64,000 bases of DNA from the NCBI RefSeq assembly GCF_030413635.1, contig NZ_CP129235.1, positions 2,046,001 to 2,110,000 on the forward strand, written 5' to 3'. The position numbers and the translations under genes are program-made. This document shows positions 1 to 64,000 of the stretch, piece after piece. The stretch comes from Planococcus shenhongbingii. Lineage in GTDB: Bacteria > Bacillota > Bacilli > Bacillales_A > Planococcaceae. Numbering within the stretch: position 1 is the first letter of the stretch; each line of letters opens with the position of its first letter. The notes below the pieces were generated by a model. That model was not told the DNA's origin and did no database searches. It was given only the letters and a program-made list of their open reading frames with translations.

Positions 1-1581
1 GAAGCCGCATTAACCCAATCCATTTCAGAACTTGAAACGATTAAAGAACAAACTTCTCAGCAAATCAGCGACAAAGAAGCCGCCATCTTCGGCGCCCATC
101 TTTTAGTGCTAAGCGATCCCGAATTGCTTGGCCCAATCAAGGAAAAAATTGAGACAGACAAAAATAATGCGGAATATGCTTTGCAGGAAACCGCAAATAT
201 GTTCATCCAGATGTTCGAATCGATGGACAATGATTATATGAAAGAACGCGCGGCAGATATCCGCGATGTAACCAAACGCGTGCTGTCCCACCTTTTGGGT
301 GTATCCATTCAAAGCCCGAGCATGATTTCCGACGAAGTCGTGATCATCGCGGAGGATTTGACCCCTTCCGATACGGTGCAATTGAATCCAAAATTTGTTA
401 AAGGGTTTATCACCGATATCGGCGGACGCACTTCCCACTCGGCCATTCTTGCCCGGACATTGGAAATACCGGCAGTCGTTGGCGCGAAGACCGCGATGGC
501 AGCTGTTGAAAACGGAACCGTCATCATCGTCGATGGTCTCGATGGCCAAATCATCATTGATCCTGACGAAGCAACCATTGCTTCATATGAAGAAAAGAAA
601 GCCCAGTACGACCGCCAAAAAGCGGAATGGGCAAAACTGAAAAACGAGCCGACCATCACAACGGACGGCCATTCAGTGGAACTCGGCGCCAATATCGGAA
701 CACCGAAAGATACGGTTGGCGTCTTGGAAAACGGCGGAGAAGCAATCGGCTTATATCGTACGGAATTTCTGTACATGGGCCGTGACCAGTTCCCGACGGA
801 AGAAGAGCAATTTGAAGCTTATTCTTCGGTATTAAAAGCGATGGAAGGCAAACCGACTGTAGTCCGCACATTGGATATCGGCGGCGACAAAGAGCTTTCT
901 TATCTGCAATTGCCAAAAGAACTGAATCCTTTCCTGGGCTTGCGGGCAATCCGCCTGTGCCTGGAAATGGAAGACATGTTCCGGACGCAGCTGCGTGCCT
1001 TGCTTCGTGCAAGCGTCCATGGCAATTTGAAAATCATGTTCCCGATGATTGCAACACTCGATGAATTCCGTCAGGCGAAATCGCTCGTTCTCGATGAAAA
1101 AGCGAAGCTGCAGACAGAAGGCGTTGAAGTCAGTGATTCAATCGAAATCGGCATCATGGTCGAAATTCCTTCTACTGCTGTTATGGCGGATACATTTGCC
1201 AAAGAAGTGGATTTCTTCTCCATTGGCACAAACGACTTGATCCAGTACACCATGGCGGCTGACCGCATGAACGAACGCGTGTCGTATTTGTACCAGCCTT
1301 TCAATCCGGCGATTTTGCGCCTGGTGAAAATGGTCATTGATGCTTCGCATCGTGAAGGCAAATGGACAGGCATGTGCGGAGAAATGGCCGGAGATGAAAT
1401 TGCCATTCCAATCTTGCTTGGCCTTGGCTTAGATGAATTTTCAATGAGTGCTTCTTCTATTCTGAAAGCACGAGCGCAAATCAGCAAATTATCAAAAGCC
1501 GATATGGAAAGCCATATTGACCGAATTCTAGCGATGGACACTTCAGTTGAAGTTGCCACTTACGTAAAAGAAAAAATGTAA
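1..1581 (+). CDS. ptsI: PTS enzyme I (phosphoenolpyruvate-protein phosphotransferase), 5'-truncated
   Basis: Cytosolic enzyme that transfers phosphate from PEP to HPr and so feeds every PTS sugar uptake system, including the mannitol PTS at 32625-35732. The frame is open from base 1, so the N-terminus lies outside the window; 526 residues are visible against about 570 in the family, so roughly 45 are missing. The phosphorylated His lies in [12 protein letters not shown] (His codon 436-438). The C-terminal PEP-binding barrel shows [14 protein letters not shown] and GMCGEMAGD with the conserved Cys. An internal GTG at 106 is not the start, because the family-typical [15 protein letters not shown] runs straight through it. 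The gene ends in a strong hairpin terminator. ptsH is expected just upstream, outside the window. Confidence 0.96.
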
Positions 1582-1620
1582 AAAAAGCCACAAGGTTCTT
1601 TTGAACCTTGTGGCTTTTTT
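1581..1620. terminator. Bidirectional rho-independent terminator, ptsI / ECF operon
   Basis: AAAAAGCCACAAGGTTC pairs with GAACCTTGTGGCTTTTTT around a TTT loop, with an A run on one side and a T run on the other. It serves ptsI from the left and the converging ECF operon from the right. Confidence 0.93.
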
Positions 1621-2434
1621 AATGTCCGGTGTGCTGCTGCAGAATTGCATTAATCAGTTGCTGCTTGGAAAGGATGCCGTCTGGAAAATCCAGCATTCTT
1701 GCCATTTGAGCTACCGCGGGAGGCTTCAGCATGCTTTTTTCCAGAATCCCGGCATCATAAAAAATCCTGTTCGCTTGGTCATCGGCTATGAGCTTGCGGT
1801 TCGCCATGACAACGATCCGCTGGAAATAGTCGGTGACAAATTCCATATCGTGCGTAATGGTAATGACGGTCTTCCCTTTTTGTTCAAGCGTCTCGAGCAG
1901 GCGGCCAAGAATTTTCAATCCGATTTTGTCTTGTCCGGCTGTCGGCTCATCGAGGATGATAATATCCGAATCCATCGCCAGAACAGATGCGATCGTCACG
2001 AATTTGCGTTCGGAGTACGGCAAATTATACGGGTTTTCTTCCGCAAAACTGGTGATTCCGCAAATATCCATCGCCCATTGGGTCAGCGCATCTACACGCT
2101 CCACATCAAACTTCATATTTTTCGGTCCAAAACGGACTTCAGATTCAACATCGTTATGAAAAATCTGATCATCCGGATTTTGGAACACATAGCCGACTTT
2201 TTTTGAAACTTGAGCAGTGGTGTATTTTTTAGTGTCCCATTCACCGACCAACACCGTTCCAGCCTTTGGTTTTAATAAACCATTCATCAGTTTGACCGCA
2301 GTTGTCTTCCCTGCACCGTTCTGTCCGACAATGGCTACGCGTTCGCCAGTTGTAACCGACAAAGAAAAGTCTTCAAGCGCTTTTGTGCCGTCCGGATAAG
2401 AAAAACTGACATTTTCCAATAGAAGGTCAGTCAC
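1619..2434 (-). CDS. ECF transporter ATPase with atypical ABC signature
   Basis: One of the two cytosolic ATPases of the ECF (energy-coupling factor) importer in this operon. The Walker A motif GQNGAGKTT, Walker B IIILDEPTAGQD and H-loop ITHD are intact. Where the ABC signature (LSGGQ) should be it reads LPYSERKFVTIA, so this subunit's signature is degenerate while its partner's (2427-3290) is canonical. That suggests an asymmetric heterodimer. I place the start at GTG 2434 (GGAG, 9-nt spacer) rather than TTG 2440. The coding start overlaps the end of the partner gene, indicating translational coupling. It is the last gene of the operon and ends at the terminator shared with ptsI. Confidence 0.88.
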   Translation of the reverse strand: MTDLLLENVSFSYPDGTKALEDFSLSVTTGERVAIVGQNGAGKTTAVKLMNGLLKPKAGTVLVGEWDTKKYTTAQVSKKVGYVFQNPDDQIFHNDVESEVRFGPKNMKFDVERVDALTQWAMDICGITSFAEENPYNLPYSERKFVTIASVLAMDSDIIILDEPTAGQDKIGLKILGRLLETLEQKGKTVITITHDMEFVTDYFQRIVVMANRKLIADDQANRIFYDAGILEKSMLKPPAVAQMARMLDFPDGILSKQQLINAILQQHTGH

Positions 2435-3290
2435 GCGCAATCACTCCATTCAAATTCAGTGCTTCTGCCAATTCACTATCTCTTATCGGCAAAAACGCTA
2501 GTGGCATCCCTGCTTTTTGCAGTTGAAGGGCAAGTTCCGTAACATGCGGATACTGTATGTCATATTGTTCGAATTGCGGGTCAGCGAAAATGTCCCGAAC
2601 GGCGCCTTGCATGACCAGTTCACCTTTATGCATAACCAGCAAATCATCGGCATATTCAGCAATCAAGTTTATTTTATGTTCAACCAAAACAATGGTTTTG
2701 CCGCGTTCTTTCATCAAACGGATAATGTCGAAAATCTGCTCAGTCCCGATTGGGTCAAGCTGGGAAGTCGGTTCATCAATGACCAGAATATCCGGGTCCA
2801 TTACGATGATGGAAGCAAGGGCAACACGCTGTCTTTGCCCTCCTGACAGATCGAAGGGGTTTTTATAGCGCAAATGGTCGATGTTAACGAGTTTCAGCAT
2901 TTCATCAACCCGCAAACGAATTTCATCGACCGGAACTCCAAGGTTTTCCAATCCGAATGCCACTTCTTCAAAAACATTGTTTTTAACGCCTGATACTTGG
3001 ATAAAAGGGTTTTGAAAGACATAGCCCACTTTCTCAGCCAATTGTCCGAGCTGTGCATCCTGTATACGAATGCCATCAACCAGGACTTCTCCTTCCAGGT
3101 CCCCTTTATAAAAATGAGGAATAAATCCCCGGATGGTGTTGCACAATGTTGTTTTGCCCGAACTGTTATTGCCGATGATTGCGGTGAATTTTCCCTTCTC
3201 GATGCTGAAAGAGACATTTTTTAAGACATAATCATCGCTTACAGGATAGCGGTACGAAACGTTTTTTAAATCGATCATGTCTGCTGCCAT
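2427..3290 (-). CDS. ECF transporter ATPase, canonical
   Basis: Second ECF ATPase, 287 residues. It has Walker A GNNSSGKTT, signature LSGGQRQRVALA, Walker B ILVIDEPTSQLD and H-loop LVEHKINL, a complete set for ATP hydrolysis. EcfA proteins form heterodimers that grip the coupling helices of EcfT on the inner face of the membrane. The start has GGAGG eight bases upstream. It overlaps the EcfT gene by about 16 nt and the next ATPase by a few, so the three energizing subunits are translationally coupled. Confidence 0.92.
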   Translation of the reverse strand: MAADMIDLKNVSYRYPVSDDYVLKNVSFSIEKGKFTAIIGNNSSGKTTLCNTIRGFIPHFYKGDLEGEVLVDGIRIQDAQLGQLAEKVGYVFQNPFIQVSGVKNNVFEEVAFGLENLGVPVDEIRLRVDEMLKLVNIDHLRYKNPFDLSGGQRQRVALASIIVMDPDILVIDEPTSQLDPIGTEQIFDIIRLMKERGKTIVLVEHKINLIAEYADDLLVMHKGELVMQGAVRDIFADPQFEQYDIQYPHVTELALQLQKAGMPLAFLPIRDSELAEALNLNGVIARD

Positions 3291-4030
3291 AAGAAAAACC
3301 TCCAGACAACTAAAGCGATAATGATGAAGACCAAAACGACTGGCAGAATCCGGTCAGCACGGCTTTTTGTCAGCTTATGCAAACTGGTCTTTTGCACCGG
3401 AGCTGAAAAAGCCCGTGACTCGAGTGTCAGCGCCCTTTCTTCTGTACCGGCGATGGACGACAAAATCAACGGCGTTAAAGTAGGAATAAATGCTTTCGCC
3501 CGCACGAACAAGGAACCTTCTGTTTCGACGCCTCTCGTTTTTTGGGCTTCCATGATGGTATTCGCTTGGCGGCGCATTTCCGGAATGATTTGCAGCGTCG
3601 ATAATACTACGTAGGCGCCCATCGGCGGCATGCCTTTATCTTCAAGCGATTTAACAAAATCCCGCACTTCTGTCATCCTGAAAAACAGCACAAAGGCGGA
3701 ACCGATCGCCAAGATGCGAGAGGTTAAGATAAGGCCATAATAGATGCCTTCTTGTTTGATTTCAAAAATCCACCATTGCCACAGCACTTGTTCTCCGGGA
3801 AAGAAAAAGATTTGCATCAGAAACACGATGATTAAAACACTCAATAAAGCTTTCAAAACAATTTCCATGAATTCCTTGAAAACCCCTGCCATGAATGCAA
3901 TAGCCATCAAACCGAAAAATAGTGAAAAGGCGAATAGGTAGCCTGGAATGATTAAAACGGCCGCTAAAATAAATAATGCAAAGTAAAATTTCGTCATCGG
4001 ATGAAGCTGAAGCAATGCATTTGGTTTCAT
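3275..4030 (-). CDS. ECF transporter transmembrane protein EcfT
   Basis: Membrane scaffold of the ECF importer, about 251 residues, with several hydrophobic segments in its N-terminal half. The two coupling helices that contact the ATPases carry the family's x-R-G/A motifs, here TRG (in QKTRGVET) and SRA (in LESRAFS). The ATG at 4030 is preferred because GAGG sits about 10 nt upstream; an in-frame GTG at 4042 would overlap the Shine-Dalgarno. The gene lies between the S component and the ATPases, as expected for a dedicated (group I) ECF system. Confidence 0.9.
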   Translation of the reverse strand: MKPNALLQLHPMTKFYFALFILAAVLIIPGYLFAFSLFFGLMAIAFMAGVFKEFMEIVLKALLSVLIIVFLMQIFFFPGEQVLWQWWIFEIKQEGIYYGLILTSRILAIGSAFVLFFRMTEVRDFVKSLEDKGMPPMGAYVVLSTLQIIPEMRRQANTIMEAQKTRGVETEGSLFVRAKAFIPTLTPLILSSIAGTEERALTLESRAFSAPVQKTSLHKLTKSRADRILPVVLVFIIIALVVWRFFLWQQT

Positions 4031-4094
4031 GGATGATGCCACCTCTTTTCCACAACTGCATCTTTTAAGCTGACAGCATTAACTGCAAAACTTT

Positions 4095-4697
4095 TCATTG
4101 CCGGCTTCTGCGCTTCATATACAGATGGCCGTATTTCAGTTTTGATAAATAACGGTCCGACATGCCTTTTACAATGAAAAAGACGATTAAGACTGAAACC
4201 ACTTTATCGGCGATTTCCACAATAAAGCTGGAAGAAAACACGGCAGTCCATAATTCCTGGCCTGATGCCAGGAAGGTAGCCGTAATGAGAGAAGACGTAT
4301 TCCCTGTTGCCCCCCCAAATACCAAAACCGTAATCGGTGCCGAAACCACAACCGCAATCAACGTAATGACAAGGCCTGAAATGATCGTTTTTGGAACACT
4401 TTTGAAAAATCCGTATTTGGAAAGGAGACCGGCTCCCACTCCGATAGCCATTGATGTTAAGGCATACGGCAAATAGACTGGATTGAATATCGCATTGATT
4501 AAGTTGGTGATCAGTCCGGCAAGTAAAGCGACCCATGGCCCTGCAATAACGCCGACTAAAATCGTGCCGATGGTATCCAGGAAAATCGGCAACCGCAGAA
4601 CATTTGTCAATTGGAAACCGACAATATTGATCGCTACTCCAATCGGTATCAACAGCATCGCCATTAAACTGAAATCATCTTTAAAACTGCGCTTCAT
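4095..4697 (-). CDS. ECF transporter substrate-binding (S) component, probably nucleoside/nucleobase
   Basis: A 200-residue, strongly hydrophobic protein with about six membrane segments, typical of ECF S components, which bind the substrate in the membrane. It ends in a basic tail (KRRSRQ). The specificity is inferred from context: the next gene upstream encodes a nucleoside hydrolase, and T and A subunits follow, so the import substrate is probably a nucleoside or related base. I cannot assign it to a named vitamin S family. The start has GGGGGAG at good spacing. No riboswitch-like leader was recognised upstream of the operon. Confidence 0.8.
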   Translation of the reverse strand: MKRSFKDDFSLMAMLLIPIGVAINIVGFQLTNVLRLPIFLDTIGTILVGVIAGPWVALLAGLITNLINAIFNPVYLPYALTSMAIGVGAGLLSKYGFFKSVPKTIISGLVITLIAVVVSAPITVLVFGGATGNTSSLITATFLASGQELWTAVFSSSFIVEIADKVVSVLIVFFIVKGMSDRYLSKLKYGHLYMKRRSRQ

Positions 4698-4710
4698 CTC
4701 TTCTCCCCCT

Positions 4711-5676
4711 TTAAGTATGGTCAGCTGTCTGCTGGCTCATCTTTTTAATCGCATCGACAAATTGGGCAACGAATTTCTCCCGGTCGACCGTATGCAGCAC
4801 TTTCGCATTGGCAGGTTTTCCGGAACGCTGTACATAGTCCACCACGGTTGTCCCCGCAGTCAGGAGGCCTACTGTCTCTATTTGGACAAAACAGTCATCT
4901 CCTTCAAACAATTCCGGCGTCAAGACATACGAGACCGCACATAAATCATGCAGGCGGAAACGTTCTTCGAATTCCGGAGTGTGGAACGCGGTTTGCCTTG
5001 CTTCTTTCACATAAAAGCGAAGCATCTTCGAAATTTTCAAGGCAAAATCGGACCCGATGCTTTCAATGTCCTGAAGTTCTTTCATCGACACAAACGCTTT
5101 ATGCGTGACATCCAACCCGCTCATGACGATTGGAACCCCTGAGCGGAATACCAAATCAGCAGCGTGAGGATCTACATAAACATTAAATTCAGCAGTTGGA
5201 CTCATATTGCCGCCAACTGCTGCGCCTCCCATATAAGAAATGAATTTAATCTTTTGTTTGACTTCAGGATGCGTGAAAAGCAATGCCCCCAGATTCGTCA
5301 ATGGACCGGTTGCAATCAATACGACCTGCTCGGCACTGTCCATTAATACTTGTCTCATCGCATCGATAGCCGTTCTTTCACTTAACTTTAGCGTGGGTTC
5401 AGGAAATTCCACATTCCCGAGGCCATTGTCTCCATGGACTGCATCCGCAATCTCGAGCTCTTTGAACATTGGCTTTTCCAACCCTTTGGCAATTTCGATG
5501 TTCTGCCCCAAGTAACTGGTGAAGGCTAAAGCATTTGCTACCGTTTTTGCTTGCGTCTGATTTCCCGCTTCCGTCGTAATCAGCTTGATCTCCAGCTCCG
5601 GATGGGCAAAAGCTAAAGTCAATGCCATCACATCATCAATTCCGGGATCGCAGTCGATAATCACAGGAATAGCCAT
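4711..5676 (-). CDS. Inosine/uridine-preferring nucleoside hydrolase
   Basis: A 321-residue nucleoside N-ribohydrolase that splits nucleosides into free base and ribose. The Ca2+-binding signature DCDPGIDD lies at residues 8-15, the Asn/Asp segment FNVYVDPHAADLVF is mid-protein, and the conserved His-Asp is in RLHDLCAV. The AAGGAGG six bases before ATG 5676 fixes the start. It is the first gene of the operon with the ECF importer, so import and cleavage are probably coupled: the transporter brings nucleosides in and this enzyme releases base and ribose. Adenine deaminase (26475-28205) could use adenine released this way. Confidence 0.93.
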   Translation of the reverse strand: MAIPVIIDCDPGIDDVMALTLAFAHPELEIKLITTEAGNQTQAKTVANALAFTSYLGQNIEIAKGLEKPMFKELEIADAVHGDNGLGNVEFPEPTLKLSERTAIDAMRQVLMDSAEQVVLIATGPLTNLGALLFTHPEVKQKIKFISYMGGAAVGGNMSPTAEFNVYVDPHAADLVFRSGVPIVMSGLDVTHKAFVSMKELQDIESIGSDFALKISKMLRFYVKEARQTAFHTPEFEERFRLHDLCAVSYVLTPELFEGDDCFVQIETVGLLTAGTTVVDYVQRSGKPANAKVLHTVDREKFVAQFVDAIKKMSQQTADHT

Positions 5677-5767
5677 CTAATTCCTCCTTTATGTATTTCC
5701 TAGCCTTTAATTGAGCAGCTAGTTCTTCTAGCAGTTCTTTCATTACACGTGGACTTCGTTCCTTCAA
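5636..5767 (-). CDS. Possible small ORF overlapping the nucleoside hydrolase start
   Basis: A 43-codon frame (TTG start; internal ATG nine codons in) precedes and overlaps the hydrolase start by 41 nt in another frame. Its middle is helix-like and charged (KELLEELAAQLKARKYIKEE). No good Shine-Dalgarno is visible, so it may be chance or a short coupled leader ORF. I do not recognise a family. Confidence 0.2.
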   Translation of the reverse strand: MKERSPRVMKELLEELAAQLKARKYIKEELDGYSCDYRLRSRN

Positions 5768-5858
5768 ATGTCATTAAGTATTTCGATTTCAGAAGATCAA
5801 ATTCCTGCAATGAACCCATGTATCAATTGGATTTCTTCCATTTAATATATTCAAGCAC

Positions 5859-5886
5859 AAAAAAGAGGAGACCCTCGTCTCCTCTC
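5859..5886 (-). terminator. Rho-independent terminator of the SnoaL-like gene
   Basis: On the minus strand AGAGGAGAC pairs with GTCTCCTCT around a four-base loop, followed by six T. It separates the 5897-6262 gene from the nucleoside operon. Confidence 0.9.
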
Positions 5887-5896
5887 ACAATTTTAA

Positions 5897-6262
5897 TTAT
5901 TTATCTTCATTGACGACGGATATCAAATTGGTGATTTTGCCGCCAGATTCCGAATTCACTTCGTATATGTCTTGATATGAATAAGATTTTACGTTGCCGT
6001 CTTTTTCATTAACCATCATTTTTCCGCTCACCGTGGCTTGGAGGCCTTCAGTCCGCACCTTGTCAATTGTGACTTTCACGTCATGATTGGTATCCATCGC
6101 TCCAACATAGCTCAAAAACTCTTCTTTTCCTCGGATCGTTTTTTCGCCTTCCATTTCCCATGTAATATCGTCCGCAATATGTTTTTCAATAAAATCCAAG
6201 TCTCCGATTACAAAAGCGATGTTCATTTCTTTGAAAAACTTCTCACTTTTTACATCTGCCAT
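5897..6262 (-). CDS. SnoaL-like / NTF2-fold protein
   Basis: A 121-residue protein of the NTF2-like superfamily, recognised by its pattern: N-terminal helix (KFFKEMNIAFVIGDLDFIEKHIADDITWEME), then alternating strands ending in a short C-terminal tail. Members act as small-molecule isomerases, cyclases or binding proteins, and the substrate cannot be read from sequence. AAGGAGG precedes the ATG. The upstream gene is an MBL hydrolase about 80 bp away with no terminator seen between, so the two may be co-transcribed. Confidence 0.75.
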   Translation of the reverse strand: MADVKSEKFFKEMNIAFVIGDLDFIEKHIADDITWEMEGEKTIRGKEEFLSYVGAMDTNHDVKVTIDKVRTEGLQATVSGKMMVNEKDGNVKSYSYQDIYEVNSESGGKITNLISVVNEDK

Positions 6263-6341
6263 ATGGAATTTTCCTCCTTAAGGAAGTTATTTTCTATTCA
6301 ATACCCGATAGAGCATTTTTAAACCCACTCTTTTTGCTGAT

Positions 6342-7298
6342 TTATTGAGTTGCTGTATTCTCACTGCTTTTATTTTTCGCCAAAAAATCCATCATGCCCA
6401 TAGAGCTGACTTCCATGTCGAGTTGGATAATTTTATAAACAGGGTGGTCATCGGCAATATGCTGTTGTCTTAAATGTTCCTTTACCCGACCTTTTAGCCG
6501 TGCTGCCAGTTCCTTCGGGCCGTCGCCGCTGTCAAGCGCCGCTTTTGCTTCTTCCAAAAAGACCTCTAGCCAATCAGAAACCTGGTGAAGAGCACTTTGG
6601 GGTTTTTCGGTCATCCCATAATGGCCATAGTAGATGGCATCCAGGTTCTGTGCCAGCATCCGGTCAATTGCCCGTTTCATGGCAACTGGGTCAAACTGGT
6701 TAGGGGAAGTCGATGGCAAAAACAATTCAATGCCGTCTTCCACGAGCTGTTCATAGCGGATGCCTGCCGTGTCACCGGCGAACATGCCGTTGCTGACAGG
6801 ATCGTAAATGCCGAAGTGATGGTTGGCATGTCCGGGAGTATCCCAGAATTCAAGTGTACAGGCCGGACTGATTTGCAATTGGCCGCCTTCCGTTTTTAAC
6901 AGCAGCCGATCTTCCGGTACAGGTATAATGGGATTGAATAATTCATCAAATTTTTCTCCATAAACCATCCTTGCGCCAGCGATCAATCGGCTCGGGTCCG
7001 CAAGGTGCCTCGCTCCTTTCGGATGTACCACAATTTTGGCATTTGGGCAGTCTTTAAGCAGAAGACCGGCTCCGCCTGCATGATCAAGATGGACATGAGT
7101 GACGATTATGTATTTCACTTGGTCCAGTGAAAACCCTAATTCTTTCAACCCTTTTTTAACATGCTGAACTGAAGGGCTGGCACTCGTATCAATGATGGTC
7201 AGTTCCTGCTCATCGATTACATACGTACCTGTCCGTTCTTTTAACCCTAAATCCATTCCATCAATTATATGAATGCGTCCGTTTAATTGTTTGGGCAT
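6342..7298 (-). CDS. MBL-fold metallo-hydrolase
   Basis: A metallo-beta-lactamase-fold hydrolase of about 318 residues. The binuclear metal motif HVHLDHAGG (HxHxDH) is intact. Further ligands are visible as HANHHF, the Asp in MFAGDTAG and the His in YYGHYG. The C-terminal helical region resembles that of glyoxalase II-like or lactonase-like members. The start is taken at the second ATG, which has AAGGAGG six bases upstream. The substrate is unknown; thioester, lactone or phosphodiester hydrolysis are all found in this family. Confidence 0.88.
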   Translation of the reverse strand: MPKQLNGRIHIIDGMDLGLKERTGTYVIDEQELTIIDTSASPSVQHVKKGLKELGFSLDQVKYIIVTHVHLDHAGGAGLLLKDCPNAKIVVHPKGARHLADPSRLIAGARMVYGEKFDELFNPIIPVPEDRLLLKTEGGQLQISPACTLEFWDTPGHANHHFGIYDPVSNGMFAGDTAGIRYEQLVEDGIELFLPSTSPNQFDPVAMKRAIDRMLAQNLDAIYYGHYGMTEKPQSALHQVSDWLEVFLEEAKAALDSGDGPKELAARLKGRVKEHLRQQHIADDHPVYKIIQLDMEVSSMGMMDFLAKNKSSENTATQ

Positions 7299-7391
7299 GG
7301 CCATCCTCCTTGAGGTTATTATTTAATATACTGAATATTCTATCACTCAAACTCATATAGGGATACTTGCAGGCACTCTGCCTTTGCTAAA

Positions 7392-7424
7392 GAAAAACCT
7401 TAAGAAATAAATTTCTTAAGGCTT
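7392..7424 (-). terminator. Terminator of the ZIP-like gene
   Basis: Minus strand CCTTAAGAAA pairs with TTTCTTAAGG, followed by TTTTTC. Confidence 0.88.
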
Positions 7425-7430
7425 TGAACG

Positions 7431-8174
7431 CTAAATTTGCTGCAGCATTAAAGTAATAAAAATTCCCAGCGCTGTAATGAAACCGGTAATTGGCCCGCCT
7501 TTTTCATGTGCTTCAGGCATCATGGTAGAAGCCACCATGGCGACAATGCCACCTGCCGCAAAAGCACTGATCAACGCCTGAATATCTGTTGGGGCATTTT
7601 CCAGGAATGTATATCCGATAAGTGAACTTAATGCGGATGCTACCATTACGAAAACCCACATCATCAGCACTTTCTTTTTATGGAAGCCGCCTTTTTGCAA
7701 ACCGGTTGTACTGGATATACCTTCTGGCAAATTACTGATGAAAACAGCGGCAATCAATGCGAAACCGATGCCTCCGCCTTGCGCAAGGCCAAGGCCGATC
7801 ATGGCTGTTTCCGGGATGGCATCCATGATGGTGCCGAGAAAAATCGCCATTCCGGCACTTGCTTCCGAATTACTGGGGGCATCTTTTCCATGCCCGGAAC
7901 GTTTCCGGTGCATGCCGCCTTTACGAGTAACTAAAATATCCAAAAAAGTGAAAATTAATGCTCCGCCGAGAAATCCCAGCGCTATATACATCAACCCGCT
8001 GATTTCCATCGCTTCGACCAACAGCTCAAAAGCAACAGCTCCGATCAACGCCCCAGTTCCAAGTGCCATGATAAAACCGATCAGCTTTTGCGGAAGCGCA
8101 ACGGCCATGACGATCAAAGCACCCAACAAATTGGCTCCGCCTGCTACTGCACCCCAAAACAGCGCTTGCCCCAT
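7431..8174 (-). CDS. ZIP-family-like metal transporter
   Basis: A membrane protein of about 247 residues with eight predicted helices and a short hydrophilic, His-containing loop (GMHRKRSGHGKD) between helices 3 and 4, the general plan of ZIP divalent metal transporters. Helix motifs are AIPETAMIG and ISNLPEGISS, with PEAHE near the C-terminus. In classical ZIPs the HNxPEG motif supplies a metal-binding His; here it reads SNLPEG, so the binding site is altered. Start ATG 8174 has GAGGGG eight bases upstream. It is transcribed away from nnrD. The metal cannot be assigned. Confidence 0.75.
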   Translation of the reverse strand: MGQALFWGAVAGGANLLGALIVMAVALPQKLIGFIMALGTGALIGAVAFELLVEAMEISGLMYIALGFLGGALIFTFLDILVTRKGGMHRKRSGHGKDAPSNSEASAGMAIFLGTIMDAIPETAMIGLGLAQGGGIGFALIAAVFISNLPEGISSTTGLQKGGFHKKKVLMMWVFVMVASALSSLIGYTFLENAPTDIQALISAFAAGGIVAMVASTMMPEAHEKGGPITGFITALGIFITLMLQQI

Positions 8175-8323
8175 CCAACCCACCCCTCTTCAATTTCATT
8201 TCCATGCTTTACCGTTCCCGGAAATTATCAATCATAACCACAATCGGAATCTAAACTTCGCAGCCGTTATTTAGCTGCTTCGAACGGGTATGTTTTATTA
8301 AACAGACATTATGCTGGGAGCTG

Positions 8324-9184
8324 ATGAGGTTGGCAGAAAATAAGGGAAGGCTATCCGTATGGACCGGGCATTCTGTAGAAAAAACCCTTCCGATACGAGA
8401 CCAAAAAAGCCACAAAGGAACATATGGCACCGGTCTTTTGATAGCGGGCAGCCGGGATATGCCAGGAGCTGCATTATTATCAGGGCTGGGTGCGATGCGC
8501 TCCGGAATCGGAAAACTGGAAATCGGCACCGAATCGGAAGTGATTCCATTGGTGGTCCCTGTTCTTCCGGAAGCCACCTATATCCGGAATGGCTTAGAAA
8601 AAGTAGCAGACGGGACGCTTGAACTGCATCGGTACCGCGCGGCTGCCATCGGGCCAGGCATTGTGCCGAACCGGATTGCAGAACATGCGATTGAGCAGCT
8701 CGTCGACTGCGATTTTCCAGTTGTTCTCGATGCAGGCGCTTTAACGGAGCGTTCTTATAATGAGCGGCCAGCTCCAATTATTTTAACGCCCCATCCTGGA
8801 GAGTTCTCACGAATTACGGGTGTCTCAACAACCGACCTGGAAAAGCGGCGCGGTTACTATGTTTCCAGGTTTGCGAAAGAACTTGGTGTCACCATCGTCT
8901 TGAAAGGACATCAGACAGTCATTGCCTTCCCGGATGGTGAAACCTGGGTTAACGCCACTGGAAATGCCTCGCTCGCTAAAGGCGGCACAGGCGACACATT
9001 GACGGGCATGATTCTCGGCATGCTGTGCTGCCATGAAGACTGGAAACATGCTGTTTTGAATGCGGTGTTTCTCCACGGGGCTTGTGCTGACCATTGGGCC
9101 GCTACACGTTCTACGCAAACATTGCTCGCTCATGAATTAACGGATTTCCTTCCGGAAGTATGGAAAAAATACGAGCCTAAATAA
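8324..9184 (+). CDS. nnrD: ADP/ATP-dependent NAD(P)H-hydrate dehydratase
   Basis: A 286-residue ribokinase-like enzyme that repairs hydrated NAD(P)H, using ATP or ADP to regenerate NAD(P)H. Visible motifs are the N-terminal KGTYGTGLLIAGS with GAALLSGLGAMRSGIG, the central ILTPHPGEFSRI and the nucleotide/catalytic GNASLAKGGTGDTLTG. The length fits the stand-alone C-terminal-type enzyme without the YjeF epimerase domain. The Shine-Dalgarno GGGAG is close to ATG 8324; TTG at 8330 is an alternative with better spacing. Transcription is divergent from the ZIP-like gene. Confidence 0.93.
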   Translation: MRLAENKGRLSVWTGHSVEKTLPIRDQKSHKGTYGTGLLIAGSRDMPGAALLSGLGAMRSGIGKLEIGTESEVIPLVVPVLPEATYIRNGLEKVADGTLELHRYRAAAIGPGIVPNRIAEHAIEQLVDCDFPVVLDAGALTERSYNERPAPIILTPHPGEFSRITGVSTTDLEKRRGYYVSRFAKELGVTIVLKGHQTVIAFPDGETWVNATGNASLAKGGTGDTLTGMILGMLCCHEDWKHAVLNAVFLHGACADHWAATRSTQTLLAHELTDFLPEVWKKYEPK

Positions 9185-9287
9185 AGCCTGAAACAGATAG
9201 ACTAGTGATAAAATTGCATTTCATTAGCAAAGTTTTGCTGAAATAGGCGTGTCTATACTAAATGAGGTTCGAAAAGGAGGTGCACAA

Positions 9288-9623
9288 ATGAAGTTCATCT
9301 CACAAACTTTATTATTCGGATTGCTTGTGTTGTCGCTTTCCGGCTGTATCGAACGGCCGGAAAATGAAATGGTACAGGAAACCGAACGAGCGGATCCAGC
9401 ATCCGGAATTGACTTGACCACTCAAATGAATGGCATCTTTGAAGGTTACGCTAACGAAGAAAAAGATGAAGTAATTATTGAGTTTGAAGGCCAAGAAAAA
9501 AACTATCCCATTGCCGAAGATGCCACTGGTAATTTTGATGCCATTAAAGAAGGAGACGCGATCGCTTTTTCCACAAAGACAGTGAAAGGCGAAGAATTGA
9601 TTGATACGCTGCGGAAAAAATAA
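9288..9623 (+). CDS. Small lipoprotein of unknown function
   Basis: A 111-residue secreted lipoprotein. The signal peptide ends in a lipobox (LSGC, Cys about residue 20), so the mature protein should be lipid-anchored outside the membrane. The mature part is acidic and short, with an EVIIEFEGQEKNYPI segment that could form a small beta domain. I do not recognise a family. The start at 9288 is fixed by AAGGAGG seven bases upstream; an in-frame ATG-like extension to 9249 has no ribosome binding site and would spoil the signal peptide. Confidence 0.8.
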   Translation: MKFISQTLLFGLLVLSLSGCIERPENEMVQETERADPASGIDLTTQMNGIFEGYANEEKDEVIIEFEGQEKNYPIAEDATGNFDAIKEGDAIAFSTKTVKGEELIDTLRKK

Positions 9624-9662
9624 AAAAACGAGAACTGCTGGCAATCAGCTTTTCTCGTTTTT
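9624..9662. terminator. Terminator between the lipoprotein and BASS transporter genes
   Basis: AAAAACGAGAA...TTCTCGTTTTT with an inner CTG..CAG pair. It can serve both converging genes. Confidence 0.85.
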
Positions 9663-9702
9663 AATATTAATAATTAAATAGTCTTTGGCAGCTAAAGAAT
9701 GT

Positions 9703-10692
9703 TTACTTCCCAGCTTTTACTGCTGAAGGAACTTTAGCAGCAGGAATCACAGCTGCATTGTCTTCCGGCACAGGCTTTTTCGACCAGATTGTCGCAAGAA
9801 TTGGGCCGGAGATGTTGTGCCAGATAGCTCCCCAAACACTTGGAAGCGCCGCAAGCGGACTAAAGTGGGCGGTAGCCAAGGCAACTCCCAGTCCGGAGTT
9901 CTGCATGCCGACTTCAATTGAAATGGCACGTCTGTCGTTTTCATTCAATCCGAGCGCCATTGCAGTTAGATAACCAAGCAATAAACCGAACCCATTATGC
10001 AGGAACACGGCGATAAAGACGATGAATCCAGCACTGACGACATTCGAAGCATTGGCTGCAGTCACTGCAGAAACAATGATCAAGATGGCCAGAACAGAAA
10101 TCAGCGGTACGATCGAGACGCTTTTTTCGACTGCTTTTGGGAAAAATCTTTGAACGATAAACCCTAAGGCAATTGGAATAATGATGACTTGGATGATGGA
10201 CATAAACATGGAAACCGGATCTACCGGCAGCCACTGCCCTGCCAATAAAAGAAGCAATAACGGTGTCATGATCGGCGCCAGCAAAGTGGACAACGATGTC
10301 ATGGCGACTGACAAGGCCAGATTCCCTTTGGCCAAATAAACCATCACATTGGAAGCAGTTCCTCCTGGGACGCATCCAAGAAGCACCAATCCGGCAGCTA
10401 ATTCCGGAGGCAATTTCAATAAATAAGCGATGGAAAAAGCGGCTAGCGGCATGATGATAAATTGGGCCGCTACTCCGATGATAACGGGGATTGGGCGCAT
10501 AAATACAATTTTAAAATCTACTGGTTTCAACGTCAACCCCATCCCGAACATGACGATTCCAAGCAAAATGGTGATATAACTTCCAAAAGGCAAGAAAGGG
10601 TCAGGAATGAGAAATGCCACAATCGCAATGGCAATCACCCATACAGCAAAATACTTACCGGCAAAAGCACTCAGTTTTTCAAGCAGTTTCAT
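9703..10692 (-). CDS. Bile acid:sodium symporter (BASS) family transporter
   Basis: A 329-residue integral membrane protein with about nine to ten helices. Family motifs seen are GIVMFGMGLTL, GLVLLGCVPGGTASNVMVYLAKGN (polar crossover helix) and EVGMQNSGLGVALA. BASS proteins move organic anions with Na+. The gene overlaps the upstream FAD-linked oxidase by ATGA (10690-10693 region), so the two are translationally coupled. By inference the transporter may import (or export) the oxidase's 2-hydroxyacid or its 2-keto product; bacterial and plastid BASS proteins include keto-acid carriers. Confidence 0.9.
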   Translation of the reverse strand: MKLLEKLSAFAGKYFAVWVIAIAIVAFLIPDPFLPFGSYITILLGIVMFGMGLTLKPVDFKIVFMRPIPVIIGVAAQFIIMPLAAFSIAYLLKLPPELAAGLVLLGCVPGGTASNVMVYLAKGNLALSVAMTSLSTLLAPIMTPLLLLLLAGQWLPVDPVSMFMSIIQVIIIPIALGFIVQRFFPKAVEKSVSIVPLISVLAILIIVSAVTAANASNVVSAGFIVFIAVFLHNGFGLLLGYLTAMALGLNENDRRAISIEVGMQNSGLGVALATAHFSPLAALPSVWGAIWHNISGPILATIWSKKPVPEDNAAVIPAAKVPSAVKAGK

Positions 10693-12092
10693 CAGAAGGC
10701 CTCCTTTTTCTCTGCTTTGACATTTTTATTTGGATTTAGCAGATTGTGCGGATCCAATGCTTGCTTGATTTTCTCCATTACTCGCAGCGCATCGCCGTGT
10801 TCTTGCTGCTGATATTTCTGTTTGCCGATGCCGACTCCATGTTCGCCGGTGCATGTGCCGCCTCGCTCAAGTGCGTAAAGAACAATCCGCTCGTTGAATT
10901 CGCCAGCTTTTGCTACTTCTTCTGCCTCATTCATATCCATCATCAGCAATATATGGAAGTTGCCGTCTCCGACATGGCCGACAATTCCGCCGATCAAATC
11001 CATACTTTCAAGGTTTTCACGGGCATGGGCAACGGCTCCTGCAAGTTCCGATATTGGCAAGCAGACATCGGTCACCATCATTTTCTTGCCTGGATAGCCG
11101 TGGATGAACGCATAAGCCAGATTGTGTCGGGCTTCCCATAATTTATTGCGGCTTGCCGTGTCCGTTTCGAACTGGATTTCCTGGCAGCCGTGTCCCAAAA
11201 CGATTTCATTCATAAATTCGACGTCTTGCTTTAATCCAGCCTCGTTTCCGTGGAATTCCAAAAACAGAGTCGGTTTTTCCTTGTAATTTGTTTCGCTGTA
11301 AAGATTGACTTGTTTGATCGATGGTTCATCGACAAGCTCTACACGGGCAACCGGAATCCCTGCTTGAAGAATGGAGACCACTGCTTCTACAGCATCATTG
11401 ACTGAAGGGAAAGATGCCCTTGCTGCAGACACATGTTCCGGAATGCCGTAAACACGCAATGTCATTTCAGTAAAACAGCCGAGCGTCCCTTCGGATCCAG
11501 TAAACAATCCGTTCAAGTGAAGGCCGGACGATGATTTAGCTGCCAAATTGCCGGTGTGGATGACCATTCCATCAGCAAGAACCACTTCCAAATCGCGCAC
11601 TTGGTCACGCATGACACCGTATTTGACCGAGGTGGTTCCGCTGGCATTTGTTGCTACCATGCCTCCAAGCGTGGCATCTGCTCCTGGGTCTACACTGAAA
11701 AACAACCCGTATTTTTTCAATTCCTTATTCAATTGGGTACGTGTCACACCTGGCTGCACTTTCACCAGAAAATCATGTTCTTTCACTTCCAGCACTTTGT
11801 TCATCAAGGAAAAATCGATTGTTATTCCCCCATTTACCGGAATAACGTGCCCTTCCAAGCTCGAACCAAGGCCAAAAGGAACAACGGGCACCTTGAATTC
11901 GTTGGAGATTTTCATGATTTGGCTGACCTGCTGGGTGGATTCAGGAAATACGACAATGTCCGGTAATTGCAGGGCATGATAAGATTCATCTTTGCCATGC
12001 AGTTCTCTTACCGTTTCATTAATCGTAACCTGTTCTTCTGTCAGTGCCGCTTTTAAGGCGTCCAGGACAACGGTGATGTTCTGTACGGTCAT
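10692..12092 (-). CDS. FAD-linked 2-hydroxyacid oxidase (GlcD / D-lactate dehydrogenase type)
   Basis: A 466-residue flavoprotein that oxidises a 2-hydroxyacid such as glycolate or D-lactate. The N-terminal FAD-binding type 4 domain shows PFGLGSSLEGHV, VDPGADATLGGMVATNASG and KYGVMRDQV. The C-terminal half has the substrate/cap domain with the terminal TGEHGVGIGK motif. AAGGAG precedes the ATG. It is a single-gene form without GlcE/GlcF neighbours. It heads a two-gene operon with the BASS transporter. A sigma-A-like promoter lies about 95 bp upstream. Confidence 0.92.
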   Translation of the reverse strand: MTVQNITVVLDALKAALTEEQVTINETVRELHGKDESYHALQLPDIVVFPESTQQVSQIMKISNEFKVPVVPFGLGSSLEGHVIPVNGGITIDFSLMNKVLEVKEHDFLVKVQPGVTRTQLNKELKKYGLFFSVDPGADATLGGMVATNASGTTSVKYGVMRDQVRDLEVVLADGMVIHTGNLAAKSSSGLHLNGLFTGSEGTLGCFTEMTLRVYGIPEHVSAARASFPSVNDAVEAVVSILQAGIPVARVELVDEPSIKQVNLYSETNYKEKPTLFLEFHGNEAGLKQDVEFMNEIVLGHGCQEIQFETDTASRNKLWEARHNLAYAFIHGYPGKKMMVTDVCLPISELAGAVAHARENLESMDLIGGIVGHVGDGNFHILLMMDMNEAEEVAKAGEFNERIVLYALERGGTCTGEHGVGIGKQKYQQQEHGDALRVMEKIKQALDPHNLLNPNKNVKAEKKEAF

Positions 12093-12183
12093 AATACTTC
12101 ACTCCTTAGGTATAACGATTTCCGGACTAACAAATAACAAACATTTAGAATCGGCTGATATTTCTGTCCGGCTAATAGTGTTC

Positions 12184-12211
12184 ATTATACATAATCATCT
12201 GAAAATTTCAA
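12184..12211 (-). promoter_or_regulatory. Sigma-A-type promoter of the oxidase/BASS operon
   Basis: On the minus strand TTGAAA (12206-12211) and TATAAT (12184-12189) are separated by 16 bases. They lie about 95 bp upstream of the oxidase start. Confidence 0.65.
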
Positions 12212-12310
12212 TGGAATAAAATATTAATATAATAATTTGCAGTCAAATTTTGTGTTGCACTGCCCTGCTCTTTTGAAACTCCATTTCAAGCTTGAAAATT
12301 CATTGCATAG

Positions 12311-12352
12311 AAAAAGACCCAATTATGCGTTTGATTGCATAAATGAGCCTTC
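12311..12352 (-). terminator. Terminator of the SGNH hydrolase gene
   Basis: Long minus-strand stem AAGGCTCATTTATGC with GCATAATTGGGTCTT (one mismatch, two G-T pairs), followed by a T run. Confidence 0.75.
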
Positions 12353-12368
12353 TCATATATAAACCTCA

Positions 12369-13070
12369 TTAAGAACGATCCGCCCTTTCAGGGGAATTAA
12401 TGATGATGCCGGTAGAACTCAGGGTTTTCATCAACAATTCGTGCATTAATTTATAGCCGGCATCATTCGGATGAATGGCATCAAGCCAAATTTCAGGATT
12501 CTTCCCCATAATTTCTGTTCGGGAAACAATCACATCTTTTTCGCCGATTGATGAATTCCATAAACGCAATAACAGATCAGTGAAACCAAAATACTGGACT
12601 TCTTTTTTCATCGAGTTGTACAAATTATTCTGTACAATTAAGATAGCTTCATTGAGCTCTCGGATGCGCTTGTATGTCTCCAGCAAGTTCTGGCGGAACG
12701 TCCGTTTAATGGAAGAAAATTGGCGCACGAGACCTTTTGCGCCGTATCCACGAAAGCCGTGCAGCAAATCGTTGCCGCCGATATTGATCAGAACCATATC
12801 AGCAGAAGCAATTGTTTTGTCCCATATGCCTGAACGCAGACGTTCTACCATTCCGTTGCTGGTTAAGCCGTTTATGCCCAAGTTTGTCACTTGGCTATTT
12901 TGAAAGGTTTCTTTCAAGTACTTTGCAATGCCGCCTTGTGTGCCATAGCCGTAAGCGACTGAATCTCCTAATAGTACAATGTGGTTTAAGTAAAGCATTT
13001 TTTTCTGCTTTTTTGGATTTGAGAAAGGCGCACCTGTCAAAAGGGCGCCAGGCTGAGAATTGGTTTTCAT
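12369..13070 (-). CDS. SGNH/GDSL-family hydrolase
   Basis: An esterase or lipase-type enzyme of 233 residues. Block I is LLGDSVAYG (catalytic Ser37), the Gly/Asn oxyanion block is NIGGNDLL, and the C-terminal block DAIHPNDAGY carries the catalytic Asp-x-x-His. No clear signal peptide precedes block I. The N-terminal 24 residues before MLYLNH are poorly conserved-looking, and the Shine-Dalgarno for either start is weak, so the start is uncertain. The substrate is unknown; carbohydrate esters and lipids are both common. Confidence 0.85.
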   Translation of the reverse strand: MKTNSQPGALLTGAPFSNPKKQKKMLYLNHIVLLGDSVAYGYGTQGGIAKYLKETFQNSQVTNLGINGLTSNGMVERLRSGIWDKTIASADMVLINIGGNDLLHGFRGYGAKGLVRQFSSIKRTFRQNLLETYKRIRELNEAILIVQNNLYNSMKKEVQYFGFTDLLLRLWNSSIGEKDVIVSRTEIMGKNPEIWLDAIHPNDAGYKLMHELLMKTLSSTGIIINSPERADRS

Positions 13071-13622
13071 TCTTCAACACGTCCCTTTCTAAGTGGATAT
13101 GCACTGATTTTATCACAAATATACGTGTTCGACGATGCAATCGCTTTGATAAAGTTGTGTAATATTCATGTCTATCTTCCCTTCTTTATTGCAAGCTATC
13201 CCATCTAAAATGATTAAGGAAAATAAATTAATATCAGTTTAGAAATTCAAGAAAATAATTGAAAAATGTGTATGTATTTTTCGATTTAAAAAGAACCGCT
13301 CGATGGAAACTCTTTTTGTATTTAAATCCAAATTACCCTAGCCATTTCTTCGAATTCCCTCTCTCTCTTTTTCCAAAAGCGGGAACTTCTTTAGTCGTTT
13401 ATCCTAAGAGGCAAAGGCAGCGCAGAATTTTTCTTCTTTAGTCTATTATAATCGTTTCCCTAAATAAGAACAAGTGTTCTGTCTCAAGAGTGAAAGTTGT
13501 TCAGAATAAAAAAAGCGTATGTGAATTATATAGCGTTGATCGCCCCACAAACGGTATTATTAGGAAAAAGACATACATTGAGAAGGCTTAAGAGAGTTAA
13601 TCATAAGAGATTGAGGTGCGCT
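13071..13622. other. Intergenic region, 552 bp
   Basis: AT-rich divergent intergenic region between the SGNH hydrolase and the acetyltransferase. A TATAAT-like box occurs near 13446 without a convincing -35. A frame open from 13497 runs into the acetyltransferase but has no ribosome binding site and no family-like content. I see no RNA gene. Confidence 0.6.
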
Positions 13623-14135
13623 ATGATATTCAGGAAAATCGAAGCAAAAGACATTAATGAAGCGGACGAGCTCTTCCGTGCTTGTCTGGCTGATTTGCTT
13701 GCTCGAGAAGGGTTCCATGATCAGGAATTATACGAAGAGGAAATTTACAGGCTTAATATAGCGGTAAGTAAGAGTTTACAGGAATCAGAAAACCAGTTTT
13801 ATATTGCCGAACAGAAAAGTCATATTCTAGGCACCATTGCCTTACAGTCTCCCGGGAATATGTTAAAGTCAATGGTTGAAGTGGAACCAGGGCAATTTGA
13901 AGTTGGATGCGTTTATGTACATCCTTCCTATCAGCGCGAAGGAGTAGGAGATTTTTTATTTCAAAATGCCATTATTCAACTGAACAGCTTAGGCAAAACA
14001 AAATTCTATTTGGATGCCGGCTTTTCAAGTTCCCAGCAGTACTGGTTGAAAAGACTAGGGACTCCCAGCTTTCTGATTGAAGATTATTGGGAACAAGGAA
14101 AACCGCATATGGTCTGGATTAAAGACATACTATAA
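13623..14135 (+). CDS. GNAT-family N-acetyltransferase
   Basis: A 170-residue acyl-CoA transferase. The acetyl-CoA-binding motif A is seen in VYVHPSYQREGVGDFLFQNAI (QREGVG loop). The start at 13623 is chosen because GAGGTG lies seven bases upstream; the longer in-frame extension to 13497 lacks a ribosome binding site. The C-terminal FYLDAGFSSSQQYWLKRLG resembles GNATs that act on small molecules rather than ribosomal proteins. The acceptor is unknown. Confidence 0.85.
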   Translation: MIFRKIEAKDINEADELFRACLADLLAREGFHDQELYEEEIYRLNIAVSKSLQESENQFYIAEQKSHILGTIALQSPGNMLKSMVEVEPGQFEVGCVYVHPSYQREGVGDFLFQNAIIQLNSLGKTKFYLDAGFSSSQQYWLKRLGTPSFLIEDYWEQGKPHMVWIKDIL

Positions 14136-14160
14136 GCTGCCTTTTAAAAAAGGTAGCTTA
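14133..14160 (+). terminator. Hairpin after the acetyltransferase gene
   Basis: TAAGCTGCCTTTT pairs with AAAAGGTAGCTTA. The T run after it is poor (TATTGATTC), so it may be a weak terminator or an RNA-stabilising hairpin. Confidence 0.45.
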
Positions 14161-14495
14161 TATTGATTCTATCCTTTTAACCGGTATTTTTAAAACAGCG
14201 CGAAATTAGCGCATCTGTGCAGCAGCGTTTTTTTCGGTATGCTTCCCTGTCCGCTCCCGCAGCAACTCTTCTTCTAGAACATCCTCCCACCATTCAAACC
14301 ACTGATCTTGAATAATGCAAGACATACACAACCGAACCACAAAAAACTTTTGCTCTTTTTCAGTCGTCAGAATATCCCTGGCTTTCGCGATAAATCACTG
14401 TTAGTATGATATGAGCTTTAAGCCTCTTGCTTGCTTTTGCGGTATTATTGGCTTATTCTTCAGAATTAAGAAAGTTTATCAAATGAGGTATAACA
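14136..14495. other. Intergenic region, 360 bp
   Basis: Holds the acetyltransferase hairpin, the coding-like minus-strand remnant (14206-14394) and, near its right end, the leader of the VTT protein gene with GAGG before ATG 14496. Nothing else is recognised. Confidence 0.55.
14206..14394 (-). pseudogene. Short coding-like remnant or small ORF
   Basis: A 62-codon open stretch, with a TGA immediately upstream and no good start codon or Shine-Dalgarno. The peptide looks coding, with an aromatic/acidic core (QDQWFEWWEDVLEEELLRER) and a Cys pair (CMSC). A GTG or ATG about 20 codons in could start a roughly 40-residue protein. It is more likely the 3' end of a decayed gene. Confidence 0.3.
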
Positions 14496-15071
14496 ATGGA
14501 GCAATTCGAATATACGTTAGAAACTTTTATAGAAGGATTTGGTTGGCTGGCCCCGCTCCTTTTTGTGCTATTGCATTTATTGCGGCCTCTTTTGTTTTTG
14601 CCCGTTATTTTGGTCTGTGTGATCGGCGGTTTGGTTTTCGGTTTTTGGGAAGGGGCTTTATTGTCTTTTATCGGTCTTTCATTAATGAGTCTGGTGTCGT
14701 ATTTGCTGGTCAATAAATTTCCTAAATTCCGGAAAAAAATGTCTGAATTAAAAAACCGGATGTTTTCAGACCGCAAAATTTCAGTAGGCCAAGTGATGAT
14801 TTTGCGCATTATGCCGTTTGTCCATTTCCACTTGCTTTCTCTTTATTTAATGGAAATGACCAAAACCCGCAAGGAATATATGTATTATTCTATGCTGGGC
14901 TTGATTGCACCGGCTATCATTTATACGGCATTCGGTGAAGCAATTACGGAATTCCCCTGGTACGTAAGCTTGACTTTATTCCTAGTGTTGGCGTTGGTTT
15001 ATGTGGTCATTGGAAAAATGAATCAAGTACGATTGAATGTGGGTCTAACGAATCCAAAAAAGCGCACCTGA
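14496..15071 (+). CDS. VTT-domain (TVP38/TMEM64-like, DedA-related) membrane protein
   Basis: A 191-residue integral membrane protein. The VTT/SNARE-associated core is recognised by LLFLPVILVCVIGGLVFGFWEGALLS followed by the re-entrant/long-helix region MILRIMPFVHFHLLSLYLMEMTKTRKEYMYYSMLGLIAPAIIYTAFGE. Some VTT/DedA proteins act as lipid scramblases or flippases; no specific role can be given here. GAGG lies seven bases before the ATG. It converges on the YuiD-like gene with a shared terminator. Confidence 0.82.
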   Translation: MEQFEYTLETFIEGFGWLAPLLFVLLHLLRPLLFLPVILVCVIGGLVFGFWEGALLSFIGLSLMSLVSYLLVNKFPKFRKKMSELKNRMFSDRKISVGQVMILRIMPFVHFHLLSLYLMEMTKTRKEYMYYSMLGLIAPAIIYTAFGEAITEFPWYVSLTLFLVLALVYVVIGKMNQVRLNVGLTNPKKRT

Positions 15072-15092
15072 ATCGGGACGCTTTTTTGGATT
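15051..15092. terminator. Bidirectional terminator, VTT gene / YuiD-like gene
   Basis: AATCCAAAAAAGCG pairs with CGCTTTTTTGGATT around a 14-base loop. It overlaps the last codons of the VTT gene and lies immediately after the YuiD-like gene. Confidence 0.9.
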
Positions 15093-15653
15093 TTATTTTT
15101 TTGCGGGCACATAAATTTCATTTGACTCGATACGGAATTTAGCGCCTTCTTTTCTGCGTTCTCTTCTCTTTTGTCTGCGTTCATCATTTTCAATTTTGGC
15201 AGAAACAAGTCCGAACAATACACCGAATATAGCCCCGCCTAAAACTTCTATCGGCTGATGGCCAAGAATCTCTTTCAACTCTTTTTCCCGTCTTTCGAAT
15301 TCAAGGCTTGGAAATTCTCCTGTCAGGGAAACGAAACTGTCTTCTAGATCGTTGACCAGATGAGCAATTTCTCCAGTATGGCGCCGGATTCCTTGCGCGT
15401 CATACATAACAATGGTGCCGAAAACTACAGCTAATGCCGTTTCGGTATGTCCTGTGCCTTTATTCGCTGCCACATAAGCAGCAAGTGCTGAGACGCCAGC
15501 TGAATGGGAACTTGGCATGCCGCCAGTCGTAAAGGCTTGTTTCCAATCCCATTTTCCAGTCAAGTTCTTATGAGTCAGCACTTTTAATGCTTGTGCAATG
15601 CCAATAGCTGAAAGTGAGGTCGCTATTCCTCTGTTCATTTGCTGTAATTCCAT
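15093..15653 (-). CDS. Divergent PAP2 family protein (YuiD-like, DUF212)
   Basis: A 186-residue membrane protein of the divergent PAP2 family. Signature segments are GGMPSSHSAGVSALAAYV and MYDAQGIRRHTGEIAHLVN, which correspond to phosphatase motifs of the PAP2 superfamily, plus GHQPIEVLGGAIFG. The C-terminal basic/charged tail (EDERRQKRRERRKEG-like) extends beyond the usual roughly 155-residue core. It is probably a membrane lipid phosphatase homologue; activity has not been established for this branch as far as I know. GAGGGAT precedes the ATG. Confidence 0.88.
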   Translation of the reverse strand: MELQQMNRGIATSLSAIGIAQALKVLTHKNLTGKWDWKQAFTTGGMPSSHSAGVSALAAYVAANKGTGHTETALAVVFGTIVMYDAQGIRRHTGEIAHLVNDLEDSFVSLTGEFPSLEFERREKELKEILGHQPIEVLGGAIFGVLFGLVSAKIENDERRQKRRERRKEGAKFRIESNEIYVPAKK

Positions 15654-15876
15654 ATCCCTCGTCCTCCACTCTGCATCTAAAATAACTTGCCACTCTTAAG
15701 TTTCAAGTCTATTTCTTTTTATTACCCTAACTCTGCCCCCTTTATGCAGAAATTGAAGAAAAAGCGCTGCATCAATACCCTTTTGATAAAAATATAATAT
15801 TTATATGAAAATTTGATTTAATAATTTGTAAATCGGGGTAAAGGTTGAGTAAAAAAGAAGAAAGGAGGAGATTCAG

Positions 15877-16278
15877 TTGAGACATATACTTGCATTGGCT
15901 ATTAAATTCGTTATGATTGCAGCAGTCTTATTAATCATTTTAACCGGTTTTTTTGACATTTCATTTGCGGATACGCTTTTGATCAGCTTGGCTTTAACTT
16001 TAATTGCGTATGCGATGGGAGATTTGATGATTTTCCGCAGATCAGGCGAACGCTCGGAACAAACGAAACGCAACTCACTTGCCACTATCGCAGATGTAGC
16101 GGTTGCCATTCTGGTGATTTGGCTTGTGGGAGAAGCGCTTGTTCCAAGCACTGCAGATGTGATTACACCGGCAATCATCTCAGGTATTTTTATTGGGTTA
16201 GGCGAATGGTATTTCCATCAATTTTTGGACAGCCAAGTGTTCCGTGACAGAAATCGCCGCAGAAGTTCTGCAACTTAA
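15877..16278 (+). CDS. YndM-like membrane protein (DUF2512)
   Basis: A 133-residue protein with four hydrophobic segments and a short cytosolic loop (RRSGERSEQTKRN) after the second or third, matching the DUF2512/YndM layout. Function unknown. The start is TTG at 15877, decided by AAGGAGG with an 8-base spacer; no ATG is available at that spacing. The C-terminus is Arg-rich. Confidence 0.82.
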   Translation: MRHILALAIKFVMIAAVLLIILTGFFDISFADTLLISLALTLIAYAMGDLMIFRRSGERSEQTKRNSLATIADVAVAILVIWLVGEALVPSTADVITPAIISGIFIGLGEWYFHQFLDSQVFRDRNRRRSSAT

Positions 16279-16306
16279 TGAACCATAGTTAAAGCATTTC
16301 AATGCT

Positions 16307-16347
16307 AAAAAGGGTCCTGGAATAATTATTCCAGGACCCTTTTTTTA
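16307..16347. terminator. Bidirectional terminator, YndM-like gene / unknown gene
   Basis: Perfect stem AGGGTCCTGGAATAATTATTCCAGGACCCT flanked by A and T runs (written here as one palindrome centred near 16326). Confidence 0.93.
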
Positions 16348-16359
16348 ATAAGCATAAAA

Positions 16360-16782
16360 TTATACCCATGTCCGATCCAACTGGAACTCTATATTATCGA
16401 TGACTTGCAAAGCAGAAGCAAGACGTGCAGCAAAATTTTCTGGCGGCTCCATCGATTCGATATTTACTGCGATAATATGTGGATTTTCTACTTGCCACTG
16501 GCGAAACGAAGTGGGAAAAGTAATTTCGTGTTCGATTAAAGCAGAATTGAAAGCCTTCAACTCTTCCGGCAACAAAAGAATTTCGGCTTTATTAAATGCA
16601 ATTCCGTTGCCATGCATCCGCTTAAAAAAAATATCCAGCTCAAGGGTGCAAGTAAAACAGACGTTTTCTGTGCATATTTGAAGTGTTCTATTCTTTTTAA
16701 TGATGTATTTATCAGAATTCCCTTCCACTTCTGCATCTAAAAGATGTCCTACTTTTTCTGCCACTGTTTCCACTAGCTGCAT
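16360..16782 (-). CDS. Conserved-looking hypothetical protein
   Basis: A soluble protein of about 140 residues that I do not recognise. It contains a Cys pair region (ICTENVCFTC), an LPEELKAFNSALIEH segment and a C-terminal NIEFQLDRTWV. The start is taken at the ATG that has GGAAGGA nine bases upstream (MQLVETVAEKV); a longer in-frame start lacks correct spacing. Codon use matches the neighbours. It shares a terminator with the YndM-like gene and is followed upstream by an acetyltransferase gene. Confidence 0.6.
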   Translation of the reverse strand: MQLVETVAEKVGHLLDAEVEGNSDKYIIKKNRTLQICTENVCFTCTLELDIFFKRMHGNGIAFNKAEILLLPEELKAFNSALIEHEITFPTSFRQWQVENPHIIAVNIESMEPPENFAARLASALQVIDNIEFQLDRTWV

Positions 16783-16863
16783 AACATCCATTCCTTCCAA
16801 ATTTCGATTTAAACATCTTTTTTCTCGATTTATGCGGACTTGATCATTTCTGCTAGGCTTCGG

Positions 16864-17289
16864 TCAGTGATTACTTTTTTCAACTTTCTTGCACATCTCC
16901 ACAAATTCTTTCGTCTCTTCTGAAGCCCGAATTTCTCGAGGTTCGAGAATTTGTTGGATTTTTTCTACCATGGCCCGTCCAATGCCTTCACCTCTATAGG
17001 ATGGCATCACTGAAATATGATGAACTGTGAAATGGGAATCCTCCAGCTCTACACCGATCAATCCGATGAAATCATCCCCTTTTCTCCAAAGGTATAAATG
17101 GCAATCGGTATTCTCTTCGTATTTTTGTATCGTTTGCTTTAATTTTTTCAGGTCTTTCTCTCCCGGCATAAAAGAAAGCAAACCCATGGCGATTTTTTCA
17201 CATGATTTTTTGTACCTGATTAACATTCTGGAGAACCTCATTTCCATATTGTTGATCTCTTGAACTTTTTTTTGAAGTGCTGAAGCCAA
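16864..17289 (-). CDS. GNAT-family N-acetyltransferase
   Basis: An acetyltransferase of about 141 residues. The acetyl-CoA motif is VHHISVMPSYRGEGIGRAMVEKIQQ, with R-G-E-G-I-G as the pyrophosphate loop. I place the start at TTG 17289 because AGGAGGG lies 8 bases upstream; an ATG at 17328 has no ribosome binding site. The segment YLWRKGDDFIGLIGVELED is the usual beta2-beta3 hairpin (RibT-like GNATs look similar). The acceptor is unknown. Confidence 0.75.
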   Translation of the reverse strand: MASALQKKVQEINNMEMRFSRMLIRYKKSCEKIAMGLLSFMPGEKDLKKLKQTIQKYEENTDCHLYLWRKGDDFIGLIGVELEDSHFTVHHISVMPSYRGEGIGRAMVEKIQQILEPREIRASEETKEFVEMCKKVEKSNH

Positions 17290-17822
17290 AGTTCTTTCCC
17301 TCCTGCAAATTTTCTTTTCCTCATACATGGTTCAGTTCTGCACAATACCAGCAGGAGGAAAAAAAGAATTTATATCTTTATTTTCAAATGATTATGTAAA
17401 AAAGCGGAATAATTTACGAACCCAAAGACTTAAAGAAAAAACATATCGAAATAAAATTACATTCTAAAGTAACGGAGTTTTCTCAATTGTCTATATCTTA
17501 CTAAAATTTCATCAAATAAAAAAGGGAATTAATACCCAGAAAATTAAACAACGGCTGCTTAAATGACTAATTATTCAAAAAAACAGATAAATAACAGTAA
17601 AATATATCCTTTCAGAAAAACACAGCAGTTTAAATGATGGCATTCGAATTGCTTAACCTCTTGAAACGATTTGCAATGAGTGCCGGTTTGCCGGCATTTT
17701 ATAAGCGGCACAGAAAGAACATCTGCTAATTGATGGCTCTTCAAGATTCAAATTTCGTGTTCATTTATTGTTGCCGTGCTACTATTAATGGAGATATAGC
17801 ATGAAAGGAATGAAGATAGAGT
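17290..17822. other. Intergenic region, about 530 bp
   Basis: Very AT-rich divergent region. Near 17681-17700 a small hairpin (TGCCGG TTTG CCGGCA then TTTTAT) looks like an orphan plus-strand terminator with no recognisable gene before it. No other feature is supported. Confidence 0.5.
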
Positions 17823-18572
17823 ATGGATACGGTCGCTTATTTGAAAAGATTCAACGCTTACCCGGTAGAGGAATGTTTTTTGCAGGACCTTGCCCGCCTG
17901 CAGTCTTTGCATATGCAGAACATCCCTTTTGAAAACCTGGATGTAATCCGTGAGGTTCCCATTTACTTGAACGTTGAGAATATATATGAAAAAATTGTTA
18001 ACCAAAGACGCGGGGGTTATTGCTATGAAATTAACGGGTTGTTCCACTGGCTGCTCCAAGAACTTGGATTCGATGCTCAACTGATTTCTGCAACCGTCCA
18101 GAAGCCGGATGGCACATGGTCAAAAGCGGATACCCATGCGGCAATCCTGGTGAATCTCGATGTTCCTTACCTTGTTGATGCCGGATTTGGTGATTCTACT
18201 ATCAGTCCGATTCCGCTTGGAGGCGAACGGCATACCGACCATAGCGGAACTTACACCATTAAACAAGCTGACGAGAAATTCTATGACCTGGTCCGGGACA
18301 ATGACGGCAAAGAGCGTACGCTCTACCGCTTCAGCCTGGAAGAAAAGCAGCTTGCCGATTTTCATGAAGGCTGTGTTTTCAACCAAATTTCAAAAGACTC
18401 TCCGTTTACCCATGATGACTTAGTCACCAAGGCGACTCCGGAAGGCCGCGTCACATTATCCGATCATCAATTGACCCGTTCGGAAAATGGAAAGAAAGAA
18501 AAAACCCAGCTTTCGCCGGAAGAAAAACTGAAAGTGCTTGAAGAAGAATTTGGCATTCTGTTAAATTCCTAA
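17823..18572 (+). CDS. Arylamine N-acetyltransferase
   Basis: A 249-residue cytosolic enzyme that transfers acetyl from acetyl-CoA to arylamines or hydrazines. The Cys-His-Asp triad is intact: Cys67 in RRGGYCYEIN, His105 in ADTHAAILV and Asp119 in LVDAGFGD. N-terminal IPFENLD is also family-typical. The length is slightly below the usual 260-280 residues, mostly at the C-terminus. It stands alone between an AT-rich region and a bidirectional terminator. Confidence 0.94.
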   Translation: MDTVAYLKRFNAYPVEECFLQDLARLQSLHMQNIPFENLDVIREVPIYLNVENIYEKIVNQRRGGYCYEINGLFHWLLQELGFDAQLISATVQKPDGTWSKADTHAAILVNLDVPYLVDAGFGDSTISPIPLGGERHTDHSGTYTIKQADEKFYDLVRDNDGKERTLYRFSLEEKQLADFHEGCVFNQISKDSPFTHDDLVTKATPEGRVTLSDHQLTRSENGKKEKTQLSPEEKLKVLEEEFGILLNS

Positions 18573-18585
18573 GTCTAGAAGCCAA

Positions 18586-18642
18586 AAAGAAAAACCAGAT
18601 TCGGGAAGGATGAAAACCATCCATCGAATCCGGTTTTTCTTT
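18586..18642. terminator. Bidirectional terminator
   Basis: AAGAAAAACCAGATTCG pairs with CGAATCCGGTTTTTCTT around an inner ATGG..CCAT stem. It serves the arylamine N-acetyltransferase and the converging hydrolase-like gene. Confidence 0.88.
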
Positions 18643-19543
18643 ATTTTTTCTGTCTCTCTATTTTTCTGTCTTCAACGTCCTGCAAAAAAGAAAGGATGTG
18701 CTTAAAATAAGCATTCGGGTCGTCCCACATGGCCAATAAACTGCCGTCTTCACAATAAGCCACCCGGGAATTTGGAAGGCGCCTGCCCATTTCTTCAATA
18801 TCTTCCTCATATAAAGCATCATGGCGACCGGCAATCACCAAAGAAGGACGGGTTATGTCGTTCAGGTTCTCCCAGCGGTCCCAGTCTTTCAGCGCTCCAT
18901 TTACATCAAACTCTTTATCTCCCATCAATGGCTCCAATACGTTCAAATTTATCCGTTTTTCAGTACGGGCGACAGGTTCAGGCTTGGGATCCAATCTGCA
19001 GATGTGCTTCTTTCCATAATATTCCCAATACAGATTTTCATATTCCTGTCCTTCGCTGCCACCGGACTCTTCCAGAGATTTCATTTTTTCAACGACTTCT
19101 GCCGGCAGCGCATCTCTGCTTTCGTTACCACTCTTTACAAATGATTTAGTGCTTGCAGTGATGTTGGATATAATCAATCCTTTTAAAGAATCTCCATATT
19201 TCAGCGCGTATTCAATGGCCAGCATGCCGCCCCAGCCGTGGCCATAAAGATAAAAATCTGAAAGCCCTAACCCCAATCGCACTTCTTCCACTTCGTCACA
19301 AAAACGTTCCAAGTTCCAAAGTTCATCCTGATCCGGTTGATCGGAATAAAAAGAACCCAATTGCTCGTAAAAGTAAATTTCAATTCCTTCAGGCGGCAGA
19401 TATTCCTGGAAATTTTCTAAGTAATCATGTGTCAATCCCGGACCGCCATGCAACAATAATACTTTGATAGGGCTTTCTCCAACTTTTCTGGTCCATACAT
19501 GGAATCCATTCCTCAATCTTATGATATTCGTTTGTCCTTCCAT
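18641..19543 (-). CDS. Prolyl-aminopeptidase-like alpha/beta-hydrolase lacking catalytic Ser and His (probable pseudoenzyme)
   Basis: A 300-residue alpha/beta-hydrolase that follows the proline iminopeptidase pattern: LLLHGGPGLTHDYL, YFYEQLGSFYSDQP, a nucleophile elbow and a C-terminal AMWDDPNAYF block. The elbow reads GHGWGG, so the catalytic Ser of GxSxG is Gly (residue 103). In the His block the usual GSHLAMWDD reads GSLLAMWDD, so the catalytic His is Leu (269). Asp242 (AGRHDAL) remains. The frame is otherwise intact, with a clear AGGAGG before ATG 19543, so this looks like a maintained protein without the normal activity rather than a broken gene. Confidence 0.85.
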   Translation of the reverse strand: MEGQTNIIRLRNGFHVWTRKVGESPIKVLLLHGGPGLTHDYLENFQEYLPPEGIEIYFYEQLGSFYSDQPDQDELWNLERFCDEVEEVRLGLGLSDFYLYGHGWGGMLAIEYALKYGDSLKGLIISNITASTKSFVKSGNESRDALPAEVVEKMKSLEESGGSEGQEYENLYWEYYGKKHICRLDPKPEPVARTEKRINLNVLEPLMGDKEFDVNGALKDWDRWENLNDITRPSLVIAGRHDALYEEDIEEMGRRLPNSRVAYCEDGSLLAMWDDPNAYFKHILSFLQDVEDRKIERQKK

Positions 19544-19670
19544 CTTTTTTCCTCCTTGTAAGTTTTCATAGATCATTTAAATTATCTTACTATTCAGACT
19601 ATTAAACAAGCCGTACTGTATATAAATGTGCTCTATGTTCCTCCACAGTAATCATTTTCTTGCACGAATA

Positions 19671-19712
19671 CAAAAAAGGCTGCATAGCTTCCGAAAAGCC
19701 TGCAAACCCTTT
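19671..19712 (-). terminator. Probable terminator of the antiporter gene
   Basis: Minus-strand GGTTTGCAGGCTT pairs imperfectly with AAGCTATGCAGCC (one bulge), followed by TTTTTT. Confidence 0.6.
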
Positions 19713-19722
19713 TACCGATATT

Positions 19723-21753
19723 TTAATCTCCGCGTTCATAAAGCGTTATGCTTTCCATATAGTTTACGAATCTTCGAAGTTCCCTAGTCTGTTCTCTTGT
19801 GATATCGCCCGCTTCATACATGCGGTTTATCTCTGCTCTGCTGGCATCCATTACGATTATGCGCAGTTCTTCTTTCTGCAATTCGAATTGCTCATTGTAT
19901 TGGGCCTCGGGCCGTTTCAAACCGCTCATCATCTGATTATAATCGGAAATTACCGAATCAATAATTTCTTTATCATCCGAATTCCTTTTATATTCCTCCA
20001 GTTTTTTTACTGCTGCTTGCAAGGCTCCCAGCTGGACTTCTTTGCCAATTTGCATGTTGACTAGGCGCGTTTCTTCATCCTTCAAGTACTGTCCTCTGAA
20101 CCTTTTCCACGCCCTGATAAGTTTGCCTTGCAAATGCACGGTAAGAGAGCGGATATTTTGCCTGATGATTTCTTCCCGGCGTTCCAACGACTTTTCAAAC
20201 GCCTCATATACTTCTTTATCCATGCTTTTATTCTGAAGCTCTTTAATATAGTTCTTTTCTATATCCAAAGCTATTAATCTTATTTCTTTCGACTTTCTTC
20301 TGTGTTTTTTTGTTCTATTTGACGAAATTTCATCCGCAGAAAGTGTCTGTTGAAGCCGCAATTTGTATTCGTCCATCAGTTCATAAGCTGCCACTTCATT
20401 TTCTTCGTCCATTTCAGCTTTTATTTTCTTAATGGAAGCCAAGAGGATACGCCTTCTCGCTTCTTCCGTATCCAAAAAGTCCGTTTGTTCCCCTTCTTCC
20501 AACATGCCTCTGCTCAGCAAAGGCAATAGAACTGTGGCCGCGACCAAGGTGAATAAAATCGTTCCAGCGGCTAAGAAAATGATCAATGAACGGTTTGGAA
20601 AAGACTCTCCATTTTCCAAAAAGAAAGGAATCGATAAGACACCGACCATCGTAACGGTTCCACGAACCCCTGTTAAACTGACAAATAAGGTGGTTTTAAG
20701 GCTGGGCTTTGGACTGTCTTCCACTTTTCCAAACCGGTATTCATAAGTCTCAAATAAATAAGCCCATACAAAACGAAGACCCAAAATAACAAGCGCGATT
20801 GCGATTACATAGCCGAACAGCATCCATTCGTTGATATTCGGATTCTCAAGCACACCGCTCATCGAAGAAGGGATGTTCAATCCGAGCAGCAGAAAAACAA
20901 TGCCGTTCAGCACGAACAGCATAATTGTCCATATATTTTCAGCAAGCATCTGTTCTTCCGCTACCAGCGTTTCGGTTCGTTCCCGGATCAATGAATGGAC
21001 AATCCCAGCAACGACTACAGCGATAACTCCCGAAGCATGCAGCAGATCTTCGGTAATGATGAAAATGATAAAAGGAGTCATGACATGGAGAAGTGATTGA
21101 AAAGTGACATCGTTGATGCCTTGCCGGCGCAAAATATAACGGATCCAGATGACAAGCAAGCCCAAAACCAAGCCTAAAACTGCTCCAGCTACAAATTTGT
21201 ATGAAAAGTCTAATGCCGCTTCAGATAATGAGAAGTAACCCGTCACTACTGCCGCCACTGCGTAGTTGAAAGCGACAAGCCCGGAGGCATCATTGATCAG
21301 CGATTCACCCCGGACCAGATTCAATACTTTTTGGGGGATATGAATGCGCTGGGCAATCCCATTGACTGCCACTGGGTCAGTAGGAGATAAAATGGCAGCC
21401 AAGGCAAAAGCTGCGCTAAGCGGGATATCATCGATCATCCAATGGATGAAGTACCCACCGGCCACTGTTGTAATCAGCACGAGCAATACCGCATTCCCCA
21501 GGATCGGCCCTCTCATCTTCCACAATTCTTCCCGCGGGAAATGCCGGCCATCGTTGTATAAAAGCGGGGCAATAAACAGCAGCAAAAACCATTCTGTTTC
21601 GATATCAAAGGTAATATCGTCAAAGATGAAAACAAGGAGTACCCCTAACGCGACTTGAATTAATGCAGTGGGGATAAAAGGGGTATAGTGGCTAACTATA
21701 TTAGAAATCAGCAAACAACTGATCAACAGCAATACCGTCATCAAAATATCCAT
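19723..21753 (-). CDS. CPA1-family Na+/H+ antiporter (NhaK-like)
   Basis: A 676-residue monovalent cation/proton antiporter. The N-terminal 400 or so residues carry about 12 helices, with LFIAPLLYNDGRHFP, the ion-path segment ILSPTDPVAVNGIAQR and NDASGLVAFNY (NDxxG). The C-terminal third is a soluble, charged, coiled-coil-rich domain (EEARRRILLASIKKIKAEMDEENEV onward) with regulatory character. Size and layout resemble B. subtilis NhaK (YvgP, as I recall it). It exports Na+, K+ or Li+ in exchange for H+, fitting salt or alkaline tolerance. GGAGA lies six bases before the ATG. Confidence 0.92.
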   Translation of the reverse strand: MDILMTVLLLISCLLISNIVSHYTPFIPTALIQVALGVLLVFIFDDITFDIETEWFLLLFIAPLLYNDGRHFPREELWKMRGPILGNAVLLVLITTVAGGYFIHWMIDDIPLSAAFALAAILSPTDPVAVNGIAQRIHIPQKVLNLVRGESLINDASGLVAFNYAVAAVVTGYFSLSEAALDFSYKFVAGAVLGLVLGLLVIWIRYILRRQGINDVTFQSLLHVMTPFIIFIITEDLLHASGVIAVVVAGIVHSLIRERTETLVAEEQMLAENIWTIMLFVLNGIVFLLLGLNIPSSMSGVLENPNINEWMLFGYVIAIALVILGLRFVWAYLFETYEYRFGKVEDSPKPSLKTTLFVSLTGVRGTVTMVGVLSIPFFLENGESFPNRSLIIFLAAGTILFTLVAATVLLPLLSRGMLEEGEQTDFLDTEEARRRILLASIKKIKAEMDEENEVAAYELMDEYKLRLQQTLSADEISSNRTKKHRRKSKEIRLIALDIEKNYIKELQNKSMDKEVYEAFEKSLERREEIIRQNIRSLTVHLQGKLIRAWKRFRGQYLKDEETRLVNMQIGKEVQLGALQAAVKKLEEYKRNSDDKEIIDSVISDYNQMMSGLKRPEAQYNEQFELQKEELRIIVMDASRAEINRMYEAGDITREQTRELRRFVNYMESITLYERGD

Positions 21754-21829
21754 ATTGGCTCTCCGTTCTCCAGGGGTTAAGGTGTAATCCTTGTATACCC
21801 GGAATCACGCGGTTCACTGCATGCCTTCA

Positions 21830-22834
21830 TTAATTTTTCTTTGCCGCTTCCTGTTCCGAATTTATTTCTTCCATTACCGGTTTTTCTTCATGGAGTGTAG
21901 CAATCCGGCTTCTTTTATCGATGAAAATATTCTTTTTATGCCATTTGAAGTAACCGCTGTTTTCAGGATAGACCGGTATTCGCAGACGCGCGGACAATCC
22001 ATAATCGCTGTACTTTTCTTCTGGAATGGTTGCTGAAATTTGCAGCTTGCCATTTGCGTTGATGGTAATGAGTCCGTAAGAATACATCGAATCATGGTTG
22101 CTGCACAGTAAAACACCGTTATATGGATCAAGCCGTTCCGGATCTGAACTATCTTTCCATGGTTTTGCGTAACTCGCTTTCAGCACCGGCTCCAAGTCCA
22201 TTCCGCAAAGAGGACAAGATTTATTCCATAATGGCGTCAGCCGTTTCCGGAATTGCTGCTCACCGCGCTGCATCTTTGTTTTCGCTTCCAGTATCGTTTC
22301 GGCGATTAAAGGCACCAAAGGATTATGTTCGGTCGTCCTGATCACTTCAATCGCTAATTCCAGCTGCTCTTCTTCTGGCACATAGACATTCAGCATACTG
22401 ATGCCTTCCAGCATTTTGATGGCAAGCTCTTCATTGCAGGGATACAGATAACCCGGATTGCCGCTTCCGTCTTCCTGGAAAGCCGCATATTTGACCGGCA
22501 GCAAACTGGCAAGCTCATCAAAATGCTCATGTATGCTTAAAGGCTGTTCCAGTTCATGGTACTCGACAGAAACATAATAGCCCTTTTCTTCCTTTCCATT
22601 AGCCATGTTAACCGCTATCGGCTTATTCCCCAATCGGCAATTTTCCTTTGCTACACTGAGAGCAACAATATAGCCTTTCACGTAATGAAAAATCCGGTCG
22701 CCTTTTTTTATATCCCGCATCCTTTTATAGGAATGCGGCACCATTCCGGACTTATCCCGTTGAGGTGTCCACAACAGACCCATTTTCTTTTCCTCTTGAT
22801 ACGTTTCGCCTTGCATGACAATAAAGCAATTCAA
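21830..22834 (-). CDS. EVE/PUA-like domain protein with degenerate HNH endonuclease domain
   Basis: A 334-residue soluble protein. The N-terminal 75 or so residues (GDRIFHYVKGYIVALSVAKE) resemble EVE/PUA-type modified-base-reading domains. The C-terminus carries an HNH-type domain with zinc-binding-like CPLCG, the block DPYNGVLLCSNHD and a LITI strand. The normally catalytic His in the A(S/A)H(I/S)KPW motif is Tyr (ASYAKPWKDS), and the later D-x-G position reads YSYG, so nuclease activity is doubtful. The start is TTG, supported by AGGAGG with an 8-base spacer. It could be a type IV restriction-like or DNA-repair protein, or an inactive derivative. It stands alone. Confidence 0.75.
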   Translation of the reverse strand: MNCFIVMQGETYQEEKKMGLLWTPQRDKSGMVPHSYKRMRDIKKGDRIFHYVKGYIVALSVAKENCRLGNKPIAVNMANGKEEKGYYVSVEYHELEQPLSIHEHFDELASLLPVKYAAFQEDGSGNPGYLYPCNEELAIKMLEGISMLNVYVPEEEQLELAIEVIRTTEHNPLVPLIAETILEAKTKMQRGEQQFRKRLTPLWNKSCPLCGMDLEPVLKASYAKPWKDSSDPERLDPYNGVLLCSNHDSMYSYGLITINANGKLQISATIPEEKYSDYGLSARLRIPVYPENSGYFKWHKKNIFIDKRSRIATLHEEKPVMEEINSEQEAAKKN

Positions 22835-22957
22835 TTATTTTTCCTCCTAAACAAATCAAAATGACGGTTTTTCTTTTCCATGCATTCATCATATCGTATA
22901 TTTCTGCTGCTTGTTTAGAAGTTTGTCCGGATAATTGCCTATAATCCAAGAAAACAT

Positions 22958-22993
22958 AAAAAGCATGCATCTTTTACAGCATACACGCTTTGC
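22958..22993 (-). terminator. Terminator of the sugar ABC operon
   Basis: Minus-strand AAAGCGTGTATGC pairs with GATGCATGCTTT, followed by TT. Confidence 0.72.
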
Positions 22994-23001
22994 ACAAAGT
23001 C

Positions 23002-23832
23002 TTATTTGATTCCGGAACTGATGACACTGCGTACAAAATACCTGTTTGCAGCTACGAAAATGATCAATGCGGGTAATGTGGCAACAACGGTCGCCGCCAT
23101 CATCCGGCCGGGGTTAACGAAGTTGGCTCCTTGAACAAGATTCGCTACTCCAACCGTTACCGTTTTCATTTCATCCGCACTGGTGACGACCGATGGCCAT
23201 AGGAAGTCATTGTAAATCGTCAGGAAAGTCAAAACAGCTAAAGTGGCAACAACCGGCCGTATCGCTGGGAAAATGACAAACCGCAGTATCTGCCAAAGTG
23301 AAGCACCGTCAATAACTGCCGCTTCCTCCAAATCTCTCGGAAAACCTTTCAAAAAACTATAAACCAGAAATACTCCCATCGTATTGGCAGAATAAATTAA
23401 AATCAGCGGCGCGAAGGTATTGATCAAGTTCAATTCACGGAAGATATAAAACATCGGAAACAGCGTAACGATGCCCGGTATCGTCAATGCCACCACTACC
23501 ATGGTGAAAAAAAACTTTTTTCCGGGCAAATTTAAGCGCGCCAATGCATAGGCAGCCAGCACATCGACGAATACCACCAAGGCGGTGCCTGCAATCGTTA
23601 CGATCCCTGTATTTGCCAACCAGCGAATTACAGGAACATCTGCCGCAACTCCAAAAATACTGCTGTAGTTTTCCAGGGTCCATGCTCTCGGAAATAGCGC
23701 TGAAGATGACATGGATTCGCTCAATGCCTTGAACGATGTGAACAGCATGAAAATCAAAGGCAGCAGAAATAAAATTGCAAGCAGGGTGGCAGCGACTAAA
23801 ATAAATGCATTTTTACTTTTGGATTTTTTCAT
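23002..23832 (-). CDS. Carbohydrate ABC transporter permease, MalG type
   Basis: A 276-residue inner-membrane permease with six helices. The EAA loop that docks the ATPase is EAAVIDGASLWQILRFVIFP. The C-terminal location of the loop and the short length are MalG-like. AGGAGG lies seven bases before the ATG. Third gene of the solute-binding protein / MalF / MalG operon. No ATPase gene is present locally, so a shared MsmX/UgpC-type ATPase elsewhere is inferred. Confidence 0.92.
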   Translation of the reverse strand: MKKSKSKNAFILVAATLLAILFLLPLIFMLFTSFKALSESMSSSALFPRAWTLENYSSIFGVAADVPVIRWLANTGIVTIAGTALVVFVDVLAAYALARLNLPGKKFFFTMVVVALTIPGIVTLFPMFYIFRELNLINTFAPLILIYSANTMGVFLVYSFLKGFPRDLEEAAVIDGASLWQILRFVIFPAIRPVVATLAVLTFLTIYNDFLWPSVVTSADEMKTVTVGVANLVQGANFVNPGRMMAATVVATLPALIIFVAANRYFVRSVISSGIK

Positions 23833-23846
23833 AGTTCCACTACCTC

Positions 23847-24725
23847 CTAATCTTTGCGGAATGTGTAGAAATATTGAGCGGCTACAATCAAGACCATGAC
23901 AAAGCCCATTAGCATCGACATCGCAGAAGCCATCCCTAAGTTGTTCTGGTTAAAGACTACCTGCTGGATGACCATGATCAAGGAAGTTGTACTTTGCGCC
24001 GGGCCACCAGCTGTAATGAGCAAAGTTTGGCCATAAAGATTGAAAGACGCAATGACGGTTATGATTGTCAAAAAAACAAAAACTCCTTTAATGGAAGGAA
24101 ACGTAATATAACTGAATCGCTGCCACCAATTGGCTCCGTCCAAACCAGCAGCTTCATACAAATTCTGGTCCACTTCATCCAAAGCATTGATGAACAAAAT
24201 CATATTAAATCCAATTGTCCACCACACTGTCGCAATTAATATGGCAATCCAGGCAAGTGGCTGATCGTTGAGCCAGTTCGGTGTGCCAAGACCGAAAGTG
24301 TTCATGACATTATTAACATACCCGCCATTCCCAGTAAAAAGCCATTTGAAAATTGCTGAAACGGCAGTAACGGAAACAGCATAAGAAATAAAGAAGACCG
24401 TCCGGTAAAATACTTTCAATTTATCCGGGATGCTGTCGACCACTAAAGCCAAAGCTAAACTGATCACCACAAGCGGCACCACACTAATGGCCACGAAAAT
24501 CAACGTGTTCTTTAATCCATTGTAAAAAGCATTGCTGTAAACATTGCCAGGTGTCAGGATCGACACGTAGTTATCAAGACCGACAAATCCCCCATTCCCT
24601 CCAAAAATAGACCATTGATGAAAACTGATATAAAGGCCGTATACGAATGGCACAATTAAGAATAAGGTAAAGCAGATCAGAAATGGCAAAAATAAAATAA
24701 TGGACCAGGTTTTTGAAATCCGCAT
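23847..24725 (-). CDS. Carbohydrate ABC transporter permease, MalF type
   Basis: A permease of about 292 residues with six helices and the EAA loop EAAGLDGANWWQRFSYITFP. It pairs with the MalG-type permease 14 bp downstream. Start ATG 24725 has GGGGGT nine bases upstream. The sugar cannot be read from the sequence; many such systems import oligosaccharides or glycerol-phosphate derivatives. Confidence 0.92.
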   Translation of the reverse strand: MRISKTWSIILFLPFLICFTLFLIVPFVYGLYISFHQWSIFGGNGGFVGLDNYVSILTPGNVYSNAFYNGLKNTLIFVAISVVPLVVISLALALVVDSIPDKLKVFYRTVFFISYAVSVTAVSAIFKWLFTGNGGYVNNVMNTFGLGTPNWLNDQPLAWIAILIATVWWTIGFNMILFINALDEVDQNLYEAAGLDGANWWQRFSYITFPSIKGVFVFLTIITVIASFNLYGQTLLITAGGPAQSTTSLIMVIQQVVFNQNNLGMASAMSMLMGFVMVLIVAAQYFYTFRKD

Positions 24726-24815
24726 AGACAAAACACCCCCGATTATTTAAATAGAACGGCATTTCACTGATTTACAGTAGGAAATGCCGTTCATTTATAT
24801 TTCTTTATCAACCAG

Positions 24816-26081
24816 TTACTGAGGTGCTGTCTCTGCGACTTGTTTCGCTTGCTCTGTCGCTTTTTTCAGTTCGCTCATCAGTGTTTCTTTTGTAATATTT
24901 GCGTCCCCGACAACTTTCGGATATACATTTTCTACTACATAACGGACCTGTTCGCGATACTGATACAATTTAGGAGCACCTTCGAAAGACTCAAATTGTT
25001 TGATGTTCTGCGCGGAAAGCGGGTATTTTTCAGGATCGGCTTCCACCAATTCCATTGTCGGTATATGCGTAGGCGCTTGTCCGCTATCTGCCCAGTTGAT
25101 CAAATTTTCAGGTGTATACATGTATTTCAGAAATTCCGCAAGTCCAGCCATGCGCTCCTCATCGGTTACTGAAGAAGGCAGGGCAAGTGTATGTCCAGCG
25201 CCGTAAACACCCGGCTGCTCTGCGATTACTGGGACAGAAGCGATTCCTAAATCATCTCCATAGGCTTCTTTTACAGCTTGGTAATACCAGGGACCCGTTA
25301 ATGCCGTGGCCGTCTGAACGGCACTGCCGCCTTCATCCACTTGTTTCATGAAAGCCTGGAATTCTCCATCCAGCCCTAAGCCTTGGGGAGATATTTTGTC
25401 TTTAAAAATCATATCGTGGTAAATCATTAACGCATCAGCCAGTTCTTCTTGAGAAAAGTTCACATGATTGTCTTCAACCATATTGATTCCATTTTGAGCT
25501 GCTACTGTCATAATGAACCATTCCCCAAGGCCTGCACTTGGGACCCCTGTCGCAAACAGGTTGGGATCTTGTTGCTGGAGCGTAGTCGTTAATTTTGCAA
25601 AATCCTCATAGGTTTGAGGAGCTTCAGGAGCCAGTTTTTTATTATAGAACATGGTCATGGGATGGATATCTAGAGGCAGCGCAAAGACACCGTCATCAAA
25701 AGTCACTTGTTCTTTTGCAACAGGATGAAAATCGTCTGGGCTAATTCCAGCAGTTTCCATTAAACTGCTGATGTCTTGAATCATGCCATCTTGCTTGAAT
25801 GTTTCAAGCAAATCCGTATGGATCATAACTAAATCATAATTTCCAGTTTTGAATTTCGTGTAATGATCTTTTTCCTGGGATTCTTTGATTACATACTTAT
25901 CTTGCGATTCATTAAAGCCATTGGTGATTTTTTTCATATAATCTCCGTCTCCGCCAGTAAACCCGTTAATGAAGGTCAATTCAATTTTTCCGTCAGCGGT
26001 TTCTCCACTGCCAGAACCGCCGCCGCATCCCGATAATATTAAAACTGAAATAATAGCGAGATACAATAAAAAATTTTTCAT
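24816..26081 (-). CDS. Extracellular solute-binding lipoprotein (sugar ABC transporter)
   Basis: A family 1 solute-binding protein of about 421 residues. The signal peptide ends in the lipobox LSGC, followed by a Gly/Ser linker, so the mature protein is tethered outside the membrane. The fold features include FAKLTTTLQQQDPNL and ALPSSVTDEERMAGLAEFLKY. It is the first gene of the operon. The leader carries a near-perfect cre box (26103-26116) just upstream of the ribosome binding site, so carbon catabolite repression by CcpA, or control by a LacI-type regulator, is likely. Confidence 0.92.
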   Translation of the reverse strand: MKNFLLYLAIISVLILSGCGGGSGSGETADGKIELTFINGFTGGDGDYMKKITNGFNESQDKYVIKESQEKDHYTKFKTGNYDLVMIHTDLLETFKQDGMIQDISSLMETAGISPDDFHPVAKEQVTFDDGVFALPLDIHPMTMFYNKKLAPEAPQTYEDFAKLTTTLQQQDPNLFATGVPSAGLGEWFIMTVAAQNGINMVEDNHVNFSQEELADALMIYHDMIFKDKISPQGLGLDGEFQAFMKQVDEGGSAVQTATALTGPWYYQAVKEAYGDDLGIASVPVIAEQPGVYGAGHTLALPSSVTDEERMAGLAEFLKYMYTPENLINWADSGQAPTHIPTMELVEADPEKYPLSAQNIKQFESFEGAPKLYQYREQVRYVVENVYPKVVGDANITKETLMSELKKATEQAKQVAETAPQ

Positions 26082-26102
26082 CAATTTAGCCCCCTTTTTT
26101 AA

Positions 26103-26116
26103 TGTTAGCGCTTACA
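26103..26116 (-). promoter_or_regulatory. cre-type operator upstream of the sugar ABC operon
   Basis: TGTTAGCGCTTACA (minus strand TGTAAGCGCTAACA) differs from the palindromic cre consensus TGTAAGCGCTTACA at one base. A TATATT -10-like box lies at 26128-26133 on the same strand, so the site would overlap the start of transcription (about +5 to +18), a typical repression position. Confidence 0.8.
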
Positions 26117-26404
26117 TTTATCCTTAAAATATAGCGATATCCTTATTTCTCCACTCCTTCCTAATAAATCAGAAATTTCAACTATTTTGAATATTTTTCT
26201 TAATAATATTATAATCCGAGCCGCAAAGCAAATTCAGCAGCAAAACATACATCTTCTGCACTAATTCCTTCTTCGTAATTTTTCTAAACCACTTTTTCTA
26301 TAATCGGCATTTTATTCAATTTAGAACGAGAAAAAACCGGCCATATAAAGTTCCAAATTTTGGCCTAAGTAGTTGAATACATTGAATTGTTCTTGCCCAA
26401 TTTA

Positions 26405-26436
26405 AAGAGCTTGATCCAACAATGAATCAAGCTCTT
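26405..26436 (-). terminator. Terminator of adenine deaminase
   Basis: Stem AAGAGCTTGAT / ATCAAGCTCTT around a 10-base loop, with T-rich sequence on both sides. Confidence 0.8.
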
Positions 26437-26474
26437 GGTTTTTCATTTAAAGATTAAGTATTAAAGCTGATTTC

Positions 26475-28205
26475 TTACCTTCCCTCATCAACCGGAACTT
26501 CAATGTGCCGGAACGCTGCCATTTCGAATAAACCGCAATCGGTGATCTTCAAATGGGGAATAACTGGCAAAGACAAAAAAGATAAAGTGAGAAAGGCATT
26601 AAAGTGAGACGGAGCGCCCAGTTTTGAAAGGGCTTTATCCACTTGCTTTAATTCCTTATAGACTTCTTCAAAGGTTTCTTCAGACATCAGTCCCGCTACC
26701 GGCAGCGGAAGTTCTGCCAACACTTCCCCTTTTTCCGCCACCGTGAGTCCGCCTCCCATTCTCTCGAGCGCATCAACAGCGCGTAAGATATCTGCATCAT
26801 TGGTTCCGACCGCGATGATATTGTGCGAATCGTGCGCGACAGTAGTCGCAATGGCTCCGCTTTTCAATCCGAGCCCTTTGACAATGCCAAGGCCGATATT
26901 TCCAGTGGCGCGATGTCTTTCGACCACTGCGATTTTAAGCAGATCTTTTTGAATGTCCGACAGGAAATAGCCGTCTATCGTCTCTACTTCTTCAACTAAA
27001 TGCTCCGTTATGAGGCTATTGGGATTGATACCGATAATATTCGCTTTTGTGCTTTTTCCTAAATGGATCTGCAAGTCTTTTTGAGTATATCGGCTAAGAT
27101 TTACCGTCTCCCGCACTTTTTCGGTAGTTGCCCCAGAAGAATCGGGCCCCGCGTATCGACCATTTGCAGCCGCAAGCTTGCCTTTTTTATAAACTTCACA
27201 AATTGTAAATTCTTCCAGATTGTCGAGGAGGATAAAATCCGCATCAAATCCGGGGGCAATTGCGCCTTTTGTATGCAGACCGTAGCATTGTGCCGCATTG
27301 AGACTTGCCATGGAGATCGCTGTAATTGGATTAATGCCATATTGTATGGCGGCCCTGACGTTAAAATCGATGCTGCCTTCTTCGATTAAGTCGTCCAAAT
27401 GCTTATCATCCGTGCAAAATAAACAGCGGTGTGCATTGTTTTCATTAACTGCTTCGAGTAGCGCTGACAGGTTTTTGGCTACTGAACCTTCCCTTAGCAT
27501 GACATACATGCCTCGCTGCAGCCGTATAACCGCTTCTTCTTTGGTGACACATTCATGATCTGTCAATATGCCGGCAGTGCGGTAGACATTGATGTCATTT
27601 TCTTTTAATCCGGACGCATGGCCGTCTATTTGCCTGCTAAGCAATAGCTTGTCTAGCATGCCGTCTTTACCGTTCAAAACAGAAGGGAAATCCATCACTT
27701 CCGCTATCCCTAAAACGCGGTCACGGCCGATAAACTTCTGCAAATCATTTGAACTCAGTGTAGCGCCTGAGTTTTCAAAAGAAGTTGCCGGCACACTAGA
27801 AGGCAGCATAACAAGTATATCCAGCATGGCAGATTCGGAATCGTTCAGCATAAATTCAATGCCTTCGGATCCACTGACATTCGCAATTTCATGCGGATCA
27901 GTAATGACAGTGGTCACTCCGTGAGGCAGCACGACCTGGGAAAACTGATGGGGAGTCACCATTGACGATTCTATATGGACATGGGCATCAATCAAGCCCG
28001 GGCAAATATACCGTCCGGCAGCATCAATTTCCTTTTCGCCTTCATATTCCCCGATGCCAACAATCACGCCGTCTGTAATGGCAATGTCTCCTTGAGTCAG
28101 TTCTTTCGTAAAGACATTCACAATATTTGCGTTGCGAATCACCAGCTCGGCTGCTTGTTGTTTATTTGCTGTGAAAATTCTCTTTTTCAGCTGTTCACGT
28201 TCCAT
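26475..28205 (-). CDS. ade: Adenine deaminase
   Basis: A 576-residue amidohydrolase that converts adenine to hypoxanthine and ammonia. Metal-binding motif HVHIESSM sits in the N-terminal half with GLIDAH before it. VITDPHEIANVSG, KGLGLKSGAIATTVAHDSHN and TNDADILRAV match the adenine deaminase-specific pattern. AAGGAGG precedes the ATG. The MBL gene upstream ends 34 bp away with no terminator, so they are probably co-transcribed. It would salvage adenine, including base released from nucleosides by the hydrolase at 4711-5676. Confidence 0.96.
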   Translation of the reverse strand: MEREQLKKRIFTANKQQAAELVIRNANIVNVFTKELTQGDIAITDGVIVGIGEYEGEKEIDAAGRYICPGLIDAHVHIESSMVTPHQFSQVVLPHGVTTVITDPHEIANVSGSEGIEFMLNDSESAMLDILVMLPSSVPATSFENSGATLSSNDLQKFIGRDRVLGIAEVMDFPSVLNGKDGMLDKLLLSRQIDGHASGLKENDINVYRTAGILTDHECVTKEEAVIRLQRGMYVMLREGSVAKNLSALLEAVNENNAHRCLFCTDDKHLDDLIEEGSIDFNVRAAIQYGINPITAISMASLNAAQCYGLHTKGAIAPGFDADFILLDNLEEFTICEVYKKGKLAAANGRYAGPDSSGATTEKVRETVNLSRYTQKDLQIHLGKSTKANIIGINPNSLITEHLVEEVETIDGYFLSDIQKDLLKIAVVERHRATGNIGLGIVKGLGLKSGAIATTVAHDSHNIIAVGTNDADILRAVDALERMGGGLTVAEKGEVLAELPLPVAGLMSEETFEEVYKELKQVDKALSKLGAPSHFNAFLTLSFLSLPVIPHLKITDCGLFEMAAFRHIEVPVDEGR

Positions 28206-28239
28206 AAATTTTTCTTCCTCCTTATTTTTCCTGAAAGCG

Positions 28240-29049
28240 TTACGTAGAAAAGAAATTTCCGTTCAGCGCATCAATATACCGCTGTGCTGATTTTTGCACT
28301 TTTTCATCCGCATCTTCCTTTATTATCCGGTGGAAAGCATCGTAAATCCGATAATAGTTGATCCCGTTCAAATAATCTGCCATCCTTTGGATGGTTGATG
28401 CCGGCAATGGAATGAAATTAGGATAGCTGTACATAAAAGTGACCCAATGGAAGTCTGGCGTTACCCGGACAATATCTCCGGAAAATATAATGCCTTTTTG
28501 GCATTCGAGCACAGTCGCCCCTTTAAAATGCCCGCCGAGTTTATGCAGTATCAATCCTTCATGCAGTTCAATCGACTGTCCTGACCAGAATATGATTTTT
28601 TCACTTTGCCGGGTCACCCACTGCCTGTCGTCTTCATGAATATAAATATCGGCATTGAACGCATCGGCCCATTCCACTTGGCTTGCATAATAATGTGGAT
28701 GAGAGATTGCGATGGCGTCAACACCTCCCAGGTCTTTTATTTCCTCAATTGTCGTAGGATCGATATAGGTAATACAATCCCATAATAGATTAAACCCTTT
28801 CTCTCGCACTAAATAGGCTGTCTGGCCAATAGCAAAACTAGGTTTTGTAACAATACTGTGAATTTCCTCTTCATCCTCCGCAATCCAATTTTTATAAGGA
28901 GCCCCTTTCATCATACATTCCAAAGTGGTCCAGCTTTGCCCCATCGGGTTGATATATTGCCGTTCTTCGTTGCAGATTTTGCACTGGCTCGGTGGAACAG
29001 CAGAATTCTCATATTGCATACCGCATGTTTCGCAAATGTATCTTTCCAC
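28240..29049 (-). CDS. Zinc-ribbon plus MBL-fold protein with altered metal site
   Basis: A 269-residue protein. The N-terminus carries a four-Cys zinc ribbon (CETCGMQY...CKIC; Cys 6, 9, 23 and 26). The remainder is an MBL fold, but the HxHxDH motif reads HPHYYA, so the Asp and third His that bind the second metal are lacking. Later ligand-like residues remain (GGHFKG, SGDIV, DAFHRI). A mononuclear or non-hydrolytic role is possible. The start is GTG, with AGAGGGG five bases upstream. It lies immediately upstream of ade and is probably in one operon with it, but no functional link is known to me. Confidence 0.8.
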   Translation of the reverse strand: MERYICETCGMQYENSAVPPSQCKICNEERQYINPMGQSWTTLECMMKGAPYKNWIAEDEEEIHSIVTKPSFAIGQTAYLVREKGFNLLWDCITYIDPTTIEEIKDLGGVDAIAISHPHYYASQVEWADAFNADIYIHEDDRQWVTRQSEKIIFWSGQSIELHEGLILHKLGGHFKGATVLECQKGIIFSGDIVRVTPDFHWVTFMYSYPNFIPLPASTIQRMADYLNGINYYRIYDAFHRIIKEDADEKVQKSAQRYIDALNGNFFST

Positions 29050-29147
29050 GAAAACCCCTCTTTTCTAATTCCGGCACATCTGGTGAAATAAGTATAATGC
29101 AATATTCAGGTAATTTATATGTTCTTTTTGAAAGCTAAGTCAATAAA

Positions 29148-29180
29148 TAAAGCGGATTCGAAAAAATCGATTCCGCTTTT
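29148..29180 (-). terminator. Terminator after the redoxin gene
   Basis: Stem AAAGCGGAATCG / CGAATCCGCTTT around an A/T loop, just downstream of 29189. Confidence 0.8.
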
Positions 29181-29188
29181 ACCTGTAT

Positions 29189-29697
29189 TTAGACAGTTTG
29201 CAGTTTCTTCTTGATGAACCTTATAATCTGCTGCAATTCATCGGCAGACGGGCGTCCATAAGGACTAGTCTGCCTTTGCTGATAAAGCAATTCCCCGTTT
29301 TCATCCATCAAAAAATAGGCCGGTTCACCATGTATTCCTGTATCCTCGTATGGGGACTCTTCACCGTGCAGATAGACGCCGTATTGCTTTAAAAACTCTT
29401 GGTTTTCATCTGCTAATACTGGAAAAGATAATTGAAGTTTGTCTGACATTTTTTTCAAATCTGCAAGCATATCTGTAGAAATAGCAATCAGGCGAATGTT
29501 TTCCCCGGTAAAATATGTTTTATTGCTTTCCAAGTCTTTAAGCGCTTTGATGCAGGCTAAACACCAGGACTCCCTGAAAAACACAATGAAGTGCCATCCT
29601 TTATCTGTTTTTTTCTGTGATTCAAAAGAAAAATTTCCCCAGATATTGCTGGCAGTATAAAATCAGGCATCGCTTCTCCCAAGCTGAATACAGGCAT
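29189..29697 (-). pseudogene. Thioredoxin-fold redoxin (AhpC/TSA type), frameshifted near the N-terminus
   Basis: The gene starts at ATG 29697, with a perfect AGGAGG seven bases upstream, and encodes MPVFSLGEAMPDFILPAISG before leaving frame at a GGGGAAATTTTT run near 29640. The rest continues in the next frame: FSFESQKKTDKGWHFIVFF, then the active-site SWCLACIKAL (CxxC) and VLADENQEFLKQYGVY and HGEPAYFLMDENG blocks. One missing base would restore a full protein of about 168 residues. Either a recent inactivating indel, a sequencing error in a homopolymer, or slippage could explain it. The intact protein would be a thiol-dependent peroxidase or reductase. Confidence 0.85.
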
Positions 29698-29826
29698 TGT
29701 AAAACCTCCTCAGTTTTATATCATAATCTAAAGCCTGGCTTTATAAATTCCTTGTTCCATGTTTAAAACTTGAAAATAGCGGAATAATACTTCTTAAGAC
29801 AAAAAATGAAAGCAGGTAGCATAAAC

Positions 29827-30240
29827 ATGGCCATGGAAATCGAAACATTACCTTCAACCCAGTCAAGAATTGCCCAGCATACGCCAGACCTTATTAACGG
29901 AGAAATTGAACGTCAAATTGAAGCAAATGTAAATTACTTTAAAGGGCAAGACAGAGAAACAATCCAGCAACGCGTCATTGAATTGGAAAAGGAATGGGAT
30001 GCGCAGCGCATATTGGAAGTGAACTTGGCTTCGATTGCATTAACTTCTTCTATTCTTGGCATAATTTCCAATAAGAAATGGATGTATCTCAGTGGAGCTG
30101 CCAGTCTTTTCATGATTCAGCAGGCTGTACAAGGCTGGTGCCCTCCTTTGCCGCTGCTTCGAAAAATGGGTGCAAGAACAGGAAATGAGATCAGTTTGGA
30201 GAAACAAGCTCTTAAGAATCTGCTAGATGAAAATAAATAA
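29827..30240 (+). CDS. DUF2892/YgaP-type membrane protein
   Basis: About 137 residues. The N-terminal 60 residues are soluble and helical (TPDLINGEIERQIEANVNYF); then two adjacent hydrophobic helices appear (ASIALTSSILGIIS and WMYLSGAASLFMIQQAVQGW), followed by CPPLPLLRKMGART. The two-helix block with W-CP-P resembles DUF2892 (YgaP transmembrane region), often found next to rhodanese or redox genes. The neighbouring redoxin gene fits a sulfur/redox context, by inference. Start 29827 is preferred (AGG upstream); ATG 29806 adds seven residues. Confidence 0.7.
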   Translation: MAMEIETLPSTQSRIAQHTPDLINGEIERQIEANVNYFKGQDRETIQQRVIELEKEWDAQRILEVNLASIALTSSILGIISNKKWMYLSGAASLFMIQQAVQGWCPPLPLLRKMGARTGNEISLEKQALKNLLDENK

Positions 30241-30243
30241 GAA

Positions 30244-30276
30244 AAGAGAATGCCTTATAGAAGGCATTCTTTTTTT
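30244..30276 (+). terminator. Terminator of the DUF2892-like gene
   Basis: AAGAGAATGCCTT ATAG AAGGCATTCTT followed by a T run. Confidence 0.92.
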
Positions 30277-30304
30277 CGGGTTGTCACGAAATTCTCTTCA
30301 GCTT

Positions 30305-30829
30305 TTTCATTTCGCTCCAGGCGGGACGCTTTCCGCGGACTTGGCTTCAGCAGCTTCCTTCGCTTTGCTCAGTCCAGGGTCTTCAGCTCATGTTATTTCC
30401 GCAGGAAGCGAACTGTGCAAAAGTACTTTTGCACGGTTCGTTTGCGACGAAGCTAGCGCAGCGATGCAGGAGCACATCTTTGCCCTTCGCCCACCTTCCG
30501 CTGTATTCAACTTCCTTTTGTCACCTTTAGAGATTCTCTAAAAGTGTGACTGTTTGAGAAAGCTCTCGAATGTTTGTGCTTGCTCTTTAGATATGGAGCC
30601 AACCAGCGGAGAAAACCCTACTGTCTCTGCATCGCTTCGCTAGCTTCGAGACATGAAAGTGCGCTGCTCCTGCGCAAGCTCGTCGCAAAGACTTAGCAGC
30701 TTGGCGCTCGCCTACGGCTGAAAACATATGCTCCTGTAGCGCTGCGCGCTTCGTCGCAAAGACATTGGCCGAGGTTTGTGAGGCCAAGTCTTTGCAGCTG
30801 GTTGGTGGAATATCGGTTAAGGGATGACC
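30305..30829 (+). repeat. GC-rich intergenic repeat element, copy 1
   Basis: About 525 bp of GC-rich, palindrome-rich sequence between two AT-rich hairpins. It begins with TTTCATTTCGCTCCAGGCGG (end B) and ends with a block reading AGCTGGTTGG...TATCGGTTAA (end A). Both ends and an internal core (30639-30694, containing CTCGTCGCAAAGACTT) recur in inverted orientation at 59841-60130. Internal fragments such as GCAGCGATGCAGGAGCACAT (30459-30478 region) occur in both orientations, so the element can fold back on itself. Short open frames inside are not supported as genes. It may be a MITE-like or structured-RNA element of the Planococcaceae/Bacillaceae type. Confidence 0.8.
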
Positions 30830-30861
30830 ATAAGTACAAGTTTGACTTTCTCATCAAGCTT

Positions 30862-30898
30862 AAAAAAAGAGAATGCCTATCAAAGGCATTCTCTTTTT
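30862..30898 (-). terminator. Terminator of the TM-helix channel gene
   Basis: AAAGAGAATGCCT ATCAA AGGCATTCTCTTT. The arms are almost identical to those of the terminator at 30244-30276 on the other side of the repeat element. Confidence 0.9.
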
Positions 30899-30905
30899 AC
30901 TGAAC

Positions 30906-32168
30906 TTATAAATTTCCGTCATTCGGTTTGTTATCTTCTGCTTGTGCTTTCGCTTCAAATTTGTCCAATTGGCGTTTCGCAAAATCCCGGCCGCCGATGC
31001 CGAACGAAATGGCGAATGCCACAGCCAGTCCAGCGATGATGAACAGGAATGCCAAATTGACGATGCTTGTGGCAAAATTCAATTGGTCAAGCGTCATAAA
31101 TACTGCAATGATGATAATCGCGTATTTGACAATTGCACCGTACATGCGGTTTCCAGAAGCACGCTGGATGTAATTTCCAAGCAAGTTGGCGCCGATTATG
31201 CCGAGGCCCAAAATGATAAGTCCGCTTAACACAAGCGGCAAGTAGCCAATGATGGAAGTCCCGATATTGTTAAGCACTTCCAGCTCCAAAACGTTCAACG
31301 CTTCAACTGTGAAGAAAACGATAATCAATACTTGAACAATTTTCCCGATAATTGTAGCCAAATCAAGCGTTGGCATATTCGGTCTCGAACCCGAGTTCAA
31401 CGACTGGGAAATATTATCAAGTCCCGTACCTTTCAAGAGGCTGGCCAGCAAATCGCCGATAAATCTACCGATTGCCACCCCGACTAAAATCAGGATAATC
31501 GCAACAAAAATATTCGGAATCATATTTAGCACTTGGTTGAGCATGTCGGAAACCGGACGCGAAATCGAATCGATATTCAACGTTTCAAGTGCCACTGTGA
31601 TGATTGGAATCAAGACTAGAACGAAAACAACATTTGCAAGAACGTTTGCTAATGTGTTTTTATTGCTTGCAGACATTTTTTCCGGAGTTCCAGTTTTGTT
31701 TGTCAATTTGTTGAACCATTTGTCGATATTAATTGTAGTCAGAAGGGTTGCAACCAGATTCTTTACAAATTTAGCGACGAAATAGCCAAGTATGAGGATA
31801 ATCGCTGCCATCAGCAAGTTTGGTATGAAGGCTAGCAATTTGTCCATCATATTTGTAATGGGTGCTGCTACGGCTCTCATATTCAGTTGATCAAACACAC
31901 TAGGCAGGAACAGGATGAAAATTAAGTAGTATAAAATTTTGCCGATCGAGTCCAGTTTACTGTTCGCATCTTCCTGCGTCTTTGCCATATGGCCCTTGAC
32001 CATGGCATTGGGTGCTCCAGCTTTTTTCAGTCCTTTCGTAAAAATTGCACGGACGATTGTGGCAACGAGCCAAGCGACTAATAACAACAGAATGGCGCCA
32101 ATGACGTTGGGCAGGAAATTCACAATTGTGGTTCCCATGTCCCGAAAAGCTCCCGTGAATTGGTTCAT
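30906..32168 (-). CDS. TM-helix repeat protein, mechanosensitive-channel-related
   Basis: A 420-residue membrane protein built from repeated conserved-TM-helix units: segments such as LPNVIGAILLLLVAWLVAT, IPNLLMAAIILILGYFVAKF, IPNIFVAIILILVGVAIGRF and LPLVLSGLIILGLGIIGANL share an (I/L)P-N/L-hydrophobic-G pattern. This PF05552-type arrangement (CmpX-like) is related to small mechanosensitive channels. A short charged C-terminus (RQLDKFEAKAQAEDNK) faces the cytosol. GAGGGAGA precedes the ATG. Role by inference: membrane tension or ion homeostasis. Confidence 0.85.
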   Translation of the reverse strand: MNQFTGAFRDMGTTIVNFLPNVIGAILLLLVAWLVATIVRAIFTKGLKKAGAPNAMVKGHMAKTQEDANSKLDSIGKILYYLIFILFLPSVFDQLNMRAVAAPITNMMDKLLAFIPNLLMAAIILILGYFVAKFVKNLVATLLTTINIDKWFNKLTNKTGTPEKMSASNKNTLANVLANVVFVLVLIPIITVALETLNIDSISRPVSDMLNQVLNMIPNIFVAIILILVGVAIGRFIGDLLASLLKGTGLDNISQSLNSGSRPNMPTLDLATIIGKIVQVLIIVFFTVEALNVLELEVLNNIGTSIIGYLPLVLSGLIILGLGIIGANLLGNYIQRASGNRMYGAIVKYAIIIIAVFMTLDQLNFATSIVNLAFLFIIAGLAVAFAISFGIGGRDFAKRQLDKFEAKAQAEDNKPNDGNL

Positions 32169-32341
32169 AGACTTCTCCCTCCATTTTTCGTTTTTTTTGC
32201 AATTTATATATGATTGCTTCTTCCATATTCCCCGTATGTTTCCATCTAAACAATATTTTTTTATTATTTTTTCAATTTTATGATATAACTTCTGTATAAC
32301 GTTGCTTTACCCAAATTTTTAAGATACCTAACATTTTAAAT

Positions 32342-32379
32342 AAAAAACAAACGGTCGAACTGCATTTTCGGCCATTTGT
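32342..32379 (-). terminator. Terminator immediately after the tRNA-Ser-like sequence
   Basis: Minus strand CAAATGGCCGAA pairs with TTCGACCGTTTG (one mismatch, one G-T pair) around a 7-base loop, followed by six T. It lies about 20 bp past the tRNA-like 3' end. Confidence 0.8.
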
Positions 32380-32399
32380 ATAATATTTAATGATCATAA

Positions 32400-32486
32400 C
32401 GGAGATAAGAGGTTTCGAAGCTCCGCGCACTTGCACACCCTAACTGATTTCGAGTCAACCCCCTTCAGCTTCTTGAATACCTCTTC
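32400..32486 (-). tRNA. tRNA-Ser(CGA)-like gene, divergent
   Basis: An 87-nt class II tRNA shape. The order is an acceptor GAAGAGG...TATCTCC with two mismatches, TA, a D-arm TTC/GGG with loop AAGAAGCTGAA, and an anticodon arm GTTGA-CTCGAAA-TCAGT (anticodon CGA, reading UCG Ser). A long variable arm follows (GTGTGC aa GTGCGC), then a T-arm with loop TTCGAAA. Departures from a normal tRNA are D-loop GG reduced to AG, a C-C mismatch at the normally invariant 53-61 pair, and weak acceptor pairs; no CCA is encoded. A terminator follows directly, so it is probably transcribed. It may be functional but divergent, or a decaying tRNA gene. Confidence 0.45.
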
Positions 32487-32574
32487 AGTATGGCATAATG
32501 ATTTCAGTACAATTGATGACTTTATAAATCATTGAATAATTGCTGAATAGACGTTTATTTTATAAAAGCGATAC

Positions 32575-32605
32575 AAAAAAACGGCAGTCCGACTGCCGCT
32601 TTTTG
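32575..32605 (-). terminator. Terminator of the mannitol operon
   Basis: CGGCAGTC / GACTGCCG stem with T runs on both sides, just after mtlD. Confidence 0.93.
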
Positions 32606-32624
32606 CGTTGCATTTCTTCAATCT

Positions 32625-33776
32625 TTATTTTTTCATATTAGCCAATTGCTTCATTACTGCCGGAATTAGCGGGTCGCCAACCGGTAATTCCGAAACTTGT
32701 CGGAAAGCATCCTCATATCCTTTTTCTTTAACCAATTTCTGCAATTCGCGCGCTTCATCGTCTTCATCATTTTCGTAAAGCAGCACGGCTGCAATCACAG
32801 TGGCCAAGTTGACCGGCTCTTTTCCGGTTAGCTGCAGATAAAGGCTTGCCGGGCGGACCAAACGGTCATTACTTCCTAATTTCCGGATTGGACTTCTCCC
32901 GACACGTGTAACGAAGTCTGAAACATATGGATTTCGGAACCGGCCGATGATTTTCCGGGTATATGCTTCGTGCTGGGCACTGTCAAAATGATGCAATTGA
33001 ATCAGTACTTCTCCCGTTTCCCGAAGCACCCCTTGTAGAATGCGTTCAATTCCTTCATCATCCATCGCTTCATTGATCGTTTGATGTCCTCTATAGCGGC
33101 CTAAATAAGCTGGGACAGTATGGCCGGTATTCACTGTGAAAAGTTTGCGCTCTATATAAGGATTCAAATCATCCACGTAGGTGATGCCTTTTACGGGTGG
33201 CCGTTGCCCTTTGATTGCCGGCTGCTCAACAACCCATTCATAGTATGGCTCTACGGCTACGCCAAGCAGATCGCCGCTGCGCTGATCCGGGACTATCCGG
33301 TCTACAGCAGCATTGGGAAAGCCAATCAATTCGTCAGCCATGTTTCTTTCTTCCACGGATAAATGCTTATAGACATGTTCTTTCAACACAGAACTGCCAT
33401 TGATCATATTTTCACAGGCGATGACATTCAATGGCTCCGGGCGGTTCTGAAATCTTCTTTTCAACCCTTCAGCCAGCAACCCCGAAATCGCAGGCAGCAC
33501 ATTCGGTCCTACCGCTGCCGTGACAAGGTCTGCTTTGCTCAGAAATTCAGCTGCTTCTTCTGCATTCGACATGCTGTTGATGCCCCATACATTGTCGACC
33601 CGTATCACTTCTCTTTCCGTAGCCGATAAAGTGACTTCGTATTCTTTCTTTTCATTTAGTGCATTGATGACTGATTCGTTGACATCGAGAAAAAGCATGT
33701 TGTATCCCGATTGATTGAGTAGAAGGCCGATGAACCCCCGGCCGATGTTTCCTGCCCCGAAATGCACTGCCTGCAT
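32625..33776 (-). CDS. mtlD: Mannitol-1-phosphate 5-dehydrogenase
   Basis: A 383-residue NAD-dependent dehydrogenase that converts mannitol 1-phosphate to fructose 6-phosphate. The N-terminal dinucleotide-binding motif is HFGAGNIGRGFIG. The catalytic helix shows KLFTVNTGHTVPAYLG (K-x5-H/N-type polyol dehydrogenase signature). The length is that of the family (about 380). GGTGGGGTAA precedes the ATG. mtlF ends directly upstream with almost no gap, so the mtlA-mtlF-mtlD order forms one operon ending at the 32575 terminator. Confidence 0.96.
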   Translation of the reverse strand: MQAVHFGAGNIGRGFIGLLLNQSGYNMLFLDVNESVINALNEKKEYEVTLSATEREVIRVDNVWGINSMSNAEEAAEFLSKADLVTAAVGPNVLPAISGLLAEGLKRRFQNRPEPLNVIACENMINGSSVLKEHVYKHLSVEERNMADELIGFPNAAVDRIVPDQRSGDLLGVAVEPYYEWVVEQPAIKGQRPPVKGITYVDDLNPYIERKLFTVNTGHTVPAYLGRYRGHQTINEAMDDEGIERILQGVLRETGEVLIQLHHFDSAQHEAYTRKIIGRFRNPYVSDFVTRVGRSPIRKLGSNDRLVRPASLYLQLTGKEPVNLATVIAAVLLYENDEDDEARELQKLVKEKGYEDAFRQVSELPVGDPLIPAVMKQLANMKK

Positions 33777-34214
33777 TTACCCCACCTCGCTAAAGAGATC
33801 CAGGATTTCCTCTTCTGATCGGGCATTCAAAATTTTATCGATGTTTTCTTCTTCCGAACAGACAATTGCGATATTCGAAAGAATTTCTAGGTGCTCGTTC
33901 CCTTTTCCAGCAATCCCGATGAATATCTTAGCCAGATTGCCATCTCCAAAGTCAATTCCATCTGGTACAGTTACAACACAAATACCCGTTTCAAAGACAT
34001 TTTTTTTGGCATCTTCCGTACCATGCGGAATCGCCAGGAAGTTCCCCATATAAGTGGAAGCCATTTCTTCCCGTTCAAACATTTTATCGATATAACCGGC
34101 ATCGACATATCCTTGCCTTACAAGAATCTCTCCTGTGTATCGAATTGCTTCTTCTTTCCCGCTCAACGGCACATTCAATTTGATATTTTCTCTGCTCAAT
34201 ACTTCTTTCGCCAT
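33777..34214 (-). CDS. mtlF: PTS mannitol-specific EIIA component
   Basis: A cytosolic phosphocarrier of about 145 residues that passes phosphate from HPr to the EIIB domain of MtlA. The active-site His is in FLAIPHGTEDAKK. ATG 34214 is preferred (GGGAG eight bases upstream); the in-frame GTG 15 bases earlier is part of the ribosome binding site. It abuts mtlD. Confidence 0.94.
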   Translation of the reverse strand: MAKEVLSRENIKLNVPLSGKEEAIRYTGEILVRQGYVDAGYIDKMFEREEMASTYMGNFLAIPHGTEDAKKNVFETGICVVTVPDGIDFGDGNLAKIFIGIAGKGNEHLEILSNIAIVCSEEENIDKILNARSEEEILDLFSEVG

Positions 34215-34253
34215 CCAAATCACTCCCACTGGAATTTTTCTTTTAGATTGCTG

Positions 34254-35732
34254 CTACTGATTTTTCAAACGTCTCGCCAGCTTATCGTATTCCGGGCTGT
34301 TCATGAAATTCTCTACTGAAATATGTTCAGCATTCGGCAGTTTCGCTTTTGCTCGGTCAGTCAAATCTTTATGGGTAACTACGATGTCTGCATCTTCCGG
34401 AAGCTGGTTGATTGCTGTATTGGACACCGGTACATCGATACTTTCTTTTTTGAATTTGTTTCTGAGCAGCGAAGCCCCCATGGCACTTGATCCCATTCCG
34501 GCGTCGCAAGCGAAAACGACTTTTCGGATCTCTTCCGTGTTTTTAAGCGGAGCCGCATTGACCGGCTGAGTATTATCAGCTTCAACCCGGTCACCTGAAG
34601 TCATCCCCACAACTTCCTTCGCTGGTTTTGGAGTCAAGTAACCAGTTGCATCGCTTTTCTTGCCTTTCATTTCTTCCATTCTTCCCGCTGCCGACGCTAA
34701 ATCTTCATCTTCCACTTTGCTGGTTTTCAATACGACAGATGCAACAGCAAACGATACCGCTGCCGCTACGACCACTCCGGAAATGACGCCCAAGTAATTT
34801 CCTTGCGGCGTCAAAGCAAGCAATGCGAAAATGCTGCCGGGAGACGGTGTTGCCGGCAGACCGGCATTAAATACGGTAAATGTGAATACGCCGCTCATCC
34901 CGCCGGCAATTACAGCCAGAAGCAAAATGGGTTTCATTAAGACATATGGGAAATAAATTTCATGAATCCCGCCCAGGAATTGGATGATGGCTGCTCCTGG
35001 CGCGGACGCTTTTGAAATCCCTTTGCCGAATACCGAGAAAGCCAAAAGCACACCAAGCCCTGGACCTGGATTTGTCTCGAGCAGGAACAAAATGGATTTT
35101 CCTGCATCTGCCGCTTGTTCCACACCCAATGGGCTCAGAATCCCATGGTTAATGGCATTGTTCAAGAAGAGGATTTTCGCCGGTTCAATGATGATGCTCG
35201 CAAGCGGCAATAATCCCATATCGACAATCACTTCAACGCCATTGGCCAGTGTATTCGTCAACGTATTGACGATCGGCCCGACGAAGAAAACAGCGATTCC
35301 CGCCAGGAATGCCCCTAAAATACCAGCGGAAAAGTTATTATAAAGCATTTCAAAACCGACTCTGATTCTATGCTGGAACCAGCCGTCTATTAATTTCATC
35401 GCAAACCCGGCAAGCGGACCCATGATCATGGCTCCAAGGAACATCGGAATTTCAGCTCCGACAATAACCCCCATTGTTGCTATGGCCCCAAGTACACCAC
35501 CGCGAAAATCGTAGACGAGCCGCCCGCCTGTGAACCCGATCAATAAGGGCAACAAATATGTGATCATTGGGCCGACCAGCGAACCCAAAGTTTCATTCGG
35601 GAACCAGCCATCCGGTATGAACAAAGCAGTAATAAGACCCCAAGCAATAAAGGCACCGATATTTGGCATGATCATTCCACTCAAATAACTTCCGAAGCGC
35701 TGGATTCGCGCACGGACGCTTGCATCAGCCAT
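34254..35732 (-). CDS. mtlA: PTS mannitol-specific EIICB component
   Basis: The mannitol permease, about 492 residues. The N-terminal EIIC domain (roughly residues 15-340) has multiple membrane segments with GGIHEIYFPYVLMKP (the GIxE substrate site). A linker leads to a C-terminal EIIB domain whose phosphorylated Cys lies in VFACDAGMGSSAMGASLL. ATG 35732 has AGAGAGGGA at good spacing; a longer in-frame start to 35795 does not. EIIA is encoded separately as mtlF. No mtlR activator gene lies in this window. Confidence 0.96.
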   Translation of the reverse strand: MADASVRARIQRFGSYLSGMIMPNIGAFIAWGLITALFIPDGWFPNETLGSLVGPMITYLLPLLIGFTGGRLVYDFRGGVLGAIATMGVIVGAEIPMFLGAMIMGPLAGFAMKLIDGWFQHRIRVGFEMLYNNFSAGILGAFLAGIAVFFVGPIVNTLTNTLANGVEVIVDMGLLPLASIIIEPAKILFLNNAINHGILSPLGVEQAADAGKSILFLLETNPGPGLGVLLAFSVFGKGISKASAPGAAIIQFLGGIHEIYFPYVLMKPILLLAVIAGGMSGVFTFTVFNAGLPATPSPGSIFALLALTPQGNYLGVISGVVVAAAVSFAVASVVLKTSKVEDEDLASAAGRMEEMKGKKSDATGYLTPKPAKEVVGMTSGDRVEADNTQPVNAAPLKNTEEIRKVVFACDAGMGSSAMGASLLRNKFKKESIDVPVSNTAINQLPEDADIVVTHKDLTDRAKAKLPNAEHISVENFMNSPEYDKLARRLKNQ

Positions 35733-35951
35733 ATTAATCCCTCTCTTCTCCAATTTTATCAATGTCGATGATAAGTTCAGCCATACTGAAGGCATAAATA
35801 ATTGGGCTTAACAATTTGCCTGCCACTTCCTTTTGGCATACCGAATCTAAGAATGAAAAGGCCGACCGTATTACACGTTTTACCACCTCTACTCTCTTTT
35901 GAGTAAAATCTTAAAGTAGGTGCATGAATTCACTTAAATAGTAGCATATTC

Positions 35952-35967
35952 CTATCATTGACGATAG
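35952..35967. promoter_or_regulatory. Candidate operator in the mtlA leader
   Basis: Inverted repeat CTATC ATTGAC GATAG about 220 bp upstream of mtlA. It could be a regulator site, but no consensus is matched. Confidence 0.3.
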
Positions 35968-36162
35968 ATAATGCCTGAATTTTCAGACATTTAGAACCGG
36001 AACATGATGGAATTACTTCATTGATAGGAGTACGCCATTTTCGCACCTAGTTTTATGTTCCCTAAGAGCCCCCGATAAAAACTTTTTAGTATGCAGAAAC
36101 GCCGTTACTTAAGATAAATTAAATCCATCAAAATCAAATTTGATGAAGCTGGCTTTAGACAG

Positions 36163-36199
36163 AAAAAACCCCCGGCATTAAACGAAATGCCAGAGGTAA
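36163..36199 (-). terminator. Terminator of the D-amino acid operon
   Basis: Minus strand ACCTCTGGCATT pairs with AATGCCGGGGGT, followed by TTTTTTC. Confidence 0.9.
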
Positions 36200-36236
36200 T
36201 TTTTTCTTTTCCTTGAGTTTTCGGCCAACGTATCCT

Positions 36237-37313
36237 TCAGCTGAATGCTTCCTTAGCCACTTGCCCTTTTCTTCTCCGAAACCAGGCGATGACAATTGCC
36301 GCGATCAGCGTGAACCCTAGATAACCCATCACCGGATATACAGTTCCGACGAGCGTCACAAATCCGAAAAAGCTGGAAGCAAATGCTGCAGTGCCAAAAC
36401 CAATGACCGACACTTTGAATTTCGGGCTTTCAGACTTTACGATGCGCGCTGTGAAAGCATAGAGCATCCCGACGGCCGTGTTGTAGATCATGCCAAGCAA
36501 GATGATTGACATGAATGCTCCGATAAGAGGGCTGATATGGTTGGTCAATACCAGCATCGGCATCGGCACCGCTGCAATCTTCTTCAACTGTGTCAGCATC
36601 GATACATTGATCAGCAAGATCAGCAAACCAAGGCCCAATCCTCCAATGATCCCGCCCCATGCAGCAACTTTCTCATCTTTTACCGTTCCGCCCATGACCG
36701 TCATCATTGCAGCACCGGCAGCCAAATTATAAGAGACGTAAAGGATGGCACCCAGCAGCCAATGGGGAGCGGCTTGGCTGTTCGCAGCAGCAGCTGTCGC
36801 CGCATCGATTTCTGCAGCCGACATTTCGAAATTGAAAAGAGAATACGCATTTATGATAATGACGACGACCAGCAATACCGGAGTGAAAGCGCCAATCAGT
36901 GAAATCACTTTTTGGACATTCAGCATTACCGAAGCTATCACTAGAACGGCCATCAGTATATTCCCGACCGAACCGGGTATGCCGAATTGCTGTTCGAAAA
37001 TAGCACCAGATCCGGAAAACATGACGACCATTACGCCAAACAAGAAGAATGTAATGGCGACGTCAACGACCGGACTCAAATACTTGCCGCAAATATGGCG
37101 AATGGCATGCTGATGCGATTTTGTCTGAAGACGGCTGCCCAGTTGCGTCAGATTCATCCCAAGAAAAGCGAAAAGCGCCATGGCAATAAACGATCCGATA
37201 ATTCCATAAATCCCGAAACTCGTAAAGAATTGCAGAACTTCCTGTCCGGAAGCGAACCCTGCGCCAACGATTACACCGATAAAAGCACCGCCAATTTGAA
37301 AACTTTTTCTCAT
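36237..37313 (-). CDS. YkvI-family amino acid permease-like membrane protein
   Basis: A 358-residue protein with about ten helices. The N-terminal FIGVIVGAGFASGQEVLQFF (unwound G-rich helix) places it in the APC-superfamily YkvI group. It is the last gene of the five-gene operon, 30 bp after the racemase-like gene, with GGGAGA before the ATG. By context it probably takes up D-amino acids, N-acylamino acids or a related substrate. The family has, to my knowledge, no firmly proven substrate. Confidence 0.85.
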   Translation of the reverse strand: MRKSFQIGGAFIGVIVGAGFASGQEVLQFFTSFGIYGIIGSFIAMALFAFLGMNLTQLGSRLQTKSHQHAIRHICGKYLSPVVDVAITFFLFGVMVVMFSGSGAIFEQQFGIPGSVGNILMAVLVIASVMLNVQKVISLIGAFTPVLLVVVIIINAYSLFNFEMSAAEIDAATAAAANSQAAPHWLLGAILYVSYNLAAGAAMMTVMGGTVKDEKVAAWGGIIGGLGLGLLILLINVSMLTQLKKIAAVPMPMLVLTNHISPLIGAFMSIILLGMIYNTAVGMLYAFTARIVKSESPKFKVSVIGFGTAAFASSFFGFVTLVGTVYPVMGYLGFTLIAAIVIAWFRRRKGQVAKEAFS

Positions 37314-37342
37314 GTTCTTTCTCCCGTTTGATTAAACGTATT

Positions 37343-38479
37343 TTATTGTCCGGTGCCAGCTGCTGTTTGCTGTGTTTTGAAGATGAGCTCTTCAACGGTG
37401 AACTTGTCCATAGCTTTTTGATTGATAGCGTAGCCAATTCCATAAGCCTCGGGAACGGTGATATACCCATCTTCCACAATCACTTCCGGAGAAATGACAT
37501 CTTCTTCCCAGTAACGCGATGATCCGGCAGTGTCTCCTGGAAGGATGAAGTTCGGCAAAGTCGTGAGTGCAATATTATGTGCACGGCCGATTCCAGATTC
37601 GAGCATCCCGCCGCACCAAACCGGAATGCCTTGTTCCATGCAATAATCGTGGATTTTTTTCGCTTCCGTCAATCCGCCGACCCGGCCAATTTTAATATTG
37701 ATGATTTTGGTGCTGCCAAGCTCCACGGCTTTCCGGGTATCTTCCAATGAATGAATGCTTTCATCCAGGCAGATTGGCGTAACAAGTTCCGGCTGCAGTT
37801 TGGCGTGGTCGATAATATCGTCTGAAGCCAATGGCTGTTCGATCATTGTCAAATTGAATTCATCCAATTGTTTCAGCAAATCGATATCTTTCAGTCGGTA
37901 AGCCGAGTTGGCATCTGCCATCATCGGCACATCCGGGAATTTGGCACGAAGCTCCCGCATCACATTCACATCATAGCCCGGCTTGATTTTTACTTTGATC
38001 CGTTTATAGCCTTCTTCCACAAATCCAGCGACTGTATCGATCAACTCATTGACGTCTTCATGGATCCCGATGCTGATGCCGACTTCAATTTTATTGCGGG
38101 TGCCTCCGAGAGCTTCTGCGAGCGTCATTTTGTTGCGTTTCGCATAAAGGTCCCAAATGGCTCCTTCGACTGTCGACTTTGCCATATTGTTTTTGCGGAG
38201 ATGGCTGAATAGTTCACTGACTTCGTCCGGATGGCGGATGTCATTTTCAAATACGATCGGCACCAGGAAATCTCTGATCATGTGCATATTTGTTTCCAGC
38301 GTTTCCTCGCTATACCATGGAGAATGGAACGCTACCGATTCTCCCCAGCCTGAATTGCCGAGTTCATCTTTTGCTTCCAGCAATAAGAAGTCCTTTTCCT
38401 GGAATGTCCCGAAACTAGTGGTAAATGGTTTTTTCATCATCATCTTCATCTTCCGAATCCTGATTTCTGTAATTTTCAC
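37343..38479 (-). CDS. N-acyl(succinyl)amino acid racemase / o-succinylbenzoate synthase family enzyme
   Basis: A 378-residue enolase-superfamily (MLE subgroup) enzyme. Catalytic lysines are in KVKIKPG (KxK), metal ligands in MADANSAY (Asp), MIEQPL (Glu) and CLDES (Asp), and the second catalytic Lys in [23 protein letters not shown] is also conserved. The start is GTG, overlapping the acyltransferase stop codon (GTGA). Neighbours (acyltransferase, M20 deacylase) indicate N-succinylamino acid racemase rather than menaquinone synthesis: no other men genes are present. In the known Geobacillus pathway D-amino acids are succinylated, racemised and hydrolysed to L-amino acids. Confidence 0.9.
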
Positions 38480-39318
38480 TGCCTATCGCCTCTTTCTATT
38501 GGTTGTAATGGAATGGTCTTTGCCGGAACGAATTGATAATAATGGACGCTTTCCTCAGCCTTTCGGACACCGGTGACTGCGAACCCGGCTGCGAATAACT
38601 GCTGGAACACTGTCCGGATCTTCATGCGCCAGTCCATCGCCAGTTCAGGATCCAGTTTTTTAATCGTCTGGAAATCCTGTGGCACTGGCACTTCAACGCC
38701 TTCCGCACCGGAGAGAAATTCACTCTCATTAATTTCAAGTACCGGAAAACCATTCGGGGTCTGCGTGATTTGAAACGGAGTTTTATACTCAGCGATTTCG
38801 GGCACCCAAGCGTCTTCAACACGGTTGCTTGAAATCCACCATTCAATCTGCAGACGGTCAGTTGGCAGCCCGCGGTTTAAGCCATCATCCATTTCTCCGT
38901 AGCAGTCTTCAATATAAGTGGTGCTGATGCCGAATAATTTGGAGGTGTTGAGGTGCGCATTGCGGCTTTCCAATGGATCAAATGTCCAGGTGATTAAATC
39001 GTAGCCGATTTGCTGGGCGATTTTTCGTTGTTCCTGTTTCAGGCGTTTGCCGATGCCTTTCGACTGATATTCCGGATGGATGCCCATCATATGGGAACAA
39101 AGATAAGTTTTTCCGTCTTTAAACCCGGTAAAGCCATAGCAATAGCCGACCAGCTCTTCGCCGTCAAAAGCACCGACCAGAATTCCGCCATTTTTGGAAG
39201 CGGTAAATGTCTGGTGCGTCGGAACCGGCGACATGTCCCATACTTCGCGTTCGAGTTGTTGGATCAAGCGCATCTCCGCATTCGTTTCTAGTCTGCGAAT
39301 CATAATTCCGTCTGTCAT
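38476..39318 (-). CDS. GNAT acyltransferase, predicted D-amino acid N-succinyltransferase
   Basis: About 280 residues. The N-terminal half is a GNAT domain with acyl-CoA motif [20 protein letters not shown]. The C-terminal half continues with [21 protein letters not shown], typical of the long GNATs associated with N-acylamino acid racemases. It overlaps both neighbours by four bases or fewer; ATG 39318 has AAGGGA ten bases upstream. Predicted role: attach succinyl (or acetyl) from CoA to the amino group of D-amino acids. Confidence 0.85.
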
Positions 39319-39323
39319 GTCTG

Positions 39324-40460
39324 TCACTTCCCTTGTTCCAGATGTTCAAAAGTGCGTTGGACTGTACGGGCGAGAATCTCAATGCCGACGATCAAACTAT
39401 CCTGATTAAACGTCATCGCCGGATGGTGGAGGCCAGGAGCTAAATCGCAGCCAAGCCCAAGCATCGTTGCTTTGACTGAAGGGCGCTTCAGCGTATAAAA
39501 GTGAAAATCTTCTCCTCCAGGTGTAATAATTGGCGGTACTAAAAATTCTTCGCCTACAGTTTCCGCAATGGCCTGTCCCATAATTTCAACAGCCGTGTCA
39601 TCCACTTCAGCAGCCGCGATTTCTGCCACCACTTCATAAGGAATTTTCACTCCGGCCATTTCTGCCACAGCTTGCATCGCTTTAATGACTTGCGCAAATA
39701 ATTTATCCATGACACCGTTTGTTTGCGCACGCATATCAATGCTGAACACTGCATTTCCCGGAATGATATTTGCCGATTCACCGCCGGCCTGGAACATCGT
39801 CAATTTTGCTGAATGCGGGACCATCGGATTGATTTGGATGGAATGAATGGCCTGTACAAGAAGCGCCATCACTTCAATGGCATTTTGCCCTTCGTGCGGC
39901 CGTGCTCCATGTGCATCAGTTCCATGGATCGACCCTTTGAGCATTTTTGCGGATCCGTGCATGATTGCTGGAGATGCATAGCCATGGCTGATTTCTTGAA
40001 ACGGACGCAGATGGACGCCGTACAGAAAATCGATGTCGTCGACAATTCCTTTCTCGACAAATGACAGGGCGCCCGTGCCTTTTTCTTCTGCCGGCTGGAA
40101 AATCACTTTCAAGCGGCCTTTTTCCGGGATGCCAAGTTTTTTCAACGTAAGAAGTGCACCGACAGCAAGCGTCATATGCGCATCGTGTCCGCAGGAATGG
40201 TTGGCCTGATACTTTCCATCCACTTCCTGCCACAATGCATCGATGTCTGTACGGAGCCCGATACACGGCTCACCACTGCCCACTGTGACAACCAATCCCG
40301 TTGAATCATCGAAAGTCTGTACTTCAAATCCTTCACTTTCCAGCAGCTCTTTTAAATAGTTGGTGGTCTCAACTTCTTTCCAGCTGATTTCCGGATGTGT
40401 ATGCAAATGCTGGAATACCTCTTCCACCACCGGTTTTATTTCTTCTAGCACTGCTTTCAT
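39324..40460 (-). CDS. M20D-family amidohydrolase, predicted N-acyl-L-amino acid deacylase
   Basis: A 378-residue zinc peptidase-like hydrolase. Motifs are HTHPEISWKE, SCGHDAHM, QPAEEKGTG, HGTDAHGARPHEG and GGEDFHFY: the full set of metal and catalytic residues. Its start overlaps the RpiR stop codon (ATGA), with GGGGGAG upstream. In the operon it would remove the acyl group from the L-configured N-acylamino acid, pulling the racemase equilibrium toward free L-amino acid. Confidence 0.92.
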   Translation of the reverse strand: MKAVLEEIKPVVEEVFQHLHTHPEISWKEVETTNYLKELLESEGFEVQTFDDSTGLVVTVGSGEPCIGLRTDIDALWQEVDGKYQANHSCGHDAHMTLAVGALLTLKKLGIPEKGRLKVIFQPAEEKGTGALSFVEKGIVDDIDFLYGVHLRPFQEISHGYASPAIMHGSAKMLKGSIHGTDAHGARPHEGQNAIEVMALLVQAIHSIQINPMVPHSAKLTMFQAGGESANIIPGNAVFSIDMRAQTNGVMDKLFAQVIKAMQAVAEMAGVKIPYEVVAEIAAAEVDDTAVEIMGQAIAETVGEEFLVPPIITPGGEDFHFYTLKRPSVKATMLGLGCDLAPGLHHPAMTFNQDSLIVGIEILARTVQRTFEHLEQGK

Positions 40461-41317
40461 TGACGATCTCCCCCTTCCATAAATAAGGAATCACTGTCCA
40501 AAGCCTGATAATCTTCTTGCCGTTTTCGGAACTTTCCTTTGCCTTTCACCACGACTCCCGCTACCAGCGCGTTTAGAAAGGAAAATAATGTCGCAGTCGC
40601 GTCAAGCGTTGACTTGTTTGGCGAATAAATCGGAAACAGCACATCGCTATGCTGTTGGATTGGTGCCAATTGGGAATCTGTCACGCCAATGATAAAGACA
40701 CCCTGTTGTTTTGCCAGTTCCGCAATCCGGATTGGTTGTTTCAAATATCGATGGAAGGAAATGGCGATCAAAACGGAATTGCTGTCCATTTCACTGAGTA
40801 TCTGGATAATGTCTTCCGTTTCTGGACGGATCTGGCGCACTTTTCCTCTAACAAGATTGAGCGTAAATGTAAGCCAATGTGCTGCCGCAAATGATGAACG
40901 GAGCCCCAATATATAGACAGTGTCCGCTTTCGCTAATTTTTCAACCGCGGTTTCATAATGTTTTTCATCAATCTGTTTCATCGTCGTAGAAATGGCTGAC
41001 CGGTCGCGCTCCATTACTTCTTCTAAAAAATGAGGCTGCTGCTCTAAATCCATTTTGGATTGCTGGTAGGCATCCAAGCTGCTTTCTTTAGAAAGCAATT
41101 GCTCCCGGATGGCCTTTTGCAGCTCCGCATAGCCGGACAGTTCAAGGCTGTAGCAAAAACGAATTACCGTGGTTTCACTGACGCCTATGGAATCTCCAAC
41201 ATCCTGAGCCGGGTCAAGGGCTATTTTTCTCGGGTTGTCCAAGACATAGGTAGCCACTTTTTTCTGGCTTTTTGATAAGTCGCTGTATCGCTCTTGAATC
41301 AATTCCGATAATTTCAT
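40457..41317 (-). CDS. RpiR-family transcriptional regulator
   Basis: A 286-residue regulator. The N-terminal HTH_6 domain (DVGDSIGVSETTVIRFCYSL) is followed by an SIS domain (TVYILGLRSSFAAAHWL; VLIAISFHRYLKQPIRIAELAKQQ) that in other members binds a phosphosugar. The replacement of sugar genes by amino acid genes here suggests a different effector. It is the first gene of its operon. A 20-bp palindrome 41-60 bp upstream of the ATG is a candidate autoregulatory site. Confidence 0.9.
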   Translation of the reverse strand: MKLSELIQERYSDLSKSQKKVATYVLDNPRKIALDPAQDVGDSIGVSETTVIRFCYSLELSGYAELQKAIREQLLSKESSLDAYQQSKMDLEQQPHFLEEVMERDRSAISTTMKQIDEKHYETAVEKLAKADTVYILGLRSSFAAAHWLTFTLNLVRGKVRQIRPETEDIIQILSEMDSNSVLIAISFHRYLKQPIRIAELAKQQGVFIIGVTDSQLAPIQQHSDVLFPIYSPNKSTLDATATLFSFLNALVAGVVVKGKGKFRKRQEDYQALDSDSLFMEGGDRQ

Positions 41318-41357
41318 AATATCTCCCTTTTGAAGTTAAGACGTCTTTTATTTACCA

Positions 41358-41377
41358 AATGAAGTTTAAGCTTCATT
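41358..41377. promoter_or_regulatory. Candidate RpiR operator
   Basis: Inverted repeat AATGAAG TTTAAG CTTCATT, perfect in its 7-bp arms, upstream of the RpiR-led operon. Confidence 0.5.
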
Positions 41378-41667
41378 AAAGATTTTATTTAATTTATCAC
41401 ACAATTCTAAAGAGTGCAATATACTGCATACAATTTTTAAATATTTTTATTGTTAAAAATTTTAAAGTGGATTTACTTGCAGAGCGTAAAGAAAGCAGGG
41501 AAAACTTCAAAAGAAAAAGTAGCTTGAAGAGTACTGTGGATGCACAACTTATAATGAAAATAAAATTCTGCATATATGATGGCGTTGAACTATTAAATGC
41601 ATTAAGAAAGGGCAGATTAAAAAAATCATGAAAGATCCGTCTAATATTTCTATTCAGATTCAACAAG

Positions 41668-41700
41668 AAAAAATCCAGCCCTGACTAGCGGCTGGATTTG
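41668..41700 (-). terminator. Terminator downstream of the TetR gene
   Basis: AAATCCAGCC / GGCTGGATTT stem with a minus-strand T run, about 135 bp past the TetR stop codon. Confidence 0.75.
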
Positions 41701-41836
41701 TTTATTTAACTGGCAAGCGGCGTAGTTTGGTTAGCATATAACCGTAATTTAGACTACATAATATAATTATATTCGATATTTATTTCATGTATTTTTATGC
41801 AAATGACTCATTGCCGCGGTGATTTTCGTCTTTCAG

Positions 41837-42445
41837 CTACCAGCCTGTTGTTCCGAATTCTTCGCTGCAAGCTGAATTCAAATGATAAATGATGATTCTT
41901 TTCATCCTGTTCGCCTCTAAAAGTTCCGGTCTGATCATGGCATCGAGCGCCAGGCCATCCATTAAACAATACAGCCTTTCCGTTTCCAGATGCAGATCTG
42001 AATCTTTTTTCAATAGATTCAGCAAGACTAGATACGACATGACTTCTTTAATCGCCAAATATACGCTGTCCTGCTGGGCATCGAATTTATCTCCTTTATG
42101 CCGTGTATAAACCTTGAATACCAGCCTTGCTTCCACTTCCAGCCTTTTTTCTTCAGATGACGGCAATAAATTAAGCAATACCTGGACGATTTTTTCTTTC
42201 GGCGGCATGTCGAGCTTAAATACTCTTCTCATCCTTTCAGCAGTCCTTTGATATACGAGCTCTCTGGAATACGCAATCAACTCTTCTTGGGTGGAGAAAT
42301 AATAACGCAGCGCTCCTAACGATACTCCCGCCTCCTTTGCGACCGCTCTTACGGATGCTCCTCCCAGACCTTGTTCTAAAATGATTTTCCACGCGGCTTC
42401 AGCTATCGACTGTTTGACTTCTTCGTGATTAGTTAGTTTTGGCAT
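41837..42445 (-). CDS. TetR/AcrR-family transcriptional regulator
   Basis: A 202-residue repressor. The N-terminal HTH reads VRAVAKEAGVSLGALRYYFSTQEEL, a BetI-like TetR signature. The C-terminal ligand-binding domain is all-helical and unassigned. Two near-palindromic operator copies lie just upstream (42484-42501 and 42526-42542), so autoregulation is likely. No obvious divergent target gene follows within 400 bp. Confidence 0.9.
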   Translation of the reverse strand: MPKLTNHEEVKQSIAEAAWKIILEQGLGGASVRAVAKEAGVSLGALRYYFSTQEELIAYSRELVYQRTAERMRRVFKLDMPPKEKIVQVLLNLLPSSEEKRLEVEARLVFKVYTRHKGDKFDAQQDSVYLAIKEVMSYLVLLNLLKKDSDLHLETERLYCLMDGLALDAMIRPELLEANRMKRIIIYHLNSACSEEFGTTGW

Positions 42446-42483
42446 AACCCTATTTTATCAGAATACTATTAATTTTCAATATA

Positions 42484-42501
42484 TTAATACAACTGTATTA
42501 A
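42484..42501. promoter_or_regulatory. TetR operator, copy 1
   Basis: TTAATACAACTGTATTAA, near-perfect palindrome about 40 bp upstream of the TetR ATG. Confidence 0.7.
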
Positions 42502-42525
42502 ATAAATTTTGCTTACGCTATCTTT

Positions 42526-42542
42526 TTGATACAGTTGTATTA
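42526..42542. promoter_or_regulatory. TetR operator, copy 2
   Basis: TTGATACAGTTGTATTA, the reverse complement of copy 1's core, centred about 42 bp (four helical turns) from it. Confidence 0.7.
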
Positions 42543-42837
42543 GCAAAAAGTTAATAACTTTAAGGCACTGGGGATAACTCATAAAACATGTGGGTTACTC
42601 ACATCAAAGTCTTCTATTTAACTTATACGTGTCTTTTTCGACTTGATTATCCACGATTTTTCTTCATTTCGCTTTTTTAATCTTCAGCTGCCTTTTCACT
42701 AATTGAATGCTGCTATTCATTTTTGGCTACAGCCTAAATGCAGAAAACGAAAAAGAAATGCCAATATAATGCACTTCTGCTCCCCTCCCCTGCCGGACTG
42801 TTTTTCACAAAAAAGAATCGGTTGTTTCACCCACAGA

Positions 42838-42887
42838 AAAAAGAGTGCGGGTTTCCAAATACAATCGGAAGCCACACTCTTTTTTTG
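42838..42887 (-). terminator. Terminator of the DUF1648 gene
   Basis: AAAAAGAGTG and CACTCTTTTT arms with an inner TTCC/GGAA pair. T runs flank both sides. Confidence 0.85.
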
Positions 42888-42889
42888 CT

Positions 42890-43381
42890 TTACAGACGGA
42901 CCATCCGAACCATAAATACGGAAATGGTAGCGAAAATCAAGCCCAGGAAAATCGGCATGAATCCTGTACCTAATCCTTCTGCATTTCCACTTGCCACTTC
43001 CATGTTCTGATAAGTGATAAAGCAAAATAATAAGATCATTTCATTTTTAAGCACATTCATCATGAGCATCCCATTTCTATACTGGGCTTCAGCGTTTTTC
43101 TCTGTAAGGTTCAAGTAATTATAGGTATGGGGAAACTTCTCCATAACGAACATGAAGATCCATAATGCCGCGCCGATGATCGGCAAAAAGAATAATTCAA
43201 CTTTACTTCCCCATCGGTCAACTTTTCCTGCACCGTTATAATGCCCTGGCACCCGGTCTGGCAATGAACCATATTGGCTGAAGAGATAAATGAGCAATGC
43301 TGCAAATGCGATGATTGCAATTGCATCGAGCAAAAGCGCAAAGCGAGGTTTTGTAATATCGATTTTCGGTTGATTGTTCAT
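42890..43381 (-). CDS. DUF1648-domain membrane protein
   Basis: A 163-residue membrane protein with four helices. The DUF1648 signature is LPDRVPGHYNGAGKVDRWGSK between helices 1 and 2. Such proteins are often fused or linked to SdpI-type immunity or to regulators, but no partner is seen here. GAGAGGGGAGGGG precedes the ATG. Function unknown. Confidence 0.85.
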   Translation of the reverse strand: MNNQPKIDITKPRFALLLDAIAIIAFAALLIYLFSQYGSLPDRVPGHYNGAGKVDRWGSKVELFFLPIIGAALWIFMFVMEKFPHTYNYLNLTEKNAEAQYRNGMLMMNVLKNEMILLFCFITYQNMEVASGNAEGLGTGFMPIFLGLIFATISVFMVRMVRL

Positions 43382-43444
43382 CTAGTCCCCTCCCCTCTCC
43401 ATTCATTTTACGAAAAAAGAAGCGCCGGTTTCAGAAAACAGAAA

Positions 43445-43477
43445 AAAATCCTTCGTCTAAAATAGACAAAGGATTTT
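43445..43477 (-). terminator. Terminator of the pyruvate oxidase gene
   Basis: AAATCCTT(c)GTCTA / TAGAC(a)AAGGATTT stem immediately after the gene. Confidence 0.88.
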
Positions 43478-43486
43478 AACAGGCCA

Positions 43487-45088
43487 TTATTCAAGCGGAG
43501 AGATATCTTCAACATAAGCATCAATGACAACCGGTTTATTGCTTTTTTTCGCTTTAGCCAGCGCTTCTTTCACTTCCGCACGATTCTTTGCAGTATAGCC
43601 GATCCCACCACAAGCCGCTGCAAAAGCAGCAAAATCGATATTGGCGATTTCCACATTCGTCGCTGGATTGCCTTTTTGTTCTTGTTCGTGTTCGATAAGC
43701 TGGATTTTTTGATTGTTGAAGACCACAAGCGTCATTGGCAAGTTGTATTTGACGGCCGTAACGAAATCCTGCATCCCCATGGAAAACCCGCCATCGCCAA
43801 TCAATCCAATCACTTGCCGTTCCGGATATGCCAATTTTGCAGCGATAGCTCCTGGCAGCGAACAGCCCATTGTTGCAAGCCAGGCCGATACGACAAGAGA
43901 CTGACCCGAGAGCTGCAGATAACGGGCAGTCCAGATGGTAACACTGCCAACATCAAGTGATATAACTGCATCTTTCTCCATGATTTGCTGAACTTCCGCT
44001 AATACATGCTGCGGCTGGAGAACCGGAGTTTCTTTATTCATATCTTGTTGAAGATCAGCTCGCCAAGCTTCCCGTTTCTGCATGTATGTCCCTAAAAAAT
44101 CTGCTTCTTTCTCATCTACATGCGCCGTAAACCAAGATATTACCGATCCGAGATCACCTACAATCCCTACTGTCACGGGATAATATTTTCCGATCACTCG
44201 CGGTTCGATGTCGATTTGAATCGCTGGAGCATTGTCTGGCAAATAGTCACGGTAAGGAAATGCAGTGCCTGCCAAAACCAGCAAATCCGCTTCTTTCATC
44301 GCTTCTTCAGACGGCTGGGTACCCAGTTGGCCGAGCTGCCCAAGATTTTGCGGATGATCATCCGGTATAATCCCTTTTGCAGGAAGTGAAGCGATAATGG
44401 GCGCTTTGATCTTTTCAGCAAATGCCAGCAATTCCGCTTCAGCTCCTCTCGCGCCTTTGCCAGCCAAAATCACTGGTTTTTTCGCCGCCTGAATCAAACG
44501 GGCACCTTCCTGCAAATCTTCTTCTGCCGCACGGATTTTTGGTATAGCATATGCTGAAGACGTCAAAGGTACGTCCCGTTTTACCTTTTCAGCGAATAAA
44601 TCATCCGATACAATCAATACGGCCGGTCCTTTTTCAGCGTAAGCAGTCCGGATTGCCTGGTTCAGCATGTCCGGCAGCTGTTCCGCCGTTTGCACGCGCC
44701 GGTTATAGACGGCCACATCCTCAAACATCGATTCGAGTTTCAGCTCCTGGAATGTATCCGTTCCGACCGATGTGCTGCTTACTTGGCCGACGATCGCCAG
44801 TACGGGCGTCTTGTCTTTTTGTGCATCGTATAAGCCGTTTTGTAAATGGACCGCCCCTGGTCCCGCAATCGACATGCAAACGCCGATTTTGCCAGTAAGT
44901 TTTGAATATGCGGATGCAGCCAATGCACCCGTTTCTTCGTGGCGGATTTGGATAAAACGAATCGCATCTTCTTTACGCAGTTCCTCCATAAATTCATTGA
45001 TCGAATCTCCAGGCATTCCGTAAATATGGTCTACGCCCCATTCCTTGAGCAAGTCGATTACATAACTGCCAGCCTTGTTTTCAAACAT
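43487..45088 (-). CDS. Thiamine-diphosphate-dependent pyruvate oxidase-like enzyme
   Basis: A 533-residue ThDP enzyme. The catalytic Glu is in RHEETGALAA, the FAD/central domain follows, and the ThDP motif is GDGGFSMGMQDFVTAVKYNLPMTLVVFNN (GDG...NN, about 26 residues apart). Overall pattern and length match pyruvate oxidase (SpxB, B. subtilis YdaP-like) rather than acetolactate synthase. It would convert pyruvate to acetate or acetyl-phosphate with electrons to quinone or oxygen. GAGGGGAAGCA precedes the ATG. Confidence 0.88.
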   Translation of the reverse strand: MFENKAGSYVIDLLKEWGVDHIYGMPGDSINEFMEELRKEDAIRFIQIRHEETGALAASAYSKLTGKIGVCMSIAGPGAVHLQNGLYDAQKDKTPVLAIVGQVSSTSVGTDTFQELKLESMFEDVAVYNRRVQTAEQLPDMLNQAIRTAYAEKGPAVLIVSDDLFAEKVKRDVPLTSSAYAIPKIRAAEEDLQEGARLIQAAKKPVILAGKGARGAEAELLAFAEKIKAPIIASLPAKGIIPDDHPQNLGQLGQLGTQPSEEAMKEADLLVLAGTAFPYRDYLPDNAPAIQIDIEPRVIGKYYPVTVGIVGDLGSVISWFTAHVDEKEADFLGTYMQKREAWRADLQQDMNKETPVLQPQHVLAEVQQIMEKDAVISLDVGSVTIWTARYLQLSGQSLVVSAWLATMGCSLPGAIAAKLAYPERQVIGLIGDGGFSMGMQDFVTAVKYNLPMTLVVFNNQKIQLIEHEQEQKGNPATNVEIANIDFAAFAAACGGIGYTAKNRAEVKEALAKAKKSNKPVVIDAYVEDISPLE

Positions 45089-45154
45089 TGCTTCCCCTCA
45101 TTTCTCATTAAATTTATACTGCATTCCTTTCGAGCCGCTCCACGCTTCTATTGA

Positions 45155-46192
45155 TTACTGTTCAAAAGGGCCTTCGATTACAATTTTCCCAATGGTCTTG
45201 CCTGTCAGCAATTGGTCATAGGCTTGTTTTAAATTCTCGATATTGATGGGCTTAAAGTGTTTGTTCAGCGTAGAACGCATTTTGCCTTCGTCAATCCAAT
45301 CCGCCAAGTCATTGAGGTAATGGTGTTGTTCAATCATATCTTCCGTTTGATAAATCGACCGGGTGTACATCAATTCATAAACAAACGTCACGCTTTTAGA
45401 AAAGAAAGCGATAGAGATCGGCTTTTGAGCCGGCAGAATCGAACATACCTTTCCTTGCGGCAAAATCACTTTGCCCATTGCTTCCATGTGGTCGTCGATA
45501 TTTGTCATGCAGAAAATATACTGCACTCCATCCAGACCCAACTCTTTTAATTGCTGAGGAATCGGCTCGCGGTGATTGATGACATGGTCAGCTCCATGCT
45601 CTCTTGCCCACTCGGCTGTTTCCTTCCTTGAAGCAGTACCCACCACTTGAAGGCCAACCAGTTTCGCAATCTGGGTCGCTGCTGATCCGACACCGCCTGC
45701 AGCGCCGATAATCAGAATTGTTTTTCCGCTATTATCCGCTGCAGTGCGGGAAATTCCTAAACGGTCAAACAGCGCTTCGCATACCGTTAAGCTGGTCAGC
45801 GGCATAGCCGCCGCCTGCGCAAAATCAAGGCTTTGCGGTTTTTTTCCGACGATGCGTTCATCCACCAAATGCAATTCACTTTGGCCTCCTGGCGCAGCAC
45901 TCGTACCTGCATAGAAGACTTCATCACCTGTTTTAAACAACGAACAATTTTCTCCGGTGCCCACGACCACACCGGCAACGTCGCGGCCGACAATCGTCAA
46001 TGAATCATCATTGTCTTTTTTGGCGTCACGTGTCCGTAAATCTGTCGGGTTTACCGAAATAGCCCGAACTTCGACAAGCAGATTTCTGCCGGTTGGTACG
46101 GGCCTGTCGATTTCAACGGATTCAAATTCAGGGGATTTCGACCGGTCTCCTGGCGCATAAAATCCTAATGCTTTCATTTTTTCCTGACTCAC
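45155..46192 (-). CDS. Zinc-type/quinone-oxidoreductase-like MDR dehydrogenase
   Basis: A 345-residue medium-chain dehydrogenase/reductase. The N-terminal GroES-like domain has GRDVAGVVVGTGENCSLFKTGDEVF and the Rossmann motif is IIGAAGGVGSAATQIAKL. No structural zinc Cys cluster is visible, which points to the quinone reductase/YhdH-like branch. GTG 46192 has GAGG eight bases upstream; an internal ATG is also possible. It lies 66 bp upstream of the pyruvate oxidase gene, in the same direction. Confidence 0.85.
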   Translation of the reverse strand: MSQEKMKALGFYAPGDRSKSPEFESVEIDRPVPTGRNLLVEVRAISVNPTDLRTRDAKKDNDDSLTIVGRDVAGVVVGTGENCSLFKTGDEVFYAGTSAAPGGQSELHLVDERIVGKKPQSLDFAQAAAMPLTSLTVCEALFDRLGISRTAADNSGKTILIIGAAGGVGSAATQIAKLVGLQVVGTASRKETAEWAREHGADHVINHREPIPQQLKELGLDGVQYIFCMTNIDDHMEAMGKVILPQGKVCSILPAQKPISIAFFSKSVTFVYELMYTRSIYQTEDMIEQHHYLNDLADWIDEGKMRSTLNKHFKPINIENLKQAYDQLLTGKTIGKIVIEGPFEQ

Positions 46193-46430
46193 TGGCTTCG
46201 CCTCTTTCCTTAAAGTAACTAGTGCTTCTTATGTTCTGTTGTATTTCAAAAGCTAATTTCCATTTTGGTCCTAATACCTGCTTACCCTAAAAGGGTTATG
46301 AAAAACTCAAATAATTTTCCAGGTGCCAGTTTGCAGCAGTATAAATTTGAGACAGCGATGGATGCTATAAAAATTTCAATAGACAAAAAGAGTATAATGA
46401 TTAGTACAGATGCATGGGAAAGGAGATTCT

Positions 46431-47459
46431 ATGTACAAAAATCCATATGAACAACTGTCTGGAAAGATTACTGCTCCTAAAATAACAAAAGCCGGCTTTC
46501 AAGAACTTCAATTTGATACCGGTCAGATCAAACTCAATTATGTGGCAGGTCCGGATAACGGTCCTCCACTGGTACTGATTCCTGCTCAAATGGGCATGTG
46601 GGAAAGCTATCAAAAAGTGATGGCGCCGCTCTCAAAAAAATTCCAAGTGTATGTCGTGGATATACGGGGACACGGCAAATCCAGCTGGACTCCCGGAGAC
46701 TACTCCTGGGATACTGTGGGATCTGATATGAGAGCATTTTTGGAAAATGTAGTGAAACAGAAAGCCTTAATCGCCGGCAATTCTTCAGGCGGAATCATCG
46801 CTTTATGGTGTGCAGCCAATCTCCCGCATCTTGTATCAGCCATCGTGCTGGAAGATGCCCCAGTGTTTTCTGTCGAAATGCCGCGATTCAAAGATCAGGA
46901 CCGTTTTGTCTACAACGGGTTGAAAAAGCTCGTTGACAATATAGGGGATCCGGAAAACCGGGATCTTGCCACTTATTTTAACGGGATGGAAATGCCGGTT
47001 TCAGAAACACGGGTCAAGCGGGTGCCGCCGCAGTTTATCCGCTATTTATCCAAAAAAATACAGAAATTTGAAGACGCCCATCCCGGACAGCCGATAGAAA
47101 CCGGTTTTCCAAGTACACTGAGGCTGCTGTTAAAATCACTTTCGATGTTCGACCCGGATTTTGCCCGGGCGTTTGTCGATGGCCGTTTTTATGAAGGAAT
47201 TGATCACTCCGCTGCACTCCGGCGCCTCCAGTGTCCGATTCTGGTGCTCCATGCTGATTGGCATCGCTATCCGGACTACGGGCTGGTTGGAGCTATGGAT
47301 GACCTGGATGCCGAACGGATTTTGAATTTGGCACCGCATGCCTGCTACAAAAAAATCCATGCCAACCATGTCATCCACGTCTTCAAACCAAAACAATATA
47401 TCGCGGCAATAACTGAATTCGCAGCGGAAATTCAGTTATTGCCAAAACTCGAAAAGTGA
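46431..47459 (+). CDS. Alpha/beta-hydrolase
   Basis: A 342-residue hydrolase. VVDIRGHGKS and the nucleophile elbow GNSSGG (Ser118) mark the fold, with the C-terminal His in ANHVIHVFKP. AAAGGAG five bases upstream fixes the ATG at 46431 rather than the longer in-frame start. The substrate is unknown; the family includes esterases, haloalkane dehalogenase-like and ring-cleavage hydrolases. Confidence 0.87.
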   Translation: MYKNPYEQLSGKITAPKITKAGFQELQFDTGQIKLNYVAGPDNGPPLVLIPAQMGMWESYQKVMAPLSKKFQVYVVDIRGHGKSSWTPGDYSWDTVGSDMRAFLENVVKQKALIAGNSSGGIIALWCAANLPHLVSAIVLEDAPVFSVEMPRFKDQDRFVYNGLKKLVDNIGDPENRDLATYFNGMEMPVSETRVKRVPPQFIRYLSKKIQKFEDAHPGQPIETGFPSTLRLLLKSLSMFDPDFARAFVDGRFYEGIDHSAALRRLQCPILVLHADWHRYPDYGLVGAMDDLDAERILNLAPHACYKKIHANHVIHVFKPKQYIAAITEFAAEIQLLPKLEK

Positions 47460-47572
47460 TTTTCCGGATTTTGCATAATCGGTTTTTCAGAACTGCCTAA
47501 AGAAAGATCCTTTCCGAAAACAAGGAATTCTCATCCCTAGTTTCAGAAGAATCTTCAGTTTGACCATCATCC

Positions 47573-48283
47573 TTATTGCTTGTCTTTCTGTTCAACAAGC
47601 TCTGTATATACCACGAGCCGTTCTTCATAATGCCCAATCTTCCGATTAAATGAACCGGTGCATGTAATCAAATTCAATTTGGCTTTTTTGTGGTCACCAA
47701 AGATTTTCATCAATGGCGCTTCATCAGGCAGATAGATTTTTTTCTTTGTCACCACGAACGTCAGCTGATTTCCATCTGCATCGGCAACGTGGATTTGATC
47801 ACCTTTTTCTAATTTATTTAAGCCATAAAAGATTGCAGGTCCTGATAACCCATCCACATGCCCTGCCATTACTGCATTTCCGGAGTCTCCCGGTTTTGCA
47901 CCATGTTTATACCAGCCAACGGTCTCGATATCTTCAGGCACTGCCATACTGCCATCCTTGGCTTTTCCGACATGGACGACATCCGCCTTTACATCGATAG
48001 CCGGAATCTCGATGGCTATCGGTACAACTCCAGGCGATTTCGGCTGGATGACTGGATCCATTTTCACCGGCGGTTTTGGAACTGGAATGTTTTTGTCCTC
48101 AAATTTCTCTCTGCGCATCTGCCTTTCCCATATCCGGTCGCTCAAGCTCGAATTCATGAACTCTTGCTGATTGTCACTAGATCCATTTGCCAATGTTTCC
48201 AGCGGTTGGACTGGGTTGCCATTGATTGTCGTAAATAAAAACAGGAAATACAGGAGGATAAATTTTTTGGCAAACGAAGTCAA
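47573..48283 (-). CDS. Class F sortase
   Basis: A transpeptidase that anchors surface proteins to the cell wall. An N-terminal membrane segment (KKFILLYFLFLFTTING) is followed by a linker and the catalytic domain: GHVDG (His), NLITCTGSF (Cys) and GHYEERLVVYTEL (Arg). The compact domain with VGWYKHGAKPGDSGNAVMAGHVD is class F-like. TTG 48283 is preferred (GAGG then 8 bases); upstream ATG/GTG triplets are inside the ribosome binding site. Its substrate gene lies immediately upstream, separated by a terminator-like hairpin. Confidence 0.88.
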   Translation of the reverse strand: MTSFAKKFILLYFLFLFTTINGNPVQPLETLANGSSDNQQEFMNSSLSDRIWERQMRREKFEDKNIPVPKPPVKMDPVIQPKSPGVVPIAIEIPAIDVKADVVHVGKAKDGSMAVPEDIETVGWYKHGAKPGDSGNAVMAGHVDGLSGPAIFYGLNKLEKGDQIHVADADGNQLTFVVTKKKIYLPDEAPLMKIFGDHKKAKLNLITCTGSFNRKIGHYEERLVVYTELVEQKDKQ

Positions 48284-48301
48284 ACACATCACCTCTCTGA
48301 A

Positions 48302-48328
48302 GAAAAAGAGGGGAAATTTTCCCCTCTC
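48302..48328 (-). terminator. Intercistronic hairpin between the sortase substrate and sortase
   Basis: Minus strand GAGAGGGGAAA / TTTCCCCTCTTTTTC. It would attenuate read-through from the substrate gene into sortase, giving more substrate than enzyme. Confidence 0.75.
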
Positions 48329-48340
48329 CCTTTACATCAT

Positions 48341-49681
48341 TCACTCCAAAACTTTCCTTCTGGAGAATACGAGCAAAGCAGCGATTATAAGGAAAGGCAG
48401 GCTCCAAAGAATCGAGTTCATATCAAACATGCCAGCCATGCCGCCCAGTCCGGTTTCAGGCATGGCCGGGACACCTGCGAATTTATCAGGGAATTGCTGG
48501 ACAAAAGCTGCGCTGGTAGTTTTCGCTGTAGCAAACATATGAGCATAACCTTCACGTGCAGTCGTCCAGGCTTTTGCATAATCACCTGCTACAAAGCTGT
48601 CAAATGTGCCGAGTGTTGTATCGACATGCATCTGCAAAGCTTCGGAAACAGTGTCGGCATCAAGGATTCCTTCAGTTGCTGTACTCATGAATTGAGAAAA
48701 TTCATCCCGGAACTGGCCAAGATTTGCCACGGCCGCTTCTTTTTCTTCAGCGTTATTGTTTTTAACGGCATCCACATATTGGAGATAGTATTCATTATGG
48801 CTGTTCCAAAGCGCTGCAAATTGGTTTCCGGCTTCTTCTCCGTAAATAGAAGTTGTGGCAGCAGCCTGTTTGCCCGTATTGGCGTTCAAGGCTTCAAGGC
48901 TCGCTTCAAAATCCGGTGCATCTTGGAAACGCTTCTGCATGACTGTGCCAGCAACAGCAAAGTGTTCACCGAGCAGCAGGTTCAGATCGGAGCGGAGATT
49001 GCCTGCCACTGTCAACGCCTTCGAATTATCGTATAACTCAGGGAATTGCTCCGCATATGCTGTTGATAGCGTTTTGCTCATCGTATTCACTAAATACGCC
49101 ATCGCTTCGCTTTGCATTGCGTAAGAGGTTTCAAAATCGCCTGCTACATAAGCATCAAACGACGCTTTGACCTGCTGTTCATGCGTCATGAGCATTTCTG
49201 CCACAGCGGCTTCAGGCAATTTCCCTTCAGACACCTCTGCTTGGAGGACTGCAATTTTATGGGAACCTTCTTCCATTTTGTCCATCGCATTCTGCATCGC
49301 TTGCTGGTCGTTATTGGCGGCAGCAGTCGCATATTCAACAAATAAAGCATTGTGCTCGTTCCAAAGGGCGATAAACTCATCGGCAGGGCCTTCGCCATAA
49401 ACAGAGGCAAATCCGGCGCGAAGATCTTGGCTATTCAGATTCGCCAGTTCTTTCAGCTGCTCTACATCCGGCTCTTTGTTGAAAATCTTGCGCATCAATG
49501 TAATGGTGCCAAAGCCATGTTCCGACAAAAGACGATCAATTTCACTTCTCATTTCCAAGGCTGCAGTGTCGACAGTCGCCACTTCACTTTGGTGGCTGTC
49601 TGCTAGCGCCGCCCCTCCTCCAACCGGGAGCAGCATCACTAAAATCAATAGCAGGGTAGTTGCTTTGTTCATTGCTTTCAT
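48341..49681 (-). CDS. Cell-wall-anchored surface protein (MPETG), internally duplicated
   Basis: About 446 residues: a signal peptide (TTLLLILVMLLPVGGGAALA), two homologous helical repeats of about 190 residues, the sorting motif MPETG, a membrane helix and the basic tail RRK. Repeat motifs such as SIYGEEAGNQFAALWNSHN recur as SVYGEGPADEFIALWNEHN. No enzymatic motif is seen. AGGAGG seven bases before ATG 49681 fixes the start. It is paired with the class F sortase downstream, so its wall anchoring is likely by that enzyme. Function of the helical domains is unknown. Confidence 0.88.
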   Translation of the reverse strand: MKAMNKATTLLLILVMLLPVGGGAALADSHQSEVATVDTAALEMRSEIDRLLSEHGFGTITLMRKIFNKEPDVEQLKELANLNSQDLRAGFASVYGEGPADEFIALWNEHNALFVEYATAAANNDQQAMQNAMDKMEEGSHKIAVLQAEVSEGKLPEAAVAEMLMTHEQQVKASFDAYVAGDFETSYAMQSEAMAYLVNTMSKTLSTAYAEQFPELYDNSKALTVAGNLRSDLNLLLGEHFAVAGTVMQKRFQDAPDFEASLEALNANTGKQAAATTSIYGEEAGNQFAALWNSHNEYYLQYVDAVKNNNAEEKEAAVANLGQFRDEFSQFMSTATEGILDADTVSEALQMHVDTTLGTFDSFVAGDYAKAWTTAREGYAHMFATAKTTSAAFVQQFPDKFAGVPAMPETGLGGMAGMFDMNSILWSLPFLIIAALLVFSRRKVLE

Positions 49682-49702
49682 TCCAAAACCTCCTATATTT
49701 TT

Positions 49703-49737
49703 TTGGCAACCAGTGCCCACTGTGTATGTATGGCCAA
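49703..49737 (-). promoter_or_regulatory. Structured 5' leader hairpin of the surface protein gene
   Basis: TTGGC ... GCCAA with an inner CAGTG/CACTG stem, ending 22-56 bp before the ATG. A TATAAT-like box is at 49825-49830. It could be an orphan regulatory leader. Confidence 0.4.
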
Positions 49738-49941
49738 GGAGAACATGCTAGCAAGCGCAAGCAGCCTTTACTCAGTTTCCCTTCCGGTATTTTCCTTAAA
49801 CTTATTTAACTAAATTTTCTTACTATTATATTGTTTTTTCTATCATTTCGAATAAAAATACCTTATTGGTTAGTAAAATATACCATTTACATAAGAATCT
49901 TTTGTCCGGCTTCTATTCTTAGTCTCTTTAAATATACATAT

Positions 49942-49965
49942 AAAAAAGCGCCGCTTCAGCGACGC
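49942..49965 (-). terminator. Terminator of the aldo/keto reductase gene
   Basis: Minus strand GCGTCGCT / AGCGGCGC, then six T. Confidence 0.88.
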
Positions 49966-49995
49966 ATGTTTATATAGTGTTGTTAGTTCAATTTA

Positions 49996-50976
49996 TTATC
50001 GATTAACGCTTCTCATATCCGCATATCGGTCCCCGGCCGCAATTCCCTGCGGGGCTATTTCATTGATGCGCTCTAAGTCCGCGGACGACAATTCCACTTC
50101 TAATGCGCCAATATTTTCTTCCAGGTATTTCACCCGTTTGGTGCCAGGAATCGGAACAATGTCTTCACCCTGTGCCAGCAGCCAGGCAAGCGCGAGTTGA
50201 GCTGGACGACAGCCTTTGTCCTTTGCCATTTCCTCCACTTTTTTCACCAAGTCCAAGTTCTTTTGGAAGTTTTCACCTTGGAACCGAGGCGAACGGCGGC
50301 GATAATCGTCTTCAGCCAAATCTTCAAACTTTCGGATCTGCCCTGTCAAAAACCCTCTTCCAAGCGGACTATAAGGCACAAATCCAATGCCAAGTTCCCG
50401 GCATACCGGGAGAATTTCGTCTTCCACTTCTCTGCTCCAAAGAGAATACTCCGTCTGAAGTGCCGCAATCGGGTGAACTGCTGATGCTTTCCGGAGAGTT
50501 TGCGGCGCAGCCTCAGACATGCCAAGAAAACGGACTTTCCCTTCTTTGACCAAATGACTCATAGCACCGATCGTCTCCTCAATTGGCACGTCCGGGTCAA
50601 CACGGTGCTGGTAATACAAATCGATGGTATCCAAGCCAAGACGGATCAAACTCGCATCACAGGCTTTTTCAACATAATCAGGATGGCCGTTAATGCCTTT
50701 AAAAGAGCCGTCCTCTCCTCTGACATTCCCGAATTTAGTAGCTATGACGACTTCATTGCGATGCCCCCTGATTGCCCGGCCAACCAATTCCTCGTTAGCA
50801 CCCACGCCGTACATATCAGCGGTATCCAGAAATGTAATGCCGCGGTCTATCGCTCGGTGAATCGTTTTGATCGATTCGTTGTCATTTCGTCCGCTGTAGA
50901 AATCCGACATTCCCATGCAGCCCAGCCCGATAGCGGAAACTTCAAGTTCTTGCTGTCCCAGTTTTCTTGTTTTCAT
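49996..50976 (-). CDS. Aldo/keto reductase
   Basis: A 326-residue NAD(P)H-dependent oxidoreductase. Catalytic Asp51 and Tyr56 are in LDTADMYG, Lys81 in IATKFG and His124 in [11 protein letters not shown] 50976 is used because the longer frame has no better ribosome binding site and family members start with M-x-x-R-x-L-G. The substrate is unknown; members reduce small aldehydes. Confidence 0.92.
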
Positions 50977-51141
50977 CGTAATCACACTCTTTTCTTTTTC
51001 GATTTTGTTTAACCTCCATGGATCAATGGTCGCCAAAGGATAATCATCATCGGTAAAGCAAAAAGACACAGTTATTGGTGAAAACAAATTTCTTTCATTG
51101 GGTTACAGAACGATTATGCTTTGTTTACCTTTTTCAAGCTT

Positions 51142-51693
51142 CTATAAACTTTTCATTTCCTCTGACAGTTCTTTTAATCCCTTTTCAAAAAGGTGGCTAT
51201 CGCCAAGAAGGCTTTTAACAGCAGCCGAAGGAAGAAGTTCCGTATATTTTTCAAGATGCGTGTAAGGTACAATATTGTCGCCGGTACTATGAAAAAGGAC
51301 GATCCGCGAAATCTCTGGAAGTTTCGTTGCAAAATCATCAGTCAATGTAAAGTCTTCTTTTTTCCAGTCTTTTTCCAAACCCCAGACGGGAGAAGCAACA
51401 AGGAAGAGCGCTGGAAATGGTCCTTTTACAGGCTCTTCCGACAGAAATTTAAGCAAAGCTGAACCGCCGAGCGAATGGCCGGCCAATATCGCACCTCCTC
51501 TTAGCTTAGTGAATTCAACCGCCAATTGATCTTTCCAATCGGTGTAGACAGGATTTTCAGGATCAGGCATTTCAGGATAAAGCAGCTCAAAATCTCCATC
51601 CAGCTCTTTCTCCAAAAATCGAATAAGCCCGCTGCTGCCTTGGTTAAATCCCTGAGGCCCAGCACTATGAATGAACAAAACTTGCTTTTTCAC
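51142..51693 (-). CDS. Small alpha/beta-hydrolase (RBBP9/YdeN-like)
   Basis: About 183 residues. VLFIHSAGPQGFNQG opens the fold and GHSLGG carries the nucleophile (Ser74). Length and pattern match the RBBP9/YdeN serine-hydrolase group. GTG 51693 has GAGG eight bases upstream; ATG 51699 overlaps the ribosome binding site. Confidence 0.82.
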   Translation of the reverse strand: MKKQVLFIHSAGPQGFNQGSSGLIRFLEKELDGDFELLYPEMPDPENPVYTDWKDQLAVEFTKLRGGAILAGHSLGGSALLKFLSEEPVKGPFPALFLVASPVWGLEKDWKKEDFTLTDDFATKLPEISRIVLFHSTGDNIVPYTHLEKYTELLPSAAVKSLLGDSHLFEKGLKELSEEMKSL

Positions 51694-51773
51694 TTCCATC
51701 GCCTCTTTTCAGTTTTCTTCTATTGTATGTATGGATCCCGTCAATGTCCAAGTGGCATGTTCACAATCAGGCA

Positions 51774-51815
51774 TAAAAAAAGAATAGACCCTTCTAATAC
51801 AAGGGTCCAGTCTTT
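51774..51815 (-). terminator. Terminator of the vWA gene
   Basis: Stem AGACTGGACCCTT / AAGGGTCTATTCT (imperfect), then T run on the minus strand. Confidence 0.8.
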
Positions 51816-51816
51816 G

Positions 51817-52470
51817 TCATTCCTGAGATCGTTTATCAAAATCCACTTCAATGTCTTTTTTCCAAGTGCGGTCAACTTGCTTGCCGCGGCGGAAAGAACT
51901 GATCGTTTCACTCATCACTTTGTAATTCAACTGGGTGCCCGCTTCATCGGCGTGGTAATTGACCGCGAAGTCTTCAGCAATGCCGAAATCCCCCGCTGTC
52001 TTTACTGCATTAATATTGGCCCCCATAAAAAGGAATTCCCAATTATACAGTTCTTTCTGATGGCTGATCATCGACTTGATTTTTTTGTAATTGTATTCGC
52101 AGCTGGCGTTTTCCATGCCGTCAGTCGTAATAACGAACATCACTTTGTCAGCACGCTGGTCTTCACTGGTGCGCTTTTGCACATTGCCAATTTTATTGAT
52201 CGTTGACCCGATTGCATCAAGCAGCGCCGTGGTACCGCCGACTTCGTACTCCTCCTCGGTCATTGGCGAAATGCCTGTTATCGGCAGGCGGTCATGGAGC
52301 AGCTCGTAATCATGATTGAACAGCACTGTTGTAACTTTCACATCTCCTGGCTCTTTTTTCTGTTTAGCCAGCAGCGCATTAAACCCGCCGATCGTATCAC
52401 TTTCCAGTCCGCCCATCGAACCGCTTTTGTCGAGAATAAATACCAATTCCGTACTGTCTTTTAATGCCAT
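51817..52470 (-). CDS. von Willebrand factor A-domain protein
   Basis: A 217-residue cytosolic vWA protein. The MIDAS motif DKSGSMG is at residues 14-20, with the later Thr in EVGGTTALLDA and Asp in ITTDGMENAS. AGGAGG lies before ATG 52470. The role may be to organise a complex; the macro-domain gene lies just upstream (own terminator between). Confidence 0.88.
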   Translation of the reverse strand: MALKDSTELVFILDKSGSMGGLESDTIGGFNALLAKQKKEPGDVKVTTVLFNHDYELLHDRLPITGISPMTEEEYEVGGTTALLDAIGSTINKIGNVQKRTSEDQRADKVMFVITTDGMENASCEYNYKKIKSMISHQKELYNWEFLFMGANINAVKTAGDFGIAEDFAVNYHADEAGTQLNYKVMSETISSFRRGKQVDRTWKKDIEVDFDKRSQE

Positions 52471-52548
52471 TTTATTTTCCTCCTCAAATTGTAATCCGGA
52501 GTGCTCTCCGGTTATCATTTACAACTTAAGAATAAGCTTTTGGGCAAA

Positions 52549-52573
52549 CAAAAAGGTCGCTTGAAAAGCGACA
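52549..52573 (-). terminator. Terminator of the macro-domain gene
   Basis: GTCGCTT / AAGCGAC stem, then CTTTTTG on the minus strand. Confidence 0.8.
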
Positions 52574-52575
52574 CT

Positions 52576-53574
52576 TTAGGCACCCAGCAGCTGCTGGTCG
52601 AACGCAAACAGCGCTTCGTTGATTTCATAAATATTGTAATTGCCCCGCTCGATGAAATATTCAACGATGACATCAAATTTGCTGCTTTTGGACAATGTAT
52701 AGCCTGCCGCCTCAAGCAATTCTGCCGTTTCATCCAAATCAAGCTCCAATGCAATGGCGAAAGCGATGACCGTTTTTTTCATCGGTGTATAATTCAAGGA
52801 ATTGCGGATTTTAGAAAACAGCTTGCGGTCGATGTTCGCTTTTTTATACGTTTTGGCGTCGGTCATGTTTTTCTCATCAATGAACCGCAGCAATCTGGCA
52901 GAAAAAGATTCGTGGATTTGTCCGACAATATCTTCTAGTATTCTCTGATCAGTCTCCTGTTGCAGAGATTGTCCGTAAACCGGTTCTGACATGATTTCCT
53001 GTTCAAAAATGCGCCGGTTGCGCGGATAGCGCAGTTCATGCTTGTCGATATAGTTTTCATCGACATACTGTTTGACTGACTTGTACAACTTTTCGCTGAT
53101 GCCGAACGATTGCTTGTCAAAAACCACAATATACACGAGCATTTCATGCTGCATTAAAAAATCATGGATTTCAGATATCGCTACTTGCAGCGCTTGTTCT
53201 TTCGGATACCCGTAGATACCGGAAGAAATGAGCGGAAAGGCAATCGATTCACAGCCAAGAGTTGCGGCGAGTTCCAGCGAATTCTTGTAGCAGCTTCGAA
53301 GCAAACGCTCTTCTCCTTGGTCGCCGCCACTCCAAACCGGCCCGACAGCATGGATAATGTACTTGGCCTGCAGGTTAAAAGCTTCTGTCTGTACGGCTTC
53401 CCCTGTTGGACAATGTCCTATTAGATCGCAGGCCGCCTGCAAATCCTTGGCACCGGCTGCACGGAAAATTGCCCCGCATACACCGCCGCCCATTTGAAGC
53501 GCGTTATTTGCTGCATTTACTATGGCATTGACTTGCATGTTAGTGATGTCATTTCGGACAATTTCCAATGGCAT
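52576..53574 (-). CDS. Macro-domain protein with C-terminal HTH-like domain
   Basis: A 332-residue two-part protein. The N-terminal 165 or so residues form a macro domain (IVNAANNALQMGGGVCGAIF; LISSGIYGYPKEQA), able to bind or hydrolyse ADP-ribose derivatives. A linker leads to a C-terminal helical domain (FSKIRNSLNYTPMKKTVIAFAIALEL) resembling an XRE-like HTH. ATG 53574 has AAGGGG nine bases upstream. A perfect 20-bp palindrome lies upstream (53635-53654). No DarT-like toxin gene is adjacent. Confidence 0.82.
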   Translation of the reverse strand: MPLEIVRNDITNMQVNAIVNAANNALQMGGGVCGAIFRAAGAKDLQAACDLIGHCPTGEAVQTEAFNLQAKYIIHAVGPVWSGGDQGEERLLRSCYKNSLELAATLGCESIAFPLISSGIYGYPKEQALQVAISEIHDFLMQHEMLVYIVVFDKQSFGISEKLYKSVKQYVDENYIDKHELRYPRNRRIFEQEIMSEPVYGQSLQQETDQRILEDIVGQIHESFSARLLRFIDEKNMTDAKTYKKANIDRKLFSKIRNSLNYTPMKKTVIAFAIALELDLDETAELLEAAGYTLSKSSKFDVIVEYFIERGNYNIYEINEALFAFDQQLLGA

Positions 53575-53634
53575 TTGCTTCATCCCCTTATACGATGTTT
53601 GGAATTTCTCCTTAGCAGATTGAATTTTCTTATC

Positions 53635-53654
53635 CTGCTCTTTTAAAAGAGCAG
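53635..53654. promoter_or_regulatory. Perfect palindrome upstream of the macro-HTH gene
   Basis: CTGCTCTTTTAAAAGAGCAG, a candidate operator for the macro-HTH protein or a hairpin. Confidence 0.5.
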
Positions 53655-53849
53655 CTGTTCCAATAAGTGCTCTTTATACTTCATATTATAACAGCATAGC
53701 CTTTTTGCCATTCAACCGCAGATATTCCGGTACAATCCGCATGGATCTTTTTCCAGGTAAAGCCGTTTAGATTAACTTCGGAACTTAAAGCAATTGAAGA
53801 TAATCGTTTTGAAATGCTTAGATTAAATAAAAATTAAAGAGGGATGTCA

Positions 53850-54287
53850 ATGTCTTTACCAATTATCCATCGTACTTACTGCCTTAGAATATTTTATCTT
53901 TGCGCAGTGGTCATCTGTATATTTTTCGGCTTAGCATCAAGAACTTTCGATAATTTGCTTCCATCATTTATTACCTTCCATGCCGGTGATGCCTTGTGGG
54001 CGATGATGGTTTATTTCGGCTGCCGACTGCTCCTGGTGGACAAGAAAATCTTCTCCGCGTTGTGCTGCGCCATTATATTCTGTTACGGTATTGAATTGAG
54101 CCAGCTGTTTCAGGCGGAGTGGGTTAATGAGCTGCGTGGGACATTATTCGGAGCGCTGATTCTTGGGCACGGCTTCTTATTTGTTGATCTTATTCGCTAT
54201 ACCATTGGAATATTCATCGCTGCATTCGTGGATAAAACGGCAATAACATTTTTGTTTTCTTATTTAAAAAGCCGCATTAGTGAATAA
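53850..54287 (+). CDS. DUF2809-domain membrane protein
   Basis: A 145-residue membrane protein with about five helices. Motifs HAGDALWAMMVYFGCR, IELSQLFQAEWVNELRGT and LGHGFLFVDLIRYTIG are DUF2809-type. AGAGGG six bases before ATG 53850 decides the start. Function unknown. Confidence 0.85.
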   Translation: MSLPIIHRTYCLRIFYLCAVVICIFFGLASRTFDNLLPSFITFHAGDALWAMMVYFGCRLLLVDKKIFSALCCAIIFCYGIELSQLFQAEWVNELRGTLFGALILGHGFLFVDLIRYTIGIFIAAFVDKTAITFLFSYLKSRISE

Positions 54288-54306
54288 TGCAAAAAGTACA
54301 GGAAAC

Positions 54307-54330
54307 AAAGGAAATCTTCGGCTCCTTTTA
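54307..54330 (+). terminator. Weak hairpin after the DUF2809 gene
   Basis: AAAGGA / TCCTTTT stem with few pairs and a short T run. Low confidence. Confidence 0.35.
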
Positions 54331-54520
54331 GCATTTGTACAATCAATGCTTATAGAAAGTTCTGGACTTATTTGAAATTAGCCATGCCTATTGTTCATCT
54401 TAATATTTTCAACTGCAAACTGACCCCTAAGAATTTCGTCATATTGATACTTTCAACTAGGCCAATCCTTTGCTAAAGTTATCCTTATTATAAAAACTGA
54501 CAATAAGGAAGGTTAAGATT

Positions 54521-55066
54521 ATGCAAAAAACAACCACTGCCTCATCAACATACTCACGCGCTCGGACTTTTGATTTAATTCTTACCGCTATGTCAATTGC
54601 ACTTGTCTTTGTTGCGACTCTTTTACTGAACATCAAATTGCCGATTACAGCGAATGGCGGACTGGTGCATTTGGGCACTGCGATGCTCTTTATCATTTCG
54701 ATGTTGTTCGGCCCTAAAAAAGGGGCGATTGCAGGAGCGGTTGGAATGGGCTTGTTCGACTTGATCTCCGGCTGGACTTTGTGGGCACCGATTTCAATTC
54801 TGGCCCGCGGTTTGCAAGGCTATCTTGTCGGAAAAATTGCCTGGTCAAATGGCCGCAATGGCAATAGCAAGACGTTCAACATCATTGGTGCTATTGTTTC
54901 TATTCCTTTCATGCTCGGCATCTATTATATTGGTGAAGCCATCATTTTCAACAGCTTCATCGTTCCGGCTGCTTCGATTCCCGGCAATATTGTCCAGAAC
55001 GTCGTAGGGCTCCTTGTCGCTATTCCAGCAGTGATTGCACTGAAAAAAGTTCCTTTCTTTAAATAA
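54521..55066 (+). CDS. ECF transporter S component (stand-alone)
   Basis: A 181-residue membrane protein with six helices. It has KLPITANGGLVHLGTAMLFI and GPKKGAIAGAVGMGLFDLISGW, characteristic of ECF S components that share a housekeeping EcfAT. No A or T genes are adjacent and no riboswitch was recognised, so its vitamin or base substrate is unknown. AAGGAAGG precedes the ATG. Confidence 0.85.
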   Translation: MQKTTTASSTYSRARTFDLILTAMSIALVFVATLLLNIKLPITANGGLVHLGTAMLFIISMLFGPKKGAIAGAVGMGLFDLISGWTLWAPISILARGLQGYLVGKIAWSNGRNGNSKTFNIIGAIVSIPFMLGIYYIGEAIIFNSFIVPAASIPGNIVQNVVGLLVAIPAVIALKKVPFFK

Positions 55067-55073
55067 TCGCATT

Positions 55074-55107
55074 AAGCGGCACAAGCAAACTAGCTTGTGC
55101 CGCTTTT
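55074..55107. terminator. Terminator after the S component gene
   Basis: AAGCGGCACAAGC / GCTTGTGCCGCTT stem, then T run. Confidence 0.92.
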
Positions 55108-55193
55108 TGCAGTTTTAGATGAGTTGCTCGTATCCAGCCGGGAGTCGCTTATTAAGCAAAAATTTTCCGCTCACACCTATCTCAAAAGCTTTC

Positions 55194-55232
55194 AAAAAGA
55201 GAACGTCTGTAAATGTCAGACGTCCCCTTTTG
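55194..55232 (-). terminator. Terminator of the histidine kinase gene
   Basis: GGGGACGTCTG / CAGACGTTCTC stem on the minus strand, then five T. Confidence 0.88.
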
Positions 55233-55269
55233 TAATAAAAATTTGTATTTTTAGGTTTCTTCAAAAGAA

Positions 55270-57330
55270 TTACTTTTCTCCACGATTGCAAAATGTCGTA
55301 TAGAACGTCGTGCCTCCCGGTCCTGTCTCAATATCAATAGTGGCATTGTGGCGTGCCGCAATGGCATAGCTGATGCCGAGTCCAAGACCGGTGCCATTAT
55401 CTTTCGTAGTATAGAAAGGGGTCCCTACTTTTTCCAGAACTTCCGGCAGAATCCCTTCGCCTTCATCTTGAATAGCCAGAACGACACATCCAGCCTCATT
55501 TTGGTAGGTACTAATCGTCAAAACGTTCCCTTCATTCATCGCTTCCAGTCCATTGCGGCATAAGTTAATGATCAATTGCCGGATTTCATTGCGGTTTATC
55601 AGCATTTCAGGAATTTCCTGGGTATTGAACTCGATCAGTTTGTTTTGGTTAAAAGTATCTATTTTAATCAAAGGCGCAATGTCGCTGATCAACGAATTCA
55701 AATCCATCATTTTCAAATCTGATGATCTTGTATTTCCCATCGAAAGAAATTCCGTGATGATTGAATTAGCACGGTCCAGTTCATCTATCATTAAATCAAA
55801 ATAACTGAAATGCCTGTTAAGGTCTTCTTCTTGTTTTAGCAACTGCAAAAATCCACGGACCGTCGTCATGGGATTTCGGATTTCATGGCTGATTCCTGCC
55901 GCCATTTGGCCAATCAAATCCAATTTGGACAATCTTTTTAATTCATTCTCATATTTTCTTTTTTCCGCTATATCCTTGAATAAACAGCAAATCCCATCGT
56001 CAAACGGGTAGGCAACCACTTCGTACCAAGAATCTTCATTTAGAGATGGAATTTCAAATTGCACCGGAATGCGTTCGAACATCGCCCGGTGAAATTCGTC
56101 ATACATAATTTCAGCTGTATGTGGAGGAATGACATCCCAAATATTTTTCCCTAATACCTCTTTTGGTTTCTTATTGTCAGGCAAATACTGATGCTTATTG
56201 ATATAGATGATTTCCCATTCTTTATTTAAAGCAAAAAAACCATCCGTTATGCTTTCGATGACACTGGTCACTTTTTCGTTTGCAGCAGCAAGCGCGCTTG
56301 TCCGTTCTTCTACCATATTTTCCAGCTGGTCCATATAAAGCAGATTAGAAAAAGTAGGTGCCGTAGTGTCGACAATCGACTGTGCCAATTGAATTTGGCT
56401 GGTGTCGTAGTTGCTATTTTCTCCATCCCGATTCAAGACTGTAATAACTCCCAGCACTTCTTTCATTGAAACCAGCGGTATGATGAGCAGGTTTTTTGAA
56501 GCCAAGCACGGAACCGTCATCGCTTTTCTGGATTGGATTACTTTTTGAATCAGGCTATCGTAGCCTTGATCCATTTGCATATTGCGGGGGTCTCCCATGC
56601 AGTCCGCTTCCTCCCAAGTGCAGCCTTCACTGCACTTGGTTAAAGAAATGTTCTTTTTATTAAGTGGATCCAATAGATGAGCAACCATGTTATCGCTGCC
56701 AAGAACTTTGGACAAATAGAAAAAACATTTATCGATGCTTTCCTGAATGGAAGAGCACATCGACAGCTCCCGGGAAATGTTTAGCAGCATCTGATTTTCG
56801 GCGATCAAGTTCTCTTTCTGGGCTAAGTTTTTCGCATTCTGAATCGCAACCGCTGCCATATTGACATATGCTTCCACACTTTGAATTTCAGATTCCGTCA
56901 AATTCATCGGTGCTCCGTGATCGAACAAAAAAACCAGTCCAAACAACTCTTGTTCAAATGAAATAGGCAAGCCCAACAGCGATTTTATCTCGAAGGCTTC
57001 CACCGATCTTGGATCCGGGCGGTGGTCTTTTGAAGTATCCGGTATATAAATCGTCTTCTGAGTTTCAATAACTTCATTTGCCAGCAAATCCATTTCGAGG
57101 TCAAGCACTTGTGAATCGAACGAATTGCCGTTGATAAATTCTGGTTTTCCGACAAACGCCCGGAAACTTCCGTCTTCGTGAGGCAGAAAAATGCCTACGG
57201 AATTGCATTGGACAATTTCTTCAGAAATCGCCGTGGTTACATGCTGAAGCACTTCACGGAGCTCAAGCTTGGTATTGATGACTTTCGTTATATTGGCAAG
57301 CCTGGAATATCGAGTCTGTTCCTTTAGCAT
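55270..57330 (-). CDS. Sensor histidine kinase with two GAF domains and PAS
   Basis: A soluble kinase of about 686 residues. The order is GAF (about 25-165), GAF (about 190-345), PAS (about 365-465), HisKA with the phosphorylated His in GISHEIRNP, and HATPase with the G boxes (DEGEGI; GTGLGLGIS). No membrane helix is seen, so it senses cytosolic signals. No response regulator gene is adjacent. The KinA-type HisKA suggests a sporulation or stress phosphorelay role, by inference. ATG 57330 has GGAG nine bases upstream. Confidence 0.92.
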   Translation of the reverse strand: MLKEQTRYSRLANITKVINTKLELREVLQHVTTAISEEIVQCNSVGIFLPHEDGSFRAFVGKPEFINGNSFDSQVLDLEMDLLANEVIETQKTIYIPDTSKDHRPDPRSVEAFEIKSLLGLPISFEQELFGLVFLFDHGAPMNLTESEIQSVEAYVNMAAVAIQNAKNLAQKENLIAENQMLLNISRELSMCSSIQESIDKCFFYLSKVLGSDNMVAHLLDPLNKKNISLTKCSEGCTWEEADCMGDPRNMQMDQGYDSLIQKVIQSRKAMTVPCLASKNLLIIPLVSMKEVLGVITVLNRDGENSNYDTSQIQLAQSIVDTTAPTFSNLLYMDQLENMVEERTSALAAANEKVTSVIESITDGFFALNKEWEIIYINKHQYLPDNKKPKEVLGKNIWDVIPPHTAEIMYDEFHRAMFERIPVQFEIPSLNEDSWYEVVAYPFDDGICCLFKDIAEKRKYENELKRLSKLDLIGQMAAGISHEIRNPMTTVRGFLQLLKQEEDLNRHFSYFDLMIDELDRANSIITEFLSMGNTRSSDLKMMDLNSLISDIAPLIKIDTFNQNKLIEFNTQEIPEMLINRNEIRQLIINLCRNGLEAMNEGNVLTISTYQNEAGCVVLAIQDEGEGILPEVLEKVGTPFYTTKDNGTGLGLGISYAIAARHNATIDIETGPGGTTFYTTFCNRGEK

Positions 57331-57542
57331 CCACTTGTTCTCCAATCAGAGGAGTTAGAAAATCAATTCTCGAACCCCAGGTATTTTTTCTTTTCCATAC
57401 TATTTTCATTCCTGTAATCTTTTACCTTTTATTTTACATGTCTTTCTTCCAAACGAACAGAGAAAACTTACAATTCCCTATATACTTCGACATTGGAAAT
57501 ACTTTGCTTCACTAATGAAAACTGTACTTTTGAGAAAGGATA

Positions 57543-57570
57543 AGAAAAACCCTTCATTTAAATGAAGGAT
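57543..57570 (-). terminator. Terminator of the cupin array
   Basis: Palindrome CCTTCATTTAAATGAAGG then GTTTTTC on the minus strand. Confidence 0.85.
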
Positions 57571-57587
57571 TCAATCCATCTTCATGA

Positions 57588-58064
57588 TCAATCTAATATC
57601 TCTACTCCGTACTTAGCTGCAGCTGCAAACAGCTTATCCATATCTGCATCTACATCAGCCGGAGGGAGCTTATATTCTGTGGCTGGAATACTGGTTTCAA
57701 TGAAAAAATTCTCTAATCCTGCAGGCATTAATATACTTAATATTCTAGCCGGCGCAGGTCCTTCGATTGTGTACATATGGGCAATATCCCGAGGTGCAAA
57801 AAGAAAAGTTCCTGATTTCGCTGCAATTGTTTTATCACCTATCTTAAAAGTGGCTTTGCCTTCTAAAATGTAGAAGAATTCGTCTTCATTATGATGAATG
57901 TGCAATGGAGTGGAAAAGTTTGGCGGATCTATTTCTTCGAGCAAACTGAATACCCCATTCGTTTCTTCACCTGTTATTTTCACTTCCAATAAAGTGCCTA
58001 GGAACCAGAATATTTTTCCTTCAGCTTGCGCTAGCGCAAATGCTTTATTTAGTGGATGATCCAT
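57588..58064 (-). CDS. Cupin-domain protein, paralogue 3
   Basis: A 158-residue single-cupin protein. Motif 1 TPLHIHHNEDEFFYILEGK has both His and the Glu; motif 2 SGTFLFAPRDIAHMYT has the third His, so the metal site is complete. ATG 58064 follows GGAGG, restoring the same length as its two tandem paralogues. The role could be dioxygenase/isomerase or sugar-related binding. Confidence 0.85.
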   Translation of the reverse strand: MDHPLNKAFALAQAEGKIFWFLGTLLEVKITGEETNGVFSLLEEIDPPNFSTPLHIHHNEDEFFYILEGKATFKIGDKTIAAKSGTFLFAPRDIAHMYTIEGPAPARILSILMPAGLENFFIETSIPATEYKLPPADVDADMDKLFAAAAKYGVEILD

Positions 58065-58280
58065 TTTTCTTGCCTCCAAATTGTAAAGTGGATAAATTAC
58101 GTATTTGTCAGTTCTTTCCCTTGGATATTAAAAGAAACTCCCTGGATTCAAAAAGGTGCGGCTCAGCAAGAATGCAAAGCCGCATAAGGGATAAAATAAA
58201 ATTTAGCGCTCTAGTACAACTCCCATAATCTCCGCCACTTTATAATGATTTTGTGTAGAAGTCGACCTTATTACCGTATG

Positions 58281-58754
58281 TCATCCCAGAATTTCTACAC
58301 CGTATTTCTGTGCTGTCGCCGCAAATTTCTCCATATCAGTATCGATATCCGTTGGCAACTTGAATTCATCAGCTGCCACACCGGATTCAATAAAGAATTG
58401 TTCGACTCCAGCAGGTGTAAACATGAAGAGCACTTTTGCAGGTGAAGATCCTTCAACCTTGAATTTATGTTCCAGGTTGCGCGGTACATAAACAAAAGTT
58501 CCCGGTTTTCCCATAATCGTTTTTTCCCCGAAAGTGAAGGTTACTTCACCTTCCAAAACATAGCAAATGTCCTCTTCATTCTGTTTCTTATGCAGCGGCG
58601 TCTCATAACCTGGTGGCAGCAGGCCTTCAATCAAACTGAAAACGCCATTGGTGTCTTCGCTTGTTGCTTTTATTTCCATTAGCGTGCCATTAAACCAATA
58701 GGCTCTACCTTTCCCATGTGCAAATGAGAAAGCATTATTCAATTGTTGTTCCAT
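58281..58754 (-). CDS. Cupin-domain protein, paralogue 2 (metal site altered)
   Basis: A 157-residue cupin. Motif 1 reads TPLHKKQNEEDICYVLEGE, so the second His of HxH is Lys and the site is probably degraded; motif 2 PGTFVYVPRNLEHKF retains its His. It is clearly a tandem paralogue of 57588-58064 and 58858-59334. Confidence 0.85.
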   Translation of the reverse strand: MEQQLNNAFSFAHGKGRAYWFNGTLMEIKATSEDTNGVFSLIEGLLPPGYETPLHKKQNEEDICYVLEGEVTFTFGEKTIMGKPGTFVYVPRNLEHKFKVEGSSPAKVLFMFTPAGVEQFFIESGVAADEFKLPTDIDTDMEKFAATAQKYGVEILG

Positions 58755-58857
58755 TTTTCGTTACCTCCCAATATTTATGGCGCTAAATTGGGCAATCGGC
58801 AACTTCTACACGTCTTCATTAATGGAATTTAGAAAATGATATTGATTCGTTCATCTG

Positions 58858-59334
58858 TCATCCCAGAATTTCAATATCAAACTTCTGGGCAGCTGCCATC
58901 AGCTGATCCATATCGGGCACAATAGTCTCTGGCGGCAACTTGAAATTGTCAGCCGGCACACTCGCTTCTACAAAAAATTGTTCTCCTCCGGCAGGCGTTA
59001 ACATAATGAGAATTTTCGCAGGCACAGATCCTTCTATCTTAACCTTGTGCTGGATATTTCGCGGCGCGTAAAGAAAAGTGCCTGGTTTTCCCACAATCGT
59101 TTTTTCCCCAACGGTGAATGTCGCTTCGCCTTCCACTACATAAAATATTTCATCTTCATTGCGGTGTAGATGCAGCGGCGTCTCATAGCCTGGTGGATGC
59201 AGTTCTTCAAATAAACTAAAAACGCCATTTGTGTCTTCGCCAGTTGCTTTCATTTCTATTAACGTGCCAAGAAACCAATACGCTTTTCCTTCCCCGTGCG
59301 CAAACGAAAAAGCATTATTCAATTGCTGTTCCAT
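58858..59334 (-). CDS. Cupin-domain protein, paralogue 1
   Basis: A 158-residue cupin. Motif 1 TPLHLHRNEDEIFYVVEGE and motif 2 PGTFLYAPRNIQHKV are intact. AGGAGGTAA precedes the ATG in the same form as in the second copy. It is the first gene of the triplet, whose spacings are about 100-215 bp. Confidence 0.86.
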   Translation of the reverse strand: MEQQLNNAFSFAHGEGKAYWFLGTLIEMKATGEDTNGVFSLFEELHPPGYETPLHLHRNEDEIFYVVEGEATFTVGEKTIVGKPGTFLYAPRNIQHKVKIEGSVPAKILIMLTPAGGEQFFVEASVPADNFKLPPETIVPDMDQLMAAAQKFDIEILG

Positions 59335-60181
59335 TTTCCTTACCTCCTAATTTTAATAACAAAAACGAAGTGGCAGGTAAGTAGTTCTGAAAATGTTGTT
59401 AATCTATTTTCCTGATTGGCAGATTAGGCATAGTTAAAGATATACTTGCTGATTTTAAGTTTTACCAGCCCTCTTTTCACTTGAATTTATGCCTATAGGT
59501 TATAAAATTTCGTCAACTAATTTGTACTTTCAATCTTTTCCGTCGCAATAAGGCGATTCTTCCATCTTCTATGTAATCTATAAGTATTTTTATCCAGCTA
59601 TATTATACACCTATTTAACTTAAAATTCTATATTTTCAGAATTAAATATATTTTTTTATTTTTTCATTCATCTGTGCAAATATTATAATAAAATTTTCAA
59701 TTCTAATATACTTCATGCCATCAAACCTTTTGATGTGTTTAAGGTTGTTTTAAAAAGATTTGCATCGATTAAAAAAATTTAGAGAGACTGTTCACATTTT
59801 ATTGGAAGGCATATTGAGAAAGTTAAAAATTGTATTAGTGATCATCCTTTAACCGATATTACGCCAACCAGCTACGCTTGCAGCGGGCTCGCGCCCAAGC
59901 CTCCTCAGCCGCTTCGCTCCTTGCGGGGTCTCGGCTGTCTCGTCGCTTGCGCTGCCCCACAGATTGGCCAAAGACTGCGTGGTCAAGTCTTTGCGACGAG
60001 CTTGCGCAGGAGCAGCGCCATTTCATGTCTCGAAGCTAGAGCAGCGATGCAGGAGCACATGGTTTTCGCCAGCGAGCGAGGAGGCTTAGGGCCGCACCCC
60101 ACGGAAAGCGTCCGTCCTGGAGCGAAATGAATAAGGCTTATCATTTTAATTAAATCTATCTTAATCACATTGGTTGTCGCT
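59335..60181. other. Intergenic region, 847 bp
   Basis: The left 500 bp are very AT-rich and hold the cupin promoter region. The right third is the repeat element copy 2 (59841-60136). No gene is seen. Confidence 0.65.
59841..60136 (-). repeat. GC-rich intergenic repeat element, copy 2 (inverted)
   Basis: About 296 bp. It begins with a block (59841-59873) reading CATCCTTTAACCGATATTA then GCCAACCAGC, the reverse complement of end A of copy 1, and finishes with GCGTCCGTCCTGGAGCGAAA, the inverse of end B. Core 59985-60040 with GTCTTTGCGACGAGCTTGCG matches copy 1 inverted. It is shorter than copy 1 by about 230 bp, so the internal part varies. Two short open frames inside it are not accepted as genes. 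Confidence 0.8.
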
Positions 60182-61198
60182 TCACAATCCCTTTAACAAT
60201 ACCTTCACCATCAATTGCACTTTCCGGAGCGAGCTTTTTTTCTTCCTTGAAATGGTGTGCATCAAAACACCAAGGATGGGATCGATTGAGCGGACCGGCG
60301 GCATTTCCATTCCGACTAACCGTCCCACTTCTGCCAGTTCATCTTCTCTAGTGAACTTCTTCAATAAAGCCGTTTCTTTTCCTAAGTTTTCCTCAATCCG
60401 AAGAAGCGCTTCTTTCAGAAAATCAGCAACATGGGCCACTTTTATTAAATTCAATCGCTCGAAAGTGTCTTGAGGCGTGTGGTAATACGGCCAGTGGCCG
60501 CATGACAGAAAGATGTGCGGCTGATTGTGCATATCAAAAATATAATGGTCAGAGAGATGCAGTCGCGGCCTGCGGAGGATTTGATAAACCGATAAGTTTG
60601 CATTCTTTTCTGCTGCTTCTGCGATACTGGCAGACAACAGCGGGCTCGAATCTGCTCCAATCGCAAAAAGCGCATGCTCCCGTCCTTTTATCGCGATATC
60701 ATGTCCGCATAAGTCCAGAACAATAGCTCCTTTAAAATGATCGAAGGCCAGTGTTTTAGGCAAATGTTTGTAAAAATAGACGCTTCCCATCTTTTCGGAT
60801 AAAAAGTACGGAGGTTCCTCCAAATCGAAAATGCCGAGCACTACTGTTAAGTTATGGGAAATTTGAGCAAGCGAAGCGATCACATCGAAAACAATCCCGA
60901 TTGAAGCCGCGTTATCATCAGCACCTGGAATATTTTTAAAATGATCATAATGCGCCCCTAGCAGAATCCAGTCCTGGGTATTTCCTTTTTTACTAGCTAA
61001 CAGGTTTTCTCCCGTAATTACTTTCGTGACCGGAAACCGCTGTCCCCATCCTTGTTCCATTAAAGGCTCTAGCTTTAGCTCTTCAAAATGTCGGACTATC
61101 ATTTCTCTTGCTTTTTTATGGCCGGATGAGCCTGGCTCCCGGCCGCCGAGTGCCGGATCTGACAGGTCTTTGATCAAGTTAAGGTATTTGTCTTCCAT
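60182..61198 (-). CDS. M28-family metallopeptidase
   Basis: A 338-residue zinc aminopeptidase-like hydrolase. Metal ligands are in GAHYDHF (His), GADDNAAS (Asp), DLEEPPY (Glu-Glu) and later SDHYIF (His). No signal peptide is seen. GGAGGG precedes the ATG. It releases N-terminal residues from peptides, substrate unknown. The repeat element copy 2 ends within 50 bp of its stop codon. Confidence 0.88.
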   Translation of the reverse strand: MEDKYLNLIKDLSDPALGGREPGSSGHKKAREMIVRHFEELKLEPLMEQGWGQRFPVTKVITGENLLASKKGNTQDWILLGAHYDHFKNIPGADDNAASIGIVFDVIASLAQISHNLTVVLGIFDLEEPPYFLSEKMGSVYFYKHLPKTLAFDHFKGAIVLDLCGHDIAIKGREHALFAIGADSSPLLSASIAEAAEKNANLSVYQILRRPRLHLSDHYIFDMHNQPHIFLSCGHWPYYHTPQDTFERLNLIKVAHVADFLKEALLRIEENLGKETALLKKFTREDELAEVGRLVGMEMPPVRSIDPILGVLMHTISRKKKSSLRKVQLMVKVLLKGL

Positions 61199-61457
61199 AA
61201 TGTATCCCTCCCTGCAAAGTTCTTCGCTTATGGAGCAATAAGCTTTGGCATTATTATCATTCCAGTCTTTTTCTAATTACCATACCCCTTCAGCCATTGT
61301 TAAAGTCTATATTTCTTAAGTGAACCTTTAGTTGAATTTCAGCAACGTCCAAAATTTTTCTGATCAACTTAACAAATCTTTACAATTCCTTTAATACTGC
61401 TAAACAATTCAATGAGATACTTGAATTATCAGAAAACAGAAGGGGATGAAGAAGAAA

Positions 61458-62321
61458 ATGAAAATTGCTGTGATTGGTGACTTGCATTATCCGACATTGA
61501 AAGATGGTTGTGCTTATATTGAAGAGGACCGGCAAAGCTTTTACGAAACGTTTTTGGAACGTTTTTTCTCAATCCCGGCAGATTTATATGTATCCATTGG
61601 TGATTTGACGAATTTTGGACGAATAGATGAATTAGAGGAAGTTTATGCAATTATTCGAAAGCACAACAAACCTTTCAAACATGTTTTAGGAAATCATGAT
61701 CTTTACGCCATGACACGTGAAGCGGTCCTTTCCACAACTGAGCAGAAGCATTTCCATACAGTGTCTACCGATTCGGCCGTCCTAGCTTTCCTTGATACAG
61801 CCCGAGAACAAGATTATGAAGACTGGGGCGGAACGATGGACGGTGTACAACAATATTGGCTGGATTCCATTGTCAAGGAATCAGAGGAATTGCCGCTCAT
61901 CCTGTTCGCCCACCATCCCGTCTTCTCCACTACCAAAAACTCAGAAAAAGAAAAGCGCTGCATCCATCCCGATATTCCAATATGGGACATTCTGAGCAAA
62001 AAACAAGGTGCCGGGCTTTACGTGAACGGCCATAATCACTGCAATTCCCTCGCCGCCCGAGAGCAATGGACTTTTCTTCAATTGTCAGCAGCACTTGATG
62101 ACCAAGCAGTCCGGATTATTGAAGTTACCGATTCTTTCATCTCCATAGACTCAGTGACAATCGATGACGCTAAACTTCGGAAGCATGCAGAAGCAATAGG
62201 AAATGCTATAAAGCATTTTACATTAAAACAAGAAACAGTCGAAAAAGCGGCTTATTTCAAGTATATGATCCCAGTGCCGGTTCCCGCTGAAGTCCCTCCT
62301 CAAGAAAAAGTTAAATTGTAG
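61458..62321 (+). CDS. Calcineurin-type metallophosphoesterase
   Basis: A phosphoesterase of about 287 residues. Metal motifs are IGDLHYP, IGDLTNFG, LGNHDLY (GNHD) and later HHPVF and NGHNH. ATG 61458 is preferred, since AAGGGG would overlap the first ATG (61446). The nucleotide or phospho-substrate is unknown. Confidence 0.88.
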   Translation: MKIAVIGDLHYPTLKDGCAYIEEDRQSFYETFLERFFSIPADLYVSIGDLTNFGRIDELEEVYAIIRKHNKPFKHVLGNHDLYAMTREAVLSTTEQKHFHTVSTDSAVLAFLDTAREQDYEDWGGTMDGVQQYWLDSIVKESEELPLILFAHHPVFSTTKNSEKEKRCIHPDIPIWDILSKKQGAGLYVNGHNHCNSLAAREQWTFLQLSAALDDQAVRIIEVTDSFISIDSVTIDDAKLRKHAEAIGNAIKHFTLKQETVEKAAYFKYMIPVPVPAEVPPQEKVKL

Positions 62322-62347
62322 TTCTTTAACCTGAAATTTATATAAAA

Positions 62348-62388
62348 AAGAACCGCGTGCTCTAGTAAAACAGGGCACGCGGTTCTTG
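62348..62388 (+). terminator. Terminator of the metallophosphoesterase gene
   Basis: AAGAACCGCGTGC / GCACGCGGTTCTT stem then TG; bidirectional use possible. Confidence 0.85.
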
Positions 62389-62491
62389 TCGCTGGATCAA
62401 TAATACAGACATTTCCGGAGACTTTGTAGATTATTTGGAAAGATTTCGACTCTGCTCCTATTAATAAAATGCCGGATACCTTGCTTCGCCG

Positions 62492-63115
62492 TTACTCTAA
62501 TGTATTTCCTTCAGCTGGAATAGGGTTGTTTTTAAGCAATCCAGCTAAATGATAAGTGTTGTAGGCTAACCGTTCTACTGCTGCTTTTGTAAAATCATTA
62601 TCCCTTCCTGCTTCAATATAAGAAGCTCCTGGCCCTGCTTCTCCCACCCAATAAGCATCGACATTCGGCGGAATCAAATAACCAATGTGCGACAGGCCAT
62701 ATAACAAGGAAGCTGATGCGTGTTTAGCGCCGTCTTCATTGCCGGTCACCAACGCTCCTCCAACTTTATTATAAAAAACAGCCTGTCCTTTATCATTAGT
62801 GACACTGCTGCTGCCGTACAGCCGTTCAATAGCGAGCGTAGCAAGTGAACTCTTTTCACCAAGCCAAAGCGGTGTTCCGATGATTAAAATATCAGCAGCT
62901 TTCACTTTTTCCAAAATCGATGGCCACTGATCTTCACTGCCCATATCTTCCTGCACGCCAAAAGCAATGTGGTAGTCTGCCAACCGAACTATTTCGGATT
63001 CCACGCCTAACTGTTTATAATGTACTTGTACATCTTTAATTAACCCTTCAGTGTTGGAAACTTCATCCGAGCTTTTTAATGAACAGTTTAAAAATAATGC
63101 CTTCAATTGCTGCAT
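62492..63115 (-). CDS. NAD(P)H-dependent FMN reductase / flavodoxin-like protein
   Basis: A 207-residue flavodoxin-fold protein. LFLNCSLK opens the phosphate-binding loop, GTPLWLGEKSS binds FMN, and GGALVTGNEDGAKHASA follows. It probably reduces FMN or quinones with NAD(P)H. ATG 63115 has AAAGGA upstream; an in-frame extension to 63145 lacks support. Confidence 0.86.
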   Translation of the reverse strand: MQQLKALFLNCSLKSSDEVSNTEGLIKDVQVHYKQLGVESEIVRLADYHIAFGVQEDMGSEDQWPSILEKVKAADILIIGTPLWLGEKSSLATLAIERLYGSSSVTNDKGQAVFYNKVGGALVTGNEDGAKHASASLLYGLSHIGYLIPPNVDAYWVGEAGPGASYIEAGRDNDFTKAAVERLAYNTYHLAGLLKNNPIPAEGNTLE

Positions 63116-63519
63116 ATTTTCATTTCCTTTCTTTAAGTAAGTCACTTATTCAGAGAATCCCTACATGATTACTTCTTCCCTGTCCACTGTTAATTAAACT
63201 GCTCTGCAATAGTTCATTTTTTCATCTGATCTGAAATAATTACAGTTAAAATTGAAATACGCATTGGTAAAGGTTGAATACGCTACTTCAGCAAGTTAAT
63301 CTTACATAACAAGTATTCAAACACAAAATGCCGCTGCTGGAGTCCTCGACTCCAACAGCGGCATTTTTCTTTTCAAGTCAAAAGCAACTCTATGCCCAGC
63401 ATACCGCAGAACAGCCAATAAACCAGCTTCGCTTCATCTTCACTTCCCGGCTCAAGATGAAATGTCCAGAATGCAATCGAAATAATGATTCAGTGACTCT
63501 TCTTCAAAATCAGGAAATT
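63116..63519. other. Intergenic region, about 400 bp
   Basis: Contains the FMN reductase leader and the strong hairpin at 63325-63368. A 22-codon frame with CPEC at 63457-63525 is not supported. No other feature. Confidence 0.55.
63325..63368. terminator. Strong hairpin terminator
   Basis: AAATGCCGCTG(c)TGGAGT / ACTCCA(a)CAGCGGCATTT stem with a better T run on the plus strand. It probably serves the histidine kinase gene on the minus strand about 150 bp away, though it looks orphan on the plus strand. Confidence 0.8.
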
Positions 63520-64000
63520 CTATAAGATCTGGTTCAAAGCTTTTCCTGAAGGATGCATGGTTTTTGAAGCTTCCGCTATGAAAGGAATCCTTGCTCTAAA
63601 AACAGAACCTTCTCCAGTATTGCTTTCAACTGTGATTTCTCCATTATGTGCCGTCGTTATGGACTTCGCGATAGATAAGCCAAGCCCATAACCGCCTTCT
63701 TTGCGGGAACGCATTTTATCGGCCCGGAAAAAGCGGTCAAAAATCCGTTTCTGGTCTTCCGGAGAGATTCCGATTCCTGAGTCTGACACAGACAGGACGA
63801 ATTCACATTGCTTTTTGTTATTATGCTGTTCAAGAGCAATTTCCACGCGGCCTCCAGCCGGAGTGTATTTAATAGCGTTATCCGTCAATATATACATCAG
63901 CTGGATAAGCTTATCGCGATCCCCGGCCACTTCCAGCTGCTCCGGTGCAACCAGTTTTAAGCAGATTTCTTTTTGAGATACGTATTCGCTGAATGATTCA
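63520..64000 (-). CDS. Sensor histidine kinase, C-terminal part (N-terminus outside the window)
   Basis: About 159 residues are visible and the frame runs off the window edge. The HATPase domain is complete from the N box (DNAIKYTPAGGRV) through G1 (VSDSGIGIS), F (RIFDRFFRAD) and G2 (GYGLGLSIAKSI). The pattern is that of EnvZ/BaeS-type membrane kinases. Its response regulator gene is expected upstream, outside the window. Confidence 0.92.
   Translation of the reverse strand, partial: ESFSEYVSQKEICLKLVAPEQLEVAGDRDKLIQLMYILTDNAIKYTPAGGRVEIALEQHNNKKQCEFVLSVSDSGIGISPEDQKRIFDRFFRADKMRSRKEGGYGLGLSIAKSITTAHNGEITVESNTGEGSVFRARIPFIAEASKTMHPSGKALNQIL

Follow-up and report, generated by a model that had tools for sequence, protein, structure and literature searches.

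A conserved Planococcus shenhongbingii operon predicted to convert D- to L-amino acids, with an RpiR-family regulator, a putative palindromic operator and a YkvI-family membrane protein

The N-succinylamino acid racemase (NSAR) pathway of Geobacillus kaustophilus, which Sakai et al. are said to have described in 2006, reportedly converts D-amino acids to L-amino acids in one direction, using a GNAT-family N-succinyltransferase, NSAR and an M20-family L-desuccinylase. To our knowledge, an RpiR regulator, an operator and YkvI are not included in its published description. The NSAR/OSBS subfamily is known for both racemase and o-succinylbenzoate synthase activities. The murein-peptide operon ykfABCD of Bacillus subtilis combines an enolase-superfamily dipeptide epimerase with peptide uptake and contains neither GNAT nor RpiR genes, and the DgcN/DgcA pathway has an acyltransferase and a regulator that differ from those of the operon described here. 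In excerpts of PMC7431475, the G. kaustophilus NSAR/L-succinylase system yields L-amino acids and NSAR enzymes take many N-acyl groups, so that succinyl is not a forced choice for the acyl group here. Among open-access papers listed for NSAR combined with RpiR, with a succinyltransferase or with D-amino acids, we found none on the regulator or the transporter.

We analyzed a 64,000-nt stretch of P. shenhongbingii DNA (the window), in which five genes lie on the minus strand at 36237-41317 in the order RpiR, M20, GNAT, NSAR and YkvI. They encode an RpiR/MurR-family regulator with HTH_6 and SIS domains (286 aa; 40457..41317), an M20 amidohydrolase (378 aa; 39324..40460), a GNAT-family acyltransferase with an Acetyltransf_1 domain (283 aa; 38476..39327), an NSAR/OSBS-subfamily racemase of the enolase superfamily with MR_MLE_N/C domains (378 aa; 37343..38479), and a YkvI-family membrane protein named from its relatives (358 aa; 36237..37313). 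As the initial annotation stated, these genes are linked by overlaps or a gap of about 30 bp; by their coordinates, successive genes from RpiR to NSAR overlap by 4 nt, and the gap between NSAR and YkvI is 29 bp. A Rho-independent terminator-like hairpin follows ykvI (36168..36197, minus strand). The scan returned 12 terminator-like sites in the window versus 8.3 +/- 3.1 in shuffles, and the assignment of this hairpin therefore rests on its position and its 12-pair stem. Read-through from the operon into the downstream PTS genes was considered and discarded because the hairpin intervenes.

The same annotation had counted RpiR and YkvI as parts of the operon, which is borne out by comparison with the relatives' loci. 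Of 418 loci, the 80 with the most similar GNAT were retained (47-80% identity), and the frequencies thus apply to close relatives. The full five-gene order is found in 53 of these 80 loci, four of which carry two YkvI genes, indicating that RpiR and YkvI are standing operon members. The combination recurs in Planococcaceae, Bacillaceae and Aneurinibacillus and is not peculiar to the P. shenhongbingii genome. In seven of the retained loci, RpiR-M20-GNAT-NSAR is not accompanied by YkvI (among them L055, which ends at a contig edge), indicating that YkvI is dispensable to the operon. NSAR directly follows GNAT in all 80 loci, with gaps of -164 to +58 nt; because the loci were picked by GNAT, finding that gene in each of them follows from the selection, but its tight linkage to NSAR does not. 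The distances of NSAR track those of the other four operon proteins only moderately (Spearman 0.43-0.54, versus 0.65-0.84 among the others).

The M20 protein exceeds the cut-off of TIGR01891 in NCBIfam and matches Peptidase_M20 and M20_dimer in Pfam, and its residues C90, H92, E125, E126, H150 and H346, which we take to be metal and catalytic residues, are kept in 72/72 sequences. The racemase has both catalytic lysines and the metal ligands of NSAR/OSBS-subfamily racemases, and K162, K164, D189, E214, D239, K263 and R266 are kept in 81/81 sequences. N-acylamino acid racemases are among its best PDB relatives, and the L-Ala-D/L-Glu epimerase 1jpm is also matched. The GNAT protein, whose gene is single-copy in the genome, has an extra C-terminal part; a structure search gave generic GNAT matches only, so its substrate cannot be read from the fold. 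With the GNAT and M20 genes in the same tightly linked group as the racemase gene, all three enzyme families of the NSAR pathway are represented.

We consider it reasonably likely that the five genes form an inducible, RpiR-controlled operon that converts a D- to an L-amino acid via N-acylation, racemization and deacylation. The operon and its gene order, the operator, the conserved catalytic residues and the altered SIS loop are seen in the sequence; the substrates, the acyl group, the effector, repression and import are inferred. YkvI, as an APC/LeuT-fold carrier, would import the substrate, for which a D-amino acid is the likeliest candidate, and the GNAT protein, the proposed D-amino acid N-acyltransferase, would acylate it from acyl-CoA, with succinyl-CoA suggested by analogy with Geobacillus. 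The proposed N-acylamino acid racemase would convert the N-acyl-D and N-acyl-L forms into each other. The M20 protein, as an L-specific N-acyl-L-amino acid deacylase, would free the L-amino acid. Such L-specific deacylation would make the conversion one-way at a cost of one acyl-CoA.

The transporters of related loci bear on what enters this pathway. A second RpiR-linked NSAR/M20 operon in the same genome carries Opp-type genes (a peptide-type ABC importer) in the place of YkvI and lacks GNAT, as do some other NSAR/M20 operons, which means that preformed N-acyl amino acids may be what is taken up. In three loci (L123, L125 and L128), RpiR-M20-NSAR is divergent from a carrier gene. The carrier of L123 belongs to the DcuC family by Pfam and weakly matches AbgT, a family that transports p-aminobenzoyl-glutamate, and those of L125 and L128 are similar over the first 80 residues. 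M19 dipeptidases are present in other NSAR or RpiR-M20 loci. The second operon and the three divergent loci are both consistent with scavenging, in which YkvI would import ready-made N-acyl-D/L-amino acids for racemization by NSAR and deacylation by M20, leaving GNAT a side role such as the detoxification of free D-amino acids. We regard this as an unlikely reading that still deserves some weight, since NSAR stays joined to GNAT throughout the GNAT-selected loci and free D-amino acids could not be converted in one direction without the acyltransferase.

The YkvI protein of the window matches no Pfam or NCBIfam model, and its structure model has the LeuT/APC transporter fold. In the accessible parts of the open-access literature that mentions B. 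subtilis YkvI by name, we found no published function, and none concerning transport. Because exchangers exist among LeuT/APC folds and the fold match is silent on direction, YkvI could instead export the product or toxic D-amino acids; in the sister operons, NSAR and M20 occur with an Opp-type system that includes a solute-binding protein and is of the importer type, and we consider export improbable.

Both HTH_6 and SIS exceed the Pfam cut-offs in the RpiR protein. In excerpts of a preprint (PMC12713135), the characterized RpiR regulators bind phosphorylated sugars, and SpNanR holds the phosphate by four side-chain ligands. The reference loop of sugar-phosphate-sensing RpiR proteins reads S-x-S-G-x-T with an upstream Ser, and the window's RpiR departs from it. 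In a pairwise alignment, its SIS loop is S187-F-H-R190-Y191, two of the four side-chain phosphate ligands of NanR are absent, and H189, R190 and L192 replace the third Ser, the Gly and the Thr. Across 65 RpiR sequences, position 189 is never Ser, position 192 is Thr in one, and R190, which replaces the loop glycine, and Y191 are invariant (65/65), while S142 and S187, which correspond to two phosphate ligands, persist in 63/65 and 59/65. The altered loop lends sequence support to an amino acid derivative as the effector, as the initial annotation had suggested, and the RpiR protein is probably a non-sugar sensor. We assign a low probability to the reading that it senses a sugar phosphate and couples the pathway to the turnover of sugars or of the cell wall, for instance through the neighbouring mannitol-type PTS genes or the recycling of muropeptides. 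The ligands bound by its characterized relatives, the retained serines and the downstream PTS genes are consistent with such a link, but the loop has lost two phosphate ligands and carries Arg for its glycine, the hairpin separates the operon from the PTS genes, and the PTS neighbour clusters (c94-c96) rank under a cluster seen in 5 loci, meaning that no more than 5 of the best 80 of 418 loci have PTS genes as neighbours.

An extended -10 promoter is predicted upstream of the operon on the minus strand (41391..41419), consisting of TTGCAC (41419-41414), a 17-nt spacer ending in TGA, and TAAATT (41396-41391), and the form TTGnnn-17-TGn-TAnnnT is found in each of 64 aligned sequences. Because of this recurrence, a sigma-70 candidate (TTTAGA/TAAAAT, 41411-41382) was dropped in its favor. 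Downstream of the promoter lies a putative palindromic operator, TGAAGTnnnnACTTCA. Its site 1 (41358..41377; AATGAAGCTTAAACTTCATT on the minus strand) is just downstream of the predicted transcription start, and a weaker site 2 (41329..41348; score 13.6), indicated by offset enrichment, lies 29 bp further downstream; across the loci, this second site recurs at a fixed 28-31 bp from site 1. When a profile trained on 17 sites from L014-L040 was applied to 43 RpiR-first loci held out of the training, 42 had a match, with 0.012 expected per 410-nt window; in the exception, L070, two sites lie before M20, in the gap that separates it from RpiR. Among 16 loci without RpiR, a single one has a match ahead of its first gene, and this co-occurrence indicates that RpiR has a matching operator. 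In the P. shenhongbingii genome, TGAAGN6CTTCA occurs at 18 places, compared with 4 for a control pattern, and the window site has the highest score of the 18 (25.7; the next is 19.8). Two of the 18 were placed relative to genes, the window site and the runner-up at 520946, which falls within a terminator-like hairpin that follows the end of a gene; further targets may be present among the others. Scores of 18-18.5 are also found inside the M20 genes of L037 and L038, both without RpiR, and thus a high score by itself does not establish an operator. A weak operator-like site (L011:16444) is present in the interval that separates the second RpiR gene from its oppA. CodY is encoded in the genome, and a CodY-like box (AATTTTCWGAAAATT-like, at most 3 mismatches) is found upstream in 39 of 64 sequences versus 5.3% of controls, the window's own box being poor with 4 mismatches.

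From the operator and the altered SIS loop we propose the mode of regulation and the class of effector. RpiR, as a repressor of its own operon, would bind the 16-bp palindrome and the weaker site, which follow closely on the promoter and might be bridged by an RpiR tetramer. It would release the DNA on accumulation of an amino-acid-type effector (a D-amino acid or an N-acyl amino acid), which Arg190/Tyr191 would bind instead of a sugar phosphate. In the excerpts of PMC12713135, binding at two sites is proposed for the MurR tetramer, and SpNanR acts as an activator, so that the case for repression lies in the position of the sites. A broader proposal, which we advance tentatively, is that this RpiR branch has swapped the sugar-phosphate pocket for an Arg-Tyr pocket sensing D-amino acids or N-acyl amino acids; through a two-site operator it would control operons in which an NSAR and M20 core, either including GNAT or lacking it, is combined with one of several exchangeable transporters (YkvI, an Opp-type ABC importer or a DcuC/AbgT-like carrier), YkvI being the importer of D-amino acids or N-acyl amino acids.

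The best NCBIfam match of the racemase, above the cut-off, is TIGR01928 (o-succinylbenzoate synthase). Two further genes of the genome also exceed that cut-off, one of which lies beside menE in a menF-D-H-B-E-C cluster (G000:C1 1331309-1338576). The window racemase was therefore rejected as the MenC of the genome, and the sole-menC case that the initial annotation had named as contrary to its pathway does not apply; together with the kept catalytic residues, this supports its assignment of the racemase, acyltransferase and deacylase to the known D- to L- pathway. That the racemase is a working o-succinylbenzoate synthase in menaquinone synthesis, as its TIGR01928 match and the dual activities of its subfamily might suggest, is highly improbable given the separate men cluster and operon partners from acyl-transfer and deacylase families. 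Similar genes in other Bacillales may be misfiled under menaquinone synthesis because of this label.

The enzymes belong to a known pathway, and the conserved putative operator, the probable non-sugar sensor and the proposed YkvI transporter are new. If correct, the proposed function would be the first for the uncharacterized YkvI membrane family, the effector class would place an RpiR branch outside the sugar-phosphate rule, and the operon would show how such bacteria sense and recover D-amino acids. The 20-bp predicted operator is precise and directly testable.

The window operon has three enzyme families in common with the Geobacillus pathway and contains RpiR, the putative operator and YkvI, which are not known to be part of that pathway; succinyl specificity is suggested by analogy. 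The DgcN/DgcA N-acetyl-D-glutamate pathway likewise makes D-amino acids usable by means of an acyltransferase and an N-acyl-amino acid racemase of the enolase superfamily, whereas the window racemase scores 118 of 400 bits on the DgcA model NF042940, far under its cut-off. The ykfABCD operon shares an enolase-superfamily epimerase with the window operon but differs in that its enzyme is a dipeptide epimerase and in lacking GNAT and RpiR, and the uncharacterized B. subtilis YkvI shares the family name and membrane protein class. As described in excerpts of PMC12713135, MurR, NanR and RccR have HTH_6 and SIS domains and a palindromic operator in common with the window's RpiR, and a second adjacent promoter site is proposed for MurR, as it is here. 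Unlike these regulators, the window's RpiR has an altered phosphate loop with an invariant Arg-Tyr and stands in an operon of acyl-amino-acid enzymes, and its sites lie downstream of the -10 element, whereas those of MurR lie over the promoter.

The genes for an RpiR regulator, an M20 amidohydrolase, a GNAT acyltransferase, an NSAR-type racemase and YkvI form one operon on the minus strand (window 36237-41317). Neighbouring genes overlap by 4 nt at three of the joints, the fourth being a 29-bp gap, and a terminator-like hairpin lies at the 3' side. Pfam and NCBIfam family searches matched the gene names of the initial annotation; YkvI, which no Pfam or NCBIfam model matched, was named via its relatives, the closest of which is from Planococcus shenhongbingii (96% identity). 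A YkvI paralogue elsewhere in the genome (L010:1453-2529; 54% over 344 residues) adjoins an acyl-CoA-dehydrogenase-like gene, as judged by sequence, and no NSAR gene was found in the 4 kb inspected around it. Following the operon on the same strand are PTS genes (32625-35795; EIIC/B and EIIA by Pfam), the last gene of the group being a dehydrogenase judged by sequence to be of the mannitol-1-phosphate type.

The possibility that the racemase is the sole menC of the genome, raised in the initial annotation, is ruled out by a separate menC-type gene in a men cluster. Three genes of the 3.98-Mb genome exceed the TIGR01928 cut-off, the window copy included. The gene at 1337548 is part of a menF-D-H-B-E-C cluster and lies immediately 3' of menE; NCBIfam identified these two genes, and menF, D, H and B were assigned by reading translations. 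The gene at 3605709 belongs to a second amino-acid-type operon. The TIGR01928 label of o-succinylbenzoate synthase for 37343-38479 probably denotes the wrong function. Residues K162, K164, D189, E214, D239, K263 and R266 of the racemase are kept in 81/81 sequences (window plus 80 relatives).

GNAT relatives were searched in named genomes, and the best 80 of 418 places (L014-L093) were kept and scored for gene order within 4.5 kb. The full order RpiR-M20-GNAT-NSAR-YkvI recurs in 53/80 loci, with two YkvI genes in 4 and in the simple form in 49. The remaining loci carry RpiR-M20-GNAT-NSAR without YkvI (7, including L055, which is cut by a contig end), RpiR-GNAT-NSAR-YkvI without M20 (4), M20-GNAT-NSAR (10), GNAT-NSAR (5) and M20-GNAT-NSAR-YkvI (1). 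Thus, among these best 80 of 418, RpiR comes first in 64 and YkvI follows NSAR in 58, and the loci spread over Planococcus, Sporosarcina, Psychrobacillus, Lysinibacillus, Cytobacillus, other Bacillaceae and Aneurinibacillus. Three records titled Arthrobacter, Paenibacillus and Pseudomonas (L022, L045 and L082) have operons resembling those of Sporosarcina or Cytobacillus; these titles look doubtful. No M20 gene was found in L023, L027 and L083, and the deacylase gene of L025 has decayed to a 38-residue remnant between RpiR and GNAT (L025:9874-9987). Across 54 complete sets, window included, the pairwise protein distances of RpiR, M20, GNAT and YkvI correlate with Spearman coefficients of 0.65-0.84, whereas those of NSAR against the other four reach only 0.43-0.54. 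The GNAT distribution is patchy: a search at E <= 0.001 hits 159/250 genomes, some of them weakly, and among the genomes listed for the same genus 9 matches are strong (own included), 2 are weak and 20 genomes have none, a tally by genus that leaves aside 71 further genomes without a match.

A second RpiR-linked operon lies at 3604-3613 kb in the same genome (L011:8315-17334, own genome 3604314-3613333), where a divergent rpiR stands opposite oppABCDF-NSAR-M20. Pfam identifies oppA, oppB, RpiR and M20, and oppC, D and F were assigned by reading. It contains no GNAT gene, the GNAT being single in the genome. Relatives of its RpiR occur at 16 places in 13/121 family genomes, own included; 13 of these places (all except the own two and that of G055) and one further locus, L131, were fetched. 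Near RpiR, NSAR is present in 10/13 of these loci, M20 in 10/13, and at least one of the two in 13/13. OppABCDF is present in four loci (L118-L121), and a divergent carrier of 462-470 residues in six (L123-L128). The carriers of L123, L124 and L126 are DcuC-family by Pfam with weak AbgT matches, and those of L125, L127 and L128 resemble them over the first 80 residues. In L122, a similar carrier is placed downstream, and an M19 dipeptidase and a DUF819 membrane protein (L122:7247-9479) diverge from an RpiR-M20 pair. L129 (by Pfam) and L130 (by eye) read RpiR-GNAT-NSAR-M19 dipeptidase. A hydantoinase B, two genes assigned to an M19 dipeptidase cluster and a proline racemase (Pfam) lie directly 5' of M20-GNAT-NSAR in L075 (3808-8829), and the same neighbour clusters occur in L076. 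The sister-operon comparison indicates that the transporter varies while the stereochemical core is constant.

A candidate operator, AATGAAGCTTAAACTTCATT, lies 5' of RpiR at 41377-41358 (site 1). A profile of the motif TGAAGTnnnnACTTCA, trained on 40 of the 64 RpiR-first loci, matches before RpiR in 63/64. A held-out profile built from 17 sites in RpiR-first loci of L014-L040 recovered the operator in 42/43 RpiR-first loci of L041-L093, with a background of 30 matches over 1,027,825 positions in the held-out set; the one miss, L070, has two sites instead in its 331-bp RpiR-M20 gap. Of the 16 loci without a leading RpiR, 15 show no operator within 400 nt upstream; the exception is L058 (8598-8617), in which tblastn of the locus found no RpiR gene. 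A high-scoring palindrome resembling the operator, within the M20 gene 582 nt after its start in L037 and L038, which lack RpiR, is probably there by chance. A weaker second match (score >= 9) lies 28-31 bp downstream of site 1, at +28 in 4, +29 in 24, +30 in 7 and +31 in 2 of 64 sequences, with none at the remaining offsets tested (-40 to -20, +20 to +60); in the window, this predicted site 2 is at 41329-41348. By raw count, a predicted extended -10 promoter stands a short way 5' of site 1 in 64/64 sequences, which would place both sites in the leader, the layout expected of a repressor. CodY-like boxes (<= 3 mismatches) occur upstream in 39/64 sequences vs 5.3% of Markov controls, and most abut the -35 element, as seen in many Bacillaceae loci of L041-L093. 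The best match in the window has 4 mismatches, and codY is present in the genome; the boxes are poor in Planococcus (4-5 mismatches in the window and L014-L018).

Taken together, the operon is conserved and regulated, and its function, which we infer throughout, is most likely the D- to L-amino-acid conversion proposed in the initial annotation. Its enzymes are members of a known pathway; what is new is the operator, a probable non-sugar branch of RpiR, the constant association with YkvI and the swapping of transporters.

A preprint (PMC12713135) describes the phosphate contacts of SpNanR as Ser135, Ser179, Ser181 and Thr184 plus the Leu180 backbone, in a loop termed highly conserved among the regulators compared. 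By alignment to 4ivn and 8ju9, from which the SpNanR positions were mapped by inference, the window RpiR still has a serine at the positions matching Ser135 (S142) and Ser179 (S187). Where SpNanR has Ser181, the loop glycine and Thr184, it carries H189, R190 and L192, respectively. All 65 sequences share R190 and Y191, and position 192 is Thr in 1/65. The other two RpiR proteins of the genome likewise have F-x-R-Y in the SIS loop (the third is at L101:889-1731, 3492017), which argues for an RpiR branch and not an isolated oddity. The altered loop and the gene context suggest that the effector may be an amino acid derivative. In the same preprint, MurR tetramers are proposed to bridge two adjacent promoter-overlapping sites, and a NanR site is flanked by a degenerate half-site. 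According to the preprint, SpNanR itself is an activator, and its sites stand 5' of the promoter. The window operon also has two predicted sites, but in the leader.
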